Source: an uncultured Fibrobacter sp.
GTDB taxonomy: Bacteria; Fibrobacterota; Fibrobacteria; Fibrobacterales; Fibrobacteraceae
Length of the DNA: 64,000 nucleotides
Assembly: GCA_946414075.1 (NCBI GenBank)
Contig: CAMKNA010000006.1
Coordinates: 1-64,000 of the forward strand
Direction: 5' to 3'
Shown here: in pieces, positions 1 through 64,000 of the stretch
How the letters are laid out: each line of letters starts with the position of its first letter
Numbering within the stretch: position 1 is the stretch's first letter
Program-made: the position numbers and the translations under genes
Notes under the pieces: model-generated
The model's input: only the letters and a program-made list of their open reading frames with translations
Told to the model about the DNA's origin: nothing
Database searches by the model: none

Positions 1-75
1 TTTTTGACCGCTCGGGCTAGAATAGGGAAAACAGGTACAGGGCTGGCCCTCGCTCCCACCTAAAGGTGGCCATGT

Positions 76-140
76 ACACTAAGCACTAAAGTGCTAAGTG
101 TCCAAAGCTCGCCTTCGGCGACTCGTCAATACGAGTCGCC
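76..140. repeat. Two adjacent intergenic inverted repeats
   Basis: ACACTAAGCACT-AA-AGTGCTAAGTGT (76-101, one mismatch) and GGCGACTCGT-CAAT-ACGAGTCGCC (117-140, perfect). Confidence 0.8.
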
Positions 141-171
141 TACGGCTCACCTTTTTGTATATTCTAGAAGT

Positions 172-1059
172 ATGGAAAATGATTCTTTGAATATGGACGC
201 CGGCACTGTGGACAGCGCCGGCGTGAGTATGGATTCTGTCGCCGAAGTCGCTATGCCCACCCCCGAGCAGTTGGGCATTTCTATAATGTCGGGACCCGAG
301 GGCGGGTTGCCTGCGGTTACCGTGGGCGACACCTTTGAGTTTCCGGTGACGGTGAGCTGGAGCGTTCAGGGGAGCGCCTTGTTGGTGGTGCCCACGGGGT
401 CTGCCAATGCGAAGGGCCTTACCCAGGTGGGCGTGTCCCAGGAGTCCGCCCGCTCTGTGAAAGACGGTGCCGAAATTGCCTCCATCACCTTTACTTATAA
501 GATTGTGGCTGAAGATACGGGTAGCCTGAATGTGCCGGCGCTTAGGTTCGAGATTCCTACGCAGGTGGGCCGTCCGCTGGATCTGCGCAGCGAAAGCGTG
601 CCTGTGCGGGTGAACGAACCGTTCAATCCGTTGCCCATTGTGGTGGGAATCGTGGTGGCCTTGTGCGTTCTGTGTGCAGGACTCTGGCGTGCAAAGCGCA
701 GGGCCCATGCCCGTGCGGCTACCGCTGCAAGGAATGCCGCTGCTGATGCCTTGCGGGAGCAGATGATGGTTTTGAAACAGCGGGTGAATACGGCGGATAG
801 TCGGGAATGGCTTTTGGAGCTGGAGAGTGTATGCAAGGGTTATGTGGCCCGGCACCTTGGGATTGCCGATGGCTCCGGGGATGTTGCCGCCGCCGCTGTG
901 AACCTTGACGCCCTGGTAAAAGATGGCCGGCTAGAAGGTTGGGAAACTCTGGTCCAGGAATTCGCCCACGCCCGCTACGGCGGCGGCAAGCGTGACGGTT
1001 TCGAGAACAAGGAAACCTGGAAGGCGGCCATGCGCCTTATGGGCGTGGAGGAGTCTTGA
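172..1059 (+). CDS. BatD/oxygen-tolerance-like membrane protein (ORF open from 91; ATG at 172 preferred)
   Basis: Beta-rich N-terminal region followed by one TM helix (PLPIVVGIVVALCVLCAGLW) and a basic cytoplasmic tail, as in BatD-like proteins; no obvious signal peptide. Confidence 0.5.
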   Translation: MENDSLNMDAGTVDSAGVSMDSVAEVAMPTPEQLGISIMSGPEGGLPAVTVGDTFEFPVTVSWSVQGSALLVVPTGSANAKGLTQVGVSQESARSVKDGAEIASITFTYKIVAEDTGSLNVPALRFEIPTQVGRPLDLRSESVPVRVNEPFNPLPIVVGIVVALCVLCAGLWRAKRRAHARAATAARNAAADALREQMMVLKQRVNTADSREWLLELESVCKGYVARHLGIADGSGDVAAAAVNLDALVKDGRLEGWETLVQEFAHARYGGGKRDGFENKETWKAAMRLMGVEES

Positions 1060-2143
1060 CCCTGGCCCCGTTCAGCCTGTAGTAGCGGGGGTTCCGTTTG
1101 GAATGGTTGACAGCGCCACGGTGCCTTGTTATAGAAGATGGCGTGGAACTTTCGGGGACTTCTGTCTTCAAGTTCCACTTTTCCAGGGAGTCGAGCCCTG
1201 CGTTTCCGAGAACCGCCAGGTCGTAGACGATGACCTTTGTGGCGCCTGCCGCACGGGCCGTATCCAGCTGGGCCGAAAGCCTTGCGCTGTCGGCCAGGGC
1301 GTGGGAGTCGTCGGTGCGGAACAGTTCCATGTCAATCCAGAATTCGATTCCGTATTTGGAGCATGCCTGCGCAAGGGCCCGCTCGTAGTTGCCGACGGTC
1401 GCGATGTCGGCGTGGGCGTTACCTGCGTCGCTTGCGCCTACGCCGTCTTGGGGTGCCAAAATGTCGGGCTGGAATCCTGCGGCAAAGAGACTCTCGAAAA
1501 AGGTCTGTAGCTTTTCGGGAGTTTCCAGGTTCTTGTTGTAGAAGGGGGCGGCCATGACCTTCCAGCCCTTGGCCTTTGCCGCCTGGGTGATGGGTTTCAG
1601 GAAATGTTTCGACAGGGAATCTGCGGTGGCGTCGTTCCGAAGGCCATCCCAGTAGTAGCGGGCCACCTCTTGAGGGATGTACACGCCCTCCACCACAGAT
1701 TCGTTTCCGTAGAGAGTATAGAGCTCGTCCAGGACTTTCTGGTTTCTCGCGGCGAGAGTGTCTAGTTGAATTGTTGTGGGTGGCGTATACCAATCGGTTC
1801 CGTTATAATAAAGGCCAAGATAAATCCGGGTTCCCGTGGCCTTGGCGGCCTCGATGCTTTTTGGGAAAAGTTGGTTGTTCTTGTATTGGGTATCTTGGAG
1901 AAAGTCCAGTTGCGAAGGGTAGTAAAGCTGGGTCGCTTCGACAGCGGCATATTGCAGCACCACATAGTCCATGCCGAGAGCGTGGAGTCTCTGGTGCATG
2001 TGGGTGATGGAATCCTGCGAATAGTAGGCGGTGGACCAGCCCGCATCGAAAACGCCATCCATGCCCACGGTGGCCGCAGACGAAATGCCGTTCCACAGGA
2101 GTGTCAACAGGGCGAGTCGAAAAATGAGACGAGAACAGGGCAT
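1037..2143 (-). CDS. Secreted DUF4434-like / glycosidase-like TIM-barrel protein
   Basis: Signal peptide; motifs such as GMDGVFDAGW, YLGLYYNGTDWY, GVYIPQEVARYYWDG, FWIDMELF. Confidence 0.5.
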   Translation of the reverse strand: MPCSRLIFRLALLTLLWNGISSAATVGMDGVFDAGWSTAYYSQDSITHMHQRLHALGMDYVVLQYAAVEATQLYYPSQLDFLQDTQYKNNQLFPKSIEAAKATGTRIYLGLYYNGTDWYTPPTTIQLDTLAARNQKVLDELYTLYGNESVVEGVYIPQEVARYYWDGLRNDATADSLSKHFLKPITQAAKAKGWKVMAAPFYNKNLETPEKLQTFFESLFAAGFQPDILAPQDGVGASDAGNAHADIATVGNYERALAQACSKYGIEFWIDMELFRTDDSHALADSARLSAQLDTARAAGATKVIVYDLAVLGNAGLDSLEKWNLKTEVPESSTPSSITRHRGAVNHSKRNPRYYRLNGARVKTPPRP

Positions 2144-2184
2144 ACCAGAAATATAATCTGTTTCTGGCTGGATAGCTAAAAAAG

Positions 2185-2973
2185 ATGATTTTTTATATTT
2201 GGGGCATGTTCTGCCTTAGAAAAGCCTTTTTAGGAATGCTTGTCGGTGTCGCTGCTGTTTGTGCTGGCGACTATTCGGCGCCGACGCGTACGGCTTTTCT
2301 GCAGGATTGTACCCGGGAGGCTAGCGAGAAGGAATGCCTTTGCGTGCTGGATAAGATGCAAAACCAGTATAGCGAAAAGGCGTTCCAGAATTATTACGCC
2401 GGCATGAGAAACGGAACGGGCAATGAGGATTTTGTCACCTTTATGGTGAGTGCCGCCACGGGATGTGTTCTTATGAGTAGCGATGCGGGCGAAGTTTTTA
2501 ATACTGCCGTCAAGGAACTTTCCGATGAAGAAATAAAGCTGCTTTTCAACACCATAAAGCAGGAAATGCCCAAGAAGGATTTTGTGCAGGACTGTGCTCC
2601 CGAAGCGAAGGACGTAATCGGTGACAAGATGGCCCGGGAGGTTTGCGGTTGCGCTTACGACCGGATGGTGGCCGACTATGACCGCTTTGTAAAGATTGTC
2701 AAGGAAGAGGGTATGCCGGGAGCCTCTGAAACATGGGGTGCGGATTACATAATTGATTGCGTTCCCGAGAAATTTACGCCAGATGTGGAGCAGAATCTGA
2801 TAAAGTATCTGAATCACGAGGGTATTCCCCTGTCTACAGGTAAGTGCCTGTTGGATGTGCTGAAAAAGGAATATACCCTCAGGGCGTTTATGGCGGCTTC
2901 TGTCAAGAACAGTGAATCGTTCCAGATGATTCTCATGGGACTTGCATCCAAGTGCATGGGCGCGACTTATTAA
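2185..2973 (+). CDS. Hypothetical secreted protein with repeated Cys-containing segments
   Basis: ORF with signal peptide; two similar segments (FLQDCTREASEKECLCVLDKMQ / FVQDCAPEAKDVIGDKMAREVCGCAYDRM). Confidence 0.6.
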   Translation: MIFYIWGMFCLRKAFLGMLVGVAAVCAGDYSAPTRTAFLQDCTREASEKECLCVLDKMQNQYSEKAFQNYYAGMRNGTGNEDFVTFMVSAATGCVLMSSDAGEVFNTAVKELSDEEIKLLFNTIKQEMPKKDFVQDCAPEAKDVIGDKMAREVCGCAYDRMVADYDRFVKIVKEEGMPGASETWGADYIIDCVPEKFTPDVEQNLIKYLNHEGIPLSTGKCLLDVLKKEYTLRAFMAASVKNSESFQMILMGLASKCMGATY

Positions 2974-2980
2974 GAGAATT

Positions 2981-3421
2981 ATGAAAATTATCCGGGTAAC
3001 AAGGGAATGCGAACGGGCTGGCACTTACTATGTGCGCATGGCTGCGATGATGCACAAATACCAGATTCCCTTGGATGCTGAAGTTGATTCGCATGATGGC
3101 GAGAACTGCCATTATATTTTGGCATTGGATGGTATTTATCCGGTGGCTACATGCCGCTGGTTTAGCGTGGGCGATGCAGCCGATGGTGTTGCCGAAATCG
3201 GGCGTGTCGTGGTGCTGCCGGAGTACCGGGGTAAGCATTTAGGCCAGGCCGTTGTCGCTGAGGCTGAAAAGTGGATGCGCGAAGCTGGAATTAAGAAGGT
3301 CGAGATTTCGAGTCGTGAGGATGCCGCAGGTTTCTATGAAAAAATGGGCTACCGTTTTAACGAAAACGGCAAGCCTCATCACGATACGTTCCAGTGCGTG
3401 TACATGGAAAAGGTTCTGTGA
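2981..3421 (+). CDS. GNAT family N-acetyltransferase
   Basis: IGRVVVLPEYRGKHLGQAVVAEAEKWMREAG acetyl-CoA binding motif; FYEKMGYRF. Confidence 0.85.
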   Translation: MKIIRVTRECERAGTYYVRMAAMMHKYQIPLDAEVDSHDGENCHYILALDGIYPVATCRWFSVGDAADGVAEIGRVVVLPEYRGKHLGQAVVAEAEKWMREAGIKKVEISSREDAAGFYEKMGYRFNENGKPHHDTFQCVYMEKVL

Positions 3422-3423
3422 AC

Positions 3424-3771
3424 CTAGTGGATTTCCATCTTTGAAAAGAGATTCAGTACGGCCACTCCTGAGATAATTAGGATAAGCCCGATGATGGCGC
3501 CTAAATCAGGTATTTGCTTGAAAAAGAAGATGCCGCTTATGGTGATGAGCGCGATGCCCAGTGCCGACCAGGTGGCGTACGCGATTCCGATGGGGATGGT
3601 GCGCAGGCAGAGGCTCAGCAGATAGAGCGATGCCACGTAGCAGACGAGCGAGGCAATGGAAGGGACGAGCTTGGTGAACTGTTCCGACATCTTGAGAAAT
3701 GTGGTGCCGGCGGCCTCTGCGATAATGGCAAGTAACAGGAATAGGTAATTGAGCATGGTGGGAATATACAA
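3424..3771 (-). CDS. Small multidrug resistance (SMR/EmrE-like) transporter
   Basis: Four TM helices; AIIAEAAGTTFLKMSEQFT, GIAYATWSALGIA motifs. Confidence 0.85.
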   Translation of the reverse strand: MYIPTMLNYLFLLLAIIAEAAGTTFLKMSEQFTKLVPSIASLVCYVASLYLLSLCLRTIPIGIAYATWSALGIALITISGIFFFKQIPDLGAIIGLILIISGVAVLNLFSKMEIH

Positions 3772-3809
3772 AATAATTTGTATATTATGAAAATCGCCGA
3801 GGGGTGTAT

Positions 3810-4130
3810 ATGCCGAGTTCTGAAAAGTTTCGTGACCATGTGTTGCAGCAGTTCAAGGGTGAACTGCGTGTAACGACCCGCAAGATGATGGGCGAGTACA
3901 TTCTGTATGCCGACGGGAAAATCTTCGGCGGAATTTACGATGACCGCCTGCTGGTGAAGCCCGTGCCCGCGGCTGTGGCGATGCTCCCCGGCGCGAAAAA
4001 GCAATTGCCTTACGACGGCGCCAAACCCATGCTTCGTGTGACCAACGAGCAGATAGAAGATAGCGGCCTGCTGGTGCGCCTGCTCGACGCCATGCTGCCG
4101 GAATTGCCTGCTCCGAAGAAGAAAAAGTAA
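3810..4130 (+). CDS. TfoX/Sxy N-terminal domain protein
   Basis: RKMMGEYILYADGKIFGGIYDDRLLVKPV is typical of TfoX_N. Confidence 0.8.
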   Translation: MPSSEKFRDHVLQQFKGELRVTTRKMMGEYILYADGKIFGGIYDDRLLVKPVPAAVAMLPGAKKQLPYDGAKPMLRVTNEQIEDSGLLVRLLDAMLPELPAPKKKK

Positions 4131-4194
4131 GGTGATTTGCCTTTTTCCGTGGAATTTTGTATCTTAATTCGCGAAAACAGAAGAGGTTAACTAA

Positions 4195-5178
4195 ATGGAT
4201 ATTCAGGAACTTTCGGAAAAGGTTAGACAGCAGAGTGCTTTTTGCATGAATTTGCTGCGTGAAGTGGAAGGTACGGTTATTGGCCAGAAGGCGTTGGTTG
4301 AAAGCATTCTGACGGGCATTTTGGCGGACGGTCACGTGCTGCTGGAAGGCCTGCCGGGCCTTGCCAAGACGACTGCGGTGAAGGCTTTTGCCGATGCCGT
4401 GTCGCTGGATTTCAAGCGCATCCAGTTCACTCCCGACCTGTTGCCGGCCGACTTGCTGGGTACCACGATTTACAACGCGAAGGAAGCGAAGTTCGAGACC
4501 CGCAAGGGCCCGCTCTTTACGAACCTGGTGCTCGCTGATGAAATTAACCGTGCTCCGTCGAAGGTGCAGAGCGCCTTGCTCGAAGCCATGCAGGAACGCC
4601 ATATCACCATTGGTGACGAGACGTTCAAGCTCGACGAACCGTTCTTGGTGCTTGCCACGCAGAACCCGATTGAGCAGGAAGGTACGTATCCGCTGCCCGA
4701 AGCCCAGGTGGACCGTTTCCTCTTGAAGGTGAAGGTCAGCTACCCGAACAAGGCCGACGAAATGAAGATTTTGGATGCCGTTGCCGGTGCGGGACTCCGT
4801 CAGCCGCAGGCTGTCGCCACGAAGGAAGACATTCTGGCCGCTCGCCAGCTGGTGAAGCAGGTGTACGTGGACGAACGCGTGCGCGAATACATCGTGAACC
4901 TGGTGCTTGCGACCCGCGATCCGGGCAGCATCAAGCGCAGCGACCTGGTGGGCTTTGTGGAAGTGGGCGCCTCTCCGCGTGCATCAATTGGCCTTGCCCA
5001 GGCTTCGAAGGCCCATGCGTTTATCCAGGGCCGCGCCTACGTGACGCCCGAAGACGTGAAGGCCGTCGCCATGGAAGTGCTCCGCCACCGCATTATCTTG
5101 AGCTATGAGGCCGAAGCGGAAGAAGTCTCCGCCGAGACCGTGGTGCAGAAGATTCTCGACAGCGTCGAAGTGCCGTAG
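4195..5178 (+). CDS. MoxR-family AAA+ ATPase
   Basis: GHVLLEGLPGLAKTTAVKAFA Walker A; LADEINRAPSKVQSALLEAMQE Walker B; ATQNPIEQEGTYPLPEAQVDRF. Confidence 0.95.
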   Translation: MDIQELSEKVRQQSAFCMNLLREVEGTVIGQKALVESILTGILADGHVLLEGLPGLAKTTAVKAFADAVSLDFKRIQFTPDLLPADLLGTTIYNAKEAKFETRKGPLFTNLVLADEINRAPSKVQSALLEAMQERHITIGDETFKLDEPFLVLATQNPIEQEGTYPLPEAQVDRFLLKVKVSYPNKADEMKILDAVAGAGLRQPQAVATKEDILAARQLVKQVYVDERVREYIVNLVLATRDPGSIKRSDLVGFVEVGASPRASIGLAQASKAHAFIQGRAYVTPEDVKAVAMEVLRHRIILSYEAEAEEVSAETVVQKILDSVEVP

Positions 5179-5200
5179 TCGCGGGTGCCGCAACCAACAA

Positions 5201-5839
5201 TTACACAAGCCGGGCCTTGAGCTCGGCTTTCACTTTTTTTAGGTCGCTGCAGGTGAGGATAGGCAAAAGCTTGTTGATTTCGTCGATAGGCTTGTCCCAC
5301 CATTTGAATTTGAGTAATAGCCTGGTGAGTTCTTCGTCGAAACGCTTGCGGAGCGGTTTGGCCGGATTGCCTACCACGATGGTGTAGGGTTCGACATCGC
5401 TGCCCACGACTGTATTCGCCCCGATAATCACGCCGTCGCCAATGTGAACTCCAGGGAGGATTGTGGCGTTCTGACCAATCCATACATCGTTCCCGACGAC
5501 CGTATCGCCTTTGAGCGGCAGGTCCTTTTGGGCCGGGGCGTTTTGCTCCCAGGTGCCAAAAATGTAGAAGGGGTAAGTGGTAGCCGCGTTCATTTGGTGA
5601 TTTGCCCCATTCATTATGAATTCCACTCCTGCGGCAATTTGGCAGAACTTGCCGATAATGAGTTTGTCTCCAATAAAGTCATAGTGGTGGGTGACATGTT
5701 TTTCGAAATCGGTATCGGCAAAGTAGGTGAAATCACCGACGATAATGTTTGGGTTCTTGACGGCGGGCTTGACGAAGGTCAATGCCTCCACGTTGGCGAT
5801 AGGCTGGATGACGCTTGGGTCGGGAGTCTTTGCTGGCAT
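5201..5839 (-). CDS. CatB/Vat-type hexapeptide O-acetyltransferase
   Basis: GDKLIIGKFCQIAAGVEFIMNGANHQMNAATTYPF; GNDVWIGQNATILPGVHIGDGVIIGANTVV. Confidence 0.85.
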   Translation of the reverse strand: MPAKTPDPSVIQPIANVEALTFVKPAVKNPNIIVGDFTYFADTDFEKHVTHHYDFIGDKLIIGKFCQIAAGVEFIMNGANHQMNAATTYPFYIFGTWEQNAPAQKDLPLKGDTVVGNDVWIGQNATILPGVHIGDGVIIGANTVVGSDVEPYTIVVGNPAKPLRKRFDEELTRLLLKFKWWDKPIDEINKLLPILTCSDLKKVKAELKARLV

Positions 5840-5951
5840 AGAAGGAATATAGATTAATTTGCGGATTTCTATCCGTAGGCTATATTTTTATTGTGTGCAG
5901 TTTTTGGGAAAAACTTGCTATCATTTACGGCATGGATGAAGTGTTTATGGA

Positions 5952-7166
5952 GTGTTTTTGCACTTGCAGGGTGTTCTTGTGAAAAAATTTAGACTTGTCG
6001 CTCTCGGCCTGATTTTTGTGGTGGCCGTTTTGTTCCACATCGGGTTTGCCAATGGGGTTTTGAAAGAGGAGCGCACACTTGATTCCGGCGTCAAGGTTTC
6101 GGTGAGCGCCCATGACGTGTGGCAGGCTTATGCGGGTGGTATCGACGATGTGGCGCTGGGAGCGCCCTTCCGTCAGTATGCGATGCACACGAATGTGGGC
6201 GGAAAAGAATTCCGTTCGACGCTGGTAGAATTTCCTTTCGGGAGCTCGGCGGTTGATTCCGTTGAGGCTGATTCCGCAGCCGGTGCCAAGCCCGCGCGGG
6301 GGATAATCCTGTATGTGCATGGTTACAACGATTATTTTTTTCAGAAGGAAATGGCTCAAAAGGCGGATTCGGCGGGCTACGCCTTTTTTGCGATAGACCT
6401 GCATTATTGCGGGCGCTCCTTTGCGCCTGGGGACCGTCGGGGTGACCTGCGAAACATGCGGGAGTTTTTTCCGGAGCTGGATTTTGCGGTGGAGCTTGCG
6501 CGGGTGATTACGAAGGAGCGTACAGGGCATGCGCATTCGCTGCCGCTGGTCTTGATAGGGCATTCCCAGGGCGGCTTGCTGGTGTCGTTTTATGCGGAGT
6601 CCCGTCCAGCCGAAAAGTTTGCGGCTCTTGTCTTGAACAGTCCTTTCTTTGATTTCAATTTCAACTGGCTTGTGCGCAATGTCGCGATTCCGGTCATTTC
6701 GGAGCTGGCCATGTACCTGCCCGACTTTTCGATTGGGTCCAGCGGGAATCCGAATTACGCCTACGCGATCAACAGGGAGCGTTATGGCGAGTGGCAATAC
6801 AATACGGAATGGAAAAGGGAAGAACGGCCGGAGCAGTTTTTGGGGTGGATACGCGGGGTTCATAGGGCCCAGCTGGAATTGCACAGGGGATTTCATATAA
6901 ATTCACCGGTGCTTGTGATGCATGGAGACTGTAGCGAAAATGACGATGAGTGGTCAGATGACCAGATGCATTGCGATGGCGTGCTGGATGGGGAGCATAT
7001 AGAGATGTGGGCGCCGAAAGTCGGGACGAAGGTAACGACGGAAACGGTGGCGGGCGGCTTGCACGACTTGTACCTTTCCCGCAAGGATGTGCGTGACGAA
7101 GCCTACGCAAAGACATTTAGCTTTATAGACGAAAGCCTGCGAGAGTTAGAACGCGCCGACGATTAG
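5952..7166 (+). CDS. Alpha/beta hydrolase (serine aminopeptidase S33-like)
   Basis: GIILYVHGYNDYFFQ; LVLIGHSQGGLLVSFYAE nucleophile elbow. Confidence 0.8.
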   Translation: MFLHLQGVLVKKFRLVALGLIFVVAVLFHIGFANGVLKEERTLDSGVKVSVSAHDVWQAYAGGIDDVALGAPFRQYAMHTNVGGKEFRSTLVEFPFGSSAVDSVEADSAAGAKPARGIILYVHGYNDYFFQKEMAQKADSAGYAFFAIDLHYCGRSFAPGDRRGDLRNMREFFPELDFAVELARVITKERTGHAHSLPLVLIGHSQGGLLVSFYAESRPAEKFAALVLNSPFFDFNFNWLVRNVAIPVISELAMYLPDFSIGSSGNPNYAYAINRERYGEWQYNTEWKREERPEQFLGWIRGVHRAQLELHRGFHINSPVLVMHGDCSENDDEWSDDQMHCDGVLDGEHIEMWAPKVGTKVTTETVAGGLHDLYLSRKDVRDEAYAKTFSFIDESLRELERADD

Positions 7167-7335
7167 CCTGCGGTGTTTTAGCCGGAGCGTTTTCTAGCCG
7201 TTTTTGCCGCATTGCTAGCCCTTTTCAGTCCCGCATTCCGCCCACTTTTTTATCTTTATGGCGAAAAAGGGCGCAGGGAAGGCCTCTGCGCTTGAATTTT
7301 CGTGTTTAACCAGAAAGACAAAAAACGAAGGATAT

Positions 7336-8619
7336 ATGGCAAATCGTGTTGTAATCGGTTCCCAGTGGGGTGACGAAGGCAAGGCCAAGGTTGTTGATTT
7401 TCTGACGCTGGACGCAGACTACATCGTGCGTTTCCAGGGCGGCGCAAATGCTGGCCATACCGTGGAAGTGGGCGACAAGAAGTTCGTGTTCCACCTGATT
7501 CCCTCGGGCATTATGCATGATGACAAGATTTGCGTGATCGGTAATGGCGTGGTGCTTGACCCGGTGCAGACTTTGGCCGAAATCGCCGACCTGCACACCA
7601 AGGGTATCAATCCCGAAGGTCGCCTGTTCATTGCCGACAACGCACATGTGGTGCTCCCGTACCACTCCACCCTCGACAAGGCCAAGGAAAAGAAGGCTGG
7701 TAAGGGCGCTATCGGTACGACTGGCCGCGGCATTGGCCCCTGCTATAGCGACAAGGTGAACCGTATCGGCGTTCGCGTGGGCGACCTCATGGACGAACGC
7801 GAACTGCGCCCCCGCGTCGAAGCGATGGCCAAGGTTCACAACGAAGAATTTAAGGTGATGTACGATGTTCCCGAAATTGATCCGGAACAGGTCATCAAGG
7901 ACTACCTCGAACTCGGTCAGAAGATTAAGCCGTTCGTGCGCGACGTGAGCGCCATGCTCTATGCTGCCGTCAAGGCCGGCAAGCGCTTGGTGTTTGAAGG
8001 TGCCCAGGGTACCATCCTCGACGTGGACCAGGGTACTTACCCGTTCGTGACCTCCAGCAACACGGTCGCAGGCTATGCTAGCTGCGGCGCAGGCATTGGC
8101 CCCACGGCCATCGACCAGGTGGTGGGCGTTGTGAAGGCTTACACGACCCGCGTGGGTAACGGTCCGTTCCCGACTGAACTTTTGGACGAAACGGGCGATG
8201 TGCTCCGTAAGATTGGTAACGAATACGGCGCCACCACGGGCCGTAACCGCCGTTGCGGCTGGTTCGATGCCCCGGTGGTCCGCAAGGCTGCCGTGGTGAA
8301 CGGACTCACTCACCTGGCCATTACCAAGCTCGACGTGCTGGACACTTTTGACACCATCAAGATTTGCACTCACTACGAATGCGACGGCGAAAAGATCGAA
8401 AACTTCCCGAACCAGCTTTCCAAGGTGGGCCGCTGCGTGCCGGTCTACGAAGAAATGCCGGGCTGGAAGTGCGATACCACCAAGTGCCGCAAGCTGGAAG
8501 ACCTGCCGGAAAATGCCCGCAAGTACCTGAACCGCATGGCGGAACTGGTGGGCGTGAAGATCGGCATGATTTCTATCGGTGCTAAGCGTGACCAGAGTAT
8601 CATTGTAGATTTGGACTAA
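7336..8619 (+). CDS. purA: Adenylosuccinate synthase
   Basis: GSQWGDEGKAKVVD, GANAGHTVEV, GTTGRGIGPCYSDK, FEGAQGTILDVDQGTYPFVTSSN; start at ATG 7336 rather than ORF start 7258. Confidence 0.97.
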   Translation: MANRVVIGSQWGDEGKAKVVDFLTLDADYIVRFQGGANAGHTVEVGDKKFVFHLIPSGIMHDDKICVIGNGVVLDPVQTLAEIADLHTKGINPEGRLFIADNAHVVLPYHSTLDKAKEKKAGKGAIGTTGRGIGPCYSDKVNRIGVRVGDLMDERELRPRVEAMAKVHNEEFKVMYDVPEIDPEQVIKDYLELGQKIKPFVRDVSAMLYAAVKAGKRLVFEGAQGTILDVDQGTYPFVTSSNTVAGYASCGAGIGPTAIDQVVGVVKAYTTRVGNGPFPTELLDETGDVLRKIGNEYGATTGRNRRCGWFDAPVVRKAAVVNGLTHLAITKLDVLDTFDTIKICTHYECDGEKIENFPNQLSKVGRCVPVYEEMPGWKCDTTKCRKLEDLPENARKYLNRMAELVGVKIGMISIGAKRDQSIIVDLD

Positions 8620-8658
8620 CCTGTTTGGGGACAGGGGTGGACAAGAAGAGAGGAAAAC

Positions 8659-9369
8659 ATGGATGCTAGCGTTTTGGAATTGCTGAAGGGCGTGGAGCTG
8701 TTCTCGGAACTGAGCGACGAGCAGCTGAAGCTTCTGGGCGATTTGGTCGAAGTGCAGAACTTCAATCGTGACGAAACCGTGGTACTGGAAGGCGACGACT
8801 CCGTTCAGGCGCTGTACCTTATTGCCTCGGGTTCTGTCCAGGTGTACATGACCGGTGCCGATGGCCGCGAGACTATCCTTAGCTTCTTGGAACGGGGAGA
8901 CTTCTTTGGAGAGATGTCTCTCATTGATGGTGAGCCCAGGTCCGCTTCGGTTCGCACGGTCTCGGATTCTCAGCTGATGATTATCTATCGTGATGCGTTC
9001 CTGGACCTTCTTCGCAAGTACCCCGAACTGGCTATGTCTCTCCTTTCCGAAATGTGTAAGCGTCTCCGCAAGGCCAACAGGCAGATTGGTTCACTTTCCA
9101 CTATGTCGGTCAGTGGTCGTGTGGCGGGCACCCTCCTGAATCTCATGGAAGAGCGCGGTGTTCGCATCCATACCGAAAACGGCAAGATGGTTACCGTCAT
9201 CCACAACCGCCCGACCCAGCAGCAGCTGGCAGACATGTCTGGCACCACCCGCGAGACGGTGAGCCGCATCAGCTCCATTTTGGTGAAGGCCGGTGCCATC
9301 GCCATCACGGGTAAGGACATCGTGATTTTCGACGAGGAATCTTTGCAGGAGAAAGCTGCAAAGGGGTAA
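8659..9369 (+). CDS. Crp/Fnr family transcriptional regulator
   Basis: Cyclic-nucleotide-binding domain (GDFFGEMSLIDGEPRSASV) plus HTH (TQQQLADMSGTTRETVSR). Confidence 0.95.
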   Translation: MDASVLELLKGVELFSELSDEQLKLLGDLVEVQNFNRDETVVLEGDDSVQALYLIASGSVQVYMTGADGRETILSFLERGDFFGEMSLIDGEPRSASVRTVSDSQLMIIYRDAFLDLLRKYPELAMSLLSEMCKRLRKANRQIGSLSTMSVSGRVAGTLLNLMEERGVRIHTENGKMVTVIHNRPTQQQLADMSGTTRETVSRISSILVKAGAIAITGKDIVIFDEESLQEKAAKG

Positions 9370-9380
9370 TTTTTTAGAGA

Positions 9381-10142
9381 ATGAACAAGATAAAGAAGTT
9401 TTTTACATGGCTTAAGACATCACCGTTTATCAAGGCGGTCATCGCCTGGGTGGTGATTCTCGTAGTTTTCGCGCTAGTCGTAGACAAAATGGCGCTGCCT
9501 ATTTTTTCTGGACAGTTCACTAGCACCGCCGAAGTTCCCAAGCTGGAGGGCATGACGGAGGCTGAAGCCGAAGCGGCCCTTGCCAAGGCGGGCTTCAAGG
9601 CCAAGTGGCTCGAAGAGGGTCGCTACAATGCCCAGGTGCCTGCGGGCCGCATGCTGGTGCAGATGCCTGCCGCAGGGCGTATGGCCAAGATTGGCCGCAC
9701 CGTGCAGATTACCAAGAGTCTCGGGCTCCGTCAGGTGGAAATTCCAGACCTGCGCGGAAAGAGCCAGAAGCAGGCGACCATCACCTTGACCCGCGCAGGG
9801 CTTGTACAGGGCCAGATTATCAAGGGCGCCCACAAGAGCATTCCCCGTGGGGTTGTTATCCGTACGGACCCGATGGCTGGCGATACCGTGCGTGTAGGCG
9901 ATACCGTCAATGTCATTATTTCGGCAGGCGAGACTCTCGGTCGTGTGCTTTTGCCCTCCTTTGCCGGCGAAGTCATTGACGATGTCTTTGTGAAGGTGGA
10001 ACAGCTGGGATTCAAGGTGGGCAACGTGAAGCGCGTGAAGGCTGAAAACGGCGAGGCCCCGAACACTGTTTTGGAAACATCTCCCAAGGAAGGCGACTAC
10101 CTGTTGCCCGACACCAAGATTGACTTTGTCATTGCAGACTAG
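9381..10142 (+). CDS. PASTA-domain membrane protein
   Basis: N-terminal TM then PASTA repeats (VPKLEGMTEAEAEAALAKAGF; IPDLRGKSQKQATITLTRAGL; SFAGEVIDDVFVKVEQLGF). Confidence 0.85.
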   Translation: MNKIKKFFTWLKTSPFIKAVIAWVVILVVFALVVDKMALPIFSGQFTSTAEVPKLEGMTEAEAEAALAKAGFKAKWLEEGRYNAQVPAGRMLVQMPAAGRMAKIGRTVQITKSLGLRQVEIPDLRGKSQKQATITLTRAGLVQGQIIKGAHKSIPRGVVIRTDPMAGDTVRVGDTVNVIISAGETLGRVLLPSFAGEVIDDVFVKVEQLGFKVGNVKRVKAENGEAPNTVLETSPKEGDYLLPDTKIDFVIAD

Positions 10143-10144
10143 TT

Positions 10145-12061
10145 ATGTTTCGTGGCGGTCTTTGGTTCATCTTGAGTTTGGCGCTGGCCGTATTCTTTAC
10201 GGCTTGTAGCTCTGCGCCCCGCAAGGATGCTGGTGGTGCTCCGCTGACCGCTGCCGATTCCGCCGCCATCAAGGGAGCTCTCCAGAATAGCGAGAAATCG
10301 CAGGCCGCCCCTGTGCAGAATCTGGATATCGCCCACGAATCCTTTATCCGTGCCATGGAAATGGAACTTCGGGGTGAAAAGTCGCTGGCTGAAATCTTTT
10401 GGCAGCGGGCTTTTGAGGCGGACCCTGAAAGCCGTTACCTTTCCTTTGCTGTGGCGGAACGAGTAGCCGCCCATGGTGAAGATTCTGCGGCGCTGGTGCT
10501 GGCCCAGCGTGCTAACCAGCTGAAGGGGAAAATAAACCCTGGACAATATGAGCTACTGGCCAAGTTGTATGTGAAGGCGGGAATTGCGGACTCTGCCCGC
10601 CGTTATTTCAATCTGGCGCTGGATTCTTCTCGCTATCAGGATATGACGCTCCTGTACGATTACAGCCTGTTTTTGGAAGCCGTGCAGGATAAGAAAGAGC
10701 TGATCCGTGTCTACGATTTGCTTTTACCGCAGGTGAATTACATCTCTTCGTTGTTCCAGAGACAATTGAATCTACTTATCGATGCGCAGAAGGACTCCGC
10801 CGTGGTGGAACTCTTTGCGAAGGGCTACGAGGCTACCGGCGACAAGAAGATGCTGCTCCAGCAGGTGCAGGGGCTTATTATCCAGAAGCGCAACGCCGAG
10901 GCCCGTGCCATTGTGGATACGCTCAGTGCGGTTTCGGAGTACGAAGAGAATATGATAAACCTGGTGCTCCTGGTGATTGCAAAGGATAGCCGTGCCGATG
11001 CCCTGGCGTTTCTGCGAAAGAAAATCTATACCGACCACCTGGAATCCCCAGTGCTGTTCTATTTCTTGGCCAATTATGAATACGCCCAGAATGAGGTGGA
11101 TAGCGCCAAGGTCCATTACAGCAAGGCGCTGGAAGGCCTTACCAGCAAGCCTTTTGCCGCCCAGGCTTGCCGGGCTTTGGCCGGAATTGCCCTGGTAGAA
11201 AAGAAAAAGGACGAGGCTGTTGCCTATGCCCAGCGTGCCGACTCTACTTTGGAGGGTGGCGACAAGGATTTCTTGGCTATGACCTACGGTTTTGCTGGCA
11301 GGTACCAGCAGGCGTATTATCTGCTGGATTCCTTGCTGGGGGTATGGAGCAATTGGACGCCTATGATGGGTATCGCCGATTCCGCTTCCGTGGCTCAGGT
11401 GAACCAGGAAGCACAAAGAAATTATAGGCACCTTCAGCACACTTACGCCAAGATATTGGTGGTGCAGGCGCAGGAGATCGAGAATGATGGCAAGGCAGAT
11501 TCCTTGAAATTGTTCCAGGCAAAAGAAGCCCGCTCCAAGGCGAACCTGTTCTGGGAAAGCATGCTGATGGGGGACTCTACGAGCTTGCTTATCCGTTTCA
11601 ACATGGCCATGAACCTGGAGCGGATGGGAGAATACGACGAGTCCTTCAAGCTGTTCGAATACCTGCTGACGGCCCCTGACAGGGGCGAGCTGGATCGACC
11701 CGAGATGTACAACTACTATGGCTATTCGCTTATCGAATTGAACCGCAATGCCGAAGAACTGGACAAGGGCATTATGTTGGTGGACAAGGCCCTTTCTTTA
11801 GAAAAGGGCAAGGCTCCTTCGGAAGCATTCCTGGATTCCAAGGCCTGGGGACTTTACCGCAAGGGAAAATTCGAGGAAGCTCTTTCCGTGATGCAGCAGA
11901 TTAAGAGTGAAAGTTTCAAGGACGATCATGTCTACTGGGAACACATGGGCGCCATTCAGGCGGCAGCGGGCAAGACGGGCGATGCGGTAAAATCTTACAA
12001 GCAGTTGCTCAAGTTGAGACCGAATAACGCCACCGCCAAGGAATTCCTGAAGAAGCACTGA
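10145..12061 (+). CDS. Tetratricopeptide-repeat lipoprotein
   Basis: Lipobox FFTACSS; repeated TPR helices through the C-terminus. Confidence 0.8.
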   Translation: MFRGGLWFILSLALAVFFTACSSAPRKDAGGAPLTAADSAAIKGALQNSEKSQAAPVQNLDIAHESFIRAMEMELRGEKSLAEIFWQRAFEADPESRYLSFAVAERVAAHGEDSAALVLAQRANQLKGKINPGQYELLAKLYVKAGIADSARRYFNLALDSSRYQDMTLLYDYSLFLEAVQDKKELIRVYDLLLPQVNYISSLFQRQLNLLIDAQKDSAVVELFAKGYEATGDKKMLLQQVQGLIIQKRNAEARAIVDTLSAVSEYEENMINLVLLVIAKDSRADALAFLRKKIYTDHLESPVLFYFLANYEYAQNEVDSAKVHYSKALEGLTSKPFAAQACRALAGIALVEKKKDEAVAYAQRADSTLEGGDKDFLAMTYGFAGRYQQAYYLLDSLLGVWSNWTPMMGIADSASVAQVNQEAQRNYRHLQHTYAKILVVQAQEIENDGKADSLKLFQAKEARSKANLFWESMLMGDSTSLLIRFNMAMNLERMGEYDESFKLFEYLLTAPDRGELDRPEMYNYYGYSLIELNRNAEELDKGIMLVDKALSLEKGKAPSEAFLDSKAWGLYRKGKFEEALSVMQQIKSESFKDDHVYWEHMGAIQAAAGKTGDAVKSYKQLLKLRPNNATAKEFLKKH

Positions 12062-12813
12062 TGCGGGCGGCGGGATCCATACTTACGGTTCTTGTATTGG
12101 CCCTTCTGGCGGGCTGTGCCGGGAGCCGTGGCGTTTCGGGCGGCGCCTGCGACGCTTCTGCGGGTTGTGTGCAGGAAGCTCCCCTTGATAGCTTGCGGGC
12201 GAAATTCCAGCTGAACATCACCCAAGAAGATGGTAAGGTCCAGGAATTCGACGCTGTGCTTTTCTCTGTGCCGGGGAAGCGTTACCGCCTGGAATTGACA
12301 GGCCCCTTGGGAATCGGCGTTGCTTCCATGCTCTGGACGGAATCTGGATGGCAGATGGTGTTCCCAACGGAAAAGCTATATGTGAAGGGGAGCGGCTACA
12401 TGGTAGGGCTCCTGAACGACAACACGCTCCCGTTGGTGCATATCCACCAGGTCGCGGCCCTGTTCGAAGGCAAGCTTTTGCCGGAGCGCTTCGAGAAGGA
12501 AGGCTCGGCGGATTCGGCAGGCGTGACTGTGGTGAAAGCGAAGGAATCCACTGGACGGCTCTTTACCTATGGCGAAAAAGACGGACGCGTCCAGTGGCTC
12601 TTGCGCCAGGGCCGCGACGGAAAGCCTGAGAAGATTGTCTTCTCGGATGTCGGGACTCTCGAGGGTCGCGAGATGCCCAAGAATATTCGCTTCGAGCGAG
12701 ACGGAAAGCCTTTCCTGGAAATCCGTATCAAGAAGGTGACCCTCGGCAAACCTTTCAGCCTGGGCACCTGGCGCCTGAACATTCCCAAGAGCTACAAGGC
12801 CGTCGGGGAATAG
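12061..12813 (+). CDS. LolB/DUF4292-like outer-membrane lipoprotein
   Basis: Lipobox LLAGCAG; KFQLNITQEDGKVQEFDAVLFSVPGKRYRLELTGPLGIGVASMLWTESGW; stop/start overlap with upstream gene. Confidence 0.55.
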   Translation: MRAAGSILTVLVLALLAGCAGSRGVSGGACDASAGCVQEAPLDSLRAKFQLNITQEDGKVQEFDAVLFSVPGKRYRLELTGPLGIGVASMLWTESGWQMVFPTEKLYVKGSGYMVGLLNDNTLPLVHIHQVAALFEGKLLPERFEKEGSADSAGVTVVKAKESTGRLFTYGEKDGRVQWLLRQGRDGKPEKIVFSDVGTLEGREMPKNIRFERDGKPFLEIRIKKVTLGKPFSLGTWRLNIPKSYKAVGE

Positions 12814-12820
12814 CTAGGTC

Positions 12821-13981
12821 TTACAAAGCGATTTTCAGGATTTCCTTGATTGCGGCGGCATCCAGCGGTACGTAATGCCCGACCTTGCCATTGCGTGTAG
12901 CGCGGGCCGCCATGGCGTCAAAGTCCTTGTCGCCGATCTTCAGTTCCGCAAGCGTCGTCGCAAGCCCAAGCTTCTTGAAGAATGCAGCGAGTTTTTCGGA
13001 CAAAATGAAAGCCCTTTCGGTTTCGCTATAGTTGAACGAATCTACGCCGAAAACTCTGCTGGCAAGGAGCGCAAGACGCCAGGGCTTCTGCACCGCCATG
13101 TACTTTGTCCAGGCCACAGTCACCACGGCCATGCCTTCTCCATGGGTGATGTTGTACTGAGCCGAAAGTTCATGTTCAATTCGGTGCGAGCCCCAGTCCG
13201 CCCGGCGTCCTGCATCCAAGAACCCGCCGTGTGCCACACTGGCGAGCCACTGGATTTCTCCACGGGCATTCACGTCTTTCTGGTTGGCAATCAGCTTGTC
13301 CGCGTTCACGAACAGAGACCTGATTGCTCCCTCAATCAGGTAATCTGTCGTGTCGGAATACTTCTCGTCCGAGAAATAGCGTTCCAGCAAGTGCGAAAGC
13401 ACATCGGCAATTCCCACGAAAGTCTGGTACGCCGGCAGGCCCACCGTATATTTCGGGTTCATGATGGCGAACTTCGGAATGATTCGGTCGTCTTCAAAAC
13501 CGAGTTTCCACTGCCCGCTAGAAAGAATAGCCGCATTCGAAGTTTCGGAACCGCTCGAAGCCGTAGTGGCGATTACGCCAATCGGCAAAACCTGTTTGGG
13601 CGAGACACCTTTTTCAAAGAAGTCCCACACATCGCCATCGTAGGGAATACCAAGCGCCACCGCCTTTGCGGTATCGATGGAACTTCCGCCTCCGACAGCA
13701 AGCACAAAGTCTACTCCGTTTTCTTTACCTTGCTTCACCAGTTCGCGCACAAGATCAATGGAAGGGTTTGGCACCACGTTCCCGTTTTCCGAAAAACGAA
13801 TCCCCAGTTCCGCAACCGCATCTTTGATTACGTCGTAAATGCCCAGGGTCTTGACAAAGTCACCGCTGTACACAAGCTGGAGCGACTTCACGCCGTATGC
13901 GGCCAAAAGCGATTTCAGTTTCTGTTCACTGTGTTCGCCAAAAACAATCTTTGCCGGGTTATAATATTCGAAGTCAATCAT
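12821..13981 (-). CDS. Iron-containing (NADPH-dependent butanol-type) alcohol dehydrogenase
   Basis: FEYYNPAKIVFGE; AVGGGSSIDTAKAVALG; ATTASSGSETSNAAIL; HRIEHELSAQYNITHGEGMAVV. Confidence 0.93.
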   Translation of the reverse strand: MIDFEYYNPAKIVFGEHSEQKLKSLLAAYGVKSLQLVYSGDFVKTLGIYDVIKDAVAELGIRFSENGNVVPNPSIDLVRELVKQGKENGVDFVLAVGGGSSIDTAKAVALGIPYDGDVWDFFEKGVSPKQVLPIGVIATTASSGSETSNAAILSSGQWKLGFEDDRIIPKFAIMNPKYTVGLPAYQTFVGIADVLSHLLERYFSDEKYSDTTDYLIEGAIRSLFVNADKLIANQKDVNARGEIQWLASVAHGGFLDAGRRADWGSHRIEHELSAQYNITHGEGMAVVTVAWTKYMAVQKPWRLALLASRVFGVDSFNYSETERAFILSEKLAAFFKKLGLATTLAELKIGDKDFDAMAARATRNGKVGHYVPLDAAAIKEILKIAL

Positions 13982-14099
13982 GTAATACTCTCCGTTTCCG
14001 CCTTGGTGGCGGTTATAAAAAAAAGAATCCAGTCTGACGATCGTTTCCTAATGGTGAAAACGCCGTCGGAACTGGATACTTAACGTAATAGAAGTTTCT

Positions 14100-15386
14100 T
14101 TAGATTGCGTTCAGTGCCTGGTCGAGGTCGTTAATGATGTCCTCGTAGTGTTCCGTACCGATGGAGAGGCGGATCGTGGCGGGGCTGATGCCTGCGGCGG
14201 CGAGTTCTTCCGGAGTGAGTTCGGAGTGAGTCGTCGTGTACGGGTGAACCACAAGGCTCTTCACGTCGGCAACATTAGCGAGCAGGCTGAAGATCTTGAG
14301 GCTGTCGATGAACTTGAAGGCTTCGGCCTGGCCACCCTTCACATCGAAGGTGAAGATGGAACCACCGCCGTTGGGGAAGTAGCGTTCGTAAAGCTTGTGG
14401 TCCGGATGGTCCTTGAAGCTCGGGTGATTGACCTTCGCGACCTTCGGGTGCTTCGAGAGAAATTCCAGAACCTTCTTGGTGTTTTCCACATGACGGTCGA
14501 GGCGGAGCGAAAGCGTTTCGGTGCCCTGGAGCAGCAGGAAGGCGTTGAACGGGGAAATCGCAGCGCCTTCGTCGCGGAGGAGGATTGCGCGGATATAGAC
14601 GATATAGGCAGCGGCGCCAGCAGCGGCAGTGAAGGGCACGCCGTAGCTCGGGTTCGTTTCGGTGAATTGCGGGAACTTGCCGCTTGCAGCCCAGTCGAAC
14701 TTGCCTCCGTCAACAATCACGCCACCGAGGGTAGTGCCATGACCGCCGATGAACTTCGTTGCGGAGTGAACGACGATGTCGGCACCGTGTTCAATGGGGC
14801 GGATCAGATACGGCGTACCGAAGGTATTGTCGATCACGACCGGAATCTTGTGCTTGTGGGCAATCTCGGAGATGGCCTCGATGTCCGGGATGTCGGAATG
14901 CGGGTTGCCGAGCGTCTCGATGAGCACGAGCTTCGTATTTTCCTTGATGGCGGCTTCGACTTCCTTGAGGTCGCGGGTATTCACGAACGTGGTGTCTACG
15001 CCGAACGGGCGGAGCGTATGTTCCAGGAGGTTGTAGGTACCGCCGTAGATGGTGCGCTGGGCAACCACATGGTCACCCTTGCGGGCGAGAGCCGTGATGG
15101 CGTAGGTGAGGGCTGCGGCGCCAGAAGCGACGGCGAGACCTGCGATACCGCCTTCGAGAGCGGCGATGCGCTTCTCGAAAACATCCTGCGTGGTGTTGGT
15201 GAGTCGGCCGTAGATGTTGCCGGCATCCTTCAGGTGGAAACGGTCGGAAGCATGCTGTGCGCTGTGGAACACGTAAGAGGTGGTCTGATAAATAGGAACG
15301 GCGCGAGAATCGGTTGCGGGGTCTGCCTGTTCCTGGCCAACATGGAGCTGAAGAGTTTCAAAGTGGAGCTTGTTCTGTGTAGTCAT
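14100..15386 (-). CDS. metY: O-acetylhomoserine aminocarboxypropyltransferase/cysteine synthase
   Basis: HVGQEQADPATDSRAVPIYQTTSYVFHSAQHASDRF; VVHSATKFIGGHGTTLGGVIVDGG PLP site. Confidence 0.95.
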   Translation of the reverse strand: MTTQNKLHFETLQLHVGQEQADPATDSRAVPIYQTTSYVFHSAQHASDRFHLKDAGNIYGRLTNTTQDVFEKRIAALEGGIAGLAVASGAAALTYAITALARKGDHVVAQRTIYGGTYNLLEHTLRPFGVDTTFVNTRDLKEVEAAIKENTKLVLIETLGNPHSDIPDIEAISEIAHKHKIPVVIDNTFGTPYLIRPIEHGADIVVHSATKFIGGHGTTLGGVIVDGGKFDWAASGKFPQFTETNPSYGVPFTAAAGAAAYIVYIRAILLRDEGAAISPFNAFLLLQGTETLSLRLDRHVENTKKVLEFLSKHPKVAKVNHPSFKDHPDHKLYERYFPNGGGSIFTFDVKGGQAEAFKFIDSLKIFSLLANVADVKSLVVHPYTTTHSELTPEELAAAGISPATIRLSIGTEHYEDIINDLDQALNAI

Positions 15387-15668
15387 TGTATAAATTCCTT
15401 TTAGGTTGCAGCAAGCAACGGGGTTTTTCGCTGACCCTTGCTTACTAAAATTTTTTCTGGGGTGTCCTTTAGGCTTGTTTTTCTAACCTGTAAAGCCTTA
15501 AGGACGTAAGACTTTCGGCTAGTTCGTTCTCAGAATGCCTCGCGGCATTCGACAGTCACTTATCATAGGCGCTCCTTCGAATGCTTAGGGTTCACAAACC
15601 ATTTTGTTTTCCCTATCAATCTTGTAGGGTTTAAGATAGAATAAGAAAACGGGCCTGTCAAGGCATAA
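15387..15668 (-). promoter_or_regulatory. Structured 5' leader of metY
   Basis: Alternative stems GCATTCGA/TCGAATGC versus GAATGCC-GCGA-GGCATTC; long stem GTCCTT-A-AGGCTT / AAGCCT-A-AAGGAC; further hairpins next to the start codon. Confidence 0.6.
15519..15566 (-). CDS. Candidate upstream ORF in metY leader (MISDCRMPRGILRTN)
   Basis: AAGGAGcgcctATG: strong SD and spacing, 15 codons then TAG; lies within mutually exclusive hairpins. Confidence 0.3.
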   Translation of the reverse strand: MISDCRMPRGILRTN

Positions 15669-15672
15669 ATCA

Positions 15673-15712
15673 ATACTATTTAACTATTGCTTGTTATAGG
15701 TTTAAGCTATAA
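15673..15712 (-). promoter_or_regulatory. metY promoter with operator (TTATAGCTTAAACCTATAA, 17 bp, TAGTAT)
   Basis: Inverted repeat ATAG-N7-CTAT at 15696-15710; candidate -10 TAGTAT at 15673-15678; same spacing as at 27631-27668. Confidence 0.65.
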
Positions 15713-16861
15713 CAATGCTTCATTTTCCGATTTTGGCTGTATGGTCCGAATCATGTGGTGTCTGTCATACAATTCATCAAACATGCTACGGTATGCCTCA
15801 ATATCATCCAATTGAACGATAGTCGTAATCTTGTTCCCGGCATCTTTGCTTGAAGCTCCGCAATGGTACAGTTTTTCGCTTTTGGTCTTAAAGTCAACAA
15901 GAATGTAGCGGTCGTGAAACTTGTGCGCGGCAGAAACTTTGTCAATCGAAACACCCGGCATTACGCCTCGGAAATCGTTGAGCATATCGTCCGTTATGCG
16001 AGCGTATTGGTCACTTGCTATCAAGATGGAAACGCCTTTGCGTGCGTACCGAAGCAAATTTAGGGTCTTAATGTCGACATAGTTGTCGACAATCAACAAC
16101 TTTTTCTTAGCTATGCTGTAAATCTGCGCGTAGGCGACATCGGCCTCCAACTTCTGCCCGTTCAGAATCAAGAAGTGCCTATAGGTTGAGGGATCGACGA
16201 AATTTTCCATGACCATCTGGAGGTCCACATTGAATTTTCCCAAATCGCTCCGGATATCGCGAACTTCGCCGGAAAGTTCCTTAACTTCGGCAGAAACCAC
16301 TGCGATTTCATGTGTATTTTGAGCTGTTTGCGCTGCAATCTGTGCAATTCCCGCAGTCCCGAGCAATTGCTGATTTTCTGCGACGATATAGTCCTTCATC
16401 TGCTTGAAAAGGCGGATAAGGGCCTTACTTTGGGCAGTTGCCCGCTCACCCTTGAGAACAGTCATGAGCATATAGATGCCCTGTTCGGTAAAGGCAAATG
16501 GCATCTTTCTTAAACCACCCCAACTTGAAGTCAAAATTTTTGACTTCAAGTTGTCTTTTTTGTAAAAATTGTCGAAATTCGACGAATTTTCGCATCTTGA
16601 GGTCGATTTTTTCGATTTCAAGATTTCAAATTCATCTGAAGTCAGCTGAAATCGAAAATCTTCGTCGAATTTTTCGATATTGTTTTTTACCTGTTGGTTA
16701 AAGACCTTTTTCTCATACCCGTAGATTTCAGCCAAATCGGCATCCAGCATCACCTTGACCCCGCGAATCGTGTATATCCGCGATTTGAGCAGGTTTTCGT
16801 CTATCAGGGATATTCCCGGCTTGACTGGCGTAACCGCCACATCTTTCTTCTTTTTAGCCAT
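15707..16861 (-). CDS. ORF6N-domain protein with C-terminal PLD-like domain (copy 1)
   Basis: IRGVKVMLDADLAEIYGYEKKVFNQQVKNNIEKFDEDFRFQLT ... SSWGGLRKMPFAFTEQG; C-terminal HDRYILVDFKTKSEKLYHCGASSKDAGNK. Confidence 0.85.
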   Translation of the reverse strand: MAKKKKDVAVTPVKPGISLIDENLLKSRIYTIRGVKVMLDADLAEIYGYEKKVFNQQVKNNIEKFDEDFRFQLTSDEFEILKSKKSTSRCENSSNFDNFYKKDNLKSKILTSSWGGLRKMPFAFTEQGIYMLMTVLKGERATAQSKALIRLFKQMKDYIVAENQQLLGTAGIAQIAAQTAQNTHEIAVVSAEVKELSGEVRDIRSDLGKFNVDLQMVMENFVDPSTYRHFLILNGQKLEADVAYAQIYSIAKKKLLIVDNYVDIKTLNLLRYARKGVSILIASDQYARITDDMLNDFRGVMPGVSIDKVSAAHKFHDRYILVDFKTKSEKLYHCGASSKDAGNKITTIVQLDDIEAYRSMFDELYDRHHMIRTIQPKSENEALL

Positions 16862-16887
16862 GTTTGCCTCCTTTTAGCCGTGAAAGC

Positions 16888-16995
16888 GGCTGGTTGATGT
16901 TAGAGGCGTTCTTGCAAAATTGAAAACTCAATTGAAGCAAAAACGCACCTCGCCTTTGTACAGCGAGATGCGTCGGACGGTAATGTACCTAATAT
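16888..16995 (-). repeat. Duplicated leader element R1, upstream of ORF6N copy 1
   Basis: About 108 bp near-identical to 17767-17874. Confidence 0.9.
16939..16972 (-). terminator. Terminator-like hairpin in leader R1
   Basis: Minus strand CGCATCTCGC-TGTACAAAG-GCGAGGTGCG-TTTTT. Confidence 0.6.
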
Positions 16996-17032
16996 TCAGA
17001 AACCTGGCAAGAGGGGGAAGAAAATTTTACAA

Positions 17033-17449
17033 TCAGAACTTGAAATACATTTCGGGTGGGACTCCGAAAACTTGGGACAATTTCGTGGCCATTTTCTTGG
17101 ATACTGGGCGACGATCATGTTCCATGGCAGAAAGGTTCTGTATGGAAATGCCGAGCTTTTGCGCAAGGACGCTTTGCGTCCATCCACGGAGTCCGCGGTC
17201 GGCACGGATTGCCTTGCCCGAAGTCATCTCTGTAGCCGTCTTCTTGTACCAATCGGTACTTTCAAGCGCGACCGACTCCTCATCCATATTGTGGGGTTTC
17301 TTGACCGGAACATCGTAAACCCTGAGACATTTCGGGAACATGTACTTGAGCATTCCCAAAACGAAATCGGGAATTTGTTCGCCTTCAATCTTGAAGGAAA
17401 CGGGCTTCTTAGTGCCGTGCGTAGGGGGCGCTTTCACGACTGCCAACAT
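17033..17449 (-). CDS. HTH (XRE/HigA-like) antitoxin
   Basis: RGWTQSVLAQKLGISIQNLSAMEHDRRPVSKKMATKLSQVFGV helix-turn-helix; overlaps toxin 3' end. Confidence 0.85.
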   Translation of the reverse strand: MLAVVKAPPTHGTKKPVSFKIEGEQIPDFVLGMLKYMFPKCLRVYDVPVKKPHNMDEESVALESTDWYKKTATEMTSGKAIRADRGLRGWTQSVLAQKLGISIQNLSAMEHDRRPVSKKMATKLSQVFGVPPEMYFKF

Positions 17450-17729
17450 AGTAGACCTCTATAGTTAATGTTCCTGACTCATTTTTCTAGCATGCAACCC
17501 ATTTCCTTGACAAATGGCAATGGTACATGTTTACACCGAGTTTAGAATAATTCATAAATGAGGGTTGATCCGGACCACTTGTTTCCAACGCTGTCTTCAG
17601 ACGGAAAAACTTTTCCTGTTGTAGCTTAGGCATTTTGTCAAGGTTCTTTAAAGCCCTATGAGTTATTCTTACAGTGTATCGTTTTACAATATACTCAATT
17701 TTTGACAAGTTGTCAATATTTTCTTTCAT
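17409..17729 (-). pseudogene. RelE/HigB-like toxin interrupted by in-frame TAG (17487-17489)
   Basis: VRITHRALKNLDKMPKLQQEKFFRLK...MYHCHLSRKWVAC-TAG-KNESGTLTIEVYYVGSRESAPYARH-TAA, all one frame. Confidence 0.75.
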
Positions 17730-17766
17730 AACGGGTGATTTTAGCCTCCATATGGCCACAAATTGT

Positions 17767-17874
17767 GGCTGGTTGATGTTAGAGGCGTTCTCGTAAAATC
17801 GAAAAGTCGATTAACACAAAAACGCACCTCGCCTTTGTACAGCGAGATGCGTCGGACGGTAATGTACCTAATAT
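17767..17874 (-). repeat. Duplicated leader element R2, upstream of toxin-antitoxin pair
   Basis: Near-identical to 16888-16995. Confidence 0.9.
17818..17851 (-). terminator. Terminator-like hairpin in leader R2
   Basis: Minus strand CGCATCTCGC-TGTACAAAG-GCGAGGTGCG-TTTTT. Confidence 0.6.
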
Positions 17875-18170
17875 CTAAAAAGTTGGCACAAATGCGTAAG
17901 GCGAGAGTCGCAGACATGCTTGCATGGATATGACCGAGCCTAGCATTTGGCGCTTGCGCCAGAGGGGGAAGAAAATTTTACAAGGCGTTTCCCGCGCTAC
18001 CGCGCGGGCCGGGCTTTACTCGCTACGCTCCCGGAGCCTGTAGTCTCCGCCCTTACGGGTAACAATCCCTGACGCAAAAGTTAACGAAAAACACCTGATT
18101 TAAGTCTTTTCTTAAAATATTTCAAAACCAACATATCTCTTATGCTTAAATTCATATATATTTCAAGTGA

Positions 18171-21100
18171 ATGCCCGATTTTAGCAAATTCTTATTTTTT
18201 GATTTGGAATATAATCCCGAAACGCAGAAAGTTCGGGAATATGGCTATATATTGGGTGAAGAGAAAGTTCGCGACAAGAACCCTGCTAAATTAGAGTCTG
18301 CTGCCTCAAAAGCAAAGTTTATCGTTGGTCATAACGTGATACGTCATGATGCTCCGATACTCCGGCAGTATTTCTCCATTGATTTCCCGAATATCAAGGC
18401 TCTTGACACCTTAATGCTGTCATCGTTGCTATTCCCACGCAAGCCTTATCATAAATTGCGCAAGGAATACCTGCACAATGAAGATGATCCATCGGATCCC
18501 TTGGAAGATGCCAAACTCTGCAAGAAATTGTTAGAAGATTGCATCGAAAAATGGAAGAGTTATCCGTGGCAACTCCAATACCTACTTTTCCAGTTTTTAA
18601 AGAACGAGCCTGGATTCGCTCCTTTTTTTGAATTAGTTGGCGTTCCTGATTCGCAGAAACTTCGCCAAAATATATCGGAAATACAGCGTTGGTTTAAATC
18701 TAATTACGAAAAAAACATTTGCTTGCGTCAAGATTTTCAGAATGAATGGAATGCGTACCGTGCAGAATGGTGTTTTCTCCTGACATTATTTCATGAAGAA
18801 GGCCCAAGTGATTATGTGCCTTATTGGGTTCGCTATCAATACCCGCATCTTGAAAATATTTTGCATCGCAGACGCCTTGTTCCTTGCGGAGATTCCCAAT
18901 GTCCATACTGTTCCGAACAATTAAGTTCGACGAAACAATTGAAAAAATGGTTTGGCTTTGATAGTTTCCGCTCTTTTAATGGGGAGAAGATACCTCTTCA
19001 ACAGCAGGTTGTTGAATCAGCGATGCGTGGAGAGTCCCTATTGGCGGTATTTCCAACGGGTGGCGGAAAATCAATGACTTTCCAGCTACCAGCTTTAATT
19101 GCTGGTACGCAAGTTGGAGCATTGACTGTTGTGATATCCCCGATTGTCGCCTTGATGAAGGATCAGGTTGACGTTTTGGAAAAACGAAGGCAAATAGGGG
19201 ATGCTGCCTATATAAATTCCATGCTTTCTCCCGCAGAACGAAAAGATGTTATTGAGAAGGTTAACAATGGCGAAAAGAACATTCTTTACATTTCTCCGGA
19301 ATCGTTGCGTTCAAACACAACGTTCAATATATTGAAGCATCGGCGTGTGGAACGTATCGTTGTAGACGAGGCGCACTGTTTTAGTGGTTGGGGCCACGAT
19401 TTCAGAGTCGATTACCTTTATTTGGCCGATTTTTTGAAAGACCTGCAAAGGGAAAAGAATCTTGAATCTCCTATTTCTGTGAGCTGTTTTACGGCAACAG
19501 CAAAACAATCCGTTGTAGATGATATATGCAGTTATTTCAAAGAACGCTTAAATCTTGAATTAGTGAAATTCATTAGCCCAGCAAAGCGCACAAATTTGAC
19601 GTATAAGGTCATCGAATCTTCAGAATCCCCTAACGAACGGCGCAAGCAGCTGGTAAATGTTCTTCGCGAATATAATGGGCCCAAAATTATATATGCGTCC
19701 AAGGTGAAAACGACGGAATCCTTAGCTGAGGAATTGTACAATCGTGGTTTCGCTAGTGCCTGTTATAACGGCAAAATGGAATCTGAAAAGAAAATGACCA
19801 TTCAGGATCAATTCCAGAATGGCGAAGTGGATACCATGGTGGCGACAACTGCGTTCGGAATGGGGGTTGACAAGGATAATGTGGAGCTGGTCGCTCATTA
19901 TGAGATATCAAGTACGCTAGAAAATTATGTACAGGAAGCGGGCCGTGCTGGTCGTGATCCAAAATTACAAGCTAGCTGTATTGCACTTTTCAATCCTAAG
20001 GATCTTGACACTAATTTTCAAATTCTCCAGCAGTCCAAACTTTCTGCGCAAGAAATCTCTGCTGTTTGGAAAGTTTTGAAAAAAATGGCAGGCAACCAGA
20101 ATCGCGTTATCATGTCGGCTCTTGAAATTGCTGATTTATGCGGATGGACCGAAAAAGAAACTGATGCCAGTGTCAATACGACAAAAGTCAAGCTTGCCAT
20201 TCTTGTTTTGGAAGAGCAAGGTTTCTTGAAACGCAAACGAAATAGAACTCAAATGTATGGTTCATCAATCTCGGTTGATTCTGCCGAAGAAGCTCGAGAA
20301 AGAATCGGTTCAGATAAGATTGAAATTACCAATTCTGTTGAAGGTGTTGCATATCGCATAATACATCATATCATCAGTAAACGATGGACCCGTTCTCCAG
20401 AATGCGCTCTTGACGAACTTACTGTAAATTTGGGTTTGACTCGCGAGCAAGCTAATGATGGATTGCGACTGCTGCGAGCGCTTAATCTTTTGAACGAAGA
20501 GAATGATTGGAGTGCCCGATTGCAGAGAAAGGGCAATGATACTCCGCGTTCACTTCTGAAGGCCGCTTACGAATTACAGGACGAGCTGTTGAAAGCGTGC
20601 GAAGGCAAGGGTGTTAATGATCGATTTGTCTTGGACATGACCAAACTCAATTCCCAGTTGAATCAAAGAGACGGTTCAATTGGGGCTTCTACATCTAGAC
20701 GGAATTTGTTTATTTTTCGCGGTATTCTGCGCTATTGGGCTCATGAAAGTGTCGCTGAAATCCATTTGGTGGAGGCTGGGCATCAAGTTTATCAGATAGA
20801 GTTTCTTGTCTCTCCGGAAAGTGTCAAGGAAAACCTCAAGAAACAATGGCAAATATTTGACAAAGTCATTGATGCATTGACTGGCATGCAAAAAGAACAG
20901 GCGCGTAAAACTGGAAATATTGTTTGGTTCTCCTTAAATAGTTTGATGAGAAAAATGTACGATGAGAAAGCTGTTCGCCGTGTTGAGATGCAAAAGCAAC
21001 TGGAATACGCGCTTCTTTTCTTGCACTTAGTCGGATCTATTACACTGGATCATGGCCTTGTCGTTTTCTATACCGGCCTTGTCTTGGAGCTGAACCCAGA

Positions 21101-23117
21101 AGCAAAACAACGCAGTTTTACTCCTAAAGACTTCGAAATGCTTGATGCTCATTATAAGCATAAAGCTGAATCGATTCACATTGTTGGTGAATATGCGAAG
21201 ATGATGCTTACCAATGAGCAAATGGCTCAGCAGTTGCTAGAAGATTATTTTGTAATGGATATTGCAGATTTCCGTTTGAAGTACATGCAGGGCGTCGCCC
21301 AAACGGATTCTGTATCCGATGAGCTAAAACGAAAAATTGAGAAAGTCAATGACGAACAGCGTAAGGTCATAAAAAGCCGCAAGAAACATATCCTTGTCGG
21401 TGCTGGCCCTGGTTCAGGAAAAACGCACCTGCTGGTTCATAAAGTCGCATCACTTTTGTGGATTGAAGAGGCAAAACCCGATTCAATTTTGTGCCTTACA
21501 TACACCCGCGCGGCATGCCGTGAACTCAGAAAACGACTGTTTGATTTAGCGGGGCCATTAGCTGCAAAAGTAACTATCACCACATTCCATTCGCTCGCGT
21601 TCTCCATACTTGGCGTGCAGGGGAATAAAAAGGCGCTTGAAAATGCTGACGATGTTGTTTCAAAGGCGGCTGAACTTCTTGAATCCGGAGAAGATGTTGG
21701 CGTGGGAGCCCCGGGGGTCATTCTTGTTGATGAATTCCAGGATCTGTCTGCAGGTGAATATCGTCTATTACAAGCTCTTTATGATTTAGGGGAAAAAGAC
21801 CCCCGCGTTATCGTCGTTGGCGATGACGATCAAAGTATTTTTGCTTTCCGTGGAAGTTCTTCTCAGTATTTCCAGAAATTTGCCGACGAATTTCCAAATA
21901 CAGAGAAATTCTATTTAACAACGAATTACCGTTCTGTAGCGGGGCTTGTCCGTGCAAATGCAAAATTACTTGATTTGATGACAGAACGAGTAAAAGAAGG
22001 TTCGCAACAATTTGCATTAAAACAAGACAAGGCGTCGCTAGCATTCTATGAAGAAAGCGACAAGGCTACAGCGGCTTTTGCAGCAGCAGAAATTCTGGCA
22101 AAAAGATTTTCATCAAATTCAACAGAGTCCTATTGTATTTTGACAAGGGATAACGCGGAAGCCTTTTTGGCTGCTGCTAAATTAGAGGAAAAGAATGTTC
22201 CATATCGTCTTCTTAAGGGGCGAGACAAGGACAAATGCCCCATTGAGAAAACGCGAGAAATTTTAGGATTCAGTAAAATCCTCCAAGAGGATCCACGGGT
22301 AGGTGAATTCCCGTGGAGTGCGAAAGAATTTAAGCGACTTGCGGATGATTATAAAACGAATCATAAAACAGAAAGTTCTTTTGAATTATTGGACGCCTTA
22401 GTAAATGATTTTATAGAGACAGAAACAGCTTGTGGCGAAGACGAAATAACATTAGGTGATTTTAACCAATATCTAAGTGAAGTATCGTATAGCGACTTTG
22501 CAACAAAAAACATGGGTGCTGTTTCTATAGGGACAATGCATAGCGCAAAAGGACTTGAATGGGATAATGTAATCCTTGCGCTAGGTTCATGGGCGTTGAA
22601 TGATGCCGACGAGAAAAAAGCACAAGAAAATTATCGTCTGCTTTATGTCGCGGCAACACGTGCAAAGAAGTCGCTAACCATTATCGGTGCTGAGAAAATG
22701 TTGCCTCAAGAATGGCTAAGTCATTTTGTCAAGCAAGGTAAAATCAATGATGTGGCCATCCCGAAGATTTTGCATATCGAAACGGGACTCAGTGACATGG
22801 CTTTGGGACAGTATCTGAAAAAAGGTGATTCTAGCGATGTTTTTGTTGAAAAGCTACAACAGGTGTTAGAAAAAGAATCGATAGGAACATCCCTTTCTGT
22901 AGAACTTCATACCAAAACAGGAAACTACTGTATAAAACAAGGTTCACTTTATTGGGCATGGTTCGCAAAGGATTTTACTGGCGGCCTTGTGAAAAGCCTG
23001 GCAAAGAATATCCTTGTTCCACAAAAGGCTATTCTTTCGCAAGTTGTTCGCTGGACATCTGAAGACGGGCAAGATACTTGGGTTCCATTATTCAGGGTGG
23101 AGTTCGGAAGGACGTAA
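18171..23117 (+). CDS. Giant fusion: DnaQ-like 3'-5' exonuclease + RecQ-like SF2 helicase + UvrD/PcrA-like SF1 helicase
   Basis: FFDLEYN...VGHNVIRHDAP exonuclease; CGDSQCPYC Zn cluster; AVFPTGGGKSMTFQLP, VVDEAHCFSGWGHDFR, TTAFGMGVDK, QEAGRAGRD (RecQ); VGAGPGSGKTHLLVHKV, VDEFQDLS, GDDDQSIFAFRG, GTMHSAKGLEWDNVIL, LYVAATRAKKSL (UvrD). Confidence 0.93.
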   Translation: MPDFSKFLFFDLEYNPETQKVREYGYILGEEKVRDKNPAKLESAASKAKFIVGHNVIRHDAPILRQYFSIDFPNIKALDTLMLSSLLFPRKPYHKLRKEYLHNEDDPSDPLEDAKLCKKLLEDCIEKWKSYPWQLQYLLFQFLKNEPGFAPFFELVGVPDSQKLRQNISEIQRWFKSNYEKNICLRQDFQNEWNAYRAEWCFLLTLFHEEGPSDYVPYWVRYQYPHLENILHRRRLVPCGDSQCPYCSEQLSSTKQLKKWFGFDSFRSFNGEKIPLQQQVVESAMRGESLLAVFPTGGGKSMTFQLPALIAGTQVGALTVVISPIVALMKDQVDVLEKRRQIGDAAYINSMLSPAERKDVIEKVNNGEKNILYISPESLRSNTTFNILKHRRVERIVVDEAHCFSGWGHDFRVDYLYLADFLKDLQREKNLESPISVSCFTATAKQSVVDDICSYFKERLNLELVKFISPAKRTNLTYKVIESSESPNERRKQLVNVLREYNGPKIIYASKVKTTESLAEELYNRGFASACYNGKMESEKKMTIQDQFQNGEVDTMVATTAFGMGVDKDNVELVAHYEISSTLENYVQEAGRAGRDPKLQASCIALFNPKDLDTNFQILQQSKLSAQEISAVWKVLKKMAGNQNRVIMSALEIADLCGWTEKETDASVNTTKVKLAILVLEEQGFLKRKRNRTQMYGSSISVDSAEEARERIGSDKIEITNSVEGVAYRIIHHIISKRWTRSPECALDELTVNLGLTREQANDGLRLLRALNLLNEENDWSARLQRKGNDTPRSLLKAAYELQDELLKACEGKGVNDRFVLDMTKLNSQLNQRDGSIGASTSRRNLFIFRGILRYWAHESVAEIHLVEAGHQVYQIEFLVSPESVKENLKKQWQIFDKVIDALTGMQKEQARKTGNIVWFSLNSLMRKMYDEKAVRRVEMQKQLEYALLFLHLVGSITLDHGLVVFYTGLVLELNPEAKQRSFTPKDFEMLDAHYKHKAESIHIVGEYAKMMLTNEQMAQQLLEDYFVMDIADFRLKYMQGVAQTDSVSDELKRKIEKVNDEQRKVIKSRKKHILVGAGPGSGKTHLLVHKVASLLWIEEAKPDSILCLTYTRAACRELRKRLFDLAGPLAAKVTITTFHSLAFSILGVQGNKKALENADDVVSKAAELLESGEDVGVGAPGVILVDEFQDLSAGEYRLLQALYDLGEKDPRVIVVGDDDQSIFAFRGSSSQYFQKFADEFPNTEKFYLTTNYRSVAGLVRANAKLLDLMTERVKEGSQQFALKQDKASLAFYEESDKATAAFAAAEILAKRFSSNSTESYCILTRDNAEAFLAAAKLEEKNVPYRLLKGRDKDKCPIEKTREILGFSKILQEDPRVGEFPWSAKEFKRLADDYKTNHKTESSFELLDALVNDFIETETACGEDEITLGDFNQYLSEVSYSDFATKNMGAVSIGTMHSAKGLEWDNVILALGSWALNDADEKKAQENYRLLYVAATRAKKSLTIIGAEKMLPQEWLSHFVKQGKINDVAIPKILHIETGLSDMALGQYLKKGDSSDVFVEKLQQVLEKESIGTSLSVELHTKTGNYCIKQGSLYWAWFAKDFTGGLVKSLAKNILVPQKAILSQVVRWTSEDGQDTWVPLFRVEFGRT

Positions 23118-23144
23118 TTTCCCAGTTGTCGCAAATTTTGTAAC

Positions 23145-23171
23145 AACTCCTCGAAATTTTCGAGGAGTTGG
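23145..23171. terminator. Hairpin after giant helicase gene
   Basis: CAACTCCTCGAAA-T-TTTCGAGGAGTTG perfect inverted repeat; weak U-tract. Confidence 0.5.
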
Positions 23172-23263
23172 GTTATTAAGGGTTCCTTGACAACTCAAAA
23201 TGCGGTCAAGCGGGGCGTTGCGGGGGTATCCCTGCTAGAAGGGGTAGCGGATGAATCGGCTAG

Positions 23264-23284
23264 ATTCCGGGTCAAGCCCGGAAT
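23264..23284. repeat. Palindromic intergenic element ATTCCGGG-tcaag-CCCGGAAT
   Basis: Perfect 8-bp arms; resembles widespread intergenic palindromes. Confidence 0.7.
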
Positions 23285-23457
23285 GGCGACGAGTCAGGAG
23301 CGAGGGGAAGGCTTTCCCCTGCCATATTTCGCCCATTTTTTATTCATACATCAAAAACATTTATCATTTTAATAAAAACAATATATTTGACATTATGAAT
23401 CCTTGAGGGTATATTAGTGGTGTAAAACCAGGATAACCCTTAGAAAAGGAGTTCATC

Positions 23458-24198
23458 ATGAAAACCGAGAATCGTGCAACGCCGTTATTTACCGCTACTG
23501 CATTTGTAGCTATTTCTGCCGCCTTGTTTTTCCTTTCGGGCTGTTCCGCCGACACCAGTGTCGCCGGGGCCTCGGAAGAGGAGTCTGCTGTGAGTTATGA
23601 AGTCGTGAATCAGGGGACAGCCCTTGCCAAGAGTAAGGTGTCGCCGGAATCGGTGGAGCATGGGGAATTTACCGACCCTCGCGACGGTCAGAAGTATCGG
23701 ACCGTCAAGATTGGGAATAACACATGGTTTGCCCAGAACTTGAATTTCGAGACGGCCAACAGTTGGTGCTACAACGATGAGGAGGCCAATTGCGAGGAAT
23801 ATGGAAGGCTCTATACCCATGCCGATGCGGCGAATGCTTGCCCCGAAGGTTGGGATTTGCCTTCTGCGATAGAGTATGTGGGTTTGTACATGAATACAAC
23901 AACTTCTTTCAACGGGCAGATTTCCAACGTGGCGATGCTCGTTGCTAGCGGAACAGTAGATGCCAAGGCAAAGGACGAGTTCGGGTTCTCCCTCTTGTTT
24001 GCAGGTGCACGGACTGGCGACGGCAAGTTCGAATCTGCCGGGTCGGAAACGTTCTTGTGGACCAGTACGGGCAAGGATACCGCCGGTAGGTATGTGGCCC
24101 AGAAGATCGGTTTCTGGTCCGATAGAAGATCATTGGTGGAGCATAATTGGGCCCCCAAGGGCAATGCCGCCTTGTCTGTGCGGTGCATCAAGCGCTAG
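23458..24198 (+). CDS. FISUMP-domain lipoprotein
   Basis: Lipobox LSGCSA; GEFTDPRDGQKYRTVKIGNNTWFAQNLNFETANSWCYNDEEANCEEYGRLYTHADA ... ALSVRCIKR. Confidence 0.92.
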   Translation: MKTENRATPLFTATAFVAISAALFFLSGCSADTSVAGASEEESAVSYEVVNQGTALAKSKVSPESVEHGEFTDPRDGQKYRTVKIGNNTWFAQNLNFETANSWCYNDEEANCEEYGRLYTHADAANACPEGWDLPSAIEYVGLYMNTTTSFNGQISNVAMLVASGTVDAKAKDEFGFSLLFAGARTGDGKFESAGSETFLWTSTGKDTAGRYVAQKIGFWSDRRSLVEHNWAPKGNAALSVRCIKR

Positions 24199-24272
24199 GA
24201 GTCGGCAGGCTTTCCAATCCCAGCGCAAAAATTTTGTATATTGTGCCCCAACACCAGAAAGGGTGATATTAA

Positions 24273-24308
24273 AAGATCGCTATCCGCGCAGGCGGGGCGG
24301 TCTTTTTT
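24273..24308 (+). terminator. Terminator-like hairpin directly upstream of SD of ORF6N copy 2
   Basis: AAGATCGCTATCCGC-GCAG-GCGGGGCGGTCTTTTTTT followed by AAAGGAGtaaaaATG. Confidence 0.65.
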
Positions 24309-24327
24309 TATGCCCAAAGGAGTAAAA

Positions 24328-25272
24328 ATGGCGAAAAAAGGCGAAATTGTAGTGACAAACCCGCTCGTGGAGTCGGGGGTCGAAAAGATGATTCGGGTTA
24401 TCCGTGGCAAGCAGGTCCTACTTGACCGCGATATTGCGACGCTGTATGGCGTTGAAACTAGGGCTATAAATCAGGCTGTAAAACGTAATATTGAACGTTT
24501 TCCAGAGCGGTATTGCTTTCAGTTGGTAAAGGGAGAATTGGAAAACTTGAAATCACAAAATGTGATTTCAAGTTGGGGTGGAGACCGGTTTATGCCCTAT
24601 GTTTTTACTGAACAAGGGTTTGCAATGCTTTCATCCGTTTTGAAAAGTAGAGCCGCTGTGAATGTTTCCATAGCGATTATGGATGCATTCGTCGCCATGC
24701 GGCAGTATTTATACCAGAATGGGGGGATTGTCAATCGTCTTTCTAATGTGGAAGCAAAGGATTTAGAGCAGGATGCCCGCCTTCTTGATCATGACAAAAA
24801 AATAGATTCGATTTTCGAGGCGATGGACCGCGGCGAACTGCAGTCGAAGGGGCTGTATTACAACAACCAGATGTTCGACGCTTATGTGTTCGTGTGCGGG
24901 CTAATCAAGCAGGCGAAAAGGCGGATTGTCCTTGTGGACCGATTCGTGGACGAGAAGGTGTTTGTGATGTTGCTCAAGCGCGGCAAGGGTGTGTCAGCGA
25001 CCATCTACACCTACGACAAAAGCAAGGCACTCAAGGTGGACCTGGCAACTTACAATGCGCAGTATGGCGACTGCCCGCTCAAGGTTCTGCCGAGCTACGG
25101 AATGCACGACCGTTTCCTGTTTATTGACGATACGGCATACCATTTCGGTGCCTCACTGAAAGACTTGGGCACAAACACGTTTTTCTTCACGAAGGAGGAT
25201 TTCACACTAGAAGAGGTGCTGAAGAAGTCGGAAGAAAAACGGAAGGAACTGGAGAGCCTGAAAGGTGGATGA
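24328..25272 (+). CDS. ORF6N-domain protein with C-terminal PLD-like domain (copy 2)
   Basis: IRGKQVLLDRDIATLYGVETRAINQAVKRNIERFPERYCFQL...SSWGGDRFMPYVFTEQG; HDRFLFIDDTAYHFGASLKDLG. Confidence 0.87.
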   Translation: MAKKGEIVVTNPLVESGVEKMIRVIRGKQVLLDRDIATLYGVETRAINQAVKRNIERFPERYCFQLVKGELENLKSQNVISSWGGDRFMPYVFTEQGFAMLSSVLKSRAAVNVSIAIMDAFVAMRQYLYQNGGIVNRLSNVEAKDLEQDARLLDHDKKIDSIFEAMDRGELQSKGLYYNNQMFDAYVFVCGLIKQAKRRIVLVDRFVDEKVFVMLLKRGKGVSATIYTYDKSKALKVDLATYNAQYGDCPLKVLPSYGMHDRFLFIDDTAYHFGASLKDLGTNTFFFTKEDFTLEEVLKKSEEKRKELESLKGG

Positions 25273-25286
25273 GGTGCTGAAGAAAG

Positions 25287-26198
25287 TTACTCGTACAGCC
25301 CCTTGCTGAAGTAACGGTCGCCGCGGTCGGGGGCTACGAACACGATATTTCCGCGGGCACCTGAGGCGATGAGCTTTTTGGCTGCGGTGAATGCCGCGCC
25401 CGAAGAGGAGCCCGCAAAGATTCCTTCTTTCTGGGCGAGTTCGCGAGAGCCGGTAAAGGCGTCGTCATCGTTGATTTTGATGACCTGATCCACCAGCGAC
25501 ATGTCCATGGTATCGGCGATAAAGTCGTTGCCGATTCCTTCGATGTTGTAGTCGCCATGTTCGCCGCCGCCCATGGTAGAGCCGATGGGGTCTGCCAGCA
25601 CGCCCTTGATGCTTGGGTTGCGTTCCTTGAGAGCCTTGAGAATGCCGCTGTAGGTGCCGCCGCTGCCTGCGCCTGCCACCACATAATCTACATGCCCGTC
25701 TAGGTCTTCATAGATTTCGGGGCCGGTGGTTTCGTAATGGGCGAGGGGGTTGGCCATATTGTGGAACTGCCGAAGCGAAACAGAATCGGGAATCTGTTTC
25801 AAAAGTTCTTCGGCCTTCTTTTCGGCACCGAGCATGCCTTCTTCGCGCGGGGTGTTGATGAGTTCAGCACCGAGAGCACGCAAGAGGGTCTGCTTTTCTT
25901 GGGAGAACTTGGTGGGCACCACGAATATCACGCGGATGCCGCGGTTGAGGGCAGCGAAGGCAATGCCGAGGCCGGTGTTACCTGCAGTCGCTTCGATAAT
26001 GGTTCCGCCCGGTTTGAGCGTGCCCTTTGCGAGGGCGTCGTTCACCATGTAAAGGCCGGTGCGGTCTTTCACGCTACCCGAGGGGTTCCAGAGTTCCAGT
26101 TTGGCAAACAGGTTCACGCCTTCGGGGAGGCCTACATGGGTGAGTTTTACCAGCGGAGTCTTGCCGATTAAAGATTGCATTGATTCGTAATAATGCAT
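25287..26198 (-). CDS. PLP-dependent cysteine synthase / cystathionine beta-synthase family (MccA/CysK-like)
   Basis: LIGKTPLVKL; NPSGSVKDRTGLYMV; EATAGNTGLGIAFAAL; GAGSGGTYSGI. Confidence 0.92.
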   Translation of the reverse strand: MHYYESMQSLIGKTPLVKLTHVGLPEGVNLFAKLELWNPSGSVKDRTGLYMVNDALAKGTLKPGGTIIEATAGNTGLGIAFAALNRGIRVIFVVPTKFSQEKQTLLRALGAELINTPREEGMLGAEKKAEELLKQIPDSVSLRQFHNMANPLAHYETTGPEIYEDLDGHVDYVVAGAGSGGTYSGILKALKERNPSIKGVLADPIGSTMGGGEHGDYNIEGIGNDFIADTMDMSLVDQVIKINDDDAFTGSRELAQKEGIFAGSSSGAAFTAAKKLIASGARGNIVFVAPDRGDRYFSKGLYE

Positions 26199-26209
26199 GT
26201 TAGGCCTCG

Positions 26210-27367
26210 TTATGCTTTTGCGGCGTTAATGCCGGCGTTCAAATCCAAAATGATGTCATCGACTTTTTCGATACCCACGGACAGGCGGATCAGTCCGTCG
26301 GTAATGCCCACCTTCTCACGGATTTCCTTCGGAATGGAGGCGTGGGTCATGGTGGCCGGATGGCATACGAGGCTTTCGACGCCGCCTAAGCTTTCGGCAA
26401 GCGAAATCAGCTTGAGGCCCTTGAAGAATTTCTTGATGTCATAATCTTCGCGTAGTTCGAACGAAATCATGGCGCCACCGTTCTTGGCCTGTTTCTTGTT
26501 GATTTCGTAACCCTGTGCGGTCGGAAGGCCCGGATAATAAACATGCTTTACAGCCTCGTGGCTCTCTAGGTAGCGGGCGATGCGTTCTGCATTTTCGGTA
26601 TGGCGATCGAGGCGCACGCCAAGAGTCTTGATACCGCGAATCAAGAGGAAGGAATCAAAGGGGCCGAGTACAGCGCCAACAGCGTTCTGCGTGAAGGCGA
26701 GGCGTTCCGCAATTTCTTTGTTGTTGGTCACTGCAAGGCCCGCCACAAGATCGCTATGGCCACCCAGATACTTGGTGGCGCTATGCACAACGATATCGGC
26801 TCCCAGCTCTAGCGGGCGCTGCAGATAGGGAGTCATGAAGGTATTGTCCACAATGGTCAAAATTCCATGTTTCTTGGCAATAGCGGCAACGCCGGCCAAG
26901 TCCGTCACCGTCAGGAGCGGGTTTGCCGGGCTTTCCACAAAGAACGCCTTCACATCGGGAGTCACCTTGGTGTCAAGCGTCGCCAAGTCGGTGGTATCTT
27001 CGATGGAATAGGTAATGCCCAGGTTCTTGAAAACCTTGTCCAGAACGCGGAAGGTTCCGCCGTACACATTGCTGGAAATAATAATCTTGTCGCCCTTGTT
27101 AAACAGGGCAAGTACCGTCGAGGTGGCCGCCATGCCGCTAGCAAAGGCGAAGCCCGCCACACCGCCTTCCAGTTCTGCAATCAGGGCTTCTAGGGCTGCG
27201 CGTGTGGGGTTGCCTGTGCGGGAATATTCCCAGCCGGTATTTTCGCCAAGGCCCGCCTGCTTGTAGGTGGAAGTCTGGTAGATGGGTACGTTGACAGCTC
27301 CCGTGACCTTGTCGCCATCGATGCCGCCGTGAATGAGTTTTGTTTCGATATACTTAGAAGTTGACAT
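26210..27367 (-). CDS. Cystathionine gamma-lyase/gamma-synthase family (MccB/MetB-like)
   Basis: [50 protein letters not shown]; start ATG at 27367. Confidence 0.92.
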
Positions 27368-27410
27368 TTTGAAATCCTTTAGCGCGTCGCGCTGTCTTAA
27401 AAGTTTGAAT

Positions 27411-27449
27411 AAAAAAATCCCGCTCCGGAGACACAACCGAGCGGGAATC
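27411..27449 (-). terminator. Intrinsic terminator of mccB-mccA attenuator
   Basis: Minus strand ATTCCCGCTC-ggttgtgtctccg-GAGCGGGATTTTTTT, ~45 nt upstream of mccB-like start codon. Confidence 0.88.
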
Positions 27450-27472
27450 TGTTTTAGATAAAAGCCTAGAAA

Positions 27473-27535
27473 CTAGTCGCCCGCCCGACATCGACAATGA
27501 CACCAACAGCATATGTTTGCAAAGTTTGTAGTCAT
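27473..27535 (-). CDS. Cys-rich attenuator leader peptide MTTNFANICCWCHCRCRAGD
   Basis: ATG...TGC TGT TGG TGT CAT TGT CGA TGT CGG GCG GGC GAC TAG; five Cys in eight codons upstream of terminator and Cys biosynthesis genes. Confidence 0.85.
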   Translation of the reverse strand: MTTNFANICCWCHCRCRAGD

Positions 27536-27630
27536 AATTGTATTTGTTTTTATTGTTTCCTATTATTTCGGTAGGAAATAAGATAGATAATTCTTTTTCC
27601 TTTGTCATCCGGTTTTGCCGTTATTCGGTT

Positions 27631-27669
27631 ATACTATTTTCTTGTAACGGGCTATAGGTTTAAACTATG
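27631..27669 (-). promoter_or_regulatory. mccB-mccA promoter with operator (CATAGTTTAAACCTATA, 17 bp, TAGTAT)
   Basis: ATAG-N7-CTAT at 27654-27668; -10 TAGTAT at 27631-27636; identical spacing to metY promoter. Confidence 0.7.
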
Positions 27670-27680
27670 GCGCACATTTT

Positions 27681-28220
27681 CTACAGCGTGCGCTCGAATT
27701 CCGCCAGGAACTTGCGGCCCTGTTCCCATTCACCCAGGTTGCAATCCGAATTGATGTGGCCAAGGGCCCCTGCGTTGAACAGCTTGGCTCCCCACGACTT
27801 GGCAAAGAATTCTGCACGAGCGTAGGTCATATACGGGTCGTTTTCACTACCCACGATGCATGTGGGTACCGGAAGCTTGCCTAAGGGCATGGGGGCAAAG
27901 TTGCTGATGGATTCCACCTCGTCGGTATCGGCGGGGGCTACCAAAAACGCTCCCTTGATGTTTGCGGGAAGTTCGTGCTTTTCCTGTGCCCGCAAGAGCC
28001 AGAATACGGTGGTCACGCTGCCCAGGCTGTGGGAGACCAGAATGGTGTCGCCTTTCAGCTGCTTGATGGTTTCGCCAAGGGTTTCTACCCATTCTTCTTT
28101 TTGCGGTTTGTCCCAGCAACGCTGGTAAACACGGGATGCGTTGGGCAGGCTTTTTGCCCAGAAGGTCTGCCAGTGGCTCGGACCGGAATTATTCAATCCA
28201 GGGACTATCAAATAGTTCAT
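27681..28220 (-). CDS. RBBP9/YdeN family alpha/beta hydrolase
   Basis: YLIVPGLNNSGPSHWQTFWAK; ILVSHSLGSVTTVFWL. Confidence 0.88.
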   Translation of the reverse strand: MNYLIVPGLNNSGPSHWQTFWAKSLPNASRVYQRCWDKPQKEEWVETLGETIKQLKGDTILVSHSLGSVTTVFWLLRAQEKHELPANIKGAFLVAPADTDEVESISNFAPMPLGKLPVPTCIVGSENDPYMTYARAEFFAKSWGAKLFNAGALGHINSDCNLGEWEQGRKFLAEFERTL

Positions 28221-28317
28221 GTTGGACCCCTTTTCACAAGTGAAAAATAAAAAAAGGCGCTCCCGAAAAAGGACTTCAAATCTCTCGGGAACGCCAGCTT
28301 GTACGGAGAGTACAAAC

Positions 28318-28875
28318 TTACTTGATGTCTTTTCTCCAGGTGGCGGGCTTGAACTCGCCAACAATGGGGAGCAGACGCTGGTCCACGTCGATTTTCAGTA
28401 CTGAGTTGAAGTTGTTGGTGGCGATCATCTGGGCCGCAAAGCCTACGATGGCCACAATCTCGGAATCGCTGTAGAACTTGCGCAGTTCATCGAAGTAGGA
28501 ATCCGGCACGGCGGTGGGGTCCTTCACGATTTGCCTTGCAAGCTTCACGAGAATCTCTTCGTTCTTCTCGTATTCAAAGCCGTTCGGGTCGATACCAAGA
28601 GCCTTCAGGTCGCTGATGAAGAACAGCGAGCAGAGCTGGCAGCTGTTGGTGGTAGAAACGGCGTGGGCGTACACAGTGGCGGCACGCTGGCCGATGATTT
28701 CCACAAGGCGCCCCCAGCTGGTGTACCAGCCCATGAAAGCGTCAAATGTTGCGTAGTCCTGCAGCAGCGCACGCTTCATGTTGGTAATCTTGCCGGTAGA
28801 GACGAGCTTTTCATAGGCTTCCTTGGCCTTGCCCTGAGCTTCGTCAACAGATTCGATAAATTTTACTCTTGCCAT
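28318..28875 (-). CDS. Carboxymuconolactone decarboxylase/AhpD-like protein
   Basis: AHAVSTTNSCQLCSLFF CxxC motif in helical fold. Confidence 0.75.
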   Translation of the reverse strand: MARVKFIESVDEAQGKAKEAYEKLVSTGKITNMKRALLQDYATFDAFMGWYTSWGRLVEIIGQRAATVYAHAVSTTNSCQLCSLFFISDLKALGIDPNGFEYEKNEEILVKLARQIVKDPTAVPDSYFDELRKFYSDSEIVAIVGFAAQMIATNNFNSVLKIDVDQRLLPIVGEFKPATWRKDIK

Positions 28876-29024
28876 ATTTTGCACTCTCCGTTGGTGCGAT
28901 TGCACCGTTTTTTGTTGCGCAAAATATAGAAGCGGTTTTTCGCTCTGTCCAATATTTAATTCTTATGCGGAGTTATCAGTTTTTTTTATAGTGTCCGTGG
29001 CTGGCGGGCCCGATTTGGCGCCTT

Positions 29025-29270
29025 TTACGGTTCGCGGCCGAGTACTGCTCGGGCCAGCTGGTCGGCACAGGAGGTAGGCTTGCTGCCGCAGGTGTTGCCC
29101 AGGAGTTTTGCCGCGATATCTTCGGCGCTCATGCCTTCGCAGAGTTTTGCGATGGCCTTCAGGTTGCCGTTGCAACCGCCTGTGAAGCGGATATTGCGGA
29201 TCTTGTCGCCATCACGGGTGAACTGGATGGTGGTGGCGCAAGTGCCTTTTGTCTTGAATGTCTCTTCCAT
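29025..29270 (-). CDS. TSCPD-domain protein
   Basis: FTGGCNGNLKAIAKLCEGMSAEDIAAKLLGNTCGSKPTSCADQLARAV. Confidence 0.88.
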   Translation of the reverse strand: MEETFKTKGTCATTIQFTRDGDKIRNIRFTGGCNGNLKAIAKLCEGMSAEDIAAKLLGNTCGSKPTSCADQLARAVLGREP

Positions 29271-29311
29271 AAGGTACCTCTGGCCAAAATATAATTTGTA
29301 AATTATGACTC

Positions 29312-32300
29312 ATGAAGTTAAATGCGGTTTTCTTTGCATTTGTTTTGGGGCTTTTGTCTTTGGCCCAGGCAGCGGACACCTTGGAGGTGTTCGTATTGCT
29401 GGTGGATTTTAAGCAGGAAAAGCCCGACAATTCGCTGACGACGGGCGATGGCAGGTTTAATTCCGATACCAAGGTGAACTACAAGCTGGACCCTTCGGGG
29501 GTTCGCGCCAACCCCAACTATTGGCTTAGGCATTTCGAGTTTGTGAACGCTTTTTACCAGGCGGCTAGCGGAGGCAAGCTGGCGGTTCGGGCTCGTGTTT
29601 TCCCGGAAAACTCTCTTTACACCTTGGATAAGCCCATCATGGGTTACAATAGGACGGCCAAGAGCAAGGGTGAAAAGACAGCGGAATATGACGAGGACCG
29701 CAGCAGGCTTTACCTGAACTTCATTTACGATGCGGTGGCCAAGGCCCATTCTTCTAGCGAGTCGCCTTTCAAGGTTCCCCTTTCAAAGAACCCGAATGTG
29801 AAACGCTCCTACATGATTGCCCACGCAGGGGCGAGCCGCCTGCTGGATGGCGGGAGCATGGGCACCCGTAATGCGGATACGCCGGGTGACTTTTTGGACA
29901 TTTATGTGGATAAGGACGCTTGGATGTACCTGATGCCCGATTCGGCGAAGGTGAAGAGCGTGCAACCCGTGATGGGCGTGGGCGAGAACGGCGATACGGT
30001 GACGACGGCCCTTGCTCTGGAAGGTGCAACGGATACCCTGCGCTCTATCATGGTGGTGTCGGAGACGGCATCCCAGGATGGGCTGAATTGGGGTATCAAC
30101 GGAATCATCACGAACCAGGTGGGGCGCGAGCTTGGGCTCCCCAACACCTACGATGTGGTGAAGGGCATTAGCCGCCTGGGTTATTTTGACCTGATGGATT
30201 TTGCGGGTTACAATGCAGGTAATGGATTTTTCCCTGCGTTGCCCGCAGCTTGGGACAGGCTCTATATGGGTTGGGGCACGGTAAAGGAAGTTCGTCCTAC
30301 GGCGGGTCACCCGGTGACGGTGGAGATCGCTGCTGCGGGTAGCGGTCTCGGTACTGAAATCGTGAAAGTCCCCCTGAACGGTAGCGAATACCTGTTGATC
30401 GAGAACCGTCAGCGCAGCTGGAACAAGGATGGTACGGTAGAAGTGGCCCATGTTCGTGATGCCGGTGCCCAGACAGAAACGCAAAAGATTACAGTGCCGG
30501 CGGATAGCATTTCCAAGCTTTTTGAGGATAGCGTTTGTGTGAAGGACAAGTGCAAAGCCAATGCGAAGCAGCTGAGCGGATTTATCTTGGCCCCCAGTTC
30601 CTTTGATGCGGGCCTGCCAGCCAGTGGCATTGCGGTTTGGAAGGTGAACGACTGGTATCTTCGTGAAACGCTGAAGTACGGTATCGCCAACTTCTGGGGC
30701 GGCGATACGCTGCGTGACCACCAGTTCGGAATTTCGCTTGTAGAGTCCGACGGAATCCTCAGCATAGGCAAGTCCTTCAAGAATGCCTTGGGCGAAGATA
30801 CCTATGATTACGGCTCCGGAACAGATTTGTTGCCACACTTGCGCATTCCCGCAAAGGATTCCAAGCAGAAGTTCGATACGGTAAAGACCATTGCCCCTAC
30901 GGGATATGCCAACACCATGACCACCCAGGGTGGCTACACGGGAATCAAGATTACGGTGAATGTTCCCAAGGGTGCTCGCAAGGAAAAAACATCCAACGCC
31001 TTCATGGGCGACAGTGTGCTGAACTTTGCAGCCCCCATTATCAGCGTGACCATCAGCATTGATGACGGCAGTATCGAAGGGAGCAAGTTCCCCCGCGAGA
31101 TTGGCCTAAATTCGGCGGTGCGCGGCGCGGTGTTCGTAGATGACCCGGAACACGATGGGCAAAAGATTATCGTGGTGGGCGCTGAAGATGGAACCCTGCA
31201 GGCCTTCAATGCCCTGGGCGACACGCTGTTCGTGGCGGATACGGTGATAACCAAGAAGTCCCTGACCCGCGACAGTGCGAAGGTCGAAGTGCCGTTGTAC
31301 CGCGTGGGGCCGAGCAATGGAGCGCTGGTGGGCATGGCCAGCGATGGCAAGGATGTTTACAGCCTGCACAGGAACAAGCTGGTAAAGACCCGCTTTGTAG
31401 GCGGCATCCCAATACAAGATGAAATTGCGGTAGATTCCGCTACGGCAGGGCCTGTCGTTCACGATGGAAAAATCTGGATTGCCAGCCGCGAAGGCGTGGT
31501 GACCTACGATGCAGTCAAGTTTGAAAAGAAGTCGACAATAAACGTTCATGAGTCCAATTCGACAGCGTCAAAAATCTATACCGATATGGCTTATTGCAAG
31601 CAAGATGCCGGCAAGGGTATCGAGAGTGTACAGGTGTCTAGCGATGGCGAGCTCTTTACGACACAGGGGTGGATTAAGCTGAACGGAAAATCTGGTGAGA
31701 CATTCCGCATTGCCTGTACCGATATGGATCGGGATGACAAGGTGGATATTATCGCTGTGGGCAGTCGCGGGACCGTTGTGGCTGTGAATTATGATGATGC
31801 CAAAAAGGGCCTGGTGACCCGCTGGACAAAAAGCTACAAGCGTGGCGCCGCAGGCACAAGCGGCCTGAAGGACGAGACTTCGGGTATTGCCATCGGCGAT
31901 ATCAACGGAGACAAGTATCCTGAAATCGTCTTCTTGGGCGACAATCTGGTTTATGCCCTGGACCGTTCGGGCTTGCCTATCGCTGGGTTCCCCGTAAAGA
32001 TTAGCCGCGGGACCCCGATTTATGGATTCTTTAGCGACCCGGTTCTTGTGGATGTAAATGGCGATGCTGACCCTGAAATTCTAGTGCCCAGCAACGATGG
32101 CCTGGTTTATGCCTACACCGGCAAGGGTAAGGCCCTGACTGAAAAAGACGGGTTCCCGCTGGCGGCCGGCAGCTTTGAGTACGTGGAGTCCACAAAGCAG
32201 CTGAAGCCCATGAGCATCTTCGTGACAGATGCCGTTCCCACGGCAAAGTCGGCCGGGCCCGAGATTTACGCTTTGCATCGTGACAAGCTCTCGGCGTTCC

Positions 32301-32716
32301 GCTTGCGGAAGGCCACCACAGGGGCGGCTGAATCTCTGGCGGCCTGGACGCTCCCTGCTGGCGGAAACGAAAGGACGGGATACTTTGACGCTTCAAGGCT
32401 GGGTACACCCGAGGCCTCCAAGCAGAAAGACGAGATCCGAGAATTCTTCGTGTACCCGAACCCCGTGCGGGGTGGAAACGCCAAGGCCCGCTTTGAAATC
32501 GGGAACAGTGCCAAGACGGTCACTCTGGAAATTTACGACATTACGGGCTACTGCGTCTACCAGCAGAAAATGTCTGGGGTAGAGGCGGGTCGGAACCAGT
32601 TCGAGAACTTGGACCTGAAGGCTTTGGGTAGCGATGTCTATACGGTCCGGCTACAGGTGAAGTTCAGTTCCGGCAAGACCAAGCAGAAGCTTTACCGCAT
32701 TGGGGTAGTGAAATGA
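29312..32716 (+). CDS. Secreted M6-type metalloprotease homologue with degenerate zinc motif, FG-GAP/VCBS-like repeats and C-terminal sorting-like domain
   Basis: NQVGRELGLPNTYDVVKGISRLGYFDLMDFAGYNAGNGFFPALPAAWDRLYMGWG aligns by eye to M6 HExxH region; DINGDKYPEIVFLGDN, DVNGDADPEILVPSNDG; C-term FFVYPNPVRGGNAKARFEI. Confidence 0.75.
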   Translation: MKLNAVFFAFVLGLLSLAQAADTLEVFVLLVDFKQEKPDNSLTTGDGRFNSDTKVNYKLDPSGVRANPNYWLRHFEFVNAFYQAASGGKLAVRARVFPENSLYTLDKPIMGYNRTAKSKGEKTAEYDEDRSRLYLNFIYDAVAKAHSSSESPFKVPLSKNPNVKRSYMIAHAGASRLLDGGSMGTRNADTPGDFLDIYVDKDAWMYLMPDSAKVKSVQPVMGVGENGDTVTTALALEGATDTLRSIMVVSETASQDGLNWGINGIITNQVGRELGLPNTYDVVKGISRLGYFDLMDFAGYNAGNGFFPALPAAWDRLYMGWGTVKEVRPTAGHPVTVEIAAAGSGLGTEIVKVPLNGSEYLLIENRQRSWNKDGTVEVAHVRDAGAQTETQKITVPADSISKLFEDSVCVKDKCKANAKQLSGFILAPSSFDAGLPASGIAVWKVNDWYLRETLKYGIANFWGGDTLRDHQFGISLVESDGILSIGKSFKNALGEDTYDYGSGTDLLPHLRIPAKDSKQKFDTVKTIAPTGYANTMTTQGGYTGIKITVNVPKGARKEKTSNAFMGDSVLNFAAPIISVTISIDDGSIEGSKFPREIGLNSAVRGAVFVDDPEHDGQKIIVVGAEDGTLQAFNALGDTLFVADTVITKKSLTRDSAKVEVPLYRVGPSNGALVGMASDGKDVYSLHRNKLVKTRFVGGIPIQDEIAVDSATAGPVVHDGKIWIASREGVVTYDAVKFEKKSTINVHESNSTASKIYTDMAYCKQDAGKGIESVQVSSDGELFTTQGWIKLNGKSGETFRIACTDMDRDDKVDIIAVGSRGTVVAVNYDDAKKGLVTRWTKSYKRGAAGTSGLKDETSGIAIGDINGDKYPEIVFLGDNLVYALDRSGLPIAGFPVKISRGTPIYGFFSDPVLVDVNGDADPEILVPSNDGLVYAYTGKGKALTEKDGFPLAAGSFEYVESTKQLKPMSIFVTDAVPTAKSAGPEIYALHRDKLSAFRLRKATTGAAESLAAWTLPAGGNERTGYFDASRLGTPEASKQKDEIREFFVYPNPVRGGNAKARFEIGNSAKTVTLEIYDITGYCVYQQKMSGVEAGRNQFENLDLKALGSDVYTVRLQVKFSSGKTKQKLYRIGVVK

Positions 32717-33618
32717 ATAAAAGCATATGCAGAGTGATTCTGGCATTTTTAATTACCGCCACCCTTGTCGCCTGTTCAGCAGGTGGTGGTGAACAGACTT
32801 TTGAACCGCTGCGTCCTGATGAGAATGCCGACACTGTCAATTCTTCAGACGGCAAGGGCTCTTCTGATTCGGCTGCTCCTGAATCTTCTAGCGGAGCGGT
32901 CGAAGATTCTACCTGGGCGCCCCTTATGGAGTGGGCCGTAATTCCTGCGACTAGCATTATTCGTGGTACGGCCACCTATTCTATTTCCGGCTTTGAAATT
33001 ACCACTACCGAAGTGACTCGGGATGTTTACAGCAAGGTTATGGGTGATATTCCCCAGCAGGTAAACGATGGCGCGGATTTCCCGGTGGAAAATGTGAACT
33101 GGTACCAGGCGGTTCTCTTCTGCAACGCCTACTCTAAGCTGCTTGGCCGCGATACGGCCTATGTCTATACTTCTGTTGGTGATGAATTCTATTTGAATGA
33201 TCTTTCTATTGATTATGCTGCCAAGGGCGCAATTCGCCTGCCCACAGAAAACGAGTGGGAAGTTGCCGCCCGCGGCGGAACCACCAGCACCTATTACTGG
33301 GGCACGGAGGAAGCCAAGAATTACGCCTATTACGCACAAAGTAAAGGCCCCGTGGCGGTAGGTCAGTACTTGCCCAATGAATATGGTCTCTACGACATGG
33401 GTGGGAATGTGGCCGAGTGGGTAAACGACTGGTATGGTACCTACGAGAATAAGGATATGGAGGACCCTACCGGTGCAGAAAAGGGGACAAACCGGGTTGT
33501 GCGCGGGGGCGGTTGGAGCGACAAGGTGTCGGCCCTTGCTTCTAGTGAACGCGCAAAGAAGGCTCCCCTGTATAAGGGCCACAGTTTGGGCTTCCGGATA
33601 GCTCGATCCGCAATGTAA
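32713..33618 (+). CDS. SUMF1/formylglycine-generating-enzyme-like lipoprotein
   Basis: Lipobox LVACSA; RLPTENEWEVAARGG, YGLYDMGGNVAEWVNDWYG, RVVRGGGWSD, LGFRIAR. Confidence 0.9.
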   Translation: MNKSICRVILAFLITATLVACSAGGGEQTFEPLRPDENADTVNSSDGKGSSDSAAPESSSGAVEDSTWAPLMEWAVIPATSIIRGTATYSISGFEITTTEVTRDVYSKVMGDIPQQVNDGADFPVENVNWYQAVLFCNAYSKLLGRDTAYVYTSVGDEFYLNDLSIDYAAKGAIRLPTENEWEVAARGGTTSTYYWGTEEAKNYAYYAQSKGPVAVGQYLPNEYGLYDMGGNVAEWVNDWYGTYENKDMEDPTGAEKGTNRVVRGGGWSDKVSALASSERAKKAPLYKGHSLGFRIARSAM

Positions 33619-33646
33619 AATAGGCAAAATTTTTAGATTTGGTGTT

Positions 33647-34153
33647 ATGAAGTATATTGGCTGGATTTTCCTGTTTGTGGTTCTCTTGTTCCTTGGGTGT
33701 TCCAAGGAAGAACCTGCGCCATTGCCGCCCTTGAAAAAGATTGATGTCCCCGAGGGAGTGGTCGGTCTTTATTCGGGTAGGCTTCCTTGCGAAAATTGTA
33801 GGGCGAACATTGTCAAGGTTCAGCTTAAAGAGGACAGTTCGGTGGTGTTTGTCCAGAATATCGTCAGGGGCTCCACTCCCGATTCCATCGATACGGATAC
33901 CCTGTTGGGGCGGTTCTCCTTGACTGGCGACAAGATGCTCGTAGATCTTTCCGAGGGGAAGGTCCGCTATAATTTCCAACGAGAACCTTACGGTTCGTTC
34001 GCGTTGCTTACGGGAGCCGGCACGGTCTACAGGGATCAGGACGATATGAAGGCGGAGCTTGTCAGGATCTATGTCAATCCTTTGAGAACGCCTGCTGATA
34101 CTGCGACTGGCGACAGTGTAAAGAAAGATTCTGCGGTGGCAGGAGAAAAGTGA
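33647..34153 (+). CDS. NlpE-like lipoprotein
   Basis: Lipobox LFLGCSK; GLYSGRLPCENCRANIVKVQL resembles NlpE N-terminal CxxC. Confidence 0.65.
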   Translation: MKYIGWIFLFVVLLFLGCSKEEPAPLPPLKKIDVPEGVVGLYSGRLPCENCRANIVKVQLKEDSSVVFVQNIVRGSTPDSIDTDTLLGRFSLTGDKMLVDLSEGKVRYNFQREPYGSFALLTGAGTVYRDQDDMKAELVRIYVNPLRTPADTATGDSVKKDSAVAGEK

Positions 34154-34920
34154 TGCGGTGTACGGCTCTGATTGTAGATGACGAACCGCTTGCACGCGTA
34201 CGCATGCGTTCTCTGCTGGAGCCTTTTTCTTCCGAAATAGAGATTATAGGGGAGGCATCTTCCGGGGCGGATGCTATTGAAAAAATAACCCAGCTTTTGC
34301 CCGATGTGGTGTTTCTGGATATTCAGTTGAACGACATGGATGCTTTCGAAGCGCTTAGATCCTTGGAAGACGACATGCCCCTGATAGTCTTTACCACGGC
34401 CTACGATAATTTTGCCTTGCGTGCCTACGAAGAGAATACGGTTGATTACCTGCTGAAGCCCGTTGAACCCGCCCGCCTGGAAAAGACGGTGGAAAAGTTG
34501 CGGAAACGACTGGAACAGTCGGCATCGGAAAACCAGTTGCCCGAAAATTTCTCCTGGGATTCATTCCGGCAGATGATGGGCTCTGCAAACAATTACCTGC
34601 AGCGCCTTCAGGTGAAAATAGGTGACCGGATTCTGCTTGTGAATGTGGACGAGATTGTCCGTTTCCAGAGCGAGGAGAAATATACGACGGTCTATGCCCT
34701 GAGTGGACAGTATGTAATTGATATGCCCCTTGTGGATTTGGAAAAGAAGCTGGACCCGCGGCAGTTTGTGCGGATTCACCGGGCACACCTGGTGGCTATC
34801 GACTACATCGCTGAAATCAGGAAAAGCGACATGAGCCGGCTGAATGTGGTGTTGCGGGACAAGGACCATACCCAGCTGCTGGTAAGTAGGAATTTTGTGA
34901 AAAGGGTGCGTAGCCTTTAA
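34150..34920 (+). CDS. LytTR-type response regulator
   Basis: ALIVDDEPLARVRMRSLLE receiver; VFLDIQLNDMDAFEAL; C-term LytTR (IVRFQSEEKYTTVYA...FVRIHRAHLVAIDYI). Confidence 0.93.
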   Translation: MMRCTALIVDDEPLARVRMRSLLEPFSSEIEIIGEASSGADAIEKITQLLPDVVFLDIQLNDMDAFEALRSLEDDMPLIVFTTAYDNFALRAYEENTVDYLLKPVEPARLEKTVEKLRKRLEQSASENQLPENFSWDSFRQMMGSANNYLQRLQVKIGDRILLVNVDEIVRFQSEEKYTTVYALSGQYVIDMPLVDLEKKLDPRQFVRIHRAHLVAIDYIAEIRKSDMSRLNVVLRDKDHTQLLVSRNFVKRVRSL

Positions 34921-34931
34921 TTGAGTCTTGT

Positions 34932-36320
34932 ATGGAAAATTCACCGAAACATTTTTCGACGAAGAAGTTTTTGAAGGGCCTGACCCGGGAAATTATCGTC
35001 CCGGTAGTGCTTGCGCTGATTGTCATCCAGTATGTGATTCAGGCGTTTCAGATTCCCAGCGGCTCCATGGAAGACTCCCTGCACACGGGAGATTTCTTGC
35101 TGGGGCTCAAGTTTACCTACGGGTCGCCCATACCTTTCAGCAACCAGCATTTCCCTGGCTACACATTACCCGAGAAGGGCGATGTGGTAATCTTCCGTTA
35201 TCCAGGTGAACCTGAATATCCGGACAACAATCCTGGGCGTTATACCCATCTTTTTAATGCCCTGATGCTTGGGAATTTCTACTGGGACCACGAACCTGAG
35301 GAAGGTCAGCCCCACTTGATTCACTATGCCGATGGCCCGAAGGACTACATTAAGCGCTGTGTTGGCGTGAGCGGCGATACCCTGGCGGTTCACGAGGGAA
35401 AACTCTATCTGAACGGCGTCCGCCAGGATACGCTTCCGGGGCATGGTAAGTACACGGCCACATTCCGGAGCAAGTCTCCCAAGGACGAGCGGGAGACCTT
35501 TGTGGTTCCGTCGGTGGGGGATGTGTTCTATGTGGATTCCCTACCGTTGGAAAAGTTGTGGTGGCTCCGCTCCCTGGTGCTGCAGGAAAATCCTGATAGC
35601 CATGTGGAATTGGACCTTTCTCTTTGGCGTGATGGCGTAGAAGACAACAACTACGAATTCGAGAATTTCTTCATTCCGGTGGAAAACGACCGTAGCCTTT
35701 TAATAAACGACATGTTACGCTACAACCGTACCGTATTGCAGCAGCATCTGGTCCAGGGCGATACGATTTACGGTACCATGAGTTTTGCCTATTTCAAGGA
35801 GCTTTCGAGAATTGGGTTCTTGCCCATGCTGGATCCCCACCAGAAGGGTGGCATGACCCGCCAGGTGAGCTATATCGGGCTTGAAGCTTCGGTGTTGCGG
35901 GATTTGGAAGGGAATGTGGCTTTGCTGAACAAGTCGGCTGATACTCTGGTCGTAGACAGTCTCGTTGGGGATTCTGCGACGGTGGATACGACTGCAATTG
36001 ACACATCGGTAGCCTCTGCGGAAAAGGTTGCTTCGAAGTTTGAGATTCGGCGTCGCCTGTTGGTAGATGGCAAGCCCATCGAGAGCTACACCGTCAAGAC
36101 TCCGCAGTTCTTTATGATGGGGGACAACCGCGACAATTCCGCCGACAGCCGCTACTGGGGTTTTGTTTCGTTACGCAATGTTCGTGCGAAAGCGTTTGTG
36201 ATTTATTTCTCCTTCGAAAACGAAAACCAGAAATTCGCCCTGGGCAACCCCTTCACCTGGTGGCGCATTCCCTTCAACATCCGTTGGAGCCGTATAGGCA
36301 AGATTATACCCCTGATTTGA
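34932..36320 (+). CDS. lepB: Signal peptidase I with large insertion
   Basis: IPSGSMEDSLHTGDFLL; DYIKRCVGVSGDTL; MMGDNRDNSADSRYWGFV. Confidence 0.93.
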   Translation: MENSPKHFSTKKFLKGLTREIIVPVVLALIVIQYVIQAFQIPSGSMEDSLHTGDFLLGLKFTYGSPIPFSNQHFPGYTLPEKGDVVIFRYPGEPEYPDNNPGRYTHLFNALMLGNFYWDHEPEEGQPHLIHYADGPKDYIKRCVGVSGDTLAVHEGKLYLNGVRQDTLPGHGKYTATFRSKSPKDERETFVVPSVGDVFYVDSLPLEKLWWLRSLVLQENPDSHVELDLSLWRDGVEDNNYEFENFFIPVENDRSLLINDMLRYNRTVLQQHLVQGDTIYGTMSFAYFKELSRIGFLPMLDPHQKGGMTRQVSYIGLEASVLRDLEGNVALLNKSADTLVVDSLVGDSATVDTTAIDTSVASAEKVASKFEIRRRLLVDGKPIESYTVKTPQFFMMGDNRDNSADSRYWGFVSLRNVRAKAFVIYFSFENENQKFALGNPFTWWRIPFNIRWSRIGKIIPLI

Positions 36321-36321
36321 T

Positions 36322-38118
36322 ATGAAGTTTAGGACTGTTGCATATTGCCTCTGGATTATCCTTGCGCTTGTCTGTGCGGGATTTGTGGCCTGTGCAACCC
36401 AGGTGGCGCCGGGAGGCGGTCCTGAAGACAAGCTGCCGCCCCGGATTGCGGCGGTCTACCCGGCTCCGGGTACCACGAACCACCCCAACGAGCTTTACAT
36501 CAAGCTGGAATTCGACGAGTGGATCAACCCCAGCATCCCGCGAAACGCCGTTTCCATATCGCCGCCCATCGAAAAGAAGATGCGTTTCGAAGTCAGTGGC
36601 AAGACTCTGGAGCTCACATCCCGCGGGCTTTTGGATACGGGCACTACCTATACGGTGACTTTTGCTAGCGGCATCAAGGACCTGCATGGTAACGCTCTCG
36701 CAAAGCCTTTCCAGGTGGTGTTCTCCACAGGCGCGCATATTGACTCTTTGAGACTTCCGGGCCGTGTCATGGTGCATGATTCCATGACGAAGAAAAAGCT
36801 GTACCCCAGTGTCGGCTTATTCCTGATGGGTTCGGAACGCGAAGGCATCCGCTACCTGCAAAAGTACAGGGATACGACTACGAACCTGCTGGATTCGCTC
36901 CCTATGCTTACGAAAGAACCGCCCCTGTTCACCACCCTTGTGGATAGCGCCGGCAATTTCGAGCTGACGGGGCTTAAGCCAGGCCGTTACCGCATAGCGG
37001 CATTCTTGGATTTAAATGGAAACCAGAAAATCGAACCGTCTGCAGAACTGGTGGGTTTTTGGGGAAGGGATATCGTGCTGACAGAAGGAACATTGGATAC
37101 ATTGTGGATCCCCCTGGCAGATCAGGACACCAGCCGTTTGGAGTTGGAATCGGTGGCACAGCCTAACGCCAATATTCTGGAAGCGACTTTCACGAGACCT
37201 GTCTACTTTGATTCCCTTTTCAGGGACACGACCAACTGCTCTCTCACTTCTAGCACCGATGGAAAAACCATGTTCCCCTCTAAGGTGTACCTGGGCGCAT
37301 CTTCCAAGAAGCCGCTGTTCTACTTTAACGAAAAACCCAAGAAGGAAACAGTTTACAAGTTTGCCTGCCGCGAGGCGAAGGATTCCCTGTTCCGTCCGTT
37401 GGACACGCTCCGCAATTATGTGGAATGGGAATGGCAGGAAATGGCGAAGGATACCGCGGCGCCCAAGGTTGTGGCCGCAAAATTCACATCCAGGACCAAG
37501 GCGGTTTTCCCTCACGATTCCTTGATTATATCCTATGACAAGCCCTTCGGAGATTCTTTGACCCAGGCTTTCTATATCGCCATCAACAAGGATACGGCCC
37601 TGATGCAGGTGGAGCCCATAGATCCTGTTCGCTTGCTGGTGAAACATGATGAGGAATGGCCTACCGATGTTGCCATCGAGGTTCTGGAAGGTTATAACGA
37701 CACGACGCTAGCCAAGGCGGACAGCAACGGCGTGCGCGATACGGTGGTTACGCTCAAGTACAGGCGGTTGAGCCGTGTGGAATCCGTGTCCAAGTTGAAG
37801 CTGGCATCTCTTAGGGGCTCCATTCCCGGTGGAAACGACCAGGTGGCGGTACGCCTCACTTCCATCGAGACGAAGATGACGCAGGTGGCAAAGTGCGACG
37901 GCTCTGGAAACTTTACTTTCCCCGACCTGGAAGAGGGCGGTTTCTTCATCGAGTATTACTATCCCGAAGAGGGTAGGGACACGCCCGATGCGGGCAAGCT
38001 TGCGCCATTCAGGTTTGGACAGCCCTGGCGTGCACCGAACGATACACTAAAGATTTCCAAGGGCGAGAATGACTTGAACAAGTTGATTCCCGATTTGCCG
38101 ACATTGTCAAAAAAGTGA
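36322..38118 (+). CDS. Ig-like (Big_5) domain lipoprotein
   Basis: PPRIAAVYPAPGTTNHPNELYIKLEFDEWINPSIPRNAVSISPPIEKKMRFEVSGKTLELTSRGLLDTGTTYTVTF. Confidence 0.8.
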   Translation: MKFRTVAYCLWIILALVCAGFVACATQVAPGGGPEDKLPPRIAAVYPAPGTTNHPNELYIKLEFDEWINPSIPRNAVSISPPIEKKMRFEVSGKTLELTSRGLLDTGTTYTVTFASGIKDLHGNALAKPFQVVFSTGAHIDSLRLPGRVMVHDSMTKKKLYPSVGLFLMGSEREGIRYLQKYRDTTTNLLDSLPMLTKEPPLFTTLVDSAGNFELTGLKPGRYRIAAFLDLNGNQKIEPSAELVGFWGRDIVLTEGTLDTLWIPLADQDTSRLELESVAQPNANILEATFTRPVYFDSLFRDTTNCSLTSSTDGKTMFPSKVYLGASSKKPLFYFNEKPKKETVYKFACREAKDSLFRPLDTLRNYVEWEWQEMAKDTAAPKVVAAKFTSRTKAVFPHDSLIISYDKPFGDSLTQAFYIAINKDTALMQVEPIDPVRLLVKHDEEWPTDVAIEVLEGYNDTTLAKADSNGVRDTVVTLKYRRLSRVESVSKLKLASLRGSIPGGNDQVAVRLTSIETKMTQVAKCDGSGNFTFPDLEEGGFFIEYYYPEEGRDTPDAGKLAPFRFGQPWRAPNDTLKISKGENDLNKLIPDLPTLSKK

Positions 38119-38125
38119 GATTCCC

Positions 38126-40843
38126 ATGAATATTCCTACTTTTATCGCCATCGATCTGGAAACCACGGGTCTTGAATTCGACAAGGACGAAATTATCGAA
38201 GTGGCCCTGATGCGTTTCCAGGACGGAAACCCTGCGGAATCTCTGGATTATCTCGTCCGTCCGGCATCGGTGAAATTGCGTCCCTTTATTGAGAGCCTTA
38301 CGGGAATATCCCAGAAGGAACTGGACGAGTCCGAAGACTTTGCGGCTCTTGCCGGAAAGATCCGTAGTTTTATTGGTGACAGCCCCATCGTGGCCCACAA
38401 TGCCAGTTTTGACGCCCGTTTTCTGAAAAGTGCATTTGCAAAAGTTGGGATAGATTTCGAGAATCACCCTGTATGGGATTCCCTGACCCTTTCGAGAATC
38501 GCCTTCCAGGATGTTCCCAACCACCGCCTGGATACGCTGGTGGCGTCTCTCGGGATTGAGCATAGCCGCGCCCACCGGGCGCTCCCCGACGCCGAAGCCT
38601 GCGGCAAGCTTTTCGTGAAGGCTTTCGAGAAGATTGCGTCTATGGATTCTTGGCTCATGAACGCTCTCACCAAGGTCAGTGCCGAGACTCATTGGGAGCG
38701 TCTTTTTGGACCTGCCGCCGGCGCCGTAGAATTTTGCCCTTCTTACAAGATTCCCGAGGTTTCTGGTGAACAGGGTGTGCCTTTACCAATGAGTGGTAAG
38801 CAGGTCTCCGAATTTTTTGACGAGGGTGGAATTCTTTCTAAGCAGATTCCGGAATTCACCTACCGCAAGAACCAGGCGGAATATGCCTCCATTGCCGAAC
38901 GCAATATGTATAAGGGTGGCCTCTGTGTTATAGAGGCTCCTACGGGTTCTGGAAAGTCCATGGCCTACCTGGTTGCCGCCGCCAACAAGGCAGTGGCAGG
39001 GGAGCGCGTGGTCATCAGTACCGCTACCCGTGCGCTCCAGGAACAGCTTTGGAATCACGATATCCCGCAGATAGAGCCTTTGTTTGACGGCAAGCTGAAG
39101 GTGGCTATTTTGAAGGGTCGGGACAATTACCTGTGCCTACGCAAGTTCGAACAGCTCCTGGAATGTTCCGCCGGCCTTTTGCAGAGCGAGGAGCGGGATT
39201 CCTTTATGGCGCTGCTCCCCTGGGCAGAACAGACTACCACCGGCGACATCAACGAATGCACCTCGTTTAACCACAACCGCAATCGCGTACTGTGGTCCAA
39301 GCTTTCCAGCAGTGCATCTACTTGCGAAGGCGAGAAGTGTACTCATTATGCCCACTGCCCTGCCATGGTGGCGAAGCGTCGCGCAGCCGCTTCCAACATG
39401 CTGCTGGTGAACCATGCTCTGTTCATGGCGGACCTGAAGCTGGATTTCGCCCTGCTGCCCACTTACGAGCATATCGTTTTTGACGAAGCCCACAGGCTTC
39501 CGGAAGTCAGTAACCAGGCTCAGGGCCGGCTGGTGTCCTTCTTCGGTTATAGGAACATCGCAAAGACTCTGGTGCCTTCTCGTATGCGTAAGGATGGCCT
39601 TATCGCCGAAATAGAAAGTCGGATTCCTGCCGAAGAGACGGCACTCATCGCTGCCTGCGAAGAACTGATTAACGCTTTGAACGAAACGGAAAAGTGTCTG
39701 CACCGTCTCTTCATGAAGATAGGTAAGCGCATTGGTAAGCTCAAGACGGATAAGACGGGCCTTATTTACAGGAACGGGATTCTGGCAGAATACGATGCAG
39801 ACCCCAAGCCCTTTGTAGACCAGTTCCTGGTATCGAAGGTCCAGGCCGACAAGCTGTTCGATTCCCTCGCAGCGGTACCTGCGACAAAGGGCCTTGTGAA
39901 GGATGCCCGTGGTGCCATGGAAGACCTGTCTCGCTTTATGACGGATTTTGAATTCCTGGTGAAGGCGGGTCGGGTGGATTGGGTGTTCTATCTGGAAGAG
40001 CCTTTCAATCCGCATACCCTCAAGATGCACGCCTATCCGCTTCATTCCGGCGATACCTGGAAGGAGAAGTTCTATCCCTGGATCAAGTCGGCGTTGTTCA
40101 CCTCTGCCACCTTGGCGGTCCAGGGCGACCTTTCCTACTTCGTCCAGAAGATGGGCATGTCCAGCGAAGGCCCGGGCAAGCGGCCCTTCCTCAAGGTGTT
40201 CCCCGACGAACAGGCCCGCAACTCCCGCACCTCCGTCATCGTGACGAAATACCTGCCTAAGCCCTCTACGGCGGAATTCGGCGAAGCCCTGAACGAAACC
40301 CTTTTGCAGGTCTTGCCCAAGACCGACGAAAACACCCTGGTGCTCTTTACCAGTGTTGCTACCATGATGAAGGCCCAGGCTGCACTTGCCCCCGCTTTCG
40401 CTGAAAAGAACAAGCTTCTCCTGTGTCAGCATGTGGACGGTTCCCTGGATGGTCTTGTCTCTATGTTCCGCAAGTCGCGCGGTGCATGTCTGCTGGGTTG
40501 TCAGACCCTGTGGGAAGGAGTGGATTTTCCGGGCGATGCGTTGAAGCTTCTGGTGATTACCAAGCTTCCGTTCCCCAATCCTTCTGATCCGCTGGTGGCG
40601 GGCATTTCCGCCGACATGAAATCCCGGGGCGAAAACACCTTCAAGAGCTACTTTGTGCCCGAGGCCTACATGGAACTGCGCCAGGGCCTTGGCCGCCTTA
40701 TCCGCACGGAATCGGACTCCGGAAAAATCCTGATTCTCGACAACCGCGTGGTGAATGAGGCTTACGGAAAAACCTTCATGCGTATCTGGAACAACAAACA
40801 GCAGGTGGCCACCAGCTCCGAAGAACTGGACGCCCTTCTGTAA
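38126..40843 (+). CDS. DinG-family helicase with N-terminal DnaQ-like exonuclease
   Basis: FIAIDLETTGLEFDKDEIIEVALMRF; VIEAPTGSGKSMAYLVAA; FDEAHRLPE; LLGCQTLWEGVDFPGDAL; LGRLIRTESD. Confidence 0.93.
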   Translation: MNIPTFIAIDLETTGLEFDKDEIIEVALMRFQDGNPAESLDYLVRPASVKLRPFIESLTGISQKELDESEDFAALAGKIRSFIGDSPIVAHNASFDARFLKSAFAKVGIDFENHPVWDSLTLSRIAFQDVPNHRLDTLVASLGIEHSRAHRALPDAEACGKLFVKAFEKIASMDSWLMNALTKVSAETHWERLFGPAAGAVEFCPSYKIPEVSGEQGVPLPMSGKQVSEFFDEGGILSKQIPEFTYRKNQAEYASIAERNMYKGGLCVIEAPTGSGKSMAYLVAAANKAVAGERVVISTATRALQEQLWNHDIPQIEPLFDGKLKVAILKGRDNYLCLRKFEQLLECSAGLLQSEERDSFMALLPWAEQTTTGDINECTSFNHNRNRVLWSKLSSSASTCEGEKCTHYAHCPAMVAKRRAAASNMLLVNHALFMADLKLDFALLPTYEHIVFDEAHRLPEVSNQAQGRLVSFFGYRNIAKTLVPSRMRKDGLIAEIESRIPAEETALIAACEELINALNETEKCLHRLFMKIGKRIGKLKTDKTGLIYRNGILAEYDADPKPFVDQFLVSKVQADKLFDSLAAVPATKGLVKDARGAMEDLSRFMTDFEFLVKAGRVDWVFYLEEPFNPHTLKMHAYPLHSGDTWKEKFYPWIKSALFTSATLAVQGDLSYFVQKMGMSSEGPGKRPFLKVFPDEQARNSRTSVIVTKYLPKPSTAEFGEALNETLLQVLPKTDENTLVLFTSVATMMKAQAALAPAFAEKNKLLLCQHVDGSLDGLVSMFRKSRGACLLGCQTLWEGVDFPGDALKLLVITKLPFPNPSDPLVAGISADMKSRGENTFKSYFVPEAYMELRQGLGRLIRTESDSGKILILDNRVVNEAYGKTFMRIWNNKQQVATSSEELDALL

Positions 40844-40946
40844 AGTTTTCCCTCTTTACCTTGGCGGGGGGAAGCCTCCCCCTCGGCAAAGCCTTGCCCC
40901 ACCATGTCATGCCCGCCTTGAGCGGGCACCTCCGACCTTGACCAGC

Positions 40947-40974
40947 GTCATCCTGGAGCGCAGCGACGGGATCC
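40947..40974. repeat. Dispersed intergenic element (GTCATCCTGGAGcgcagcGACGGGATCCA)
   Basis: Similar to 49103-49140; next to GCCCGC-cttga-GCGGGC hairpin. Confidence 0.6.
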
Positions 40975-41056
40975 ATACTTTTCATACCAGCAATTTTCAG
41001 GGGCAAGTCTTTGCCTACCCCCTCTCCTAAGGGGCTCCGCCCCTTAAAAACCCTCT

Positions 41057-42031
41057 TCACCCCTTCGTGCTTTCCCTCACTTTCTCAATGACTTCTTCCG
41101 GTGTCACAAAATCCAGCACGCTGAAAGCCGTCATCTCGTTACCCATGTCCTTGAAACTTGCGCCAAAATGATATACAGTGTCATCGACCAGAAGAAAACG
41201 GTCGTGAATCGTGCGCATGGTCTTCAGTTCTAAATTTGGGTACTGCTTTTTGTGCAATTCTGCTGCAGCTTGGAATTCGGGTGTAATTCTCGGGGAGTAG
41301 ATTGTTGCCGAGACACCTTTCGCCCGCATGGCCGCGAATTTTAGCACCTCGACGGTGGCATACGGGTCGATGAATACTACGGATTTTTTGGCGGTTTTCA
41401 CAAGATCCGAAATCAGTATAAACCCGTCAAACCGCGTTCCAGTCGCAAGAATTCCACCCGTTGGAGTTTGTGCCGCATTCACGAAAAAGTCTATACGTTG
41501 TTCGACTGCGGAAAGCCGAGTATCAACATTTGCGAGTTTGACGCCTTGGCCTTCGATGAGTTGCCGCTGTTCGTGCAGACGGTCCGCAATCTGCAAATCG
41601 GTCGATAGCTTTCGCTGGTTTATGGCGTAACCCTTGAGCATGAATTCCTTGAGAACTCCCAATGCCCACTGCCGAAAACGCGTTCCCGCAATAGACTTGA
41701 CTCGATATCCGACGGATATGATAATGTCCAGATTATACCATAGGACCTTACGAGAAACCTCTCTTTTCCCTTCTTTTTGAACTGTCAAGTATTCCTTGAC
41801 AGTTCGATTTTGCATGAGTTCCCCTTCTTTGAAAATGTTTGAGATGTGCAGACTCACGTTTTGCTTTGACGCATGAAACAGTTCCGCCATCTGTGCCTGT
41901 GTAAGCCATACGGTCTCGTTTTCTACACGAACTTCTAACCGCACTTCGCCTTCCGGCTGGTAAAGCACGATTTCGCCCCTGTTTTCGTTCCCGACCTGGT
42001 CGGGAATCTCAATTTTATCCTTTTTGCTCAT
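41057..42031 (-). CDS. RhuM-like protein with C-terminal PLD-like domain
   Basis: VENETVWLTQAQMAELFHASKQNVSLHISNIFKEGEL...NLDIIISVGYRVKSIAGTRFRQWA; HDRFLLVDDTVYHFGASFKDMG. Confidence 0.88.
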   Translation of the reverse strand: MSKKDKIEIPDQVGNENRGEIVLYQPEGEVRLEVRVENETVWLTQAQMAELFHASKQNVSLHISNIFKEGELMQNRTVKEYLTVQKEGKREVSRKVLWYNLDIIISVGYRVKSIAGTRFRQWALGVLKEFMLKGYAINQRKLSTDLQIADRLHEQRQLIEGQGVKLANVDTRLSAVEQRIDFFVNAAQTPTGGILATGTRFDGFILISDLVKTAKKSVVFIDPYATVEVLKFAAMRAKGVSATIYSPRITPEFQAAAELHKKQYPNLELKTMRTIHDRFLLVDDTVYHFGASFKDMGNEMTAFSVLDFVTPEEVIEKVRESTKG

Positions 42032-42042
42032 TTTACCTCCAT

Positions 42043-42109
42043 AAAAAAAGTCGTATTTCCATAGCCCGCAGCCGATTTTAGCTGCTATGGGATATGGAAA
42101 CACGACTTT
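42043..42109 (-). terminator. Long terminator-like hairpin in RhuM-like gene leader
   Basis: Minus strand AAGTCGTGTTTCCATATCCCATAGCAGC-taaaatc-GGCTGCGGGCTATGGAAATACGACTTTTTTT then ATGGAGGTAAAATG. Confidence 0.8.
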
Positions 42110-42277
42110 CGCGGGGTAATATACAAAACAGAACCAGGAAAGGGCAAATTTATTACAAATTGCGGGGAACCGCCCCCCCTTAGTTTGTTTATGAAATTTT
42201 ACAATGGGGGGGGGTATGGACTTTGGCAGGGGCACTACCTATATTTCACAAGATAAACTATAGACGGGGATGTTTTT

Positions 42278-44182
42278 ATGAAGAAGTCTTTCCAGCGTGT
42301 CATTGCGACCCTGAACTTGTTTCAGGGGAAGCAATCTCTAACCATCTGTTTATTTGCGGCAATCTTCGCCCTTTCCGCCTGCGGAAGCGATTCCTCTAGT
42401 TCTCCCTACGAAACATCTGCCAAGGATGCCAACGAACCCTTTTCTGGAGATGTTTCGGGAATTGCGCAGGTGGGGCCCTTTGTGGAAGGCAGCAACATTG
42501 TCATTCAAGGGCTAGATTCAACCTTCATTATGGTCTTTGAGGAATTCACCGGTGAGGTTGCCGACAATGATGGGGCATATTCCATAAAGGAAGTCTCCTC
42601 GGAAACCAACTATGGTTATGCAAAGGTAACTGGTAAATTTTACAATATCGTTACAGGCTCCATTTCTTCATCGGAATCATCGCTAAAGGGCGTCATAAAC
42701 CTAAAGCAAAAAAACAGTGCGAATATCAATGTTGCAACATCCTTGGTTTATAGCCGTATCGAAGAGTTGGTGGATTATGGAGCGTCTATCTATGATGCCA
42801 AAAAGCAGGCCGAACAGGAACTTTTCAAGACCTTTGGCTTTGAAGGAAACTTTGACGAATTGAACAAACTGAACGTTTACTCCGATACCGATGGGGGAGC
42901 GGCACTGCTGGCTATGACGATCCTTATGCTGAATGAATCGGAAACTGGTTTTGATTATCGCCTACAGATGTTCGCTCTTGACTTTAAAAAGGATGGAGAA
43001 TGGAACGATTTGGATAATCGTGCGGATGCAGCAGACTTTGCAGTGGACCAGGATTTCGTACAAGTGCGAAAGAATATCCAGGAAAGTGGTGGCGTTGAAA
43101 AAATCCCAGACTTTGAATCCTACATAAACTCCTTTGTTGCCGCAGAGTACAAACTGGGCGAGTGTTCTGACAACTTCGATAAGAAGATTGTTGCTGCCCG
43201 AAATACTTACAGTAAAAATGATGGGGTCTACTTTATTTGCGATAATGGAATGTGGCGAAAGGCGACAGCCTTGGAGCAGAACACCCATGGCCTCAAGTGC
43301 GACGCTGACGGAAGTGTTTTAGCGGGTGCTGTCGATACGAGTTCTTTTTATGTATGCGAATCCGGAGCATTTAGGGAAGCCTCCTCATCTGAAATAGAAC
43401 TTAAAAAGGGGTGTGGCTCATATAATGAAGGGGCGTCCGTAACACAACCCGTCAGTAAGTTTTGGGTATTGTCTTATACGTGCAGGGACAAAGAATGGCT
43501 GGCTAACGGGGTGTTGCAAAATATGGACGCCTATGAAATCTTGACAGACTCAAGGGACGGGAAAAAATACCCGATTACAACCATTGGCGACCAGACCTGG
43601 ATGGCAAAAAATTTGGAATATGACTGTCAACCGAATAGTGCGTATGATGATAGTACCTACGGTTGCTACTATTCCTGGGAAAAAGCCGTTGTTGACACAA
43701 CGAATTTAACCGAACCTGTCCGTGGGGTATGTCCTGTAGGATGGCATATTCCAAGTGTTGCAGAATTTAAAAAACTTTTTGAGACGGTCGGGGCGGATTC
43801 GCTACACTCAAGCATGTTGTTCGCTCCACCGGCATGGGATACTGAAGGGACGATTAATGACGTTGGCTATTTCCGCAAGAGTGGCAAGACCGATGTCGAG
43901 GTAATGCAAGCCAACGGATTTAAAGATGAGTATGGATTTTCCCTTTTACCGGGGGGTGGCGATGATTTCGTGGACAGAAATCGAAATAGATATAAGGCTG
44001 TGCTTTTGACTTCTTTAAAAGATGATATAACAGATTATATTTGTACTGGCGGGAATTGTAGACCTTTAAGACGCGGTATATTTGTGGAATTCCAGATGGG
44101 TCTGGCAAAAAAAAATTCTCCAATGAAATTTAAATCAGGACTTGGTGGCCTCACATACAATCTCCGTTGCTTGAAAGATTGA
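42278..44182 (+). CDS. FISUMP-domain lipoprotein
   Basis: Lipobox LSACGS; DSRDGKKYPITTIGDQTWMAKNLEYDC...CPVGWHIPSVAEFKKLF...LRCLKD. Confidence 0.92.
   Translation: MKKSFQRVIATLNLFQGKQSLTICLFAAIFALSACGSDSSSSPYETSAKDANEPFSGDVSGIAQVGPFVEGSNIVIQGLDSTFIMVFEEFTGEVADNDGAYSIKEVSSETNYGYAKVTGKFYNIVTGSISSSESSLKGVINLKQKNSANINVATSLVYSRIEELVDYGASIYDAKKQAEQELFKTFGFEGNFDELNKLNVYSDTDGGAALLAMTILMLNESETGFDYRLQMFALDFKKDGEWNDLDNRADAADFAVDQDFVQVRKNIQESGGVEKIPDFESYINSFVAAEYKLGECSDNFDKKIVAARNTYSKNDGVYFICDNGMWRKATALEQNTHGLKCDADGSVLAGAVDTSSFYVCESGAFREASSSEIELKKGCGSYNEGASVTQPVSKFWVLSYTCRDKEWLANGVLQNMDAYEILTDSRDGKKYPITTIGDQTWMAKNLEYDCQPNSAYDDSTYGCYYSWEKAVVDTTNLTEPVRGVCPVGWHIPSVAEFKKLFETVGADSLHSSMLFAPPAWDTEGTINDVGYFRKSGKTDVEVMQANGFKDEYGFSLLPGGGDDFVDRNRNRYKAVLLTSLKDDITDYICTGGNCRPLRRGIFVEFQMGLAKKNSPMKFKSGLGGLTYNLRCLKD
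42302..42335. repeat. Palindromic element embedded in coding sequence
   Basis: ATTGCgaCCCTGAACttGTTTCAGGGGaaGCAAT encodes IATLNLFQGKQS in the signal peptide region. Confidence 0.75.
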
Positions 44183-44214
44183 CTAAGGGGTAAAATTTTG
44201 TAATGGGTGTTTTT

Positions 44215-45375
44215 ATGAAAAAATTTATTTTACTGTTGGCAATCTTTGCCCTTTCCGCTTGTGACGATTCTTCGTCGGCGGGGGGTGATGGCGGTAGCGG
44301 CGGGAATCGTGGTGGAATTCCTGACACCGTCGAGACATTCATGGAACTGTCGGACTATGACTGCGGCAAGAGTCAGAAGTGCGTTGCCACCTACCTGACG
44401 GAATACCATGACATGGCTGTGTGCGATGGTAACAACGGCTGGGTCATCGGGACTCTCATCGAGAAGATGGACTGCGATTTCTCTTCATCGAGTGACAAGT
44501 CGAGCGACAGCAAGGGCAATCCTTCTTCGGCAGGAACATCGACCAAGTCAAGCAATTCCAATTCGTCTGGAAATGGCACAAAGTCAAGCAACAGTTCTGC
44601 GAGCAAGGTTGAATCTTCTTCAAGTTCAGACGAAGTTCCGAAAAGTTACGCCGAAGCAAAGGTCATGCCGTCGGGAACATACGATTGCACGAAGTATAAG
44701 TGTGTTACGACAGAATACCTGAACCAGGAATTCCTTGAAACGGGTAAGTATGGCGAAATTCTCGATGAACGCGATGGTCAGGTTTATAAGACTGCTCAGA
44801 TTGGCGAGCAGATATGGATGGCACAGAATTTGAACTATGCCGACAGTATTAAAACGCCTAGTTTGTTGGAACGTAATTGGTGCTATGAATACAATGAAGA
44901 AAAATGTGCGTATGGCGGTCGGCTTTACACCTGGGCCGCGGCGATTGACTCAATCGCACTTTACGACAGCGGCAATGGAGTGGACTGTGGCAGAAAAAAG
45001 ACCTGCTCTCTACCTTCAAAAGTTCAGGGCTTATGTCCGATGGGGTGGCATCTGCCTGATACAACCGAATGGAATGTTTTGATTGATGAAGTTGGCGGAA
45101 CAGATGATGCGGGTAAGGCTCTCAAATCTCAGACGGGATGGACTAATAATCGTAACGGTACGGACGCATACGGTTTTGCGGCGTTGCCTGTGGGCTCGAG
45201 ACCAACCGATGGTTTTGTCAATGCTGGCGATTATACAGACTTTTGGAGTTCTTCTGAAATTGATGGCTATTATGTATATGGCGTGAATATGTATTATGGA
45301 CGTCCGAGTGCACTCATGGTTAATCGCAGTAAGGTCATTGCAGTGAGCGTCCGTTGCATCAAGGACTCTGAATAA
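44215..45375 (+). CDS. FISUMP-domain lipoprotein
   Basis: Lipobox LSACDD; DERDGQVYKTAQIGEQIWMAQNLNYAD...GRLYTWAAAID...CPMGWHLPDTTEWNVL...SVRCIKD. Confidence 0.93.
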   Translation: MKKFILLLAIFALSACDDSSSAGGDGGSGGNRGGIPDTVETFMELSDYDCGKSQKCVATYLTEYHDMAVCDGNNGWVIGTLIEKMDCDFSSSSDKSSDSKGNPSSAGTSTKSSNSNSSGNGTKSSNSSASKVESSSSSDEVPKSYAEAKVMPSGTYDCTKYKCVTTEYLNQEFLETGKYGEILDERDGQVYKTAQIGEQIWMAQNLNYADSIKTPSLLERNWCYEYNEEKCAYGGRLYTWAAAIDSIALYDSGNGVDCGRKKTCSLPSKVQGLCPMGWHLPDTTEWNVLIDEVGGTDDAGKALKSQTGWTNNRNGTDAYGFAALPVGSRPTDGFVNAGDYTDFWSSSEIDGYYVYGVNMYYGRPSALMVNRSKVIAVSVRCIKDSE

Positions 45376-45393
45376 ATTCCAAAAGGTTTCGCT

Positions 45394-46494
45394 ATGAAAA
45401 ATACATTCTCTAGAAAGTTTACGGTCTGTGCCCTTGCTGGGGTGCTCGGTTTCGCCCTTTCCGCCTGCGACGATTCTTCGTCAGCGGGGGGTAATAATGG
45501 TAGTGGCGGGAACCGTGGTGGAATTCCCGACACCGTCGAGACATTCATGGAACTGTCGGATTACGACTGCGGCAAGAGTCAGAAGTGCGTTGCCACCTAC
45601 CTGACGGAATACCATGACATGGCTGTGTGCGATGGTAACAACGGCTGGGTCATCGGGACTCTCATCGAGAAGATGGACTGCGACTTCTCTTCATCGAGTG
45701 TCAACTCCAGCGACAGCAAGGGCAATCCTTCTTCGGCAGGAACATCGACCAAGTCCAGCAACTCTAGTTCTTCGAGAGTCACCTCGAGCGATGTTGAGGG
45801 GTCTAGCAAAACCGCCTGGGATTACTTGAATCCGGACATTAACTATGGCGAGTTTACCGATGAACGTGATGGACAGATTTACAAGACGGTGACCATCGCC
45901 CCCGCGGGCACTGGCTATTCCGAGGTGTGGATGGCCGAGAATCTGAACTTTGAGACGGAAAACAGCTGGTGTGGTGGTGGAATCGGAACTACAGAAGGCG
46001 ATTGTTCTGTTTACGGTCGTCTTTATACCTGGGCTGCTGCAGTGGGCAGGGCGGAGGACGAGTGTGGTATTGATCATGCATGCAACCTTGGTGAGGGAGA
46101 TATTCGTGGTGCATGCCCCAAGGGCTGGCATTTGCCCAGTCAAAGCGAATGGGATGCCCTGATTGTGGCCGTTGACGGTTCCATTACGGAATATACGTCT
46201 TCAAATACGGCGGGTTCCAAGCTCAAGTCCGCGGCTCGCTGCTGGTCGTCGTACAGCGGCATCACCATCGAGGATGCCTTCGGGTTCTCGGCGCTTCCTG
46301 CCGGCTTCAGGAACGACGGCATTGGGAATTACAACTCCAAGGGCTATGGCACGGTCTTCTGGAGTTCTACTGAGGAAACCATCTACTACGCGTACGCCAT
46401 GGAGTTGTATTACCGCAACGACGGTGCGGACCTGTTCAACGACGGCAGCAAGAACAGAGGGTTCTCCGTCCGTTGCGTCAAGGACTCAGAATAG
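45394..46494 (+). CDS. FISUMP-domain lipoprotein, tandem paralogue
   Basis: Lipobox LSACDD; GEFTDERDGQIYKTVTI...WMAENLNFETENSWC...GRLYTWAAAVG...CPKGWHLPSQSEWDAL...SVRCVKD. Confidence 0.93.
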   Translation: MKNTFSRKFTVCALAGVLGFALSACDDSSSAGGNNGSGGNRGGIPDTVETFMELSDYDCGKSQKCVATYLTEYHDMAVCDGNNGWVIGTLIEKMDCDFSSSSVNSSDSKGNPSSAGTSTKSSNSSSSRVTSSDVEGSSKTAWDYLNPDINYGEFTDERDGQIYKTVTIAPAGTGYSEVWMAENLNFETENSWCGGGIGTTEGDCSVYGRLYTWAAAVGRAEDECGIDHACNLGEGDIRGACPKGWHLPSQSEWDALIVAVDGSITEYTSSNTAGSKLKSAARCWSSYSGITIEDAFGFSALPAGFRNDGIGNYNSKGYGTVFWSSTEETIYYAYAMELYYRNDGADLFNDGSKNRGFSVRCVKDSE

Positions 46495-46715
46495 CCCGCC
46501 GATAAACAATCATTCCACATTCCACACTACACACTTCACACTCGCGTCTGCGTTAGGGGACGTCGCACCGCCACGCGGTGGCGAGACGCGCAAGCGGCTC
46601 GATGAGCCGAGCGCGCTCGGCGAGCAGCACCCGACCCGTCCTGTGGACGGGGAACGCCCTTTGACGGCAGGCTCATTTTTTGCTAAATTTGCGTCCCTAT
46701 TTGAGGGGATGCACT

Positions 46716-48611
46716 ATGATGGATTTGACTGTATTTTTTGATGGAATGTCCAAGCCTATGTTGCGTGATGTTCATGCCTTGGCTTATGGCAAGAAGGGCT
46801 TGCTGAACAACGCCTTGATACAGTCTGAAGTTCTGTCTTTTTATTCTAGTTTGGAACGACTGCAGTCCATCCGCCAGAAATTGGAACCCTGGCAGCGCCA
46901 TTGCCTGGACTTGATCTACCTGAGCGGTTCCCGCGGACTTTCTTACAACGAGCTTAGACTTTCTGTTCCTGCGGCGAAGAGCGCCGAACTCCAGAAGTTT
47001 CTGATTTCCCTTTGCCGTCAGTTTTTGGTGTGGCGTTCATCTGTATCTAATACCGTCGTCTATTACGGTTTTCGCAATTTCGAGGAATGTATCAGGTTCG
47101 TTCCCGAACCGGTGGACCCTTCCAAGGGGACTCATGTGGGCTACAGTACATTGCTGGACTGGCATGTCTGTAAGGTACTTGGGCTTGCCCAGCGTGGTGA
47201 ACTGAAGATTAACGGCAACGGGAGTCTTCATCGTCGGGGCAGGCAGCTTTGCCTGGATTCCTTTACATCGGCTTCCAAGCTGTGGATGAATGCTGCCGAG
47301 ACGGAACTGGTTTTGATCTTTAGCTTCTTGACCCAGAACCGCTGGCTGGAACTGGTGGGTACGAACCTGTATCCGTCGGCCAAGGCGCTGGAGTTCCTGA
47401 AGAAAAACAGCTTCCGCCTGCATCAGGATATTCTGTCTTGGTGGCTTTGTGCCCGGTTCCAGAAAGACCGCAGGCTCTGCAAGAGCATCTTCAAGAACCT
47501 CTCGACGGTCACTTCCATCCAGGATGCCGCTCAGATTTTCTGGGTGCTGGACCCCACCTTCCGTATACTGGATAAGAGCAAGCATTTGGGCTGGGACAAC
47601 TTGCCAAGACCCCTGAAGGAAGCCTGGCTTTTGGGCCTGGTGGACTTCACGCTTTCCGACCAGAAGGGTGCCCGCAAGGTGGAGCAGGTGGCCTTGAATG
47701 CAAACGGTCTGGAGTGGTTGGAGTCCTCTGTGATGCCAATACCCGAAGCATCCGTTTCTGTGCTTCCCAATTTCGACATTGTGGCTTCTGTGGGAACATC
47801 GCCGAGAATCCTGTTCGTGCTTTCGACCCTTGCCACATCCAAGAACGACGAGACCTTCCTTTGCTTCAACCTGGACAAGGAGACATATCTTTCCGGCTTG
47901 CGGAGCGGTTTTCCCGAATCGGAAATCGAACACTTCCGCAATTGCGTCAAGACGCCCAGTAACGTGTCTGCGACGCTTGACGAATGGAACGGCTCTTTTT
48001 ATGGGGCTCGCATCCGTACGGTTCGCCTGTTGAAGATTGACGATGGGAAGGCGCTGCACGAGCTTTCCTCCTTCCCGCAGTTCATGGAAAATGTGGAAGA
48101 ATTTATTCCCGGTTACGGGTTCTTGATAAAGCCGGAACAGGAAGCGAATGTATTCAGCATTCTGGAAAGCTATGGGTTCTGCCCCAATGCCTCTCGCGCG
48201 TCGGAAAATGCAGAAAAGGCTCCTGTGGAGGAATGGCGCAAGGAGTTTTCCATTCCCCGCTACGAGATGGGCGCTCCAGACTACGAGCTTCGCAGCGGCC
48301 AGGACGAATCGTCCCTACAGTCTTCGTTGGATGCCACCAAGTATGGAAGCCTTTACCGCAAGCTTGACACCTTCGACCTGGTGAAGGTCCTGCGCTATGC
48401 GAAGATGACGGGAACCATGCTAGGCGCCCAGGTAAAGGACCCTGCCAAGCGTACCGACAGGATGAGAGAAATCACTTTTTATGTCCATTCCCTGCACCTG
48501 TCCAAGCCGCCCTTCAATGCGGAAATCCAGGAAGTGGGCAGCGAGACGGATCATTCCTTGCTTCTCTCCTTTATCCAAGAAGTCAAGGTTATGCAGAAAA
48601 AGTCGGTTTAG
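46716..48611 (+). CDS. Hypothetical protein, possibly helicase-associated (XPB/Ssl2-N-like) domain
   Basis: Long ORF with codon bias of the genome; LEPWQRHCLDLIYLSGSRGLSYNELRLSV loosely resembles helicase-associated N-terminal domains. Confidence 0.45.
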   Translation: MMDLTVFFDGMSKPMLRDVHALAYGKKGLLNNALIQSEVLSFYSSLERLQSIRQKLEPWQRHCLDLIYLSGSRGLSYNELRLSVPAAKSAELQKFLISLCRQFLVWRSSVSNTVVYYGFRNFEECIRFVPEPVDPSKGTHVGYSTLLDWHVCKVLGLAQRGELKINGNGSLHRRGRQLCLDSFTSASKLWMNAAETELVLIFSFLTQNRWLELVGTNLYPSAKALEFLKKNSFRLHQDILSWWLCARFQKDRRLCKSIFKNLSTVTSIQDAAQIFWVLDPTFRILDKSKHLGWDNLPRPLKEAWLLGLVDFTLSDQKGARKVEQVALNANGLEWLESSVMPIPEASVSVLPNFDIVASVGTSPRILFVLSTLATSKNDETFLCFNLDKETYLSGLRSGFPESEIEHFRNCVKTPSNVSATLDEWNGSFYGARIRTVRLLKIDDGKALHELSSFPQFMENVEEFIPGYGFLIKPEQEANVFSILESYGFCPNASRASENAEKAPVEEWRKEFSIPRYEMGAPDYELRSGQDESSLQSSLDATKYGSLYRKLDTFDLVKVLRYAKMTGTMLGAQVKDPAKRTDRMREITFYVHSLHLSKPPFNAEIQEVGSETDHSLLLSFIQEVKVMQKKSV

Positions 48612-48617
48612 GGGCGA

Positions 48618-49058
48618 TTAGGGGAGCGTCTGGGCGTAGCCGGCGATGTCCACCATTTCGTCTAGCTCTATTTCATCATAATAGGCCTGCATGCCCTCGC
48701 GGCTCTCATCGCCAAAATTCATCTGGTACCAGAAAGTGGGCATGTCGTAACGAGCCCTTTGCCCCATGTAGGTGGCTTTTCCTTCCGTTGGGGTAAAATT
48801 GATATGCCTGCCGTCTACTCCGTGGCATCCCTTGCAATTCTGGTGGAACAGTTTTTTGCCCCGTTCCAGATTCGCCCCCTTGATTTTCCCATTCTCGTCT
48901 AGGAGGTTGTAGACCAGGTAGGCCATGCGCTTGTCCTCTTTGGTAAGGGTGTCCCCTTCGGACCCTGGGTTGGGCGCGGTTCCAGCAGGTGCGGGATCGC
49001 CAAAGACCAGGCCGTAGCCTGCAAGAAAAAAGGCAATCAACGGAAACCGATGGAACAT
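48618..49058 (-). CDS. c-type cytochrome
   Basis: Signal peptide; NCKGCHGVDGRHINF heme motif. Confidence 0.85.
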   Translation of the reverse strand: MFHRFPLIAFFLAGYGLVFGDPAPAGTAPNPGSEGDTLTKEDKRMAYLVYNLLDENGKIKGANLERGKKLFHQNCKGCHGVDGRHINFTPTEGKATYMGQRARYDMPTFWYQMNFGDESREGMQAYYDEIELDEMVDIAGYAQTLP

Positions 49059-49102
49059 ACGGGGAATATAGATAAATGTGGGGTGTGTGATGTGAGAAGA
49101 AC

Positions 49103-49140
49103 GTCATCCTGGAGAGGTGAAACCCCGACGGAATCCAGGA
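49103..49140. repeat. Dispersed intergenic element (GTCATCCTGGAG...GACGGAATCCAGGA)
   Basis: TCCTGGA/TCCAGGA inverted arms; similar to 40947-40974. Confidence 0.6.
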
Positions 49141-49222
49141 AGTAAGATGTGGAATGTGGGGTGAGAGATGCGAGGACTGTTCTTCGTTTATCTGTAAATA
49201 TGTTTATATTTCTAATCAACAC

Positions 49223-50305
49223 ATGACTACAAAACACGCCCATATTCCTTTTGCCGTCGCCTTGCTTTTGGCTTTCGGCTTTTTTACCCTCTCCTTCGGA
49301 GCTACAATGAACCATCCCCTTCTTGAAAATGTCCTCTTGACAGGTCGCTGGCAGGTGACCTCTCAAGCGCTTGTCGCCAGCGCTCCCGGTGTCATGGTCC
49401 AGTTTTCCGCCTCCACTTCGGAGCTGTCTTTTGACCTGGAAGGGGAGGCCCGCTACCGCCTGGATGTCGACGGCAAGGAGACGGAGCACTTTACTATCGA
49501 TGGCCGGGAGACCCACAAGGTGAAGGTTGCAGGCGACGGGGTCCACCAGTTCCGCCTGATAAAGATTAGCGAGTCCAACCCCGGAAAGATTAGTCTCTAC
49601 GGTATAGACCTGGGAAAGGGTGGCAAGTTCGGTCCCAAGCCCAAGGCGTCCAACCGCCGTATCGAGTTTATCGGCGATTCCTTCAGTGTGGGTTATGGTA
49701 ATATGGCGGGTGGTCCCGAAGACGGGACGGTCTTTGAAAAGACGGACGCCTCCCGTGGCTATGCCTTCCTGCTGGCAGATGGCTACAAGGCCGATTTCCA
49801 GATTAACGCGGTGAGCGGGCGGGGCCTGATCCGCAATTACGATTGGATCGTTCCTGACTGGACCCTGAGCAAGCTCTACGACTATACAATCTTTGGCGTC
49901 ATGGAGCTTGGCGAAAAGTCCGAGCTCTGGGATTTTGAGTCCTTCCACCCGCAGGTTATTGTGATTTTCGTGGGCATTAACGATTTTCAGGGGAATCCGC
50001 CCCATGCGGACCCCACTGCATTTAAGACGGCATACGCCGCCCTGCTGGACAAGCTCCGCAAGTTGCACCCGGGCGTGAAGTTCTTGCTGGTTTCCACCAA
50101 GACCTGGCCTGACGACTCTATGACTCCCGCGGTGCAACAAGTCTTTGAAGACCAGAAGGCCAAGGGATTTAAGGACCTGGAATACAAGCTTGTCTTTACG
50201 GAGAATACCGCTCTCCATGGTCACCCCTCAGCTCATTCCCAAGAAGACTTGGCTCAGACGCTCCGCTTTACGGTGGGACGATTAGGGGGATTTTTGAGCA
50301 GGTAA
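49223..50305 (+). CDS. SGNH / carbohydrate esterase family 2-like acetyl esterase
   Basis: RRIEFIGDSFSVGYG; VIVIFVGINDF; jelly-roll N-terminus as in CE2. Confidence 0.8.
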   Translation: MTTKHAHIPFAVALLLAFGFFTLSFGATMNHPLLENVLLTGRWQVTSQALVASAPGVMVQFSASTSELSFDLEGEARYRLDVDGKETEHFTIDGRETHKVKVAGDGVHQFRLIKISESNPGKISLYGIDLGKGGKFGPKPKASNRRIEFIGDSFSVGYGNMAGGPEDGTVFEKTDASRGYAFLLADGYKADFQINAVSGRGLIRNYDWIVPDWTLSKLYDYTIFGVMELGEKSELWDFESFHPQVIVIFVGINDFQGNPPHADPTAFKTAYAALLDKLRKLHPGVKFLLVSTKTWPDDSMTPAVQQVFEDQKAKGFKDLEYKLVFTENTALHGHPSAHSQEDLAQTLRFTVGRLGGFLSR

Positions 50306-50365
50306 ATAATTGTTTTCGGAATAGTTTTGTATTATTTTTAGAGAAGGTTTAATGGAAATTTCTAG

Positions 50366-51703
50366 ATGTCTTGGTTGATGGAAAAGATATACGCCCTGTT
50401 CAGGATGAACATCCTGATCTTCTTGCTCCTGGCCGCTACGGTCATTGCTTTGACGGCTCACCAGAAAGGGCTGAATGACATACAATTCCTGAACTTGTCG
50501 GATTACCCCTATATCATCGCTCAGACGGATTCGACGGATGGAGGCAATTCTGCCATCAAGCTGATGCGTACGGATTCCTCGGTGGTGGTGGATTATGAAT
50601 TGCGGGAGGGGTATCCTTACCCCTATGCTGGTATCAAGATTTTGTTGGGCGATGGCAAGACCAAGGGCTGGGATCTTTCCCATTACGATAGCGTTTTCGT
50701 GTGGGTAAAACCCCGTGGTGAAGGAACGGTCCGCCTGTACCTTCGCGCCTACGACGCCTCTTTCTACCGTGAAGGGGATGAAACATCCCTGAAGTTCAAC
50801 GAGGTGGAATTCTTCCCTCTGGAGGAGACCTACCCGGCGGTGTTTGTACCCCAGGAATTCCGCGTGGCTAGCTGGTGGGTGGCCCAGAACGAAATCAATG
50901 TCCACAAGGCCCGTGTCGACCTGTCCAATGTGCCCCTGATCGAAATCCAGACGGGAACCAACGCTCCCCTGGGCTATGGCACCATGGAAATCCGGGGCCT
51001 GTGCTTCAAGGGGAAGAAGATTGCGAAGCTGGATTTGGTGACCATCATTGTCGCCATCTGGTTTGTGACCTTCTTGATCATCCTGATTATCCGCTTCTTT
51101 GATTACAGCCGTGAACGCGCTGCCAACAAGAAGAAGCGCGAAGAGTTGGAAAAGAACCTGCGGGCTCTGGAAATTGAGAAGAGCGAATACGAGAAGTCCA
51201 GTAAGGAAGACCCGCTTACCGGTTGCCTGAATCGTGCGGGCTTTAGCAGCGTGCTCATGCGGGAGCAGGAAAACCTGGTGAAGAACGGAAGTCCTGTTTC
51301 CTTCGTGATTCTGGATATCGACCACTTCAAGGATGTGAACGATACCTGGGGGCACAATGTTGGTGACGAAGTGCTGGTGAATCTTACCAAACTCATTCAG
51401 GGTAAGATCCGTAATACCGATGCCCTGGTCCGCTGGGGTGGCGAAGAATTCGTAATTCTGTGCGGCGACACGCCTATCCAGAATGCCCAGTTCTTGGCTG
51501 AAAAACTCCGCCATGCCATCGAGTCGACCCAGCTTATCAAACAGCAGGTGGTTACCTGCTCCTTCGGTATCGCCGAAATGGTTGCTGGCGAAGATCCAAA
51601 GCGCCTGTTCGACCGTGCGGACAAGGCCTTGTATGCCTCTAAGCAGGGTGGCCGTAACCGCGTTACCAGCGCCACGTTCAAGAAGTCCGAGTCCAAGAAC
51701 TAG
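50366..51703 (+). CDS. Membrane GGDEF diguanylate cyclase
   Basis: EDPLTGCLNRAGFSSVL; LDIDHFKDVNDTWGHNVGDEVL; RWGGEEF. Confidence 0.93.
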   Translation: MSWLMEKIYALFRMNILIFLLLAATVIALTAHQKGLNDIQFLNLSDYPYIIAQTDSTDGGNSAIKLMRTDSSVVVDYELREGYPYPYAGIKILLGDGKTKGWDLSHYDSVFVWVKPRGEGTVRLYLRAYDASFYREGDETSLKFNEVEFFPLEETYPAVFVPQEFRVASWWVAQNEINVHKARVDLSNVPLIEIQTGTNAPLGYGTMEIRGLCFKGKKIAKLDLVTIIVAIWFVTFLIILIIRFFDYSRERAANKKKREELEKNLRALEIEKSEYEKSSKEDPLTGCLNRAGFSSVLMREQENLVKNGSPVSFVILDIDHFKDVNDTWGHNVGDEVLVNLTKLIQGKIRNTDALVRWGGEEFVILCGDTPIQNAQFLAEKLRHAIESTQLIKQQVVTCSFGIAEMVAGEDPKRLFDRADKALYASKQGGRNRVTSATFKKSESKN

Positions 51704-51723
51704 GACTCAACAACCTGCCATAG

Positions 51724-54090
51724 CTAGAACAGGAATCCGCCGAAGCGGACAATCACTCCCGCAAACACCACGCTCACCATGGTCATGAGCTTTATTAGGA
51801 TATTCAGGGAAGGCCCTGCGGTGTCCTTGAACGGGTCGCCTACGGTATCGCCGACGACGGCGGCCTTGTGTGTATCGGAGCCCTTGCCACCGTAGTTCCC
51901 TTTTTCCACGAACTTCTTCGCGTTGTCCCAGGCACCGCCTGCGTTGTTCAGCATGGTGGCGAGGGCGAACCCGCACGCAAGGCCGCCTACTAGCAGGCCG
52001 AACACGCCAGCCACTCCCATGAACAGTCCCACCAGCACGGGGACAACAACCGCCAGGAGCGATGGGATGACCATCTCGTGCTGGGCGCCTACGGTGGAAA
52101 TTTCCACGCAGCGGGCGTAGTCGGGCTGGGCGGTTCCTTCCATGATTCCCGCGATCTCCCGGAACTGGCGACGGACCTCTTCTACCATGGCGCTGGCGGC
52201 ACGGCCCACCGCCTTAATGGTTAAGGCGCAGAATACGAATGCCATCATGGCGCCGATGAAGATGCCCCCTAGCAGGAGCGGGTTCATCAGGTTCAGGTTG
52301 TAGATGTTCATAAAGTCCACATAGTCCGCCTTGCTGGCCACAAGCCCGATAAGCTCGCCGCTGGCAGAGACGGCACGGTTCCCGCCGTCGAGAATTTTTG
52401 CACCGTCGACACCCGCGACGGCGTTCACCAGGTCTTGGCTGTGGTTTGCGAAAGTGACGGAGCCTACATTCCAGAGTCCCTTGGCAGATGAGGCCAGGTG
52501 CCCAATCCATATCTTGATTTCTTCGACATAGGATGCCAGCAGTGCCATGGCGGTAAGGGCCGCCGAGCCGATGGCGAATCCCTTTCCTGTAGCCGCAGTG
52601 GTGTTTCCCAGCATGTCCAGCTCGTCGGTACGGGCACGCACGCTGGCGTCCAGCCCCGCCATTTCGGCGTTGCCACCTGCGTTGTCGGCGATAGGCCCAA
52701 AGGCATCCGTTGCAAGGGTGATGCCCAAAGTGCTGAGCATGCCCACGGCCGCAAAGCCCACGCCGTAAAGGCCCATGGCCATGTTCTCGAAACCGCCGGC
52801 ACACCCAAATGCCGCGATGATGCCTATCACGATGGTCACCACGGGGAGCCCGGTAGAGAACATGCCCACCGAAATGCCGTCGATGATGGTGGTGGCCGGT
52901 CCAAGCTTTGCCTGGCCCGCAATGCCCTTGGTAGGCTTGTAGGCGTCGGAGGTGTAGTATTCCGTGAACTGCCCGATAAGCACGCCTGCCGCAAGCCCAG
53001 AAAGTACGGCGCCAAAGATACCCAGCTCGATAAAGCCAAGCTTTACCATGACGAGCAGGGCAATGAGAATCATGATAGAAGAACCCAGGGTTCCCGTAAG
53101 CAGGGAATGCAGCAGGTTCTTGGTAGTGGCATCTTCTTTAGTGCGAACCATGAAGATGCCGATAACCGAAAGTACAATGCCGATGGCTGCCACCACCATG
53201 GGGGCGAGCACATAGTTGAGCCCTCCGGGGAGGGCCGCCCCCAAGGCCGCCGTCGCCAATATGGAACCGCAGTAAGATTCGTAGAGATCGGCTCCCATAC
53301 CCGCCACGTCGCCCACATTGTCGCCTACATTGTCGGCGATGGTGGCCGGGTTCCTGGGGTCGTCTTCGGGAATGCCCGCTTCCACTTTGCCCACGAGGTC
53401 GGCACCCACATCGGCCGCCTTAGTGTATATCCCGCCGCCCACACGGGCAAATAGGGCCTGCAGGGAGGCTCCCATCCCGAATGTCAGCATGGTTGTAGTG
53501 ATTTCCACAGTCTTGCCGTGGAGCCACACGTCATTTTGCAAGAGCGATTCGCTCCATCCGCCTAATGCTAGTTTGTTTGCAATGCTAGCCCCAAACCCGA
53601 AGACATTGTGGTCGTAGATGTAGTTCAGAAGAATGAACCAGGCGGAAATATCTAGCAGGCCAAAGCCCACCACCACAAGGCCCATGACGGCCCCACTACG
53701 AAATGCGATGACAAGCCCCCGGTTCAGGCTGCTCATGGCGCCCTGCGCCGTTCTGGAGCTGGCGTAGGTCGCCGTCTTCATTCCCAGGAATCCGCACAGG
53801 CCGCTAAAGAAACCGCCGGTAAGGAATGCCACTGGTACAAAGGGGTTCTGGATGCCCATGAAGGCGAGCACCACAAACACGGCGAACAGCACTGCAAAAA
53901 CGATGGAGACGGTTTTGTATTGGCGTCTCAGGTAGGCAAAGGCCCCCACTCGCACAAAGTGGGCGATGGCCTTCATTTTATGGTTGCCGTCAGGGGCCTT
54001 TTTCATGGCCCTGTAGAACAGGTAGGCCGTAACGAGAGCGAAAAGGGCGGCAACGGGAACAAGGAACCAAAAACTGGGAATCGTAGTCAT
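51724..54090 (-). CDS. hppA: Membrane-bound ion-translocating pyrophosphatase
   Basis: [78 protein letters not shown]. Confidence 0.97.
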
Positions 54091-54223
54091 GGGAACCTCC
54101 TATCGGAAATCTACCTTCAAAAAAAGAAAAAAGCACATGGCGCCCTATTTATTTGCGATGAAATGGGGAAAATAGGGATAAAATGCGGATTTTGCGTCTA
54201 CTGATTTAAGTATCTTTGTGCGT

Positions 54224-55111
54224 ATGCAGTCTATTGAGAAAGAAGCAGCTGTTGCTCAGGACTATTTGTCCAAGATTTCTGTTCAGGCGGAAGCCTTATT
54301 TGACAAGTACCTCCCACCGGTGACGGATCAGCCCTGCCGGTTGCACGAGGCCATGCGTTACTCCATGCTTGCGGGTGGTAAACGCCTGCGGCCCGCCCTT
54401 GTTAGGGCTACTTTTGACATGTTTGGCGGCAAGGGCGATAATGTCGAGCTTGCCATGGTCGCCCTGGAGATGATACATACCTTCTCCCTGATTCACGATG
54501 ACCTGCCCTGTATCGACAACGATGATTTCCGCAGGGGCAAGCCCACTAGCCACAAGCAGTTTGGCGAGGCTACGGCGGTGATGGCTGGCGATGCGCTTTG
54601 CGTCTTGGCTTTCGAACTTATGGGTAAGACGGGTAATGCCCGTGCCATCGAGGTCCTGGCCCACCTGCTTAGCACCTACGGCCTTATTGGTGGCGAGATG
54701 ATCGACATCGAATGCGAAGGCAAGGAAGTGGACCTGGAGACGGTGGACTACATCCATTACCACAAGACGGCGGCCCTTATCGAGGCGGCTCTCCAGGTAG
54801 GCGCCATGCTTGCCGGTGCAAGTGACAAGGATATCCAGGTTATCCGCCAGTACGGTAGGGCTATCGGCCTTGCGTTCCAGATTGTTGACGACATTCTGGA
54901 TATTGTGTCTACTACCGAGGAACTGGGCAAGGATGCCGGTTCCGATATCGAGAAGGGTAAGGCTACCTATCCCTCTGTGATGGGGCTGGACAAGTCCAGG
55001 GAAAAAGCCAAGGAACTTTACGAAGAATCCATCCGCGCATTGGATGGGCTCTCTTGCGATACGAATGTCCTTCGGGCCATGGCCGCATTCATCATTACTC
55101 GGGTTAAATAA
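54224..55111 (+). CDS. ispA: Polyprenyl (farnesyl/geranylgeranyl) diphosphate synthase
   Basis: GGKRLRPALVRA; FSLIHDDLPCIDNDDFRRGKPTSHKQFGE; FQIVDDILD. Confidence 0.92.
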   Translation: MQSIEKEAAVAQDYLSKISVQAEALFDKYLPPVTDQPCRLHEAMRYSMLAGGKRLRPALVRATFDMFGGKGDNVELAMVALEMIHTFSLIHDDLPCIDNDDFRRGKPTSHKQFGEATAVMAGDALCVLAFELMGKTGNARAIEVLAHLLSTYGLIGGEMIDIECEGKEVDLETVDYIHYHKTAALIEAALQVGAMLAGASDKDIQVIRQYGRAIGLAFQIVDDILDIVSTTEELGKDAGSDIEKGKATYPSVMGLDKSREKAKELYEESIRALDGLSCDTNVLRAMAAFIITRVK

Positions 55112-56979
55112 TGGAACTGAAGAACATAAAGTCTCCGGAGGACATAAAGCATTGTTCTGTGGAGGAACTTTATAACCTGGCGTCCCAGGTCCGTGAGGCC
55201 ATCATTAGTCAGGTGGCTAAGCATGGTGGGCACTTGGCGTCCAGTCTCGGGGTGGTGGAACTGACCATCGCCCTCCATTACGTGTTTAACGCTCCCGAGG
55301 ACAAGATCGTGTGGGATGTGGGCCACCAGGCCTATGTGCACAAGCTTTTGACGGGCCGCTACGACCGGTTCGACACGCTCCGCCAGCAGGGCGGCATTTC
55401 GGGATTCTTGAAGCGCTGCGAAAGCGAGTACGACTGCTTTGGGGCGGGGCACGCTACCACCTCTATTTCTGCGGCTCTCGGCTTTGCCGTGGCCCGTAAT
55501 CATTTCAACCGCAAGAACAATGTGGTGGCAGTCATCGGTGACGGCTCCATGACCGGCGGTATGGCTTACGAAGCATTGAACAATGCTGGCATATCGAAGC
55601 AGAACATGACCATCATCTTGAACGACAACAAGATGAGCATCGCCCCTAATGTAGGGGGGTTCAGCAAGTACCTGAACAGGGTCATTTCGGATCCGGTCTA
55701 CAACAAGATGCGTTCTGACCTGGACCGCCTGATGACAAGGCTCCCGGGTGTGCTGGGAAGCCGGTTCCGCGACCTGTTCTTGCAGGTGGAGAATGCGGCG
55801 AAGAACGCCGTGAAGCCTGGCGCCTTCTTTGAAGACTTGGGTGTTCGCTATTTCGGGCCTATCGACGGCCACGACATCAACGAACTCATCATGATTTTGG
55901 AAAGGGTCAAGTCCCAGCCGGGCCCCTGCCTGGTGCATGTCTTGACCGAGAAGGGCCGTGGACTGAACGCTGCCGAGAAGAACCCGACCAAGTTTCACGG
56001 AACAGGACCTTTCGATCCCGAAAGTGGCTTGCCCCTTTCGCCGGGCAGCCCGAACCCTTCCCTTACCAGCGTGTTCGGACACACCTTGCTGGAGCTTGCC
56101 AAGAAGGACGATCGCATTATCGGCATTACGGCCGCCATGCCTACGGGTTGTGGGCTGGATATTGTGGCCAAGGAACTGCCCGACCGGGTAATCGATGTGG
56201 GCATTGCCGAAGAGCACGCGGTGACCTTTGCCGCGGGCCTTGCCTGCGATGGGGTGGTGCCTGTGGTGGCCATCTACTCCAGCTTTATGCAGCGAGCCTA
56301 CGACCAGATTATGCACGATGTGGCCCTGCAGAAACTGCATGTGGTGTTCGTGCTTGACCGTGCTGGCCTTGTGGGTGCCGACGGCCCCACCCATCATGGG
56401 ACTTTTGACCTGTCGTTCCTGCGGACTGTGCCCGGCATGACCATCCTTGCGCCTTCCAATGAGAACGAGCTTCGGGATATGCTGAAGGCCGCCATCGGCA
56501 TGGAAGGCCCTGTGGCCATTCGCTACCCACGCGGCACGGCTCTTGCCGAAAAGCTTTTGGAACTGCCTGCGACTGTGGATGTGAAACTTCCGAAGGTTTT
56601 GGAACAAGGTAAGGGGATCCTGCTTTTGGGTGCTGGCTTCATGACCAACGAGCTCAAGAAGACTGCCGAAGTGCTGCGGGCAGCGGGACATACCCCCACT
56701 CTCGTGGACGCCCGCCTGGTGAAGCCCCTGGATCCCGAGTGCTATAGAGATTTGTTCGAGAAGCACGATATCATCGTCACTCTTGAAGACAACACTGTGG
56801 TGGGCGGTTACGGCTCTGCCGTGATGGAGCTTGCCGCAGATCTTGGATATTCAGGCAAGAAATTCTTCCGGTTCGGAATCCCGGATAATTTTGTGGAGCA
56901 AGGTGAAATCAAGAACCTTTACAAACTCTTGAAGATCGATGGCGAGTCTGTCGCCAAACAACTGATGGAAAAACTATGA
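55111..56979 (+). CDS. dxs: 1-deoxy-D-xylulose-5-phosphate synthase
   Basis: HGGHLASSLGVVELTIALHYVF; VIGDGSMTGGMAYEALNNAG; DVGIAEEHAVTFAAGLA. Confidence 0.97.
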   Translation: MELKNIKSPEDIKHCSVEELYNLASQVREAIISQVAKHGGHLASSLGVVELTIALHYVFNAPEDKIVWDVGHQAYVHKLLTGRYDRFDTLRQQGGISGFLKRCESEYDCFGAGHATTSISAALGFAVARNHFNRKNNVVAVIGDGSMTGGMAYEALNNAGISKQNMTIILNDNKMSIAPNVGGFSKYLNRVISDPVYNKMRSDLDRLMTRLPGVLGSRFRDLFLQVENAAKNAVKPGAFFEDLGVRYFGPIDGHDINELIMILERVKSQPGPCLVHVLTEKGRGLNAAEKNPTKFHGTGPFDPESGLPLSPGSPNPSLTSVFGHTLLELAKKDDRIIGITAAMPTGCGLDIVAKELPDRVIDVGIAEEHAVTFAAGLACDGVVPVVAIYSSFMQRAYDQIMHDVALQKLHVVFVLDRAGLVGADGPTHHGTFDLSFLRTVPGMTILAPSNENELRDMLKAAIGMEGPVAIRYPRGTALAEKLLELPATVDVKLPKVLEQGKGILLLGAGFMTNELKKTAEVLRAAGHTPTLVDARLVKPLDPECYRDLFEKHDIIVTLEDNTVVGGYGSAVMELAADLGYSGKKFFRFGIPDNFVEQGEIKNLYKLLKIDGESVAKQLMEKL

Positions 56980-58223
56980 GCGAAGAAAACAAGACCCCGC
57001 GTACCATAAGGAAGACTTTGGACCGCAAGTTTGGCGTCAGCGAAAGTCGTGAAGAACGCCGTCCCCGCCGCGATGACAAGACCGGCGATGATAGGGAATT
57101 TGGCCGTGGCCCTCGTGGGGATCGCCCCCGTGGACTTCGCGAAGACGGGAGCAGGCGCGAAGGCCGCCCTGGCGAGCGGGGTTTTGACCGTGAACGCCGC
57201 CCCTTTGATCGCGAACGCCGTCCCCGTCGCTTTGACGACAAGCCTTTTGGACGTTCCGAACGCTTTGGTCGGTCCGACCGGCGTCATGATGGCGACCGTC
57301 CTTTCCGCGGGTTCGACAAGGTCAATAAGCCCATTTACCGTCAACGCCCGGAGCAGAAGTCCGAAATCAATGGCGACGAGACTTTGGATGAATCCGTATT
57401 GGAAGCCCGTGTGGCGGCTTCCGAAGCTCCCGAAGCTACGGCTTCCAATCCTCCCTGGTTCAAGAAGCTTTTGGCTCTCACCACGGAAAAGGGTCGTGAG
57501 CGCGAAGGTCGTTTCTTGGGCGAGGGCGTCCATGTAGTGAACGAACTGGTGACCAACCACCGCGAGCTGGTCATTGCTGTTTACGCCGTAGAAGGCTTTG
57601 AGGACAAGTCTTTGATGGACACCATCAACGAGGCGGGAATCACAGTCCATGAGATGTCTGCAGAAATGATGAAGCAGATTAGCTCTACGGTGACGCCCCA
57701 GGGCATTATAGCCCACTGCCGCATTGCCAATACCAAGCCTAATTACGAGTCCAGCCGCAGCGTGCTTACGCTGGTGGATGCCGTGCAGGATCCAGGTAAC
57801 TTGGGCACGCTGTTCCGTACCAGCCTTGGCTTTGGCTCCAATGGCATGATTCTCGGTCGTGGTACCGTCAGCCCCTTCAATCCGAAGGTGGTACGAGGCT
57901 CTTCGGGAACATTCCTGCGTGTTCCCTTTGAGTTTGATGTGGATCTGGTCGACCAGATTAACTTCTTGCGTAGCAAGGGCTACACGATTATTGCGACGGA
58001 CTTGCATGCCAAGCAGTCTCTGCGCCAGATTCCAGAACGCAAGCTCCGCAAGATGGCGTTCCTGGTGGGCAACGAGGGCGCTGGTACCAACCCCTACTTC
58101 ATTGAACTTGCCGACGAGACGGTGAAGATTCCCATGAGCAGCGAACTGGAGTCCCTGAATGTGGCGGTGGCACACGGCATTCTCAGCTACGAAGCGGCTC
58201 AGATTCAAGAGGATTTGAAGTAA
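56976..58223 (+). CDS. SpoU/TrmH family RNA methyltransferase with Arg-rich N-terminal extension
   Basis: DAVQDPGNLGTLFRTSLGFG; LVGNEGAGTNPYFIELADETVKIPMSSELESLNVAVAHGILSYE. Confidence 0.92.
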   Translation: MSEENKTPRTIRKTLDRKFGVSESREERRPRRDDKTGDDREFGRGPRGDRPRGLREDGSRREGRPGERGFDRERRPFDRERRPRRFDDKPFGRSERFGRSDRRHDGDRPFRGFDKVNKPIYRQRPEQKSEINGDETLDESVLEARVAASEAPEATASNPPWFKKLLALTTEKGREREGRFLGEGVHVVNELVTNHRELVIAVYAVEGFEDKSLMDTINEAGITVHEMSAEMMKQISSTVTPQGIIAHCRIANTKPNYESSRSVLTLVDAVQDPGNLGTLFRTSLGFGSNGMILGRGTVSPFNPKVVRGSSGTFLRVPFEFDVDLVDQINFLRSKGYTIIATDLHAKQSLRQIPERKLRKMAFLVGNEGAGTNPYFIELADETVKIPMSSELESLNVAVAHGILSYEAAQIQEDLK

Positions 58224-59119
58224 TGAACTTTCATGAGCTTCTAGAACAGCGTATCGCCAAGTGTGGTAATCCGGTCTGTCTGGGCATGGATCCAGTTTTA
58301 AAGCTTATCGATCCCTGCTGCCCTGATGGCTCTGCCGAAGACAAGATCAAGCGTTTCTATTCTGAGATTCTGGAATGCGCCATTAAGCGTAATGTGACGC
58401 CTGCGGTGGTCAAGCCCAATAGTGCCTACTATGAATGCGTGAGCGTGCAGGCCATGCTTGTGTTGCAGCAGTTGATTGCCGATTACAGGAGCGCTGGCAT
58501 CCCGGTGATTCTCGATGCCAAGCGTGGCGACATCGGCAAGTCCAGCGCGGCTTACGCTACCGCCGCCTATGATGTGTACAAGGCTGATGCTGTGACGGTT
58601 TCTCCCTGGATGGGCTCTGATTCGGTTGGCCCCTTCATCCGTGAGAATTCCGAAGGAAACGGCGCCTATGTGTTGCTCCGTACAAGCAACAAGGGTGCCC
58701 ACGATTTTCAGGACATGAGCGTTGTCCGCAGTGATGACCCTCGCGACAAGGCGGAGGCATTCTATTCCGTTGCCGATAAGATTATGGAATGGGATGGAAA
58801 CCTCGGTTACCTGGGTGCTGTCGTTGGGGCTACCCACCCCGAGGAATTGGAAAAGATTACGGCCTACTGTGCCGCCAACAAGCACGAGATCCCCTTCTTG
58901 ATTCCAGGAGTGTCCATTCCGGGCGTGCCGGGTGGTCAGGGTGGCGATGCCAAGACGGTTCTGACTGCCATTGCAAACGGCGGTGGCAAGCGCAAGTTCC
59001 ATGTGCTCAACAGTTCCAGCGGGTTGAATTTTGCCTACCAGCGTAGCGGCAATCCGGCAAACTTTGCCAGCGACTGCATCGAGGCTCTGGAAAAGCTTGC
59101 GGAGTCCTGCGTCTTATAG
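58223..59119 (+). CDS. pyrF: Orotidine 5'-phosphate decarboxylase
   Basis: CLGMDPVLKLID; VILDAKRGDIGKSSAAYATAAYD; LIPGVSIPGVPGGQGGDAKTV. Confidence 0.95.
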   Translation: MNFHELLEQRIAKCGNPVCLGMDPVLKLIDPCCPDGSAEDKIKRFYSEILECAIKRNVTPAVVKPNSAYYECVSVQAMLVLQQLIADYRSAGIPVILDAKRGDIGKSSAAYATAAYDVYKADAVTVSPWMGSDSVGPFIRENSEGNGAYVLLRTSNKGAHDFQDMSVVRSDDPRDKAEAFYSVADKIMEWDGNLGYLGAVVGATHPEELEKITAYCAANKHEIPFLIPGVSIPGVPGGQGGDAKTVLTAIANGGGKRKFHVLNSSSGLNFAYQRSGNPANFASDCIEALEKLAESCVL

Positions 59120-59123
59120 AGTT

Positions 59124-59987
59124 ATGCGTTACCTGATTTGTCTCATCTTGGCTGTTGCGGTCATTGCATTTGCGTTCCATTACGCGAAACCCTTGCCCAG
59201 TACCAACTTTGATGAGTCGTTCTTGCCCAAGGCCGACTATGTGAAGTATATCGCTGCGGGTAATGACGCGTCGGTGGCGGGATTGTTTTGGATTAAGGGT
59301 CTTACGGAATTAGGTGATAGCTTTCTGTCGGGCAAGGAATATGCCTACCTGAGTCATGTGGCCAACCTCTGTACGGAACTAGATAGCCTATTCTATACGC
59401 CTTATTATTTTGTGAGTGCCGTGACCCCTATGGATACCAGGGACACGACGGATTATGCGGTAATGCGTCGTGCGCTCAGGATTTATCCGGAACAGTGGAG
59501 GCTTGCAGTGGCGCACGCCTTGCGCTTGTCAAAAGGGCCGTTCCCCAACAAGACGGCCGCGGCCAATGTAATGCGGCCTTATTTTGATAGCCCCGACACG
59601 ACGATTCCTTCTCACATCCGCACCATATACAGGACTTTCGAGCTGGATACCATGCAGACGGAGATGGCCGTAGAGATGGTGCTGAACGATGTGATGCAAC
59701 CTCGCTTCAAAAAATTCCGTGCGAGCTTCTATAACAAGACATATCGCGTTCTCGGTTATCGGGGGAGAAAGACTGGTGCGGATTCAACGGTGTTTAATGA
59801 GATATCCAGAACCATCGACTTGTTTGCCGATGGAAAGATTGCACCAGCCCAGGCATACAACCACCTGCTTCAGCTGAAAAAGCCCGAAGAAGTTAAGCCC
59901 GCCTCCGATTCTACGGCGACGACCCTATCCGCCGCAGATTCATCTGCAGTTGCTGACACATCTGCGACGATTTCGGCGCCGAATTAA
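59124..59987 (+). CDS. Hypothetical membrane-anchored protein
   Basis: N-terminal TM; ORF with genome codon bias; no family recognised. Confidence 0.6.
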   Translation: MRYLICLILAVAVIAFAFHYAKPLPSTNFDESFLPKADYVKYIAAGNDASVAGLFWIKGLTELGDSFLSGKEYAYLSHVANLCTELDSLFYTPYYFVSAVTPMDTRDTTDYAVMRRALRIYPEQWRLAVAHALRLSKGPFPNKTAAANVMRPYFDSPDTTIPSHIRTIYRTFELDTMQTEMAVEMVLNDVMQPRFKKFRASFYNKTYRVLGYRGRKTGADSTVFNEISRTIDLFADGKIAPAQAYNHLLQLKKPEEVKPASDSTATTLSAADSSAVADTSATISAPN

Positions 59988-60001
59988 ATCCTTGCTCTGA
60001 A

Positions 60002-60772
60002 TTATTTACCGCAACGCTTCGCGTTATTCGGGAGACCCATCAATTCAAAGGCGTTCCTGCAACGGAGCCTTAGGTCATCTTTTTCTTTCTGCGGAGTGCT
60101 CTTGAGTAGGGAGCGTTCCCAGAGGATGGTGGCCGTCATGTAGGGGTAGTTGCCCTTGATGGATTTTTCTTCTGCTGCTTTATAGAAAGACTCTGCGTCG
60201 GAATTCCCTAGCAGCCTGGAAACATTTGCGGCCGTATAGGCGTAAAAGCCCGCATCGTCGTCACTGTTCTTTGCGGTCATCTTTAGTGCCTGCTTGGCGT
60301 CGTCTTCACGCTTGTTGGCGGCATAGGCGATGGCACAGCTTGAATAGAAAGAAGCCTTCAACGCTTCGTCGCATTTTTTTATGTCGGAATCACCAAGGGA
60401 CCTGCAAATTTTTTCGCCGTCACTGAACTTTTCCCTTGCGTTGGCCAGGGAAATCTTATTGATGTTGAACATCAGCTTTGTATTCTCGTCCATCGCTTCC
60501 TGACGGATGACGCTGAGCAGGGAATCTGCGAAGTCTAGGTCCAGGCTCATGATTCGGATTTTCGCCATGGAGTTGAGAACACGCCCTTCGGCAGCCAAGT
60601 CTGCTTCCTTGCGGCTGGCCAGGAGAGCACGCTCCAGCTGGCCGTAGCCCTTGGCAAACTTTCCTTTGGTAAGGGACTTTTGGGCGCGGAAGGCCAACAC
60701 CGAGGACTCGGAAGCAAGGCTCACTCCCGAGAAAACAAGGATAAGGATCAGGGCGAAGAGTCTATTTACCAT
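60002..60772 (-). CDS. Hypothetical secreted TPR-like helical protein
   Basis: Signal peptide MVNRLFALILILVFSGVSLA; helical repeat character. Confidence 0.55.
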   Translation of the reverse strand: MVNRLFALILILVFSGVSLASESSVLAFRAQKSLTKGKFAKGYGQLERALLASRKEADLAAEGRVLNSMAKIRIMSLDLDFADSLLSVIRQEAMDENTKLMFNINKISLANAREKFSDGEKICRSLGDSDIKKCDEALKASFYSSCAIAYAANKREDDAKQALKMTAKNSDDDAGFYAYTAANVSRLLGNSDAESFYKAAEEKSIKGNYPYMTATILWERSLLKSTPQKEKDDLRLRCRNAFELMGLPNNAKRCGK

Positions 60773-61773
60773 AGGGTCTCCACCATGAAGGGTATGCTGT
60801 CGCGGTTGGGCATGTTCCGGTTGACAATCCACATGTTGGAAACACCTTCCATCAGCTCGTCCGCGTTCTGCAGGGTGTTCTCCGTACTTTCCATGAAGTC
60901 CGAAAGCCCAATGGTGATTTTCCCGAGTTCGGTAATCATGTCGTCTGCGCGTCCCACTGTACCATCAAGCTTGCCCATGAGAGCGTCCACCTTTCCGGGC
61001 AGGGGCTTCAGTTCCGTCATCATGCCGGAAACATCGTCCATCATGCCGGAGACATTGCTCATCACATTGTCCATCCGGTTTATGAGGGGCGGGACGGTCA
61101 ACTGCAAGGTATCCATCAGGTCCGAAACCTTGTGAATGGCTCTTGTTCCGCTAAGAGTGATGTCGTCCAGACGGACAAGCTGTCGGTTCAAGTTGTCGTA
61201 GAGGGTGCGGGAACCGAACAGGGCGCCGATAGTGGTTCCCGTATCCATGGCCATGGATACCAGGGTATCGGCGGCATCGATAAGCTGGTTCACGCGGCCC
61301 AGCAGTTCGTTGGCCGTCTCCAGCACGGTCTCGATATCCTGGGCCTTGCCTGGCGGCAAGAAATCCCCGTTTTCCAGCACACGGCCTTTCCCGCGCTTGA
61401 CATCGATGTTGACCACACGGGCCGAAATCACGTTCTGGTCGCGGATGGCGTACACCTGGGCGCTGTCGGTAATCCAGTTCTGGAACTGCTTCCGGAGGGT
61501 GAATTCCATATAAACGCCATCGCCCTCGATCTTCATGTCCGAAATCTGCCCCACGTCCACACCGCTAATCTGCACGCGGGTGCCGGGCCTAAGACCCAGG
61601 GCCTTGTCGAAGGTACTGTGGAGCTTGTACTCCTCCACGCCGATCATTCCGCTGGTAAAAAGCTTCGTATAGAGCACAAGTCCGAACACCATCACGGCAA
61701 CCGTAAAGAAGATACCGACCAAAAGGCCGGACATCTCCATCCAGTTTATCTGCTTGATGGGCTTGAACTTCAT
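60766..61773 (-). CDS. MCE/MlaD family protein
   Basis: N-term TM; LHSTFDKALGLRPGTRVQISGVDVGQISDMKIEGDGVYMEFTLRKQF. Confidence 0.9.
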   Translation of the reverse strand: MKFKPIKQINWMEMSGLLVGIFFTVAVMVFGLVLYTKLFTSGMIGVEEYKLHSTFDKALGLRPGTRVQISGVDVGQISDMKIEGDGVYMEFTLRKQFQNWITDSAQVYAIRDQNVISARVVNIDVKRGKGRVLENGDFLPPGKAQDIETVLETANELLGRVNQLIDAADTLVSMAMDTGTTIGALFGSRTLYDNLNRQLVRLDDITLSGTRAIHKVSDLMDTLQLTVPPLINRMDNVMSNVSGMMDDVSGMMTELKPLPGKVDALMGKLDGTVGRADDMITELGKITIGLSDFMESTENTLQNADELMEGVSNMWIVNRNMPNRDSIPFMVETLW

Positions 61774-61840
61774 GCGAAAAAATATAGAAACAGGTAGGCC
61801 GGCCCCCTTGTTCTTGGAATCCAAAACCTAATTTTGGAAT

Positions 61841-63028
61841 ATGGATTTTCTTGAATTTTTGAACAAATCGGTTACGCCGTACCATACGGTAGAGTGTCTC
61901 AGGCAGATTTTGGCTCCTGCTGGTGACAAAATAAGGCTTTTTGCCCGTGGTGGCGCCCTTATTGCGGTTAGGCCTCCTCAGGCTATAGACGGGGAATCCA
62001 GATTTAGGATTGCCCTTGCCCATACGGACTATCCGACCCTAAAGATTACCCCCAATCCGGACGGCTCGGCGGCTGGGGTGCGGACGCTCCATCCTGAAAT
62101 CTACGGAAGCCCCCTATTTACCAGCTGGCTTGACCGGGATCTCGGATATGCAGGTCTCTTGGCCTTTGAACAGGATGGCAAGGTGCAGACCACGCTGGTC
62201 CGTGGTGACAAGCTATTCCGCATTCCGCAGCTGGCGGTTCACTTGAACCGGAATGTGAACCAGGATGGTCTCAAGGTAAATCCCCAGACGGACCTGAATG
62301 TTCTATGGACCGCCGTAAGCGGGAAGGAGCTTTTTGTGGAGGCCTTGCAGGGGGCACTGCCAGATGGCGCCAGACTCCTGGATTTCGATATTCAACTGTT
62401 CGATGCCCAGCCGGCCCAATACGGCGGCTTTGAAGACGAGTGGATTTATTCGGGAAGGCTTGACAACCTGAGTAGTTGCCATGCCATCGTAGAGGCTTTC
62501 GCCGCCGCGGAACCTTCGAAAAGAGATTTCCAGGTGGCGGTCTTTTTCAATAACGAGGAAGTGGGTTCTACCACCCGCGAAGGGGCTGCCGGCAATTTCT
62601 TGAAAAGTGTATTGGATTCTTTAACTCCGGATTCCGAGTTCCGAACTCCAAATTCACTCGCCCTTTCCATTGACATGGCCCATGCCTGTCATCCAAGCTT
62701 TGGGAACAAGCATGAACCGAACCATGCCCCCGTTCTGGGCGGCGGTGTTGTGCTAAAGGCCAATTCTCAAAAAAGATACGCCAGCGATGTATATTCCTGC
62801 GCTCAATTCAAATTACTTTGCGAACAAAGTAATATCCCATACCAAGTCTTTGTTTCCCGCAACGACATGCCCTGTGGCTCAACGGTAGGCCCTGCGGTTT
62901 CGGCTAGTCTCGGAATCCCGACAGTAGATATCGGCGAACCTATGCTCAGTATGCACAGTATCCGCGAAATGACAGCGGTAAAGGATCACGGGGATATGAT
63001 ACGGCTCGTTTCGGCCTTGTTCCACTAA
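61841..63028 (+). CDS. M18 family aminopeptidase
   Basis: LAHTDYPTLKITPNP; VFFNNEEVGSTTREGAAG; MLSMHSIREM. Confidence 0.93.
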   Translation: MDFLEFLNKSVTPYHTVECLRQILAPAGDKIRLFARGGALIAVRPPQAIDGESRFRIALAHTDYPTLKITPNPDGSAAGVRTLHPEIYGSPLFTSWLDRDLGYAGLLAFEQDGKVQTTLVRGDKLFRIPQLAVHLNRNVNQDGLKVNPQTDLNVLWTAVSGKELFVEALQGALPDGARLLDFDIQLFDAQPAQYGGFEDEWIYSGRLDNLSSCHAIVEAFAAAEPSKRDFQVAVFFNNEEVGSTTREGAAGNFLKSVLDSLTPDSEFRTPNSLALSIDMAHACHPSFGNKHEPNHAPVLGGGVVLKANSQKRYASDVYSCAQFKLLCEQSNIPYQVFVSRNDMPCGSTVGPAVSASLGIPTVDIGEPMLSMHSIREMTAVKDHGDMIRLVSALFH

Positions 63029-63062
63029 TAGGATTGTATGAAATAGTTACATTTGCTAGTGC

Positions 63063-63512
63063 ATGTCTGCTACTAGGTTAAGAAAGCTTCTCGATGCATC
63101 TTCCCGTAATCGCTTACTGGGACAATTTTTGCGGTACATGGTAACAGGCGGCCTTGCGTTTGCCGTTGACTTTGGATTGTTTGCTGTTTGTCTTTATACC
63201 ATTGAATGGCACTATCTGGTTGCAAATTTGATGGGCCTTGTGGCGGGGCTGATCGTCAATTATGTTCTGAGTGTTGTGTGGGTCTTTGTCGCCTGCAAAA
63301 GGACATTGGAGAAGAATAGAGGCCTTGAATTTTTCCTATTCACTCTTGTGGGTATTGCTGGAATAGGCATAAATCAGTTGCTGATGTATTTGATGGTTGG
63401 CCAATTTGGTTGGAATGAGATGATGTCCAAGATAATAGCCGCGGGTTTGGTGTTAGTGTGGAATTTTGGTGCGCGAAAGTTCATGCTTTTTCGCGGAAAA
63501 AGAACGGCATGA
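63063..63512 (+). CDS. GtrA family membrane protein
   Basis: FLRYMVTGGLAFAVDFGLF; LVWNFGARKFMLF. Confidence 0.88.
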   Translation: MSATRLRKLLDASSRNRLLGQFLRYMVTGGLAFAVDFGLFAVCLYTIEWHYLVANLMGLVAGLIVNYVLSVVWVFVACKRTLEKNRGLEFFLFTLVGIAGIGINQLLMYLMVGQFGWNEMMSKIIAAGLVLVWNFGARKFMLFRGKRTA

Positions 63513-63527
63513 TTGGAGTCAGGGTCT

Positions 63528-64000
63528 ATGGCTGAAATGAAAAAAATCGCGGTCATTGCTGGTGCGGGTCCTGCAGGCCTGACGGCGGCTCTGGAACTGT
63601 TGCGCACGACCGATGTTAAGCCCGTAATTTTTGAGGCCGAGAATGTTATTGGTGGAATCTCCCGTACGGCACGCTATAATGGGAACCGCATGGATATCGG
63701 CGGCCACCGCTTCTTTAGCAAGAGCGATACGGTAATGGACTGGTGGCAGGGGATTTTGCCCCTGCAAGGTTCTGCAAGCAAGGACGACATCGCCATCGGG
63801 CGCAGCGTTCCGCTGGTACAGGGCGGACCGGATCCCGAGAAGACGGATTATGTGATGCTTTGCCGTAGTCGACTTTCCCGAATACTCTTCTTGCGAAAGC
63901 TTTTCGATTACCCGGTAAGCTTGAATGGCGACACCATCCGGAATCTGGGTCTGTGGCGCATGTTCAAGATTGGCATGAGCTATCTCAAGGTGCAGCTCTT
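63528..64000 (+). CDS. FAD-dependent amine-oxidase-like oxidoreductase (3' end outside window)
   Basis: [19 protein letters not shown]...[33 protein letters not shown]; open to window end. Confidence 0.88.

Follow-up and report, generated by a model that had tools for sequence, protein, structure and literature searches.

ORF6N and RhuM genes carry an internal palindrome that covaries with the recognition helix of the encoded protein and is probably its own binding site

Three genes of the ORF6N and RhuM families in the window, the 64-kb stretch of DNA analysed here, each carry an inverted repeat inside their coding sequence, which raises the question of what such a palindrome serves and what reads it. 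The sequence-only reading had described all three repeats as perfect, and all three are indeed present and perfect (Table 1), with arms of 16 nt around a single central nucleotide in ORF6N copy 1, of 14 nt around 3 nt in ORF6N copy 2, and of 11 nt around 5 nt in the RhuM gene. When pairs are numbered outwards from the dyad centre (k), 10/10 pairs from k3 to k12 are found at only four places in the 64 kb, namely these three palindromes and 23157, and a shuffled 64-kb sequence holds a mean of 2.1 places with even 9/10 pairs over the same span. Synonymous shuffling of the genes reached the observed arm length in 0/3000 cases for ORF6N copy 2 and in 1/3000 for copy 1. The two ORF6N sites differ from each other at two pairs, k7 (A/G) and k3 (C/A), with complementarity kept at both, so that the compensatory changes previously noticed between the copies are correctly described. 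As judged by eye, strong terminator-like hairpins also lie just 5' of the RhuM and ORF6N copy 2 start codons (41985-42110 and 24260-24330, respectively).

Table 1. Coordinates of genes, recognition-helix codons and palindromic sites in the window.
Feature	Position	Strand	Support
ORF6N copy 2 gene: HTH, long helix, PLD-like C-terminal domain	24328..25272	+	PF10543 4.9e-33; AlphaFold2 model
Recognition-helix codons of copy 2 (TRAINQAVKRN, residues 44-54), putative site reader	24457..24489	+	covariation, AlphaFold2 model
Palindromic site of copy 2, AACTTGAAATCAC AAAAT GTGATTTCAAGTT	24544..24574	.	k7=A, k4=A, k3=C predicted by R45, Q49, R53
ORF6N copy 1 gene, ~25 aa insert ahead of site	15707..16861	-	PF10543 2.6e-31
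Recognition-helix codons of copy 1 (KKVFNQQVKNN)	16679..16711	-	covariation
Palindromic site of copy 1, CAACTTGAAGTCAA AAATT TTGACTTCAAGTTG (- strand)	16521..16553	.	k7=G, k4=A, k3=A predicted by K, Q, N
Additional TCGA-N5-TCGA dyad, imperfect in its arms, within the insert of copy 1	16603..16615	.	
Further TCGA-N5-TCGA dyad of copy 1	16665..16677	.	
RhuM gene: HTH, beta strands, PLD-like C-terminal domain	41057..42031	-	PF13310 5.7e-24; AlphaFold2 model
Recognition-helix codons of RhuM, SKQNVSLHISNIF, residues 55-67	41831..41869	-	covariation, AlphaFold2 model
Palindromic site of RhuM, GAACTGTCAAG GAATA CTTGACAGTTC (- strand)	41779..41805	.	inner AAG expected for Leu before His
Intergenic array, three RhuM-type sites of different classes	23123..23196	.	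centres 23136 (8/10 pairs), 23157 (10/10), 23183 (7/10)

Both ORF6N proteins are members of the Pfam family of that name (PF10543; 113.7 and 108.2 bits, with a curated cut-off of 27.8 bits), and the RhuM protein is a member of Virulence_RhuM (PF13310; 85.2 bits, cut-off 33.7 bits), its match covering only the N-terminal 75/252 positions, with a PLD-like domain replacing the C-terminal part. A search of PDB sequences turned up no solved structure of a convincing relative. All three window proteins match the PADLOC phage defence candidates PDC-S05/PDC-S23 (E-values of 3.4e-107, 2.7e-98 and 3.3e-114), and in Roseomonas the RhuM gene is flanked by the methyltransferase and specificity genes of a type I restriction-modification (R-M) locus; on these grounds a role of ORF6N and RhuM in the control of defence loci is plausible but untested, as is any defence function. 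Among phage genome records a relative of the ORF6N gene was found in only 7, and Phage_pRha (PF09669) was set aside, its matches in the phylum being mostly ORF6N cross-matches.

The palindromes extend well beyond this locus. In a sample of 150 RhuM and 143 ORF6N genes from many phyla, complementarity of the arms lies far above that of synonymous shuffles, a comparison that the sequence-only reading had itself proposed. RhuM genes carry the palindrome at one fixed codon position directly after the HTH, with an inner sequence that is highly variable and still complementary, and the residues encoded at the flanking positions covary as complementarity demands (V..T, I..I, S..L, C..Q, T..V). Of 84 genes, 76-83 have a Watson-Crick pair at each of the positions k3-k7, where re-pairing the arms would give 22-40; the mean is 9.28/10 pairs versus 6.32 in synonymous shuffles, and the summed pair score of 1392 compares with a shuffle maximum of 988. 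In some RhuM genes that seemingly lack a dyad (L326, L322, L295, L006), inspection by eye finds it shifted by some bases. ORF6N genes of Fibrobacterota, Bacteroidota, Bacillota, Spirochaetota and others carry the palindrome between the HTH and the FTEQG motif, with a core TCRCA-N3-TGYGA and complementary outer arms of up to 21 bp, and dyad arms of at least 9 (from k3) occur in 57% of the genes as opposed to 0.14% of synonymous shuffles. A degenerate form of the core, RRTCRCAAWTTGYGAYY, matches 72/151 genomes of the phylum with at most 8 copies each, while its reversed control has zero matches in any genome listed; the majority of the matches whose locus was examined lie inside ORF6N genes. Two broader searches were discarded: a scan of viral contigs with the core GGTCRCAAWTTGYGACC returned 120 stretches, few of them in ORF6N genes and many resembling ordinary terminators or chance, and the short ORF6N half-site RTCAM-N5-KTGAY proved too degenerate genome-wide (53 matches versus 16 for the reversed control). 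Terminator-like intergenic hairpins containing the ORF6N core, AAAGAGGTCRCAAATTGYGACCTCTTTT, were seen in L208, L200, L177 and other viral contigs, where either chance or genuine ORF6N sites are possible. Separately, the coding sequences of L034, L075, L104, L106, L112, L367 and L354 hold at least two palindromic units in tandem, sometimes of different class.

Computation shows that the palindrome is conserved at the DNA level and independently of reading frame. One could still suppose that co-evolution is confined to the protein, between the recognition helix and the palindrome-encoded strand, leaving the palindrome as a by-product, and the RhuM model, in which the palindrome-encoded residues form a strand adjoining the HTH, lends this some substance. 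Nevertheless, we give the idea very little credence. That selection on the protein alone would not require a palindrome had been argued from the window, and it is borne out by complementarity well beyond synonymous shuffles in both families; codons are conserved beyond residues, codon identity at identical residues in diverged same-class RhuM pairs being 0.87 inside the site versus 0.40 upstream; ORF6N genes translate the core in two frames, as RSQIAT and as VANCD, with the same helix-base code, so that one DNA sequence yields different peptides; and full sites with outer arms are present in non-coding DNA.

To identify what the half-sites follow, we calculated the mutual information of each RhuM protein column with the half-site bases (80 sequences). 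For k3-5 the highest value (excess 1.46 bits, z 22.5) belongs to the residue that precedes the helix His, and the five leading columns all fall in the recognition helix or the preceding turn, the best column elsewhere reaching 0.47; for k6-8 the leading three columns are again in the recognition helix. The residue before His goes with the base at k4, E, D or Y with G, L, Q or I with A, and K or R with C. In a held-out set of 67 viral-contig loci this relation held for K with C in 17/17, R with C in 13/13, L with A in 14/14 and E with G in 10/10 cases (54/54 for these four residues), Tyr being mixed (3/5), and the pooled concordance at k4 is 139/141 over the genes with at least 8/10 pairs (141/148). 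Shared ancestry offers no explanation, since closest pairs with a different residue class differ at k4 in 64/65 cases as against 2/64 for same-class closest pairs, and distant pairs follow class, k4 being equal in 66/66 same-class and 0/128 different-class pairs. The expected class is carried by the RhuM genes of Roseomonas, B. thetaiotaomicron, Vibrio and Ligilactobacillus, and one Pseudomonas RhuM gene has no good dyad at the expected position. The B. thetaiotaomicron gene (L475), from plasmid p5482 of strain VPI-5482, has the site TGTTCC-ATTTT-GGAACA. The window RhuM, with Leu before His, has the AAG half-site as expected, and in the entire genome assembly its half-site GTCAAG-N5-CTTGAC is met a single time, inside rhuM. 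An AlphaFold2 model of this protein places the covarying residues 56-61 on the second HTH helix (residues 56-68).

A related code is found in ORF6N, where the residue after the helix Asn accompanies k4 (Q with A in 74/75, E with G in 37/40, R with C in 8/10 and L with T in 4/4 genes), a Lys earlier in the helix accompanies G at k7 (101/102), and helix position 10 accompanies k3 (R with C in 101/110, N with A in 20/21). Sister pairs of differing class differ at k4 in 50/55 cases versus 10/68 for pairs of the same class. The held-out set is small and weaker here, with Q to A in 14/15 and E to G in only 2/4, and the KNN subgroup fits poorly. In the AlphaFold2 model of ORF6N copy 2 the HTH helices span residues 33-40 and 44-53, with the covarying residues 45, 49 and 53 on the second; the three code positions, being four residues apart, lie on one face of the helix. 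Three of the k4 assignments (E to G, Q to A, R to C) are common to both families, and the base choices match commonly seen contacts of Arg or Lys with G, Gln with A, and Glu or Asp with C. The window pair itself follows the code: the helix of copy 2, TRAINQAVKRN, predicts A at k7, A at k4 and C at k3, and ATCAC is observed, while that of copy 1, KKVFNQQVKNN, predicts G, A and A, with GTCAA observed. Both compensatory differences between the copies are those predicted from the helix differences R/K and KRN/KNN.

These data make it highly probable that each palindrome is a double-stranded DNA site of the protein encoded by the same gene, physical binding being an inference. The earlier suggestion of an operator bound by the protein itself is in this way strongly supported by the covariation of helix and half-site, without binding data. 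The same reading had raised the possibility of an RNA element, that is, of a hairpin selected in the sense-strand mRNA for attenuation, processing or translation control. Long perfect arms could fold stably, and in ORF6N complementarity extends past the helix-tied bases; more generally, the arms are complementary out to k12-k15 at bases uncorrelated with the helix residues tested (bases k8-k15) and without a known reader, a point that also weighs against the self-binding reading. However, an RNA stem would tolerate G.U, whereas G.T mismatches are not above A.C mismatches, with 11 G.T versus 21 A.C among RhuM mismatches at k3-12 and fewer G.T than A.C in frame 0 of ORF6N at k8-13, and a hairpin gives no account of bases that track the HTH recognition helix. 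The RNA reading is disfavoured on this evidence, and we judge it very unlikely. In frame 1 of ORF6N, k9 is a fixed T/G combination that is probably set by the codons. We attach similarly slight weight to a mobile palindromic repeat inserted in these genes, like the Rickettsia palindromic elements. Such a repeat would fit the duplicated units within L106, L112, L075 and L367 and the arrays between genes, but the sequence is not kept as an element and changes along with the host gene's helix, its position in RhuM is fixed relative to the HTH, and the copies in Fibrobacterota are mostly inside ORF6N and RhuM genes.

If the palindromes are bound by their own proteins, the N-terminal HTH would engage the dyad as a symmetric dimer (a stoichiometry that is likewise inferred), with recognition-helix residues reading bases 3 to 8 (counted from the centre of the dyad) and a site that may extend to about base 12 in RhuM and to 13-15 in ORF6N. 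The codons of the recognition helix precede the site by roughly 40-200 bp, so reader and target are inherited, exchanged and changed together. A protein bound within its own transcription unit could act as a roadblock and thereby limit its own transcription. Negative autoregulation is to our mind the likeliest role, a view that we hold with only modest confidence, repression being inferred in the absence of expression data: as the internal site is the only nearby own site of the HTH dimer, limiting its own transcription is the simplest role to infer. Two features expected of an autoregulatory operator are met, namely dyad symmetry above coding expectation and half-site bases that follow the recognition helix encoded by that gene. 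Furthermore, the palindromes of paralogues sampled in genome G051 differ, so that paralogues in one genome would not silence each other.

A perfect second own site within about 500 bp upstream was found in only 2/149 RhuM genes (147/149 without), so that the usual promoter operator is lacking and repression from the internal site has to be assumed. In ORF6N genes, mainly those of Bacteroidota, a second site near the gene start is possible and is often off the gene's own code; among the upstream sites of genes of the Glu class, 11 match the gene's own code and 11 belong to the other class. Such off-code sites are not predicted by simple autoregulation and look as if intended for a paralogue. 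Intergenic DNA in the vicinity of ORF6N or RhuM genes also holds sites of the RhuM type whose outer arms are intact. Non-coding examples of this kind lie at ~1508 in both L525 and L523, L525 having two of different class in tandem, and the array of the window (23123-23196), which comes after a gene for a 1648-aa helicase, combines the half-site classes GCA, CGA and AAG at spacings of 21 and 26 bp. ORF6N-type sites were observed about 20 nt 5' of YhcG/DUF1016-like and AlbA_2-like genes (L136:101, L137:1501, L143:1251), those in L137 and L143 being preceded by an apparent remnant 3' end of a YhcG-like gene; these gene labels rest on sequence likeness and are untested. Because of the off-code upstream sites, the intergenic sites and arrays, and the ORF6N-type sites before other genes, a regulatory network among ORF6N and RhuM paralogues is possible. 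Within copy 1 of the window, the insert and nearby codons (16565-16680) hold two TCGA-N5-TCGA dyads of the half-site class of L003, a third ORF6N paralogue in the same genome with the helix TRRINEAVRNN and the site GTCGAAAATTTCGAC.

Binding of the site by its own protein could also serve a DNA transaction rather than repression: recombination, initiation of replication, partition, or a gene conversion through which paralogues trade the block of helix and site. Helix and site are swapped as a block between the near-identical genes L307 (NVPGISKH, TTTCC) and L291 (CSADNIGLH, CCGAG), which have the same flanks, sites stand in tandem arrays within and between genes, and the C-terminal domain is PLD-like in fold. 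Yet the nuclease signature of the PLD family, HxK-x4-D, is absent from the window proteins P0001 and P0003, which have HDRFLFID and HDRFLLVD, that is, HDR-x4-D with Arg for Lys in a similar fold; over the whole chain their fold is matched best by TrmB/TrmBL2, which bind DNA and act as regulators; and the same site is found where the RhuM protein has the C-terminal part of Pfam RhuM in full length. We therefore consider a DNA transaction unlikely, if deserving of more attention than an RNA hairpin or a mobile repeat; a recombination role for the palindromes is not excluded, and no evidence here requires one.

Precedents exist for a binding site within the gene of its reader. The O protein of bacteriophage lambda has dyad binding sites (ori) inside its own gene, with type-specific recognition linked to the sites. 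The likeness to ORF6N and RhuM lies in dyad sites of a protein within its own gene; the lambda sites, however, form an iteron cluster that serves as a replication origin, whereas the genes of ORF6N and RhuM, two Pfam families spread across phyla, usually have a single dyad, with a one-residue/one-base code. Similarly, spo0J/parB, the gene of an HTH protein, contains a parS palindrome to which that protein binds, but parS is nearly invariant and also occurs elsewhere for chromosome partition, whereas the ORF6N and RhuM sites diversify with their reader. TrmB/TrmBL2, matched over the whole chain by both window models, resemble them as HTH proteins with a PLD-like C-terminal domain, the whole-chain TM-score being low (0.24-0.33) and a PDB sequence match lacking; we know of no self-encoded site for TrmB/TrmBL2. 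Controller and repressor proteins of R-M loci are a further comparison, RhuM too lying inside a type I R-M operon, for instance in Roseomonas. RptR, one example, is a small regulator of type I R-M islands that binds palindromic promoter repeats with one conserved site, and its abstract makes no mention of an internal site or of matching diversification (PMC12255303). In the open-access literature on ORF6N, on RhuM with DNA-binding or restriction, and on intragenic operators, most subscription papers being outside this scope, no report was found of a family-wide, code-linked own site inside the gene, which therefore appears to be new, with lambda O and spo0J as known precedents.

Overall, we lean towards a model in which ORF6N and RhuM proteins are self-addressed regulators, a single piece of DNA encoding the recognition helix and holding its target across the codons just after it, and in which helix and target would be exchanged as a unit into new, orthogonal specificities, with intergenic arrays wiring paralogues together and the code readable from the genes. 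The conserved palindromes offer a clear case of DNA-level selection within coding sequence, and a concrete biochemical handle on two poorly understood families that are also listed as phage-defence candidates. If the model is true, thousands of genes would carry both a reader and its target, with a binding specificity legible from their own sequence, the residue-to-base code of this HTH would be derivable and testable at large scale, and the families would constitute a natural set of orthogonal regulators.
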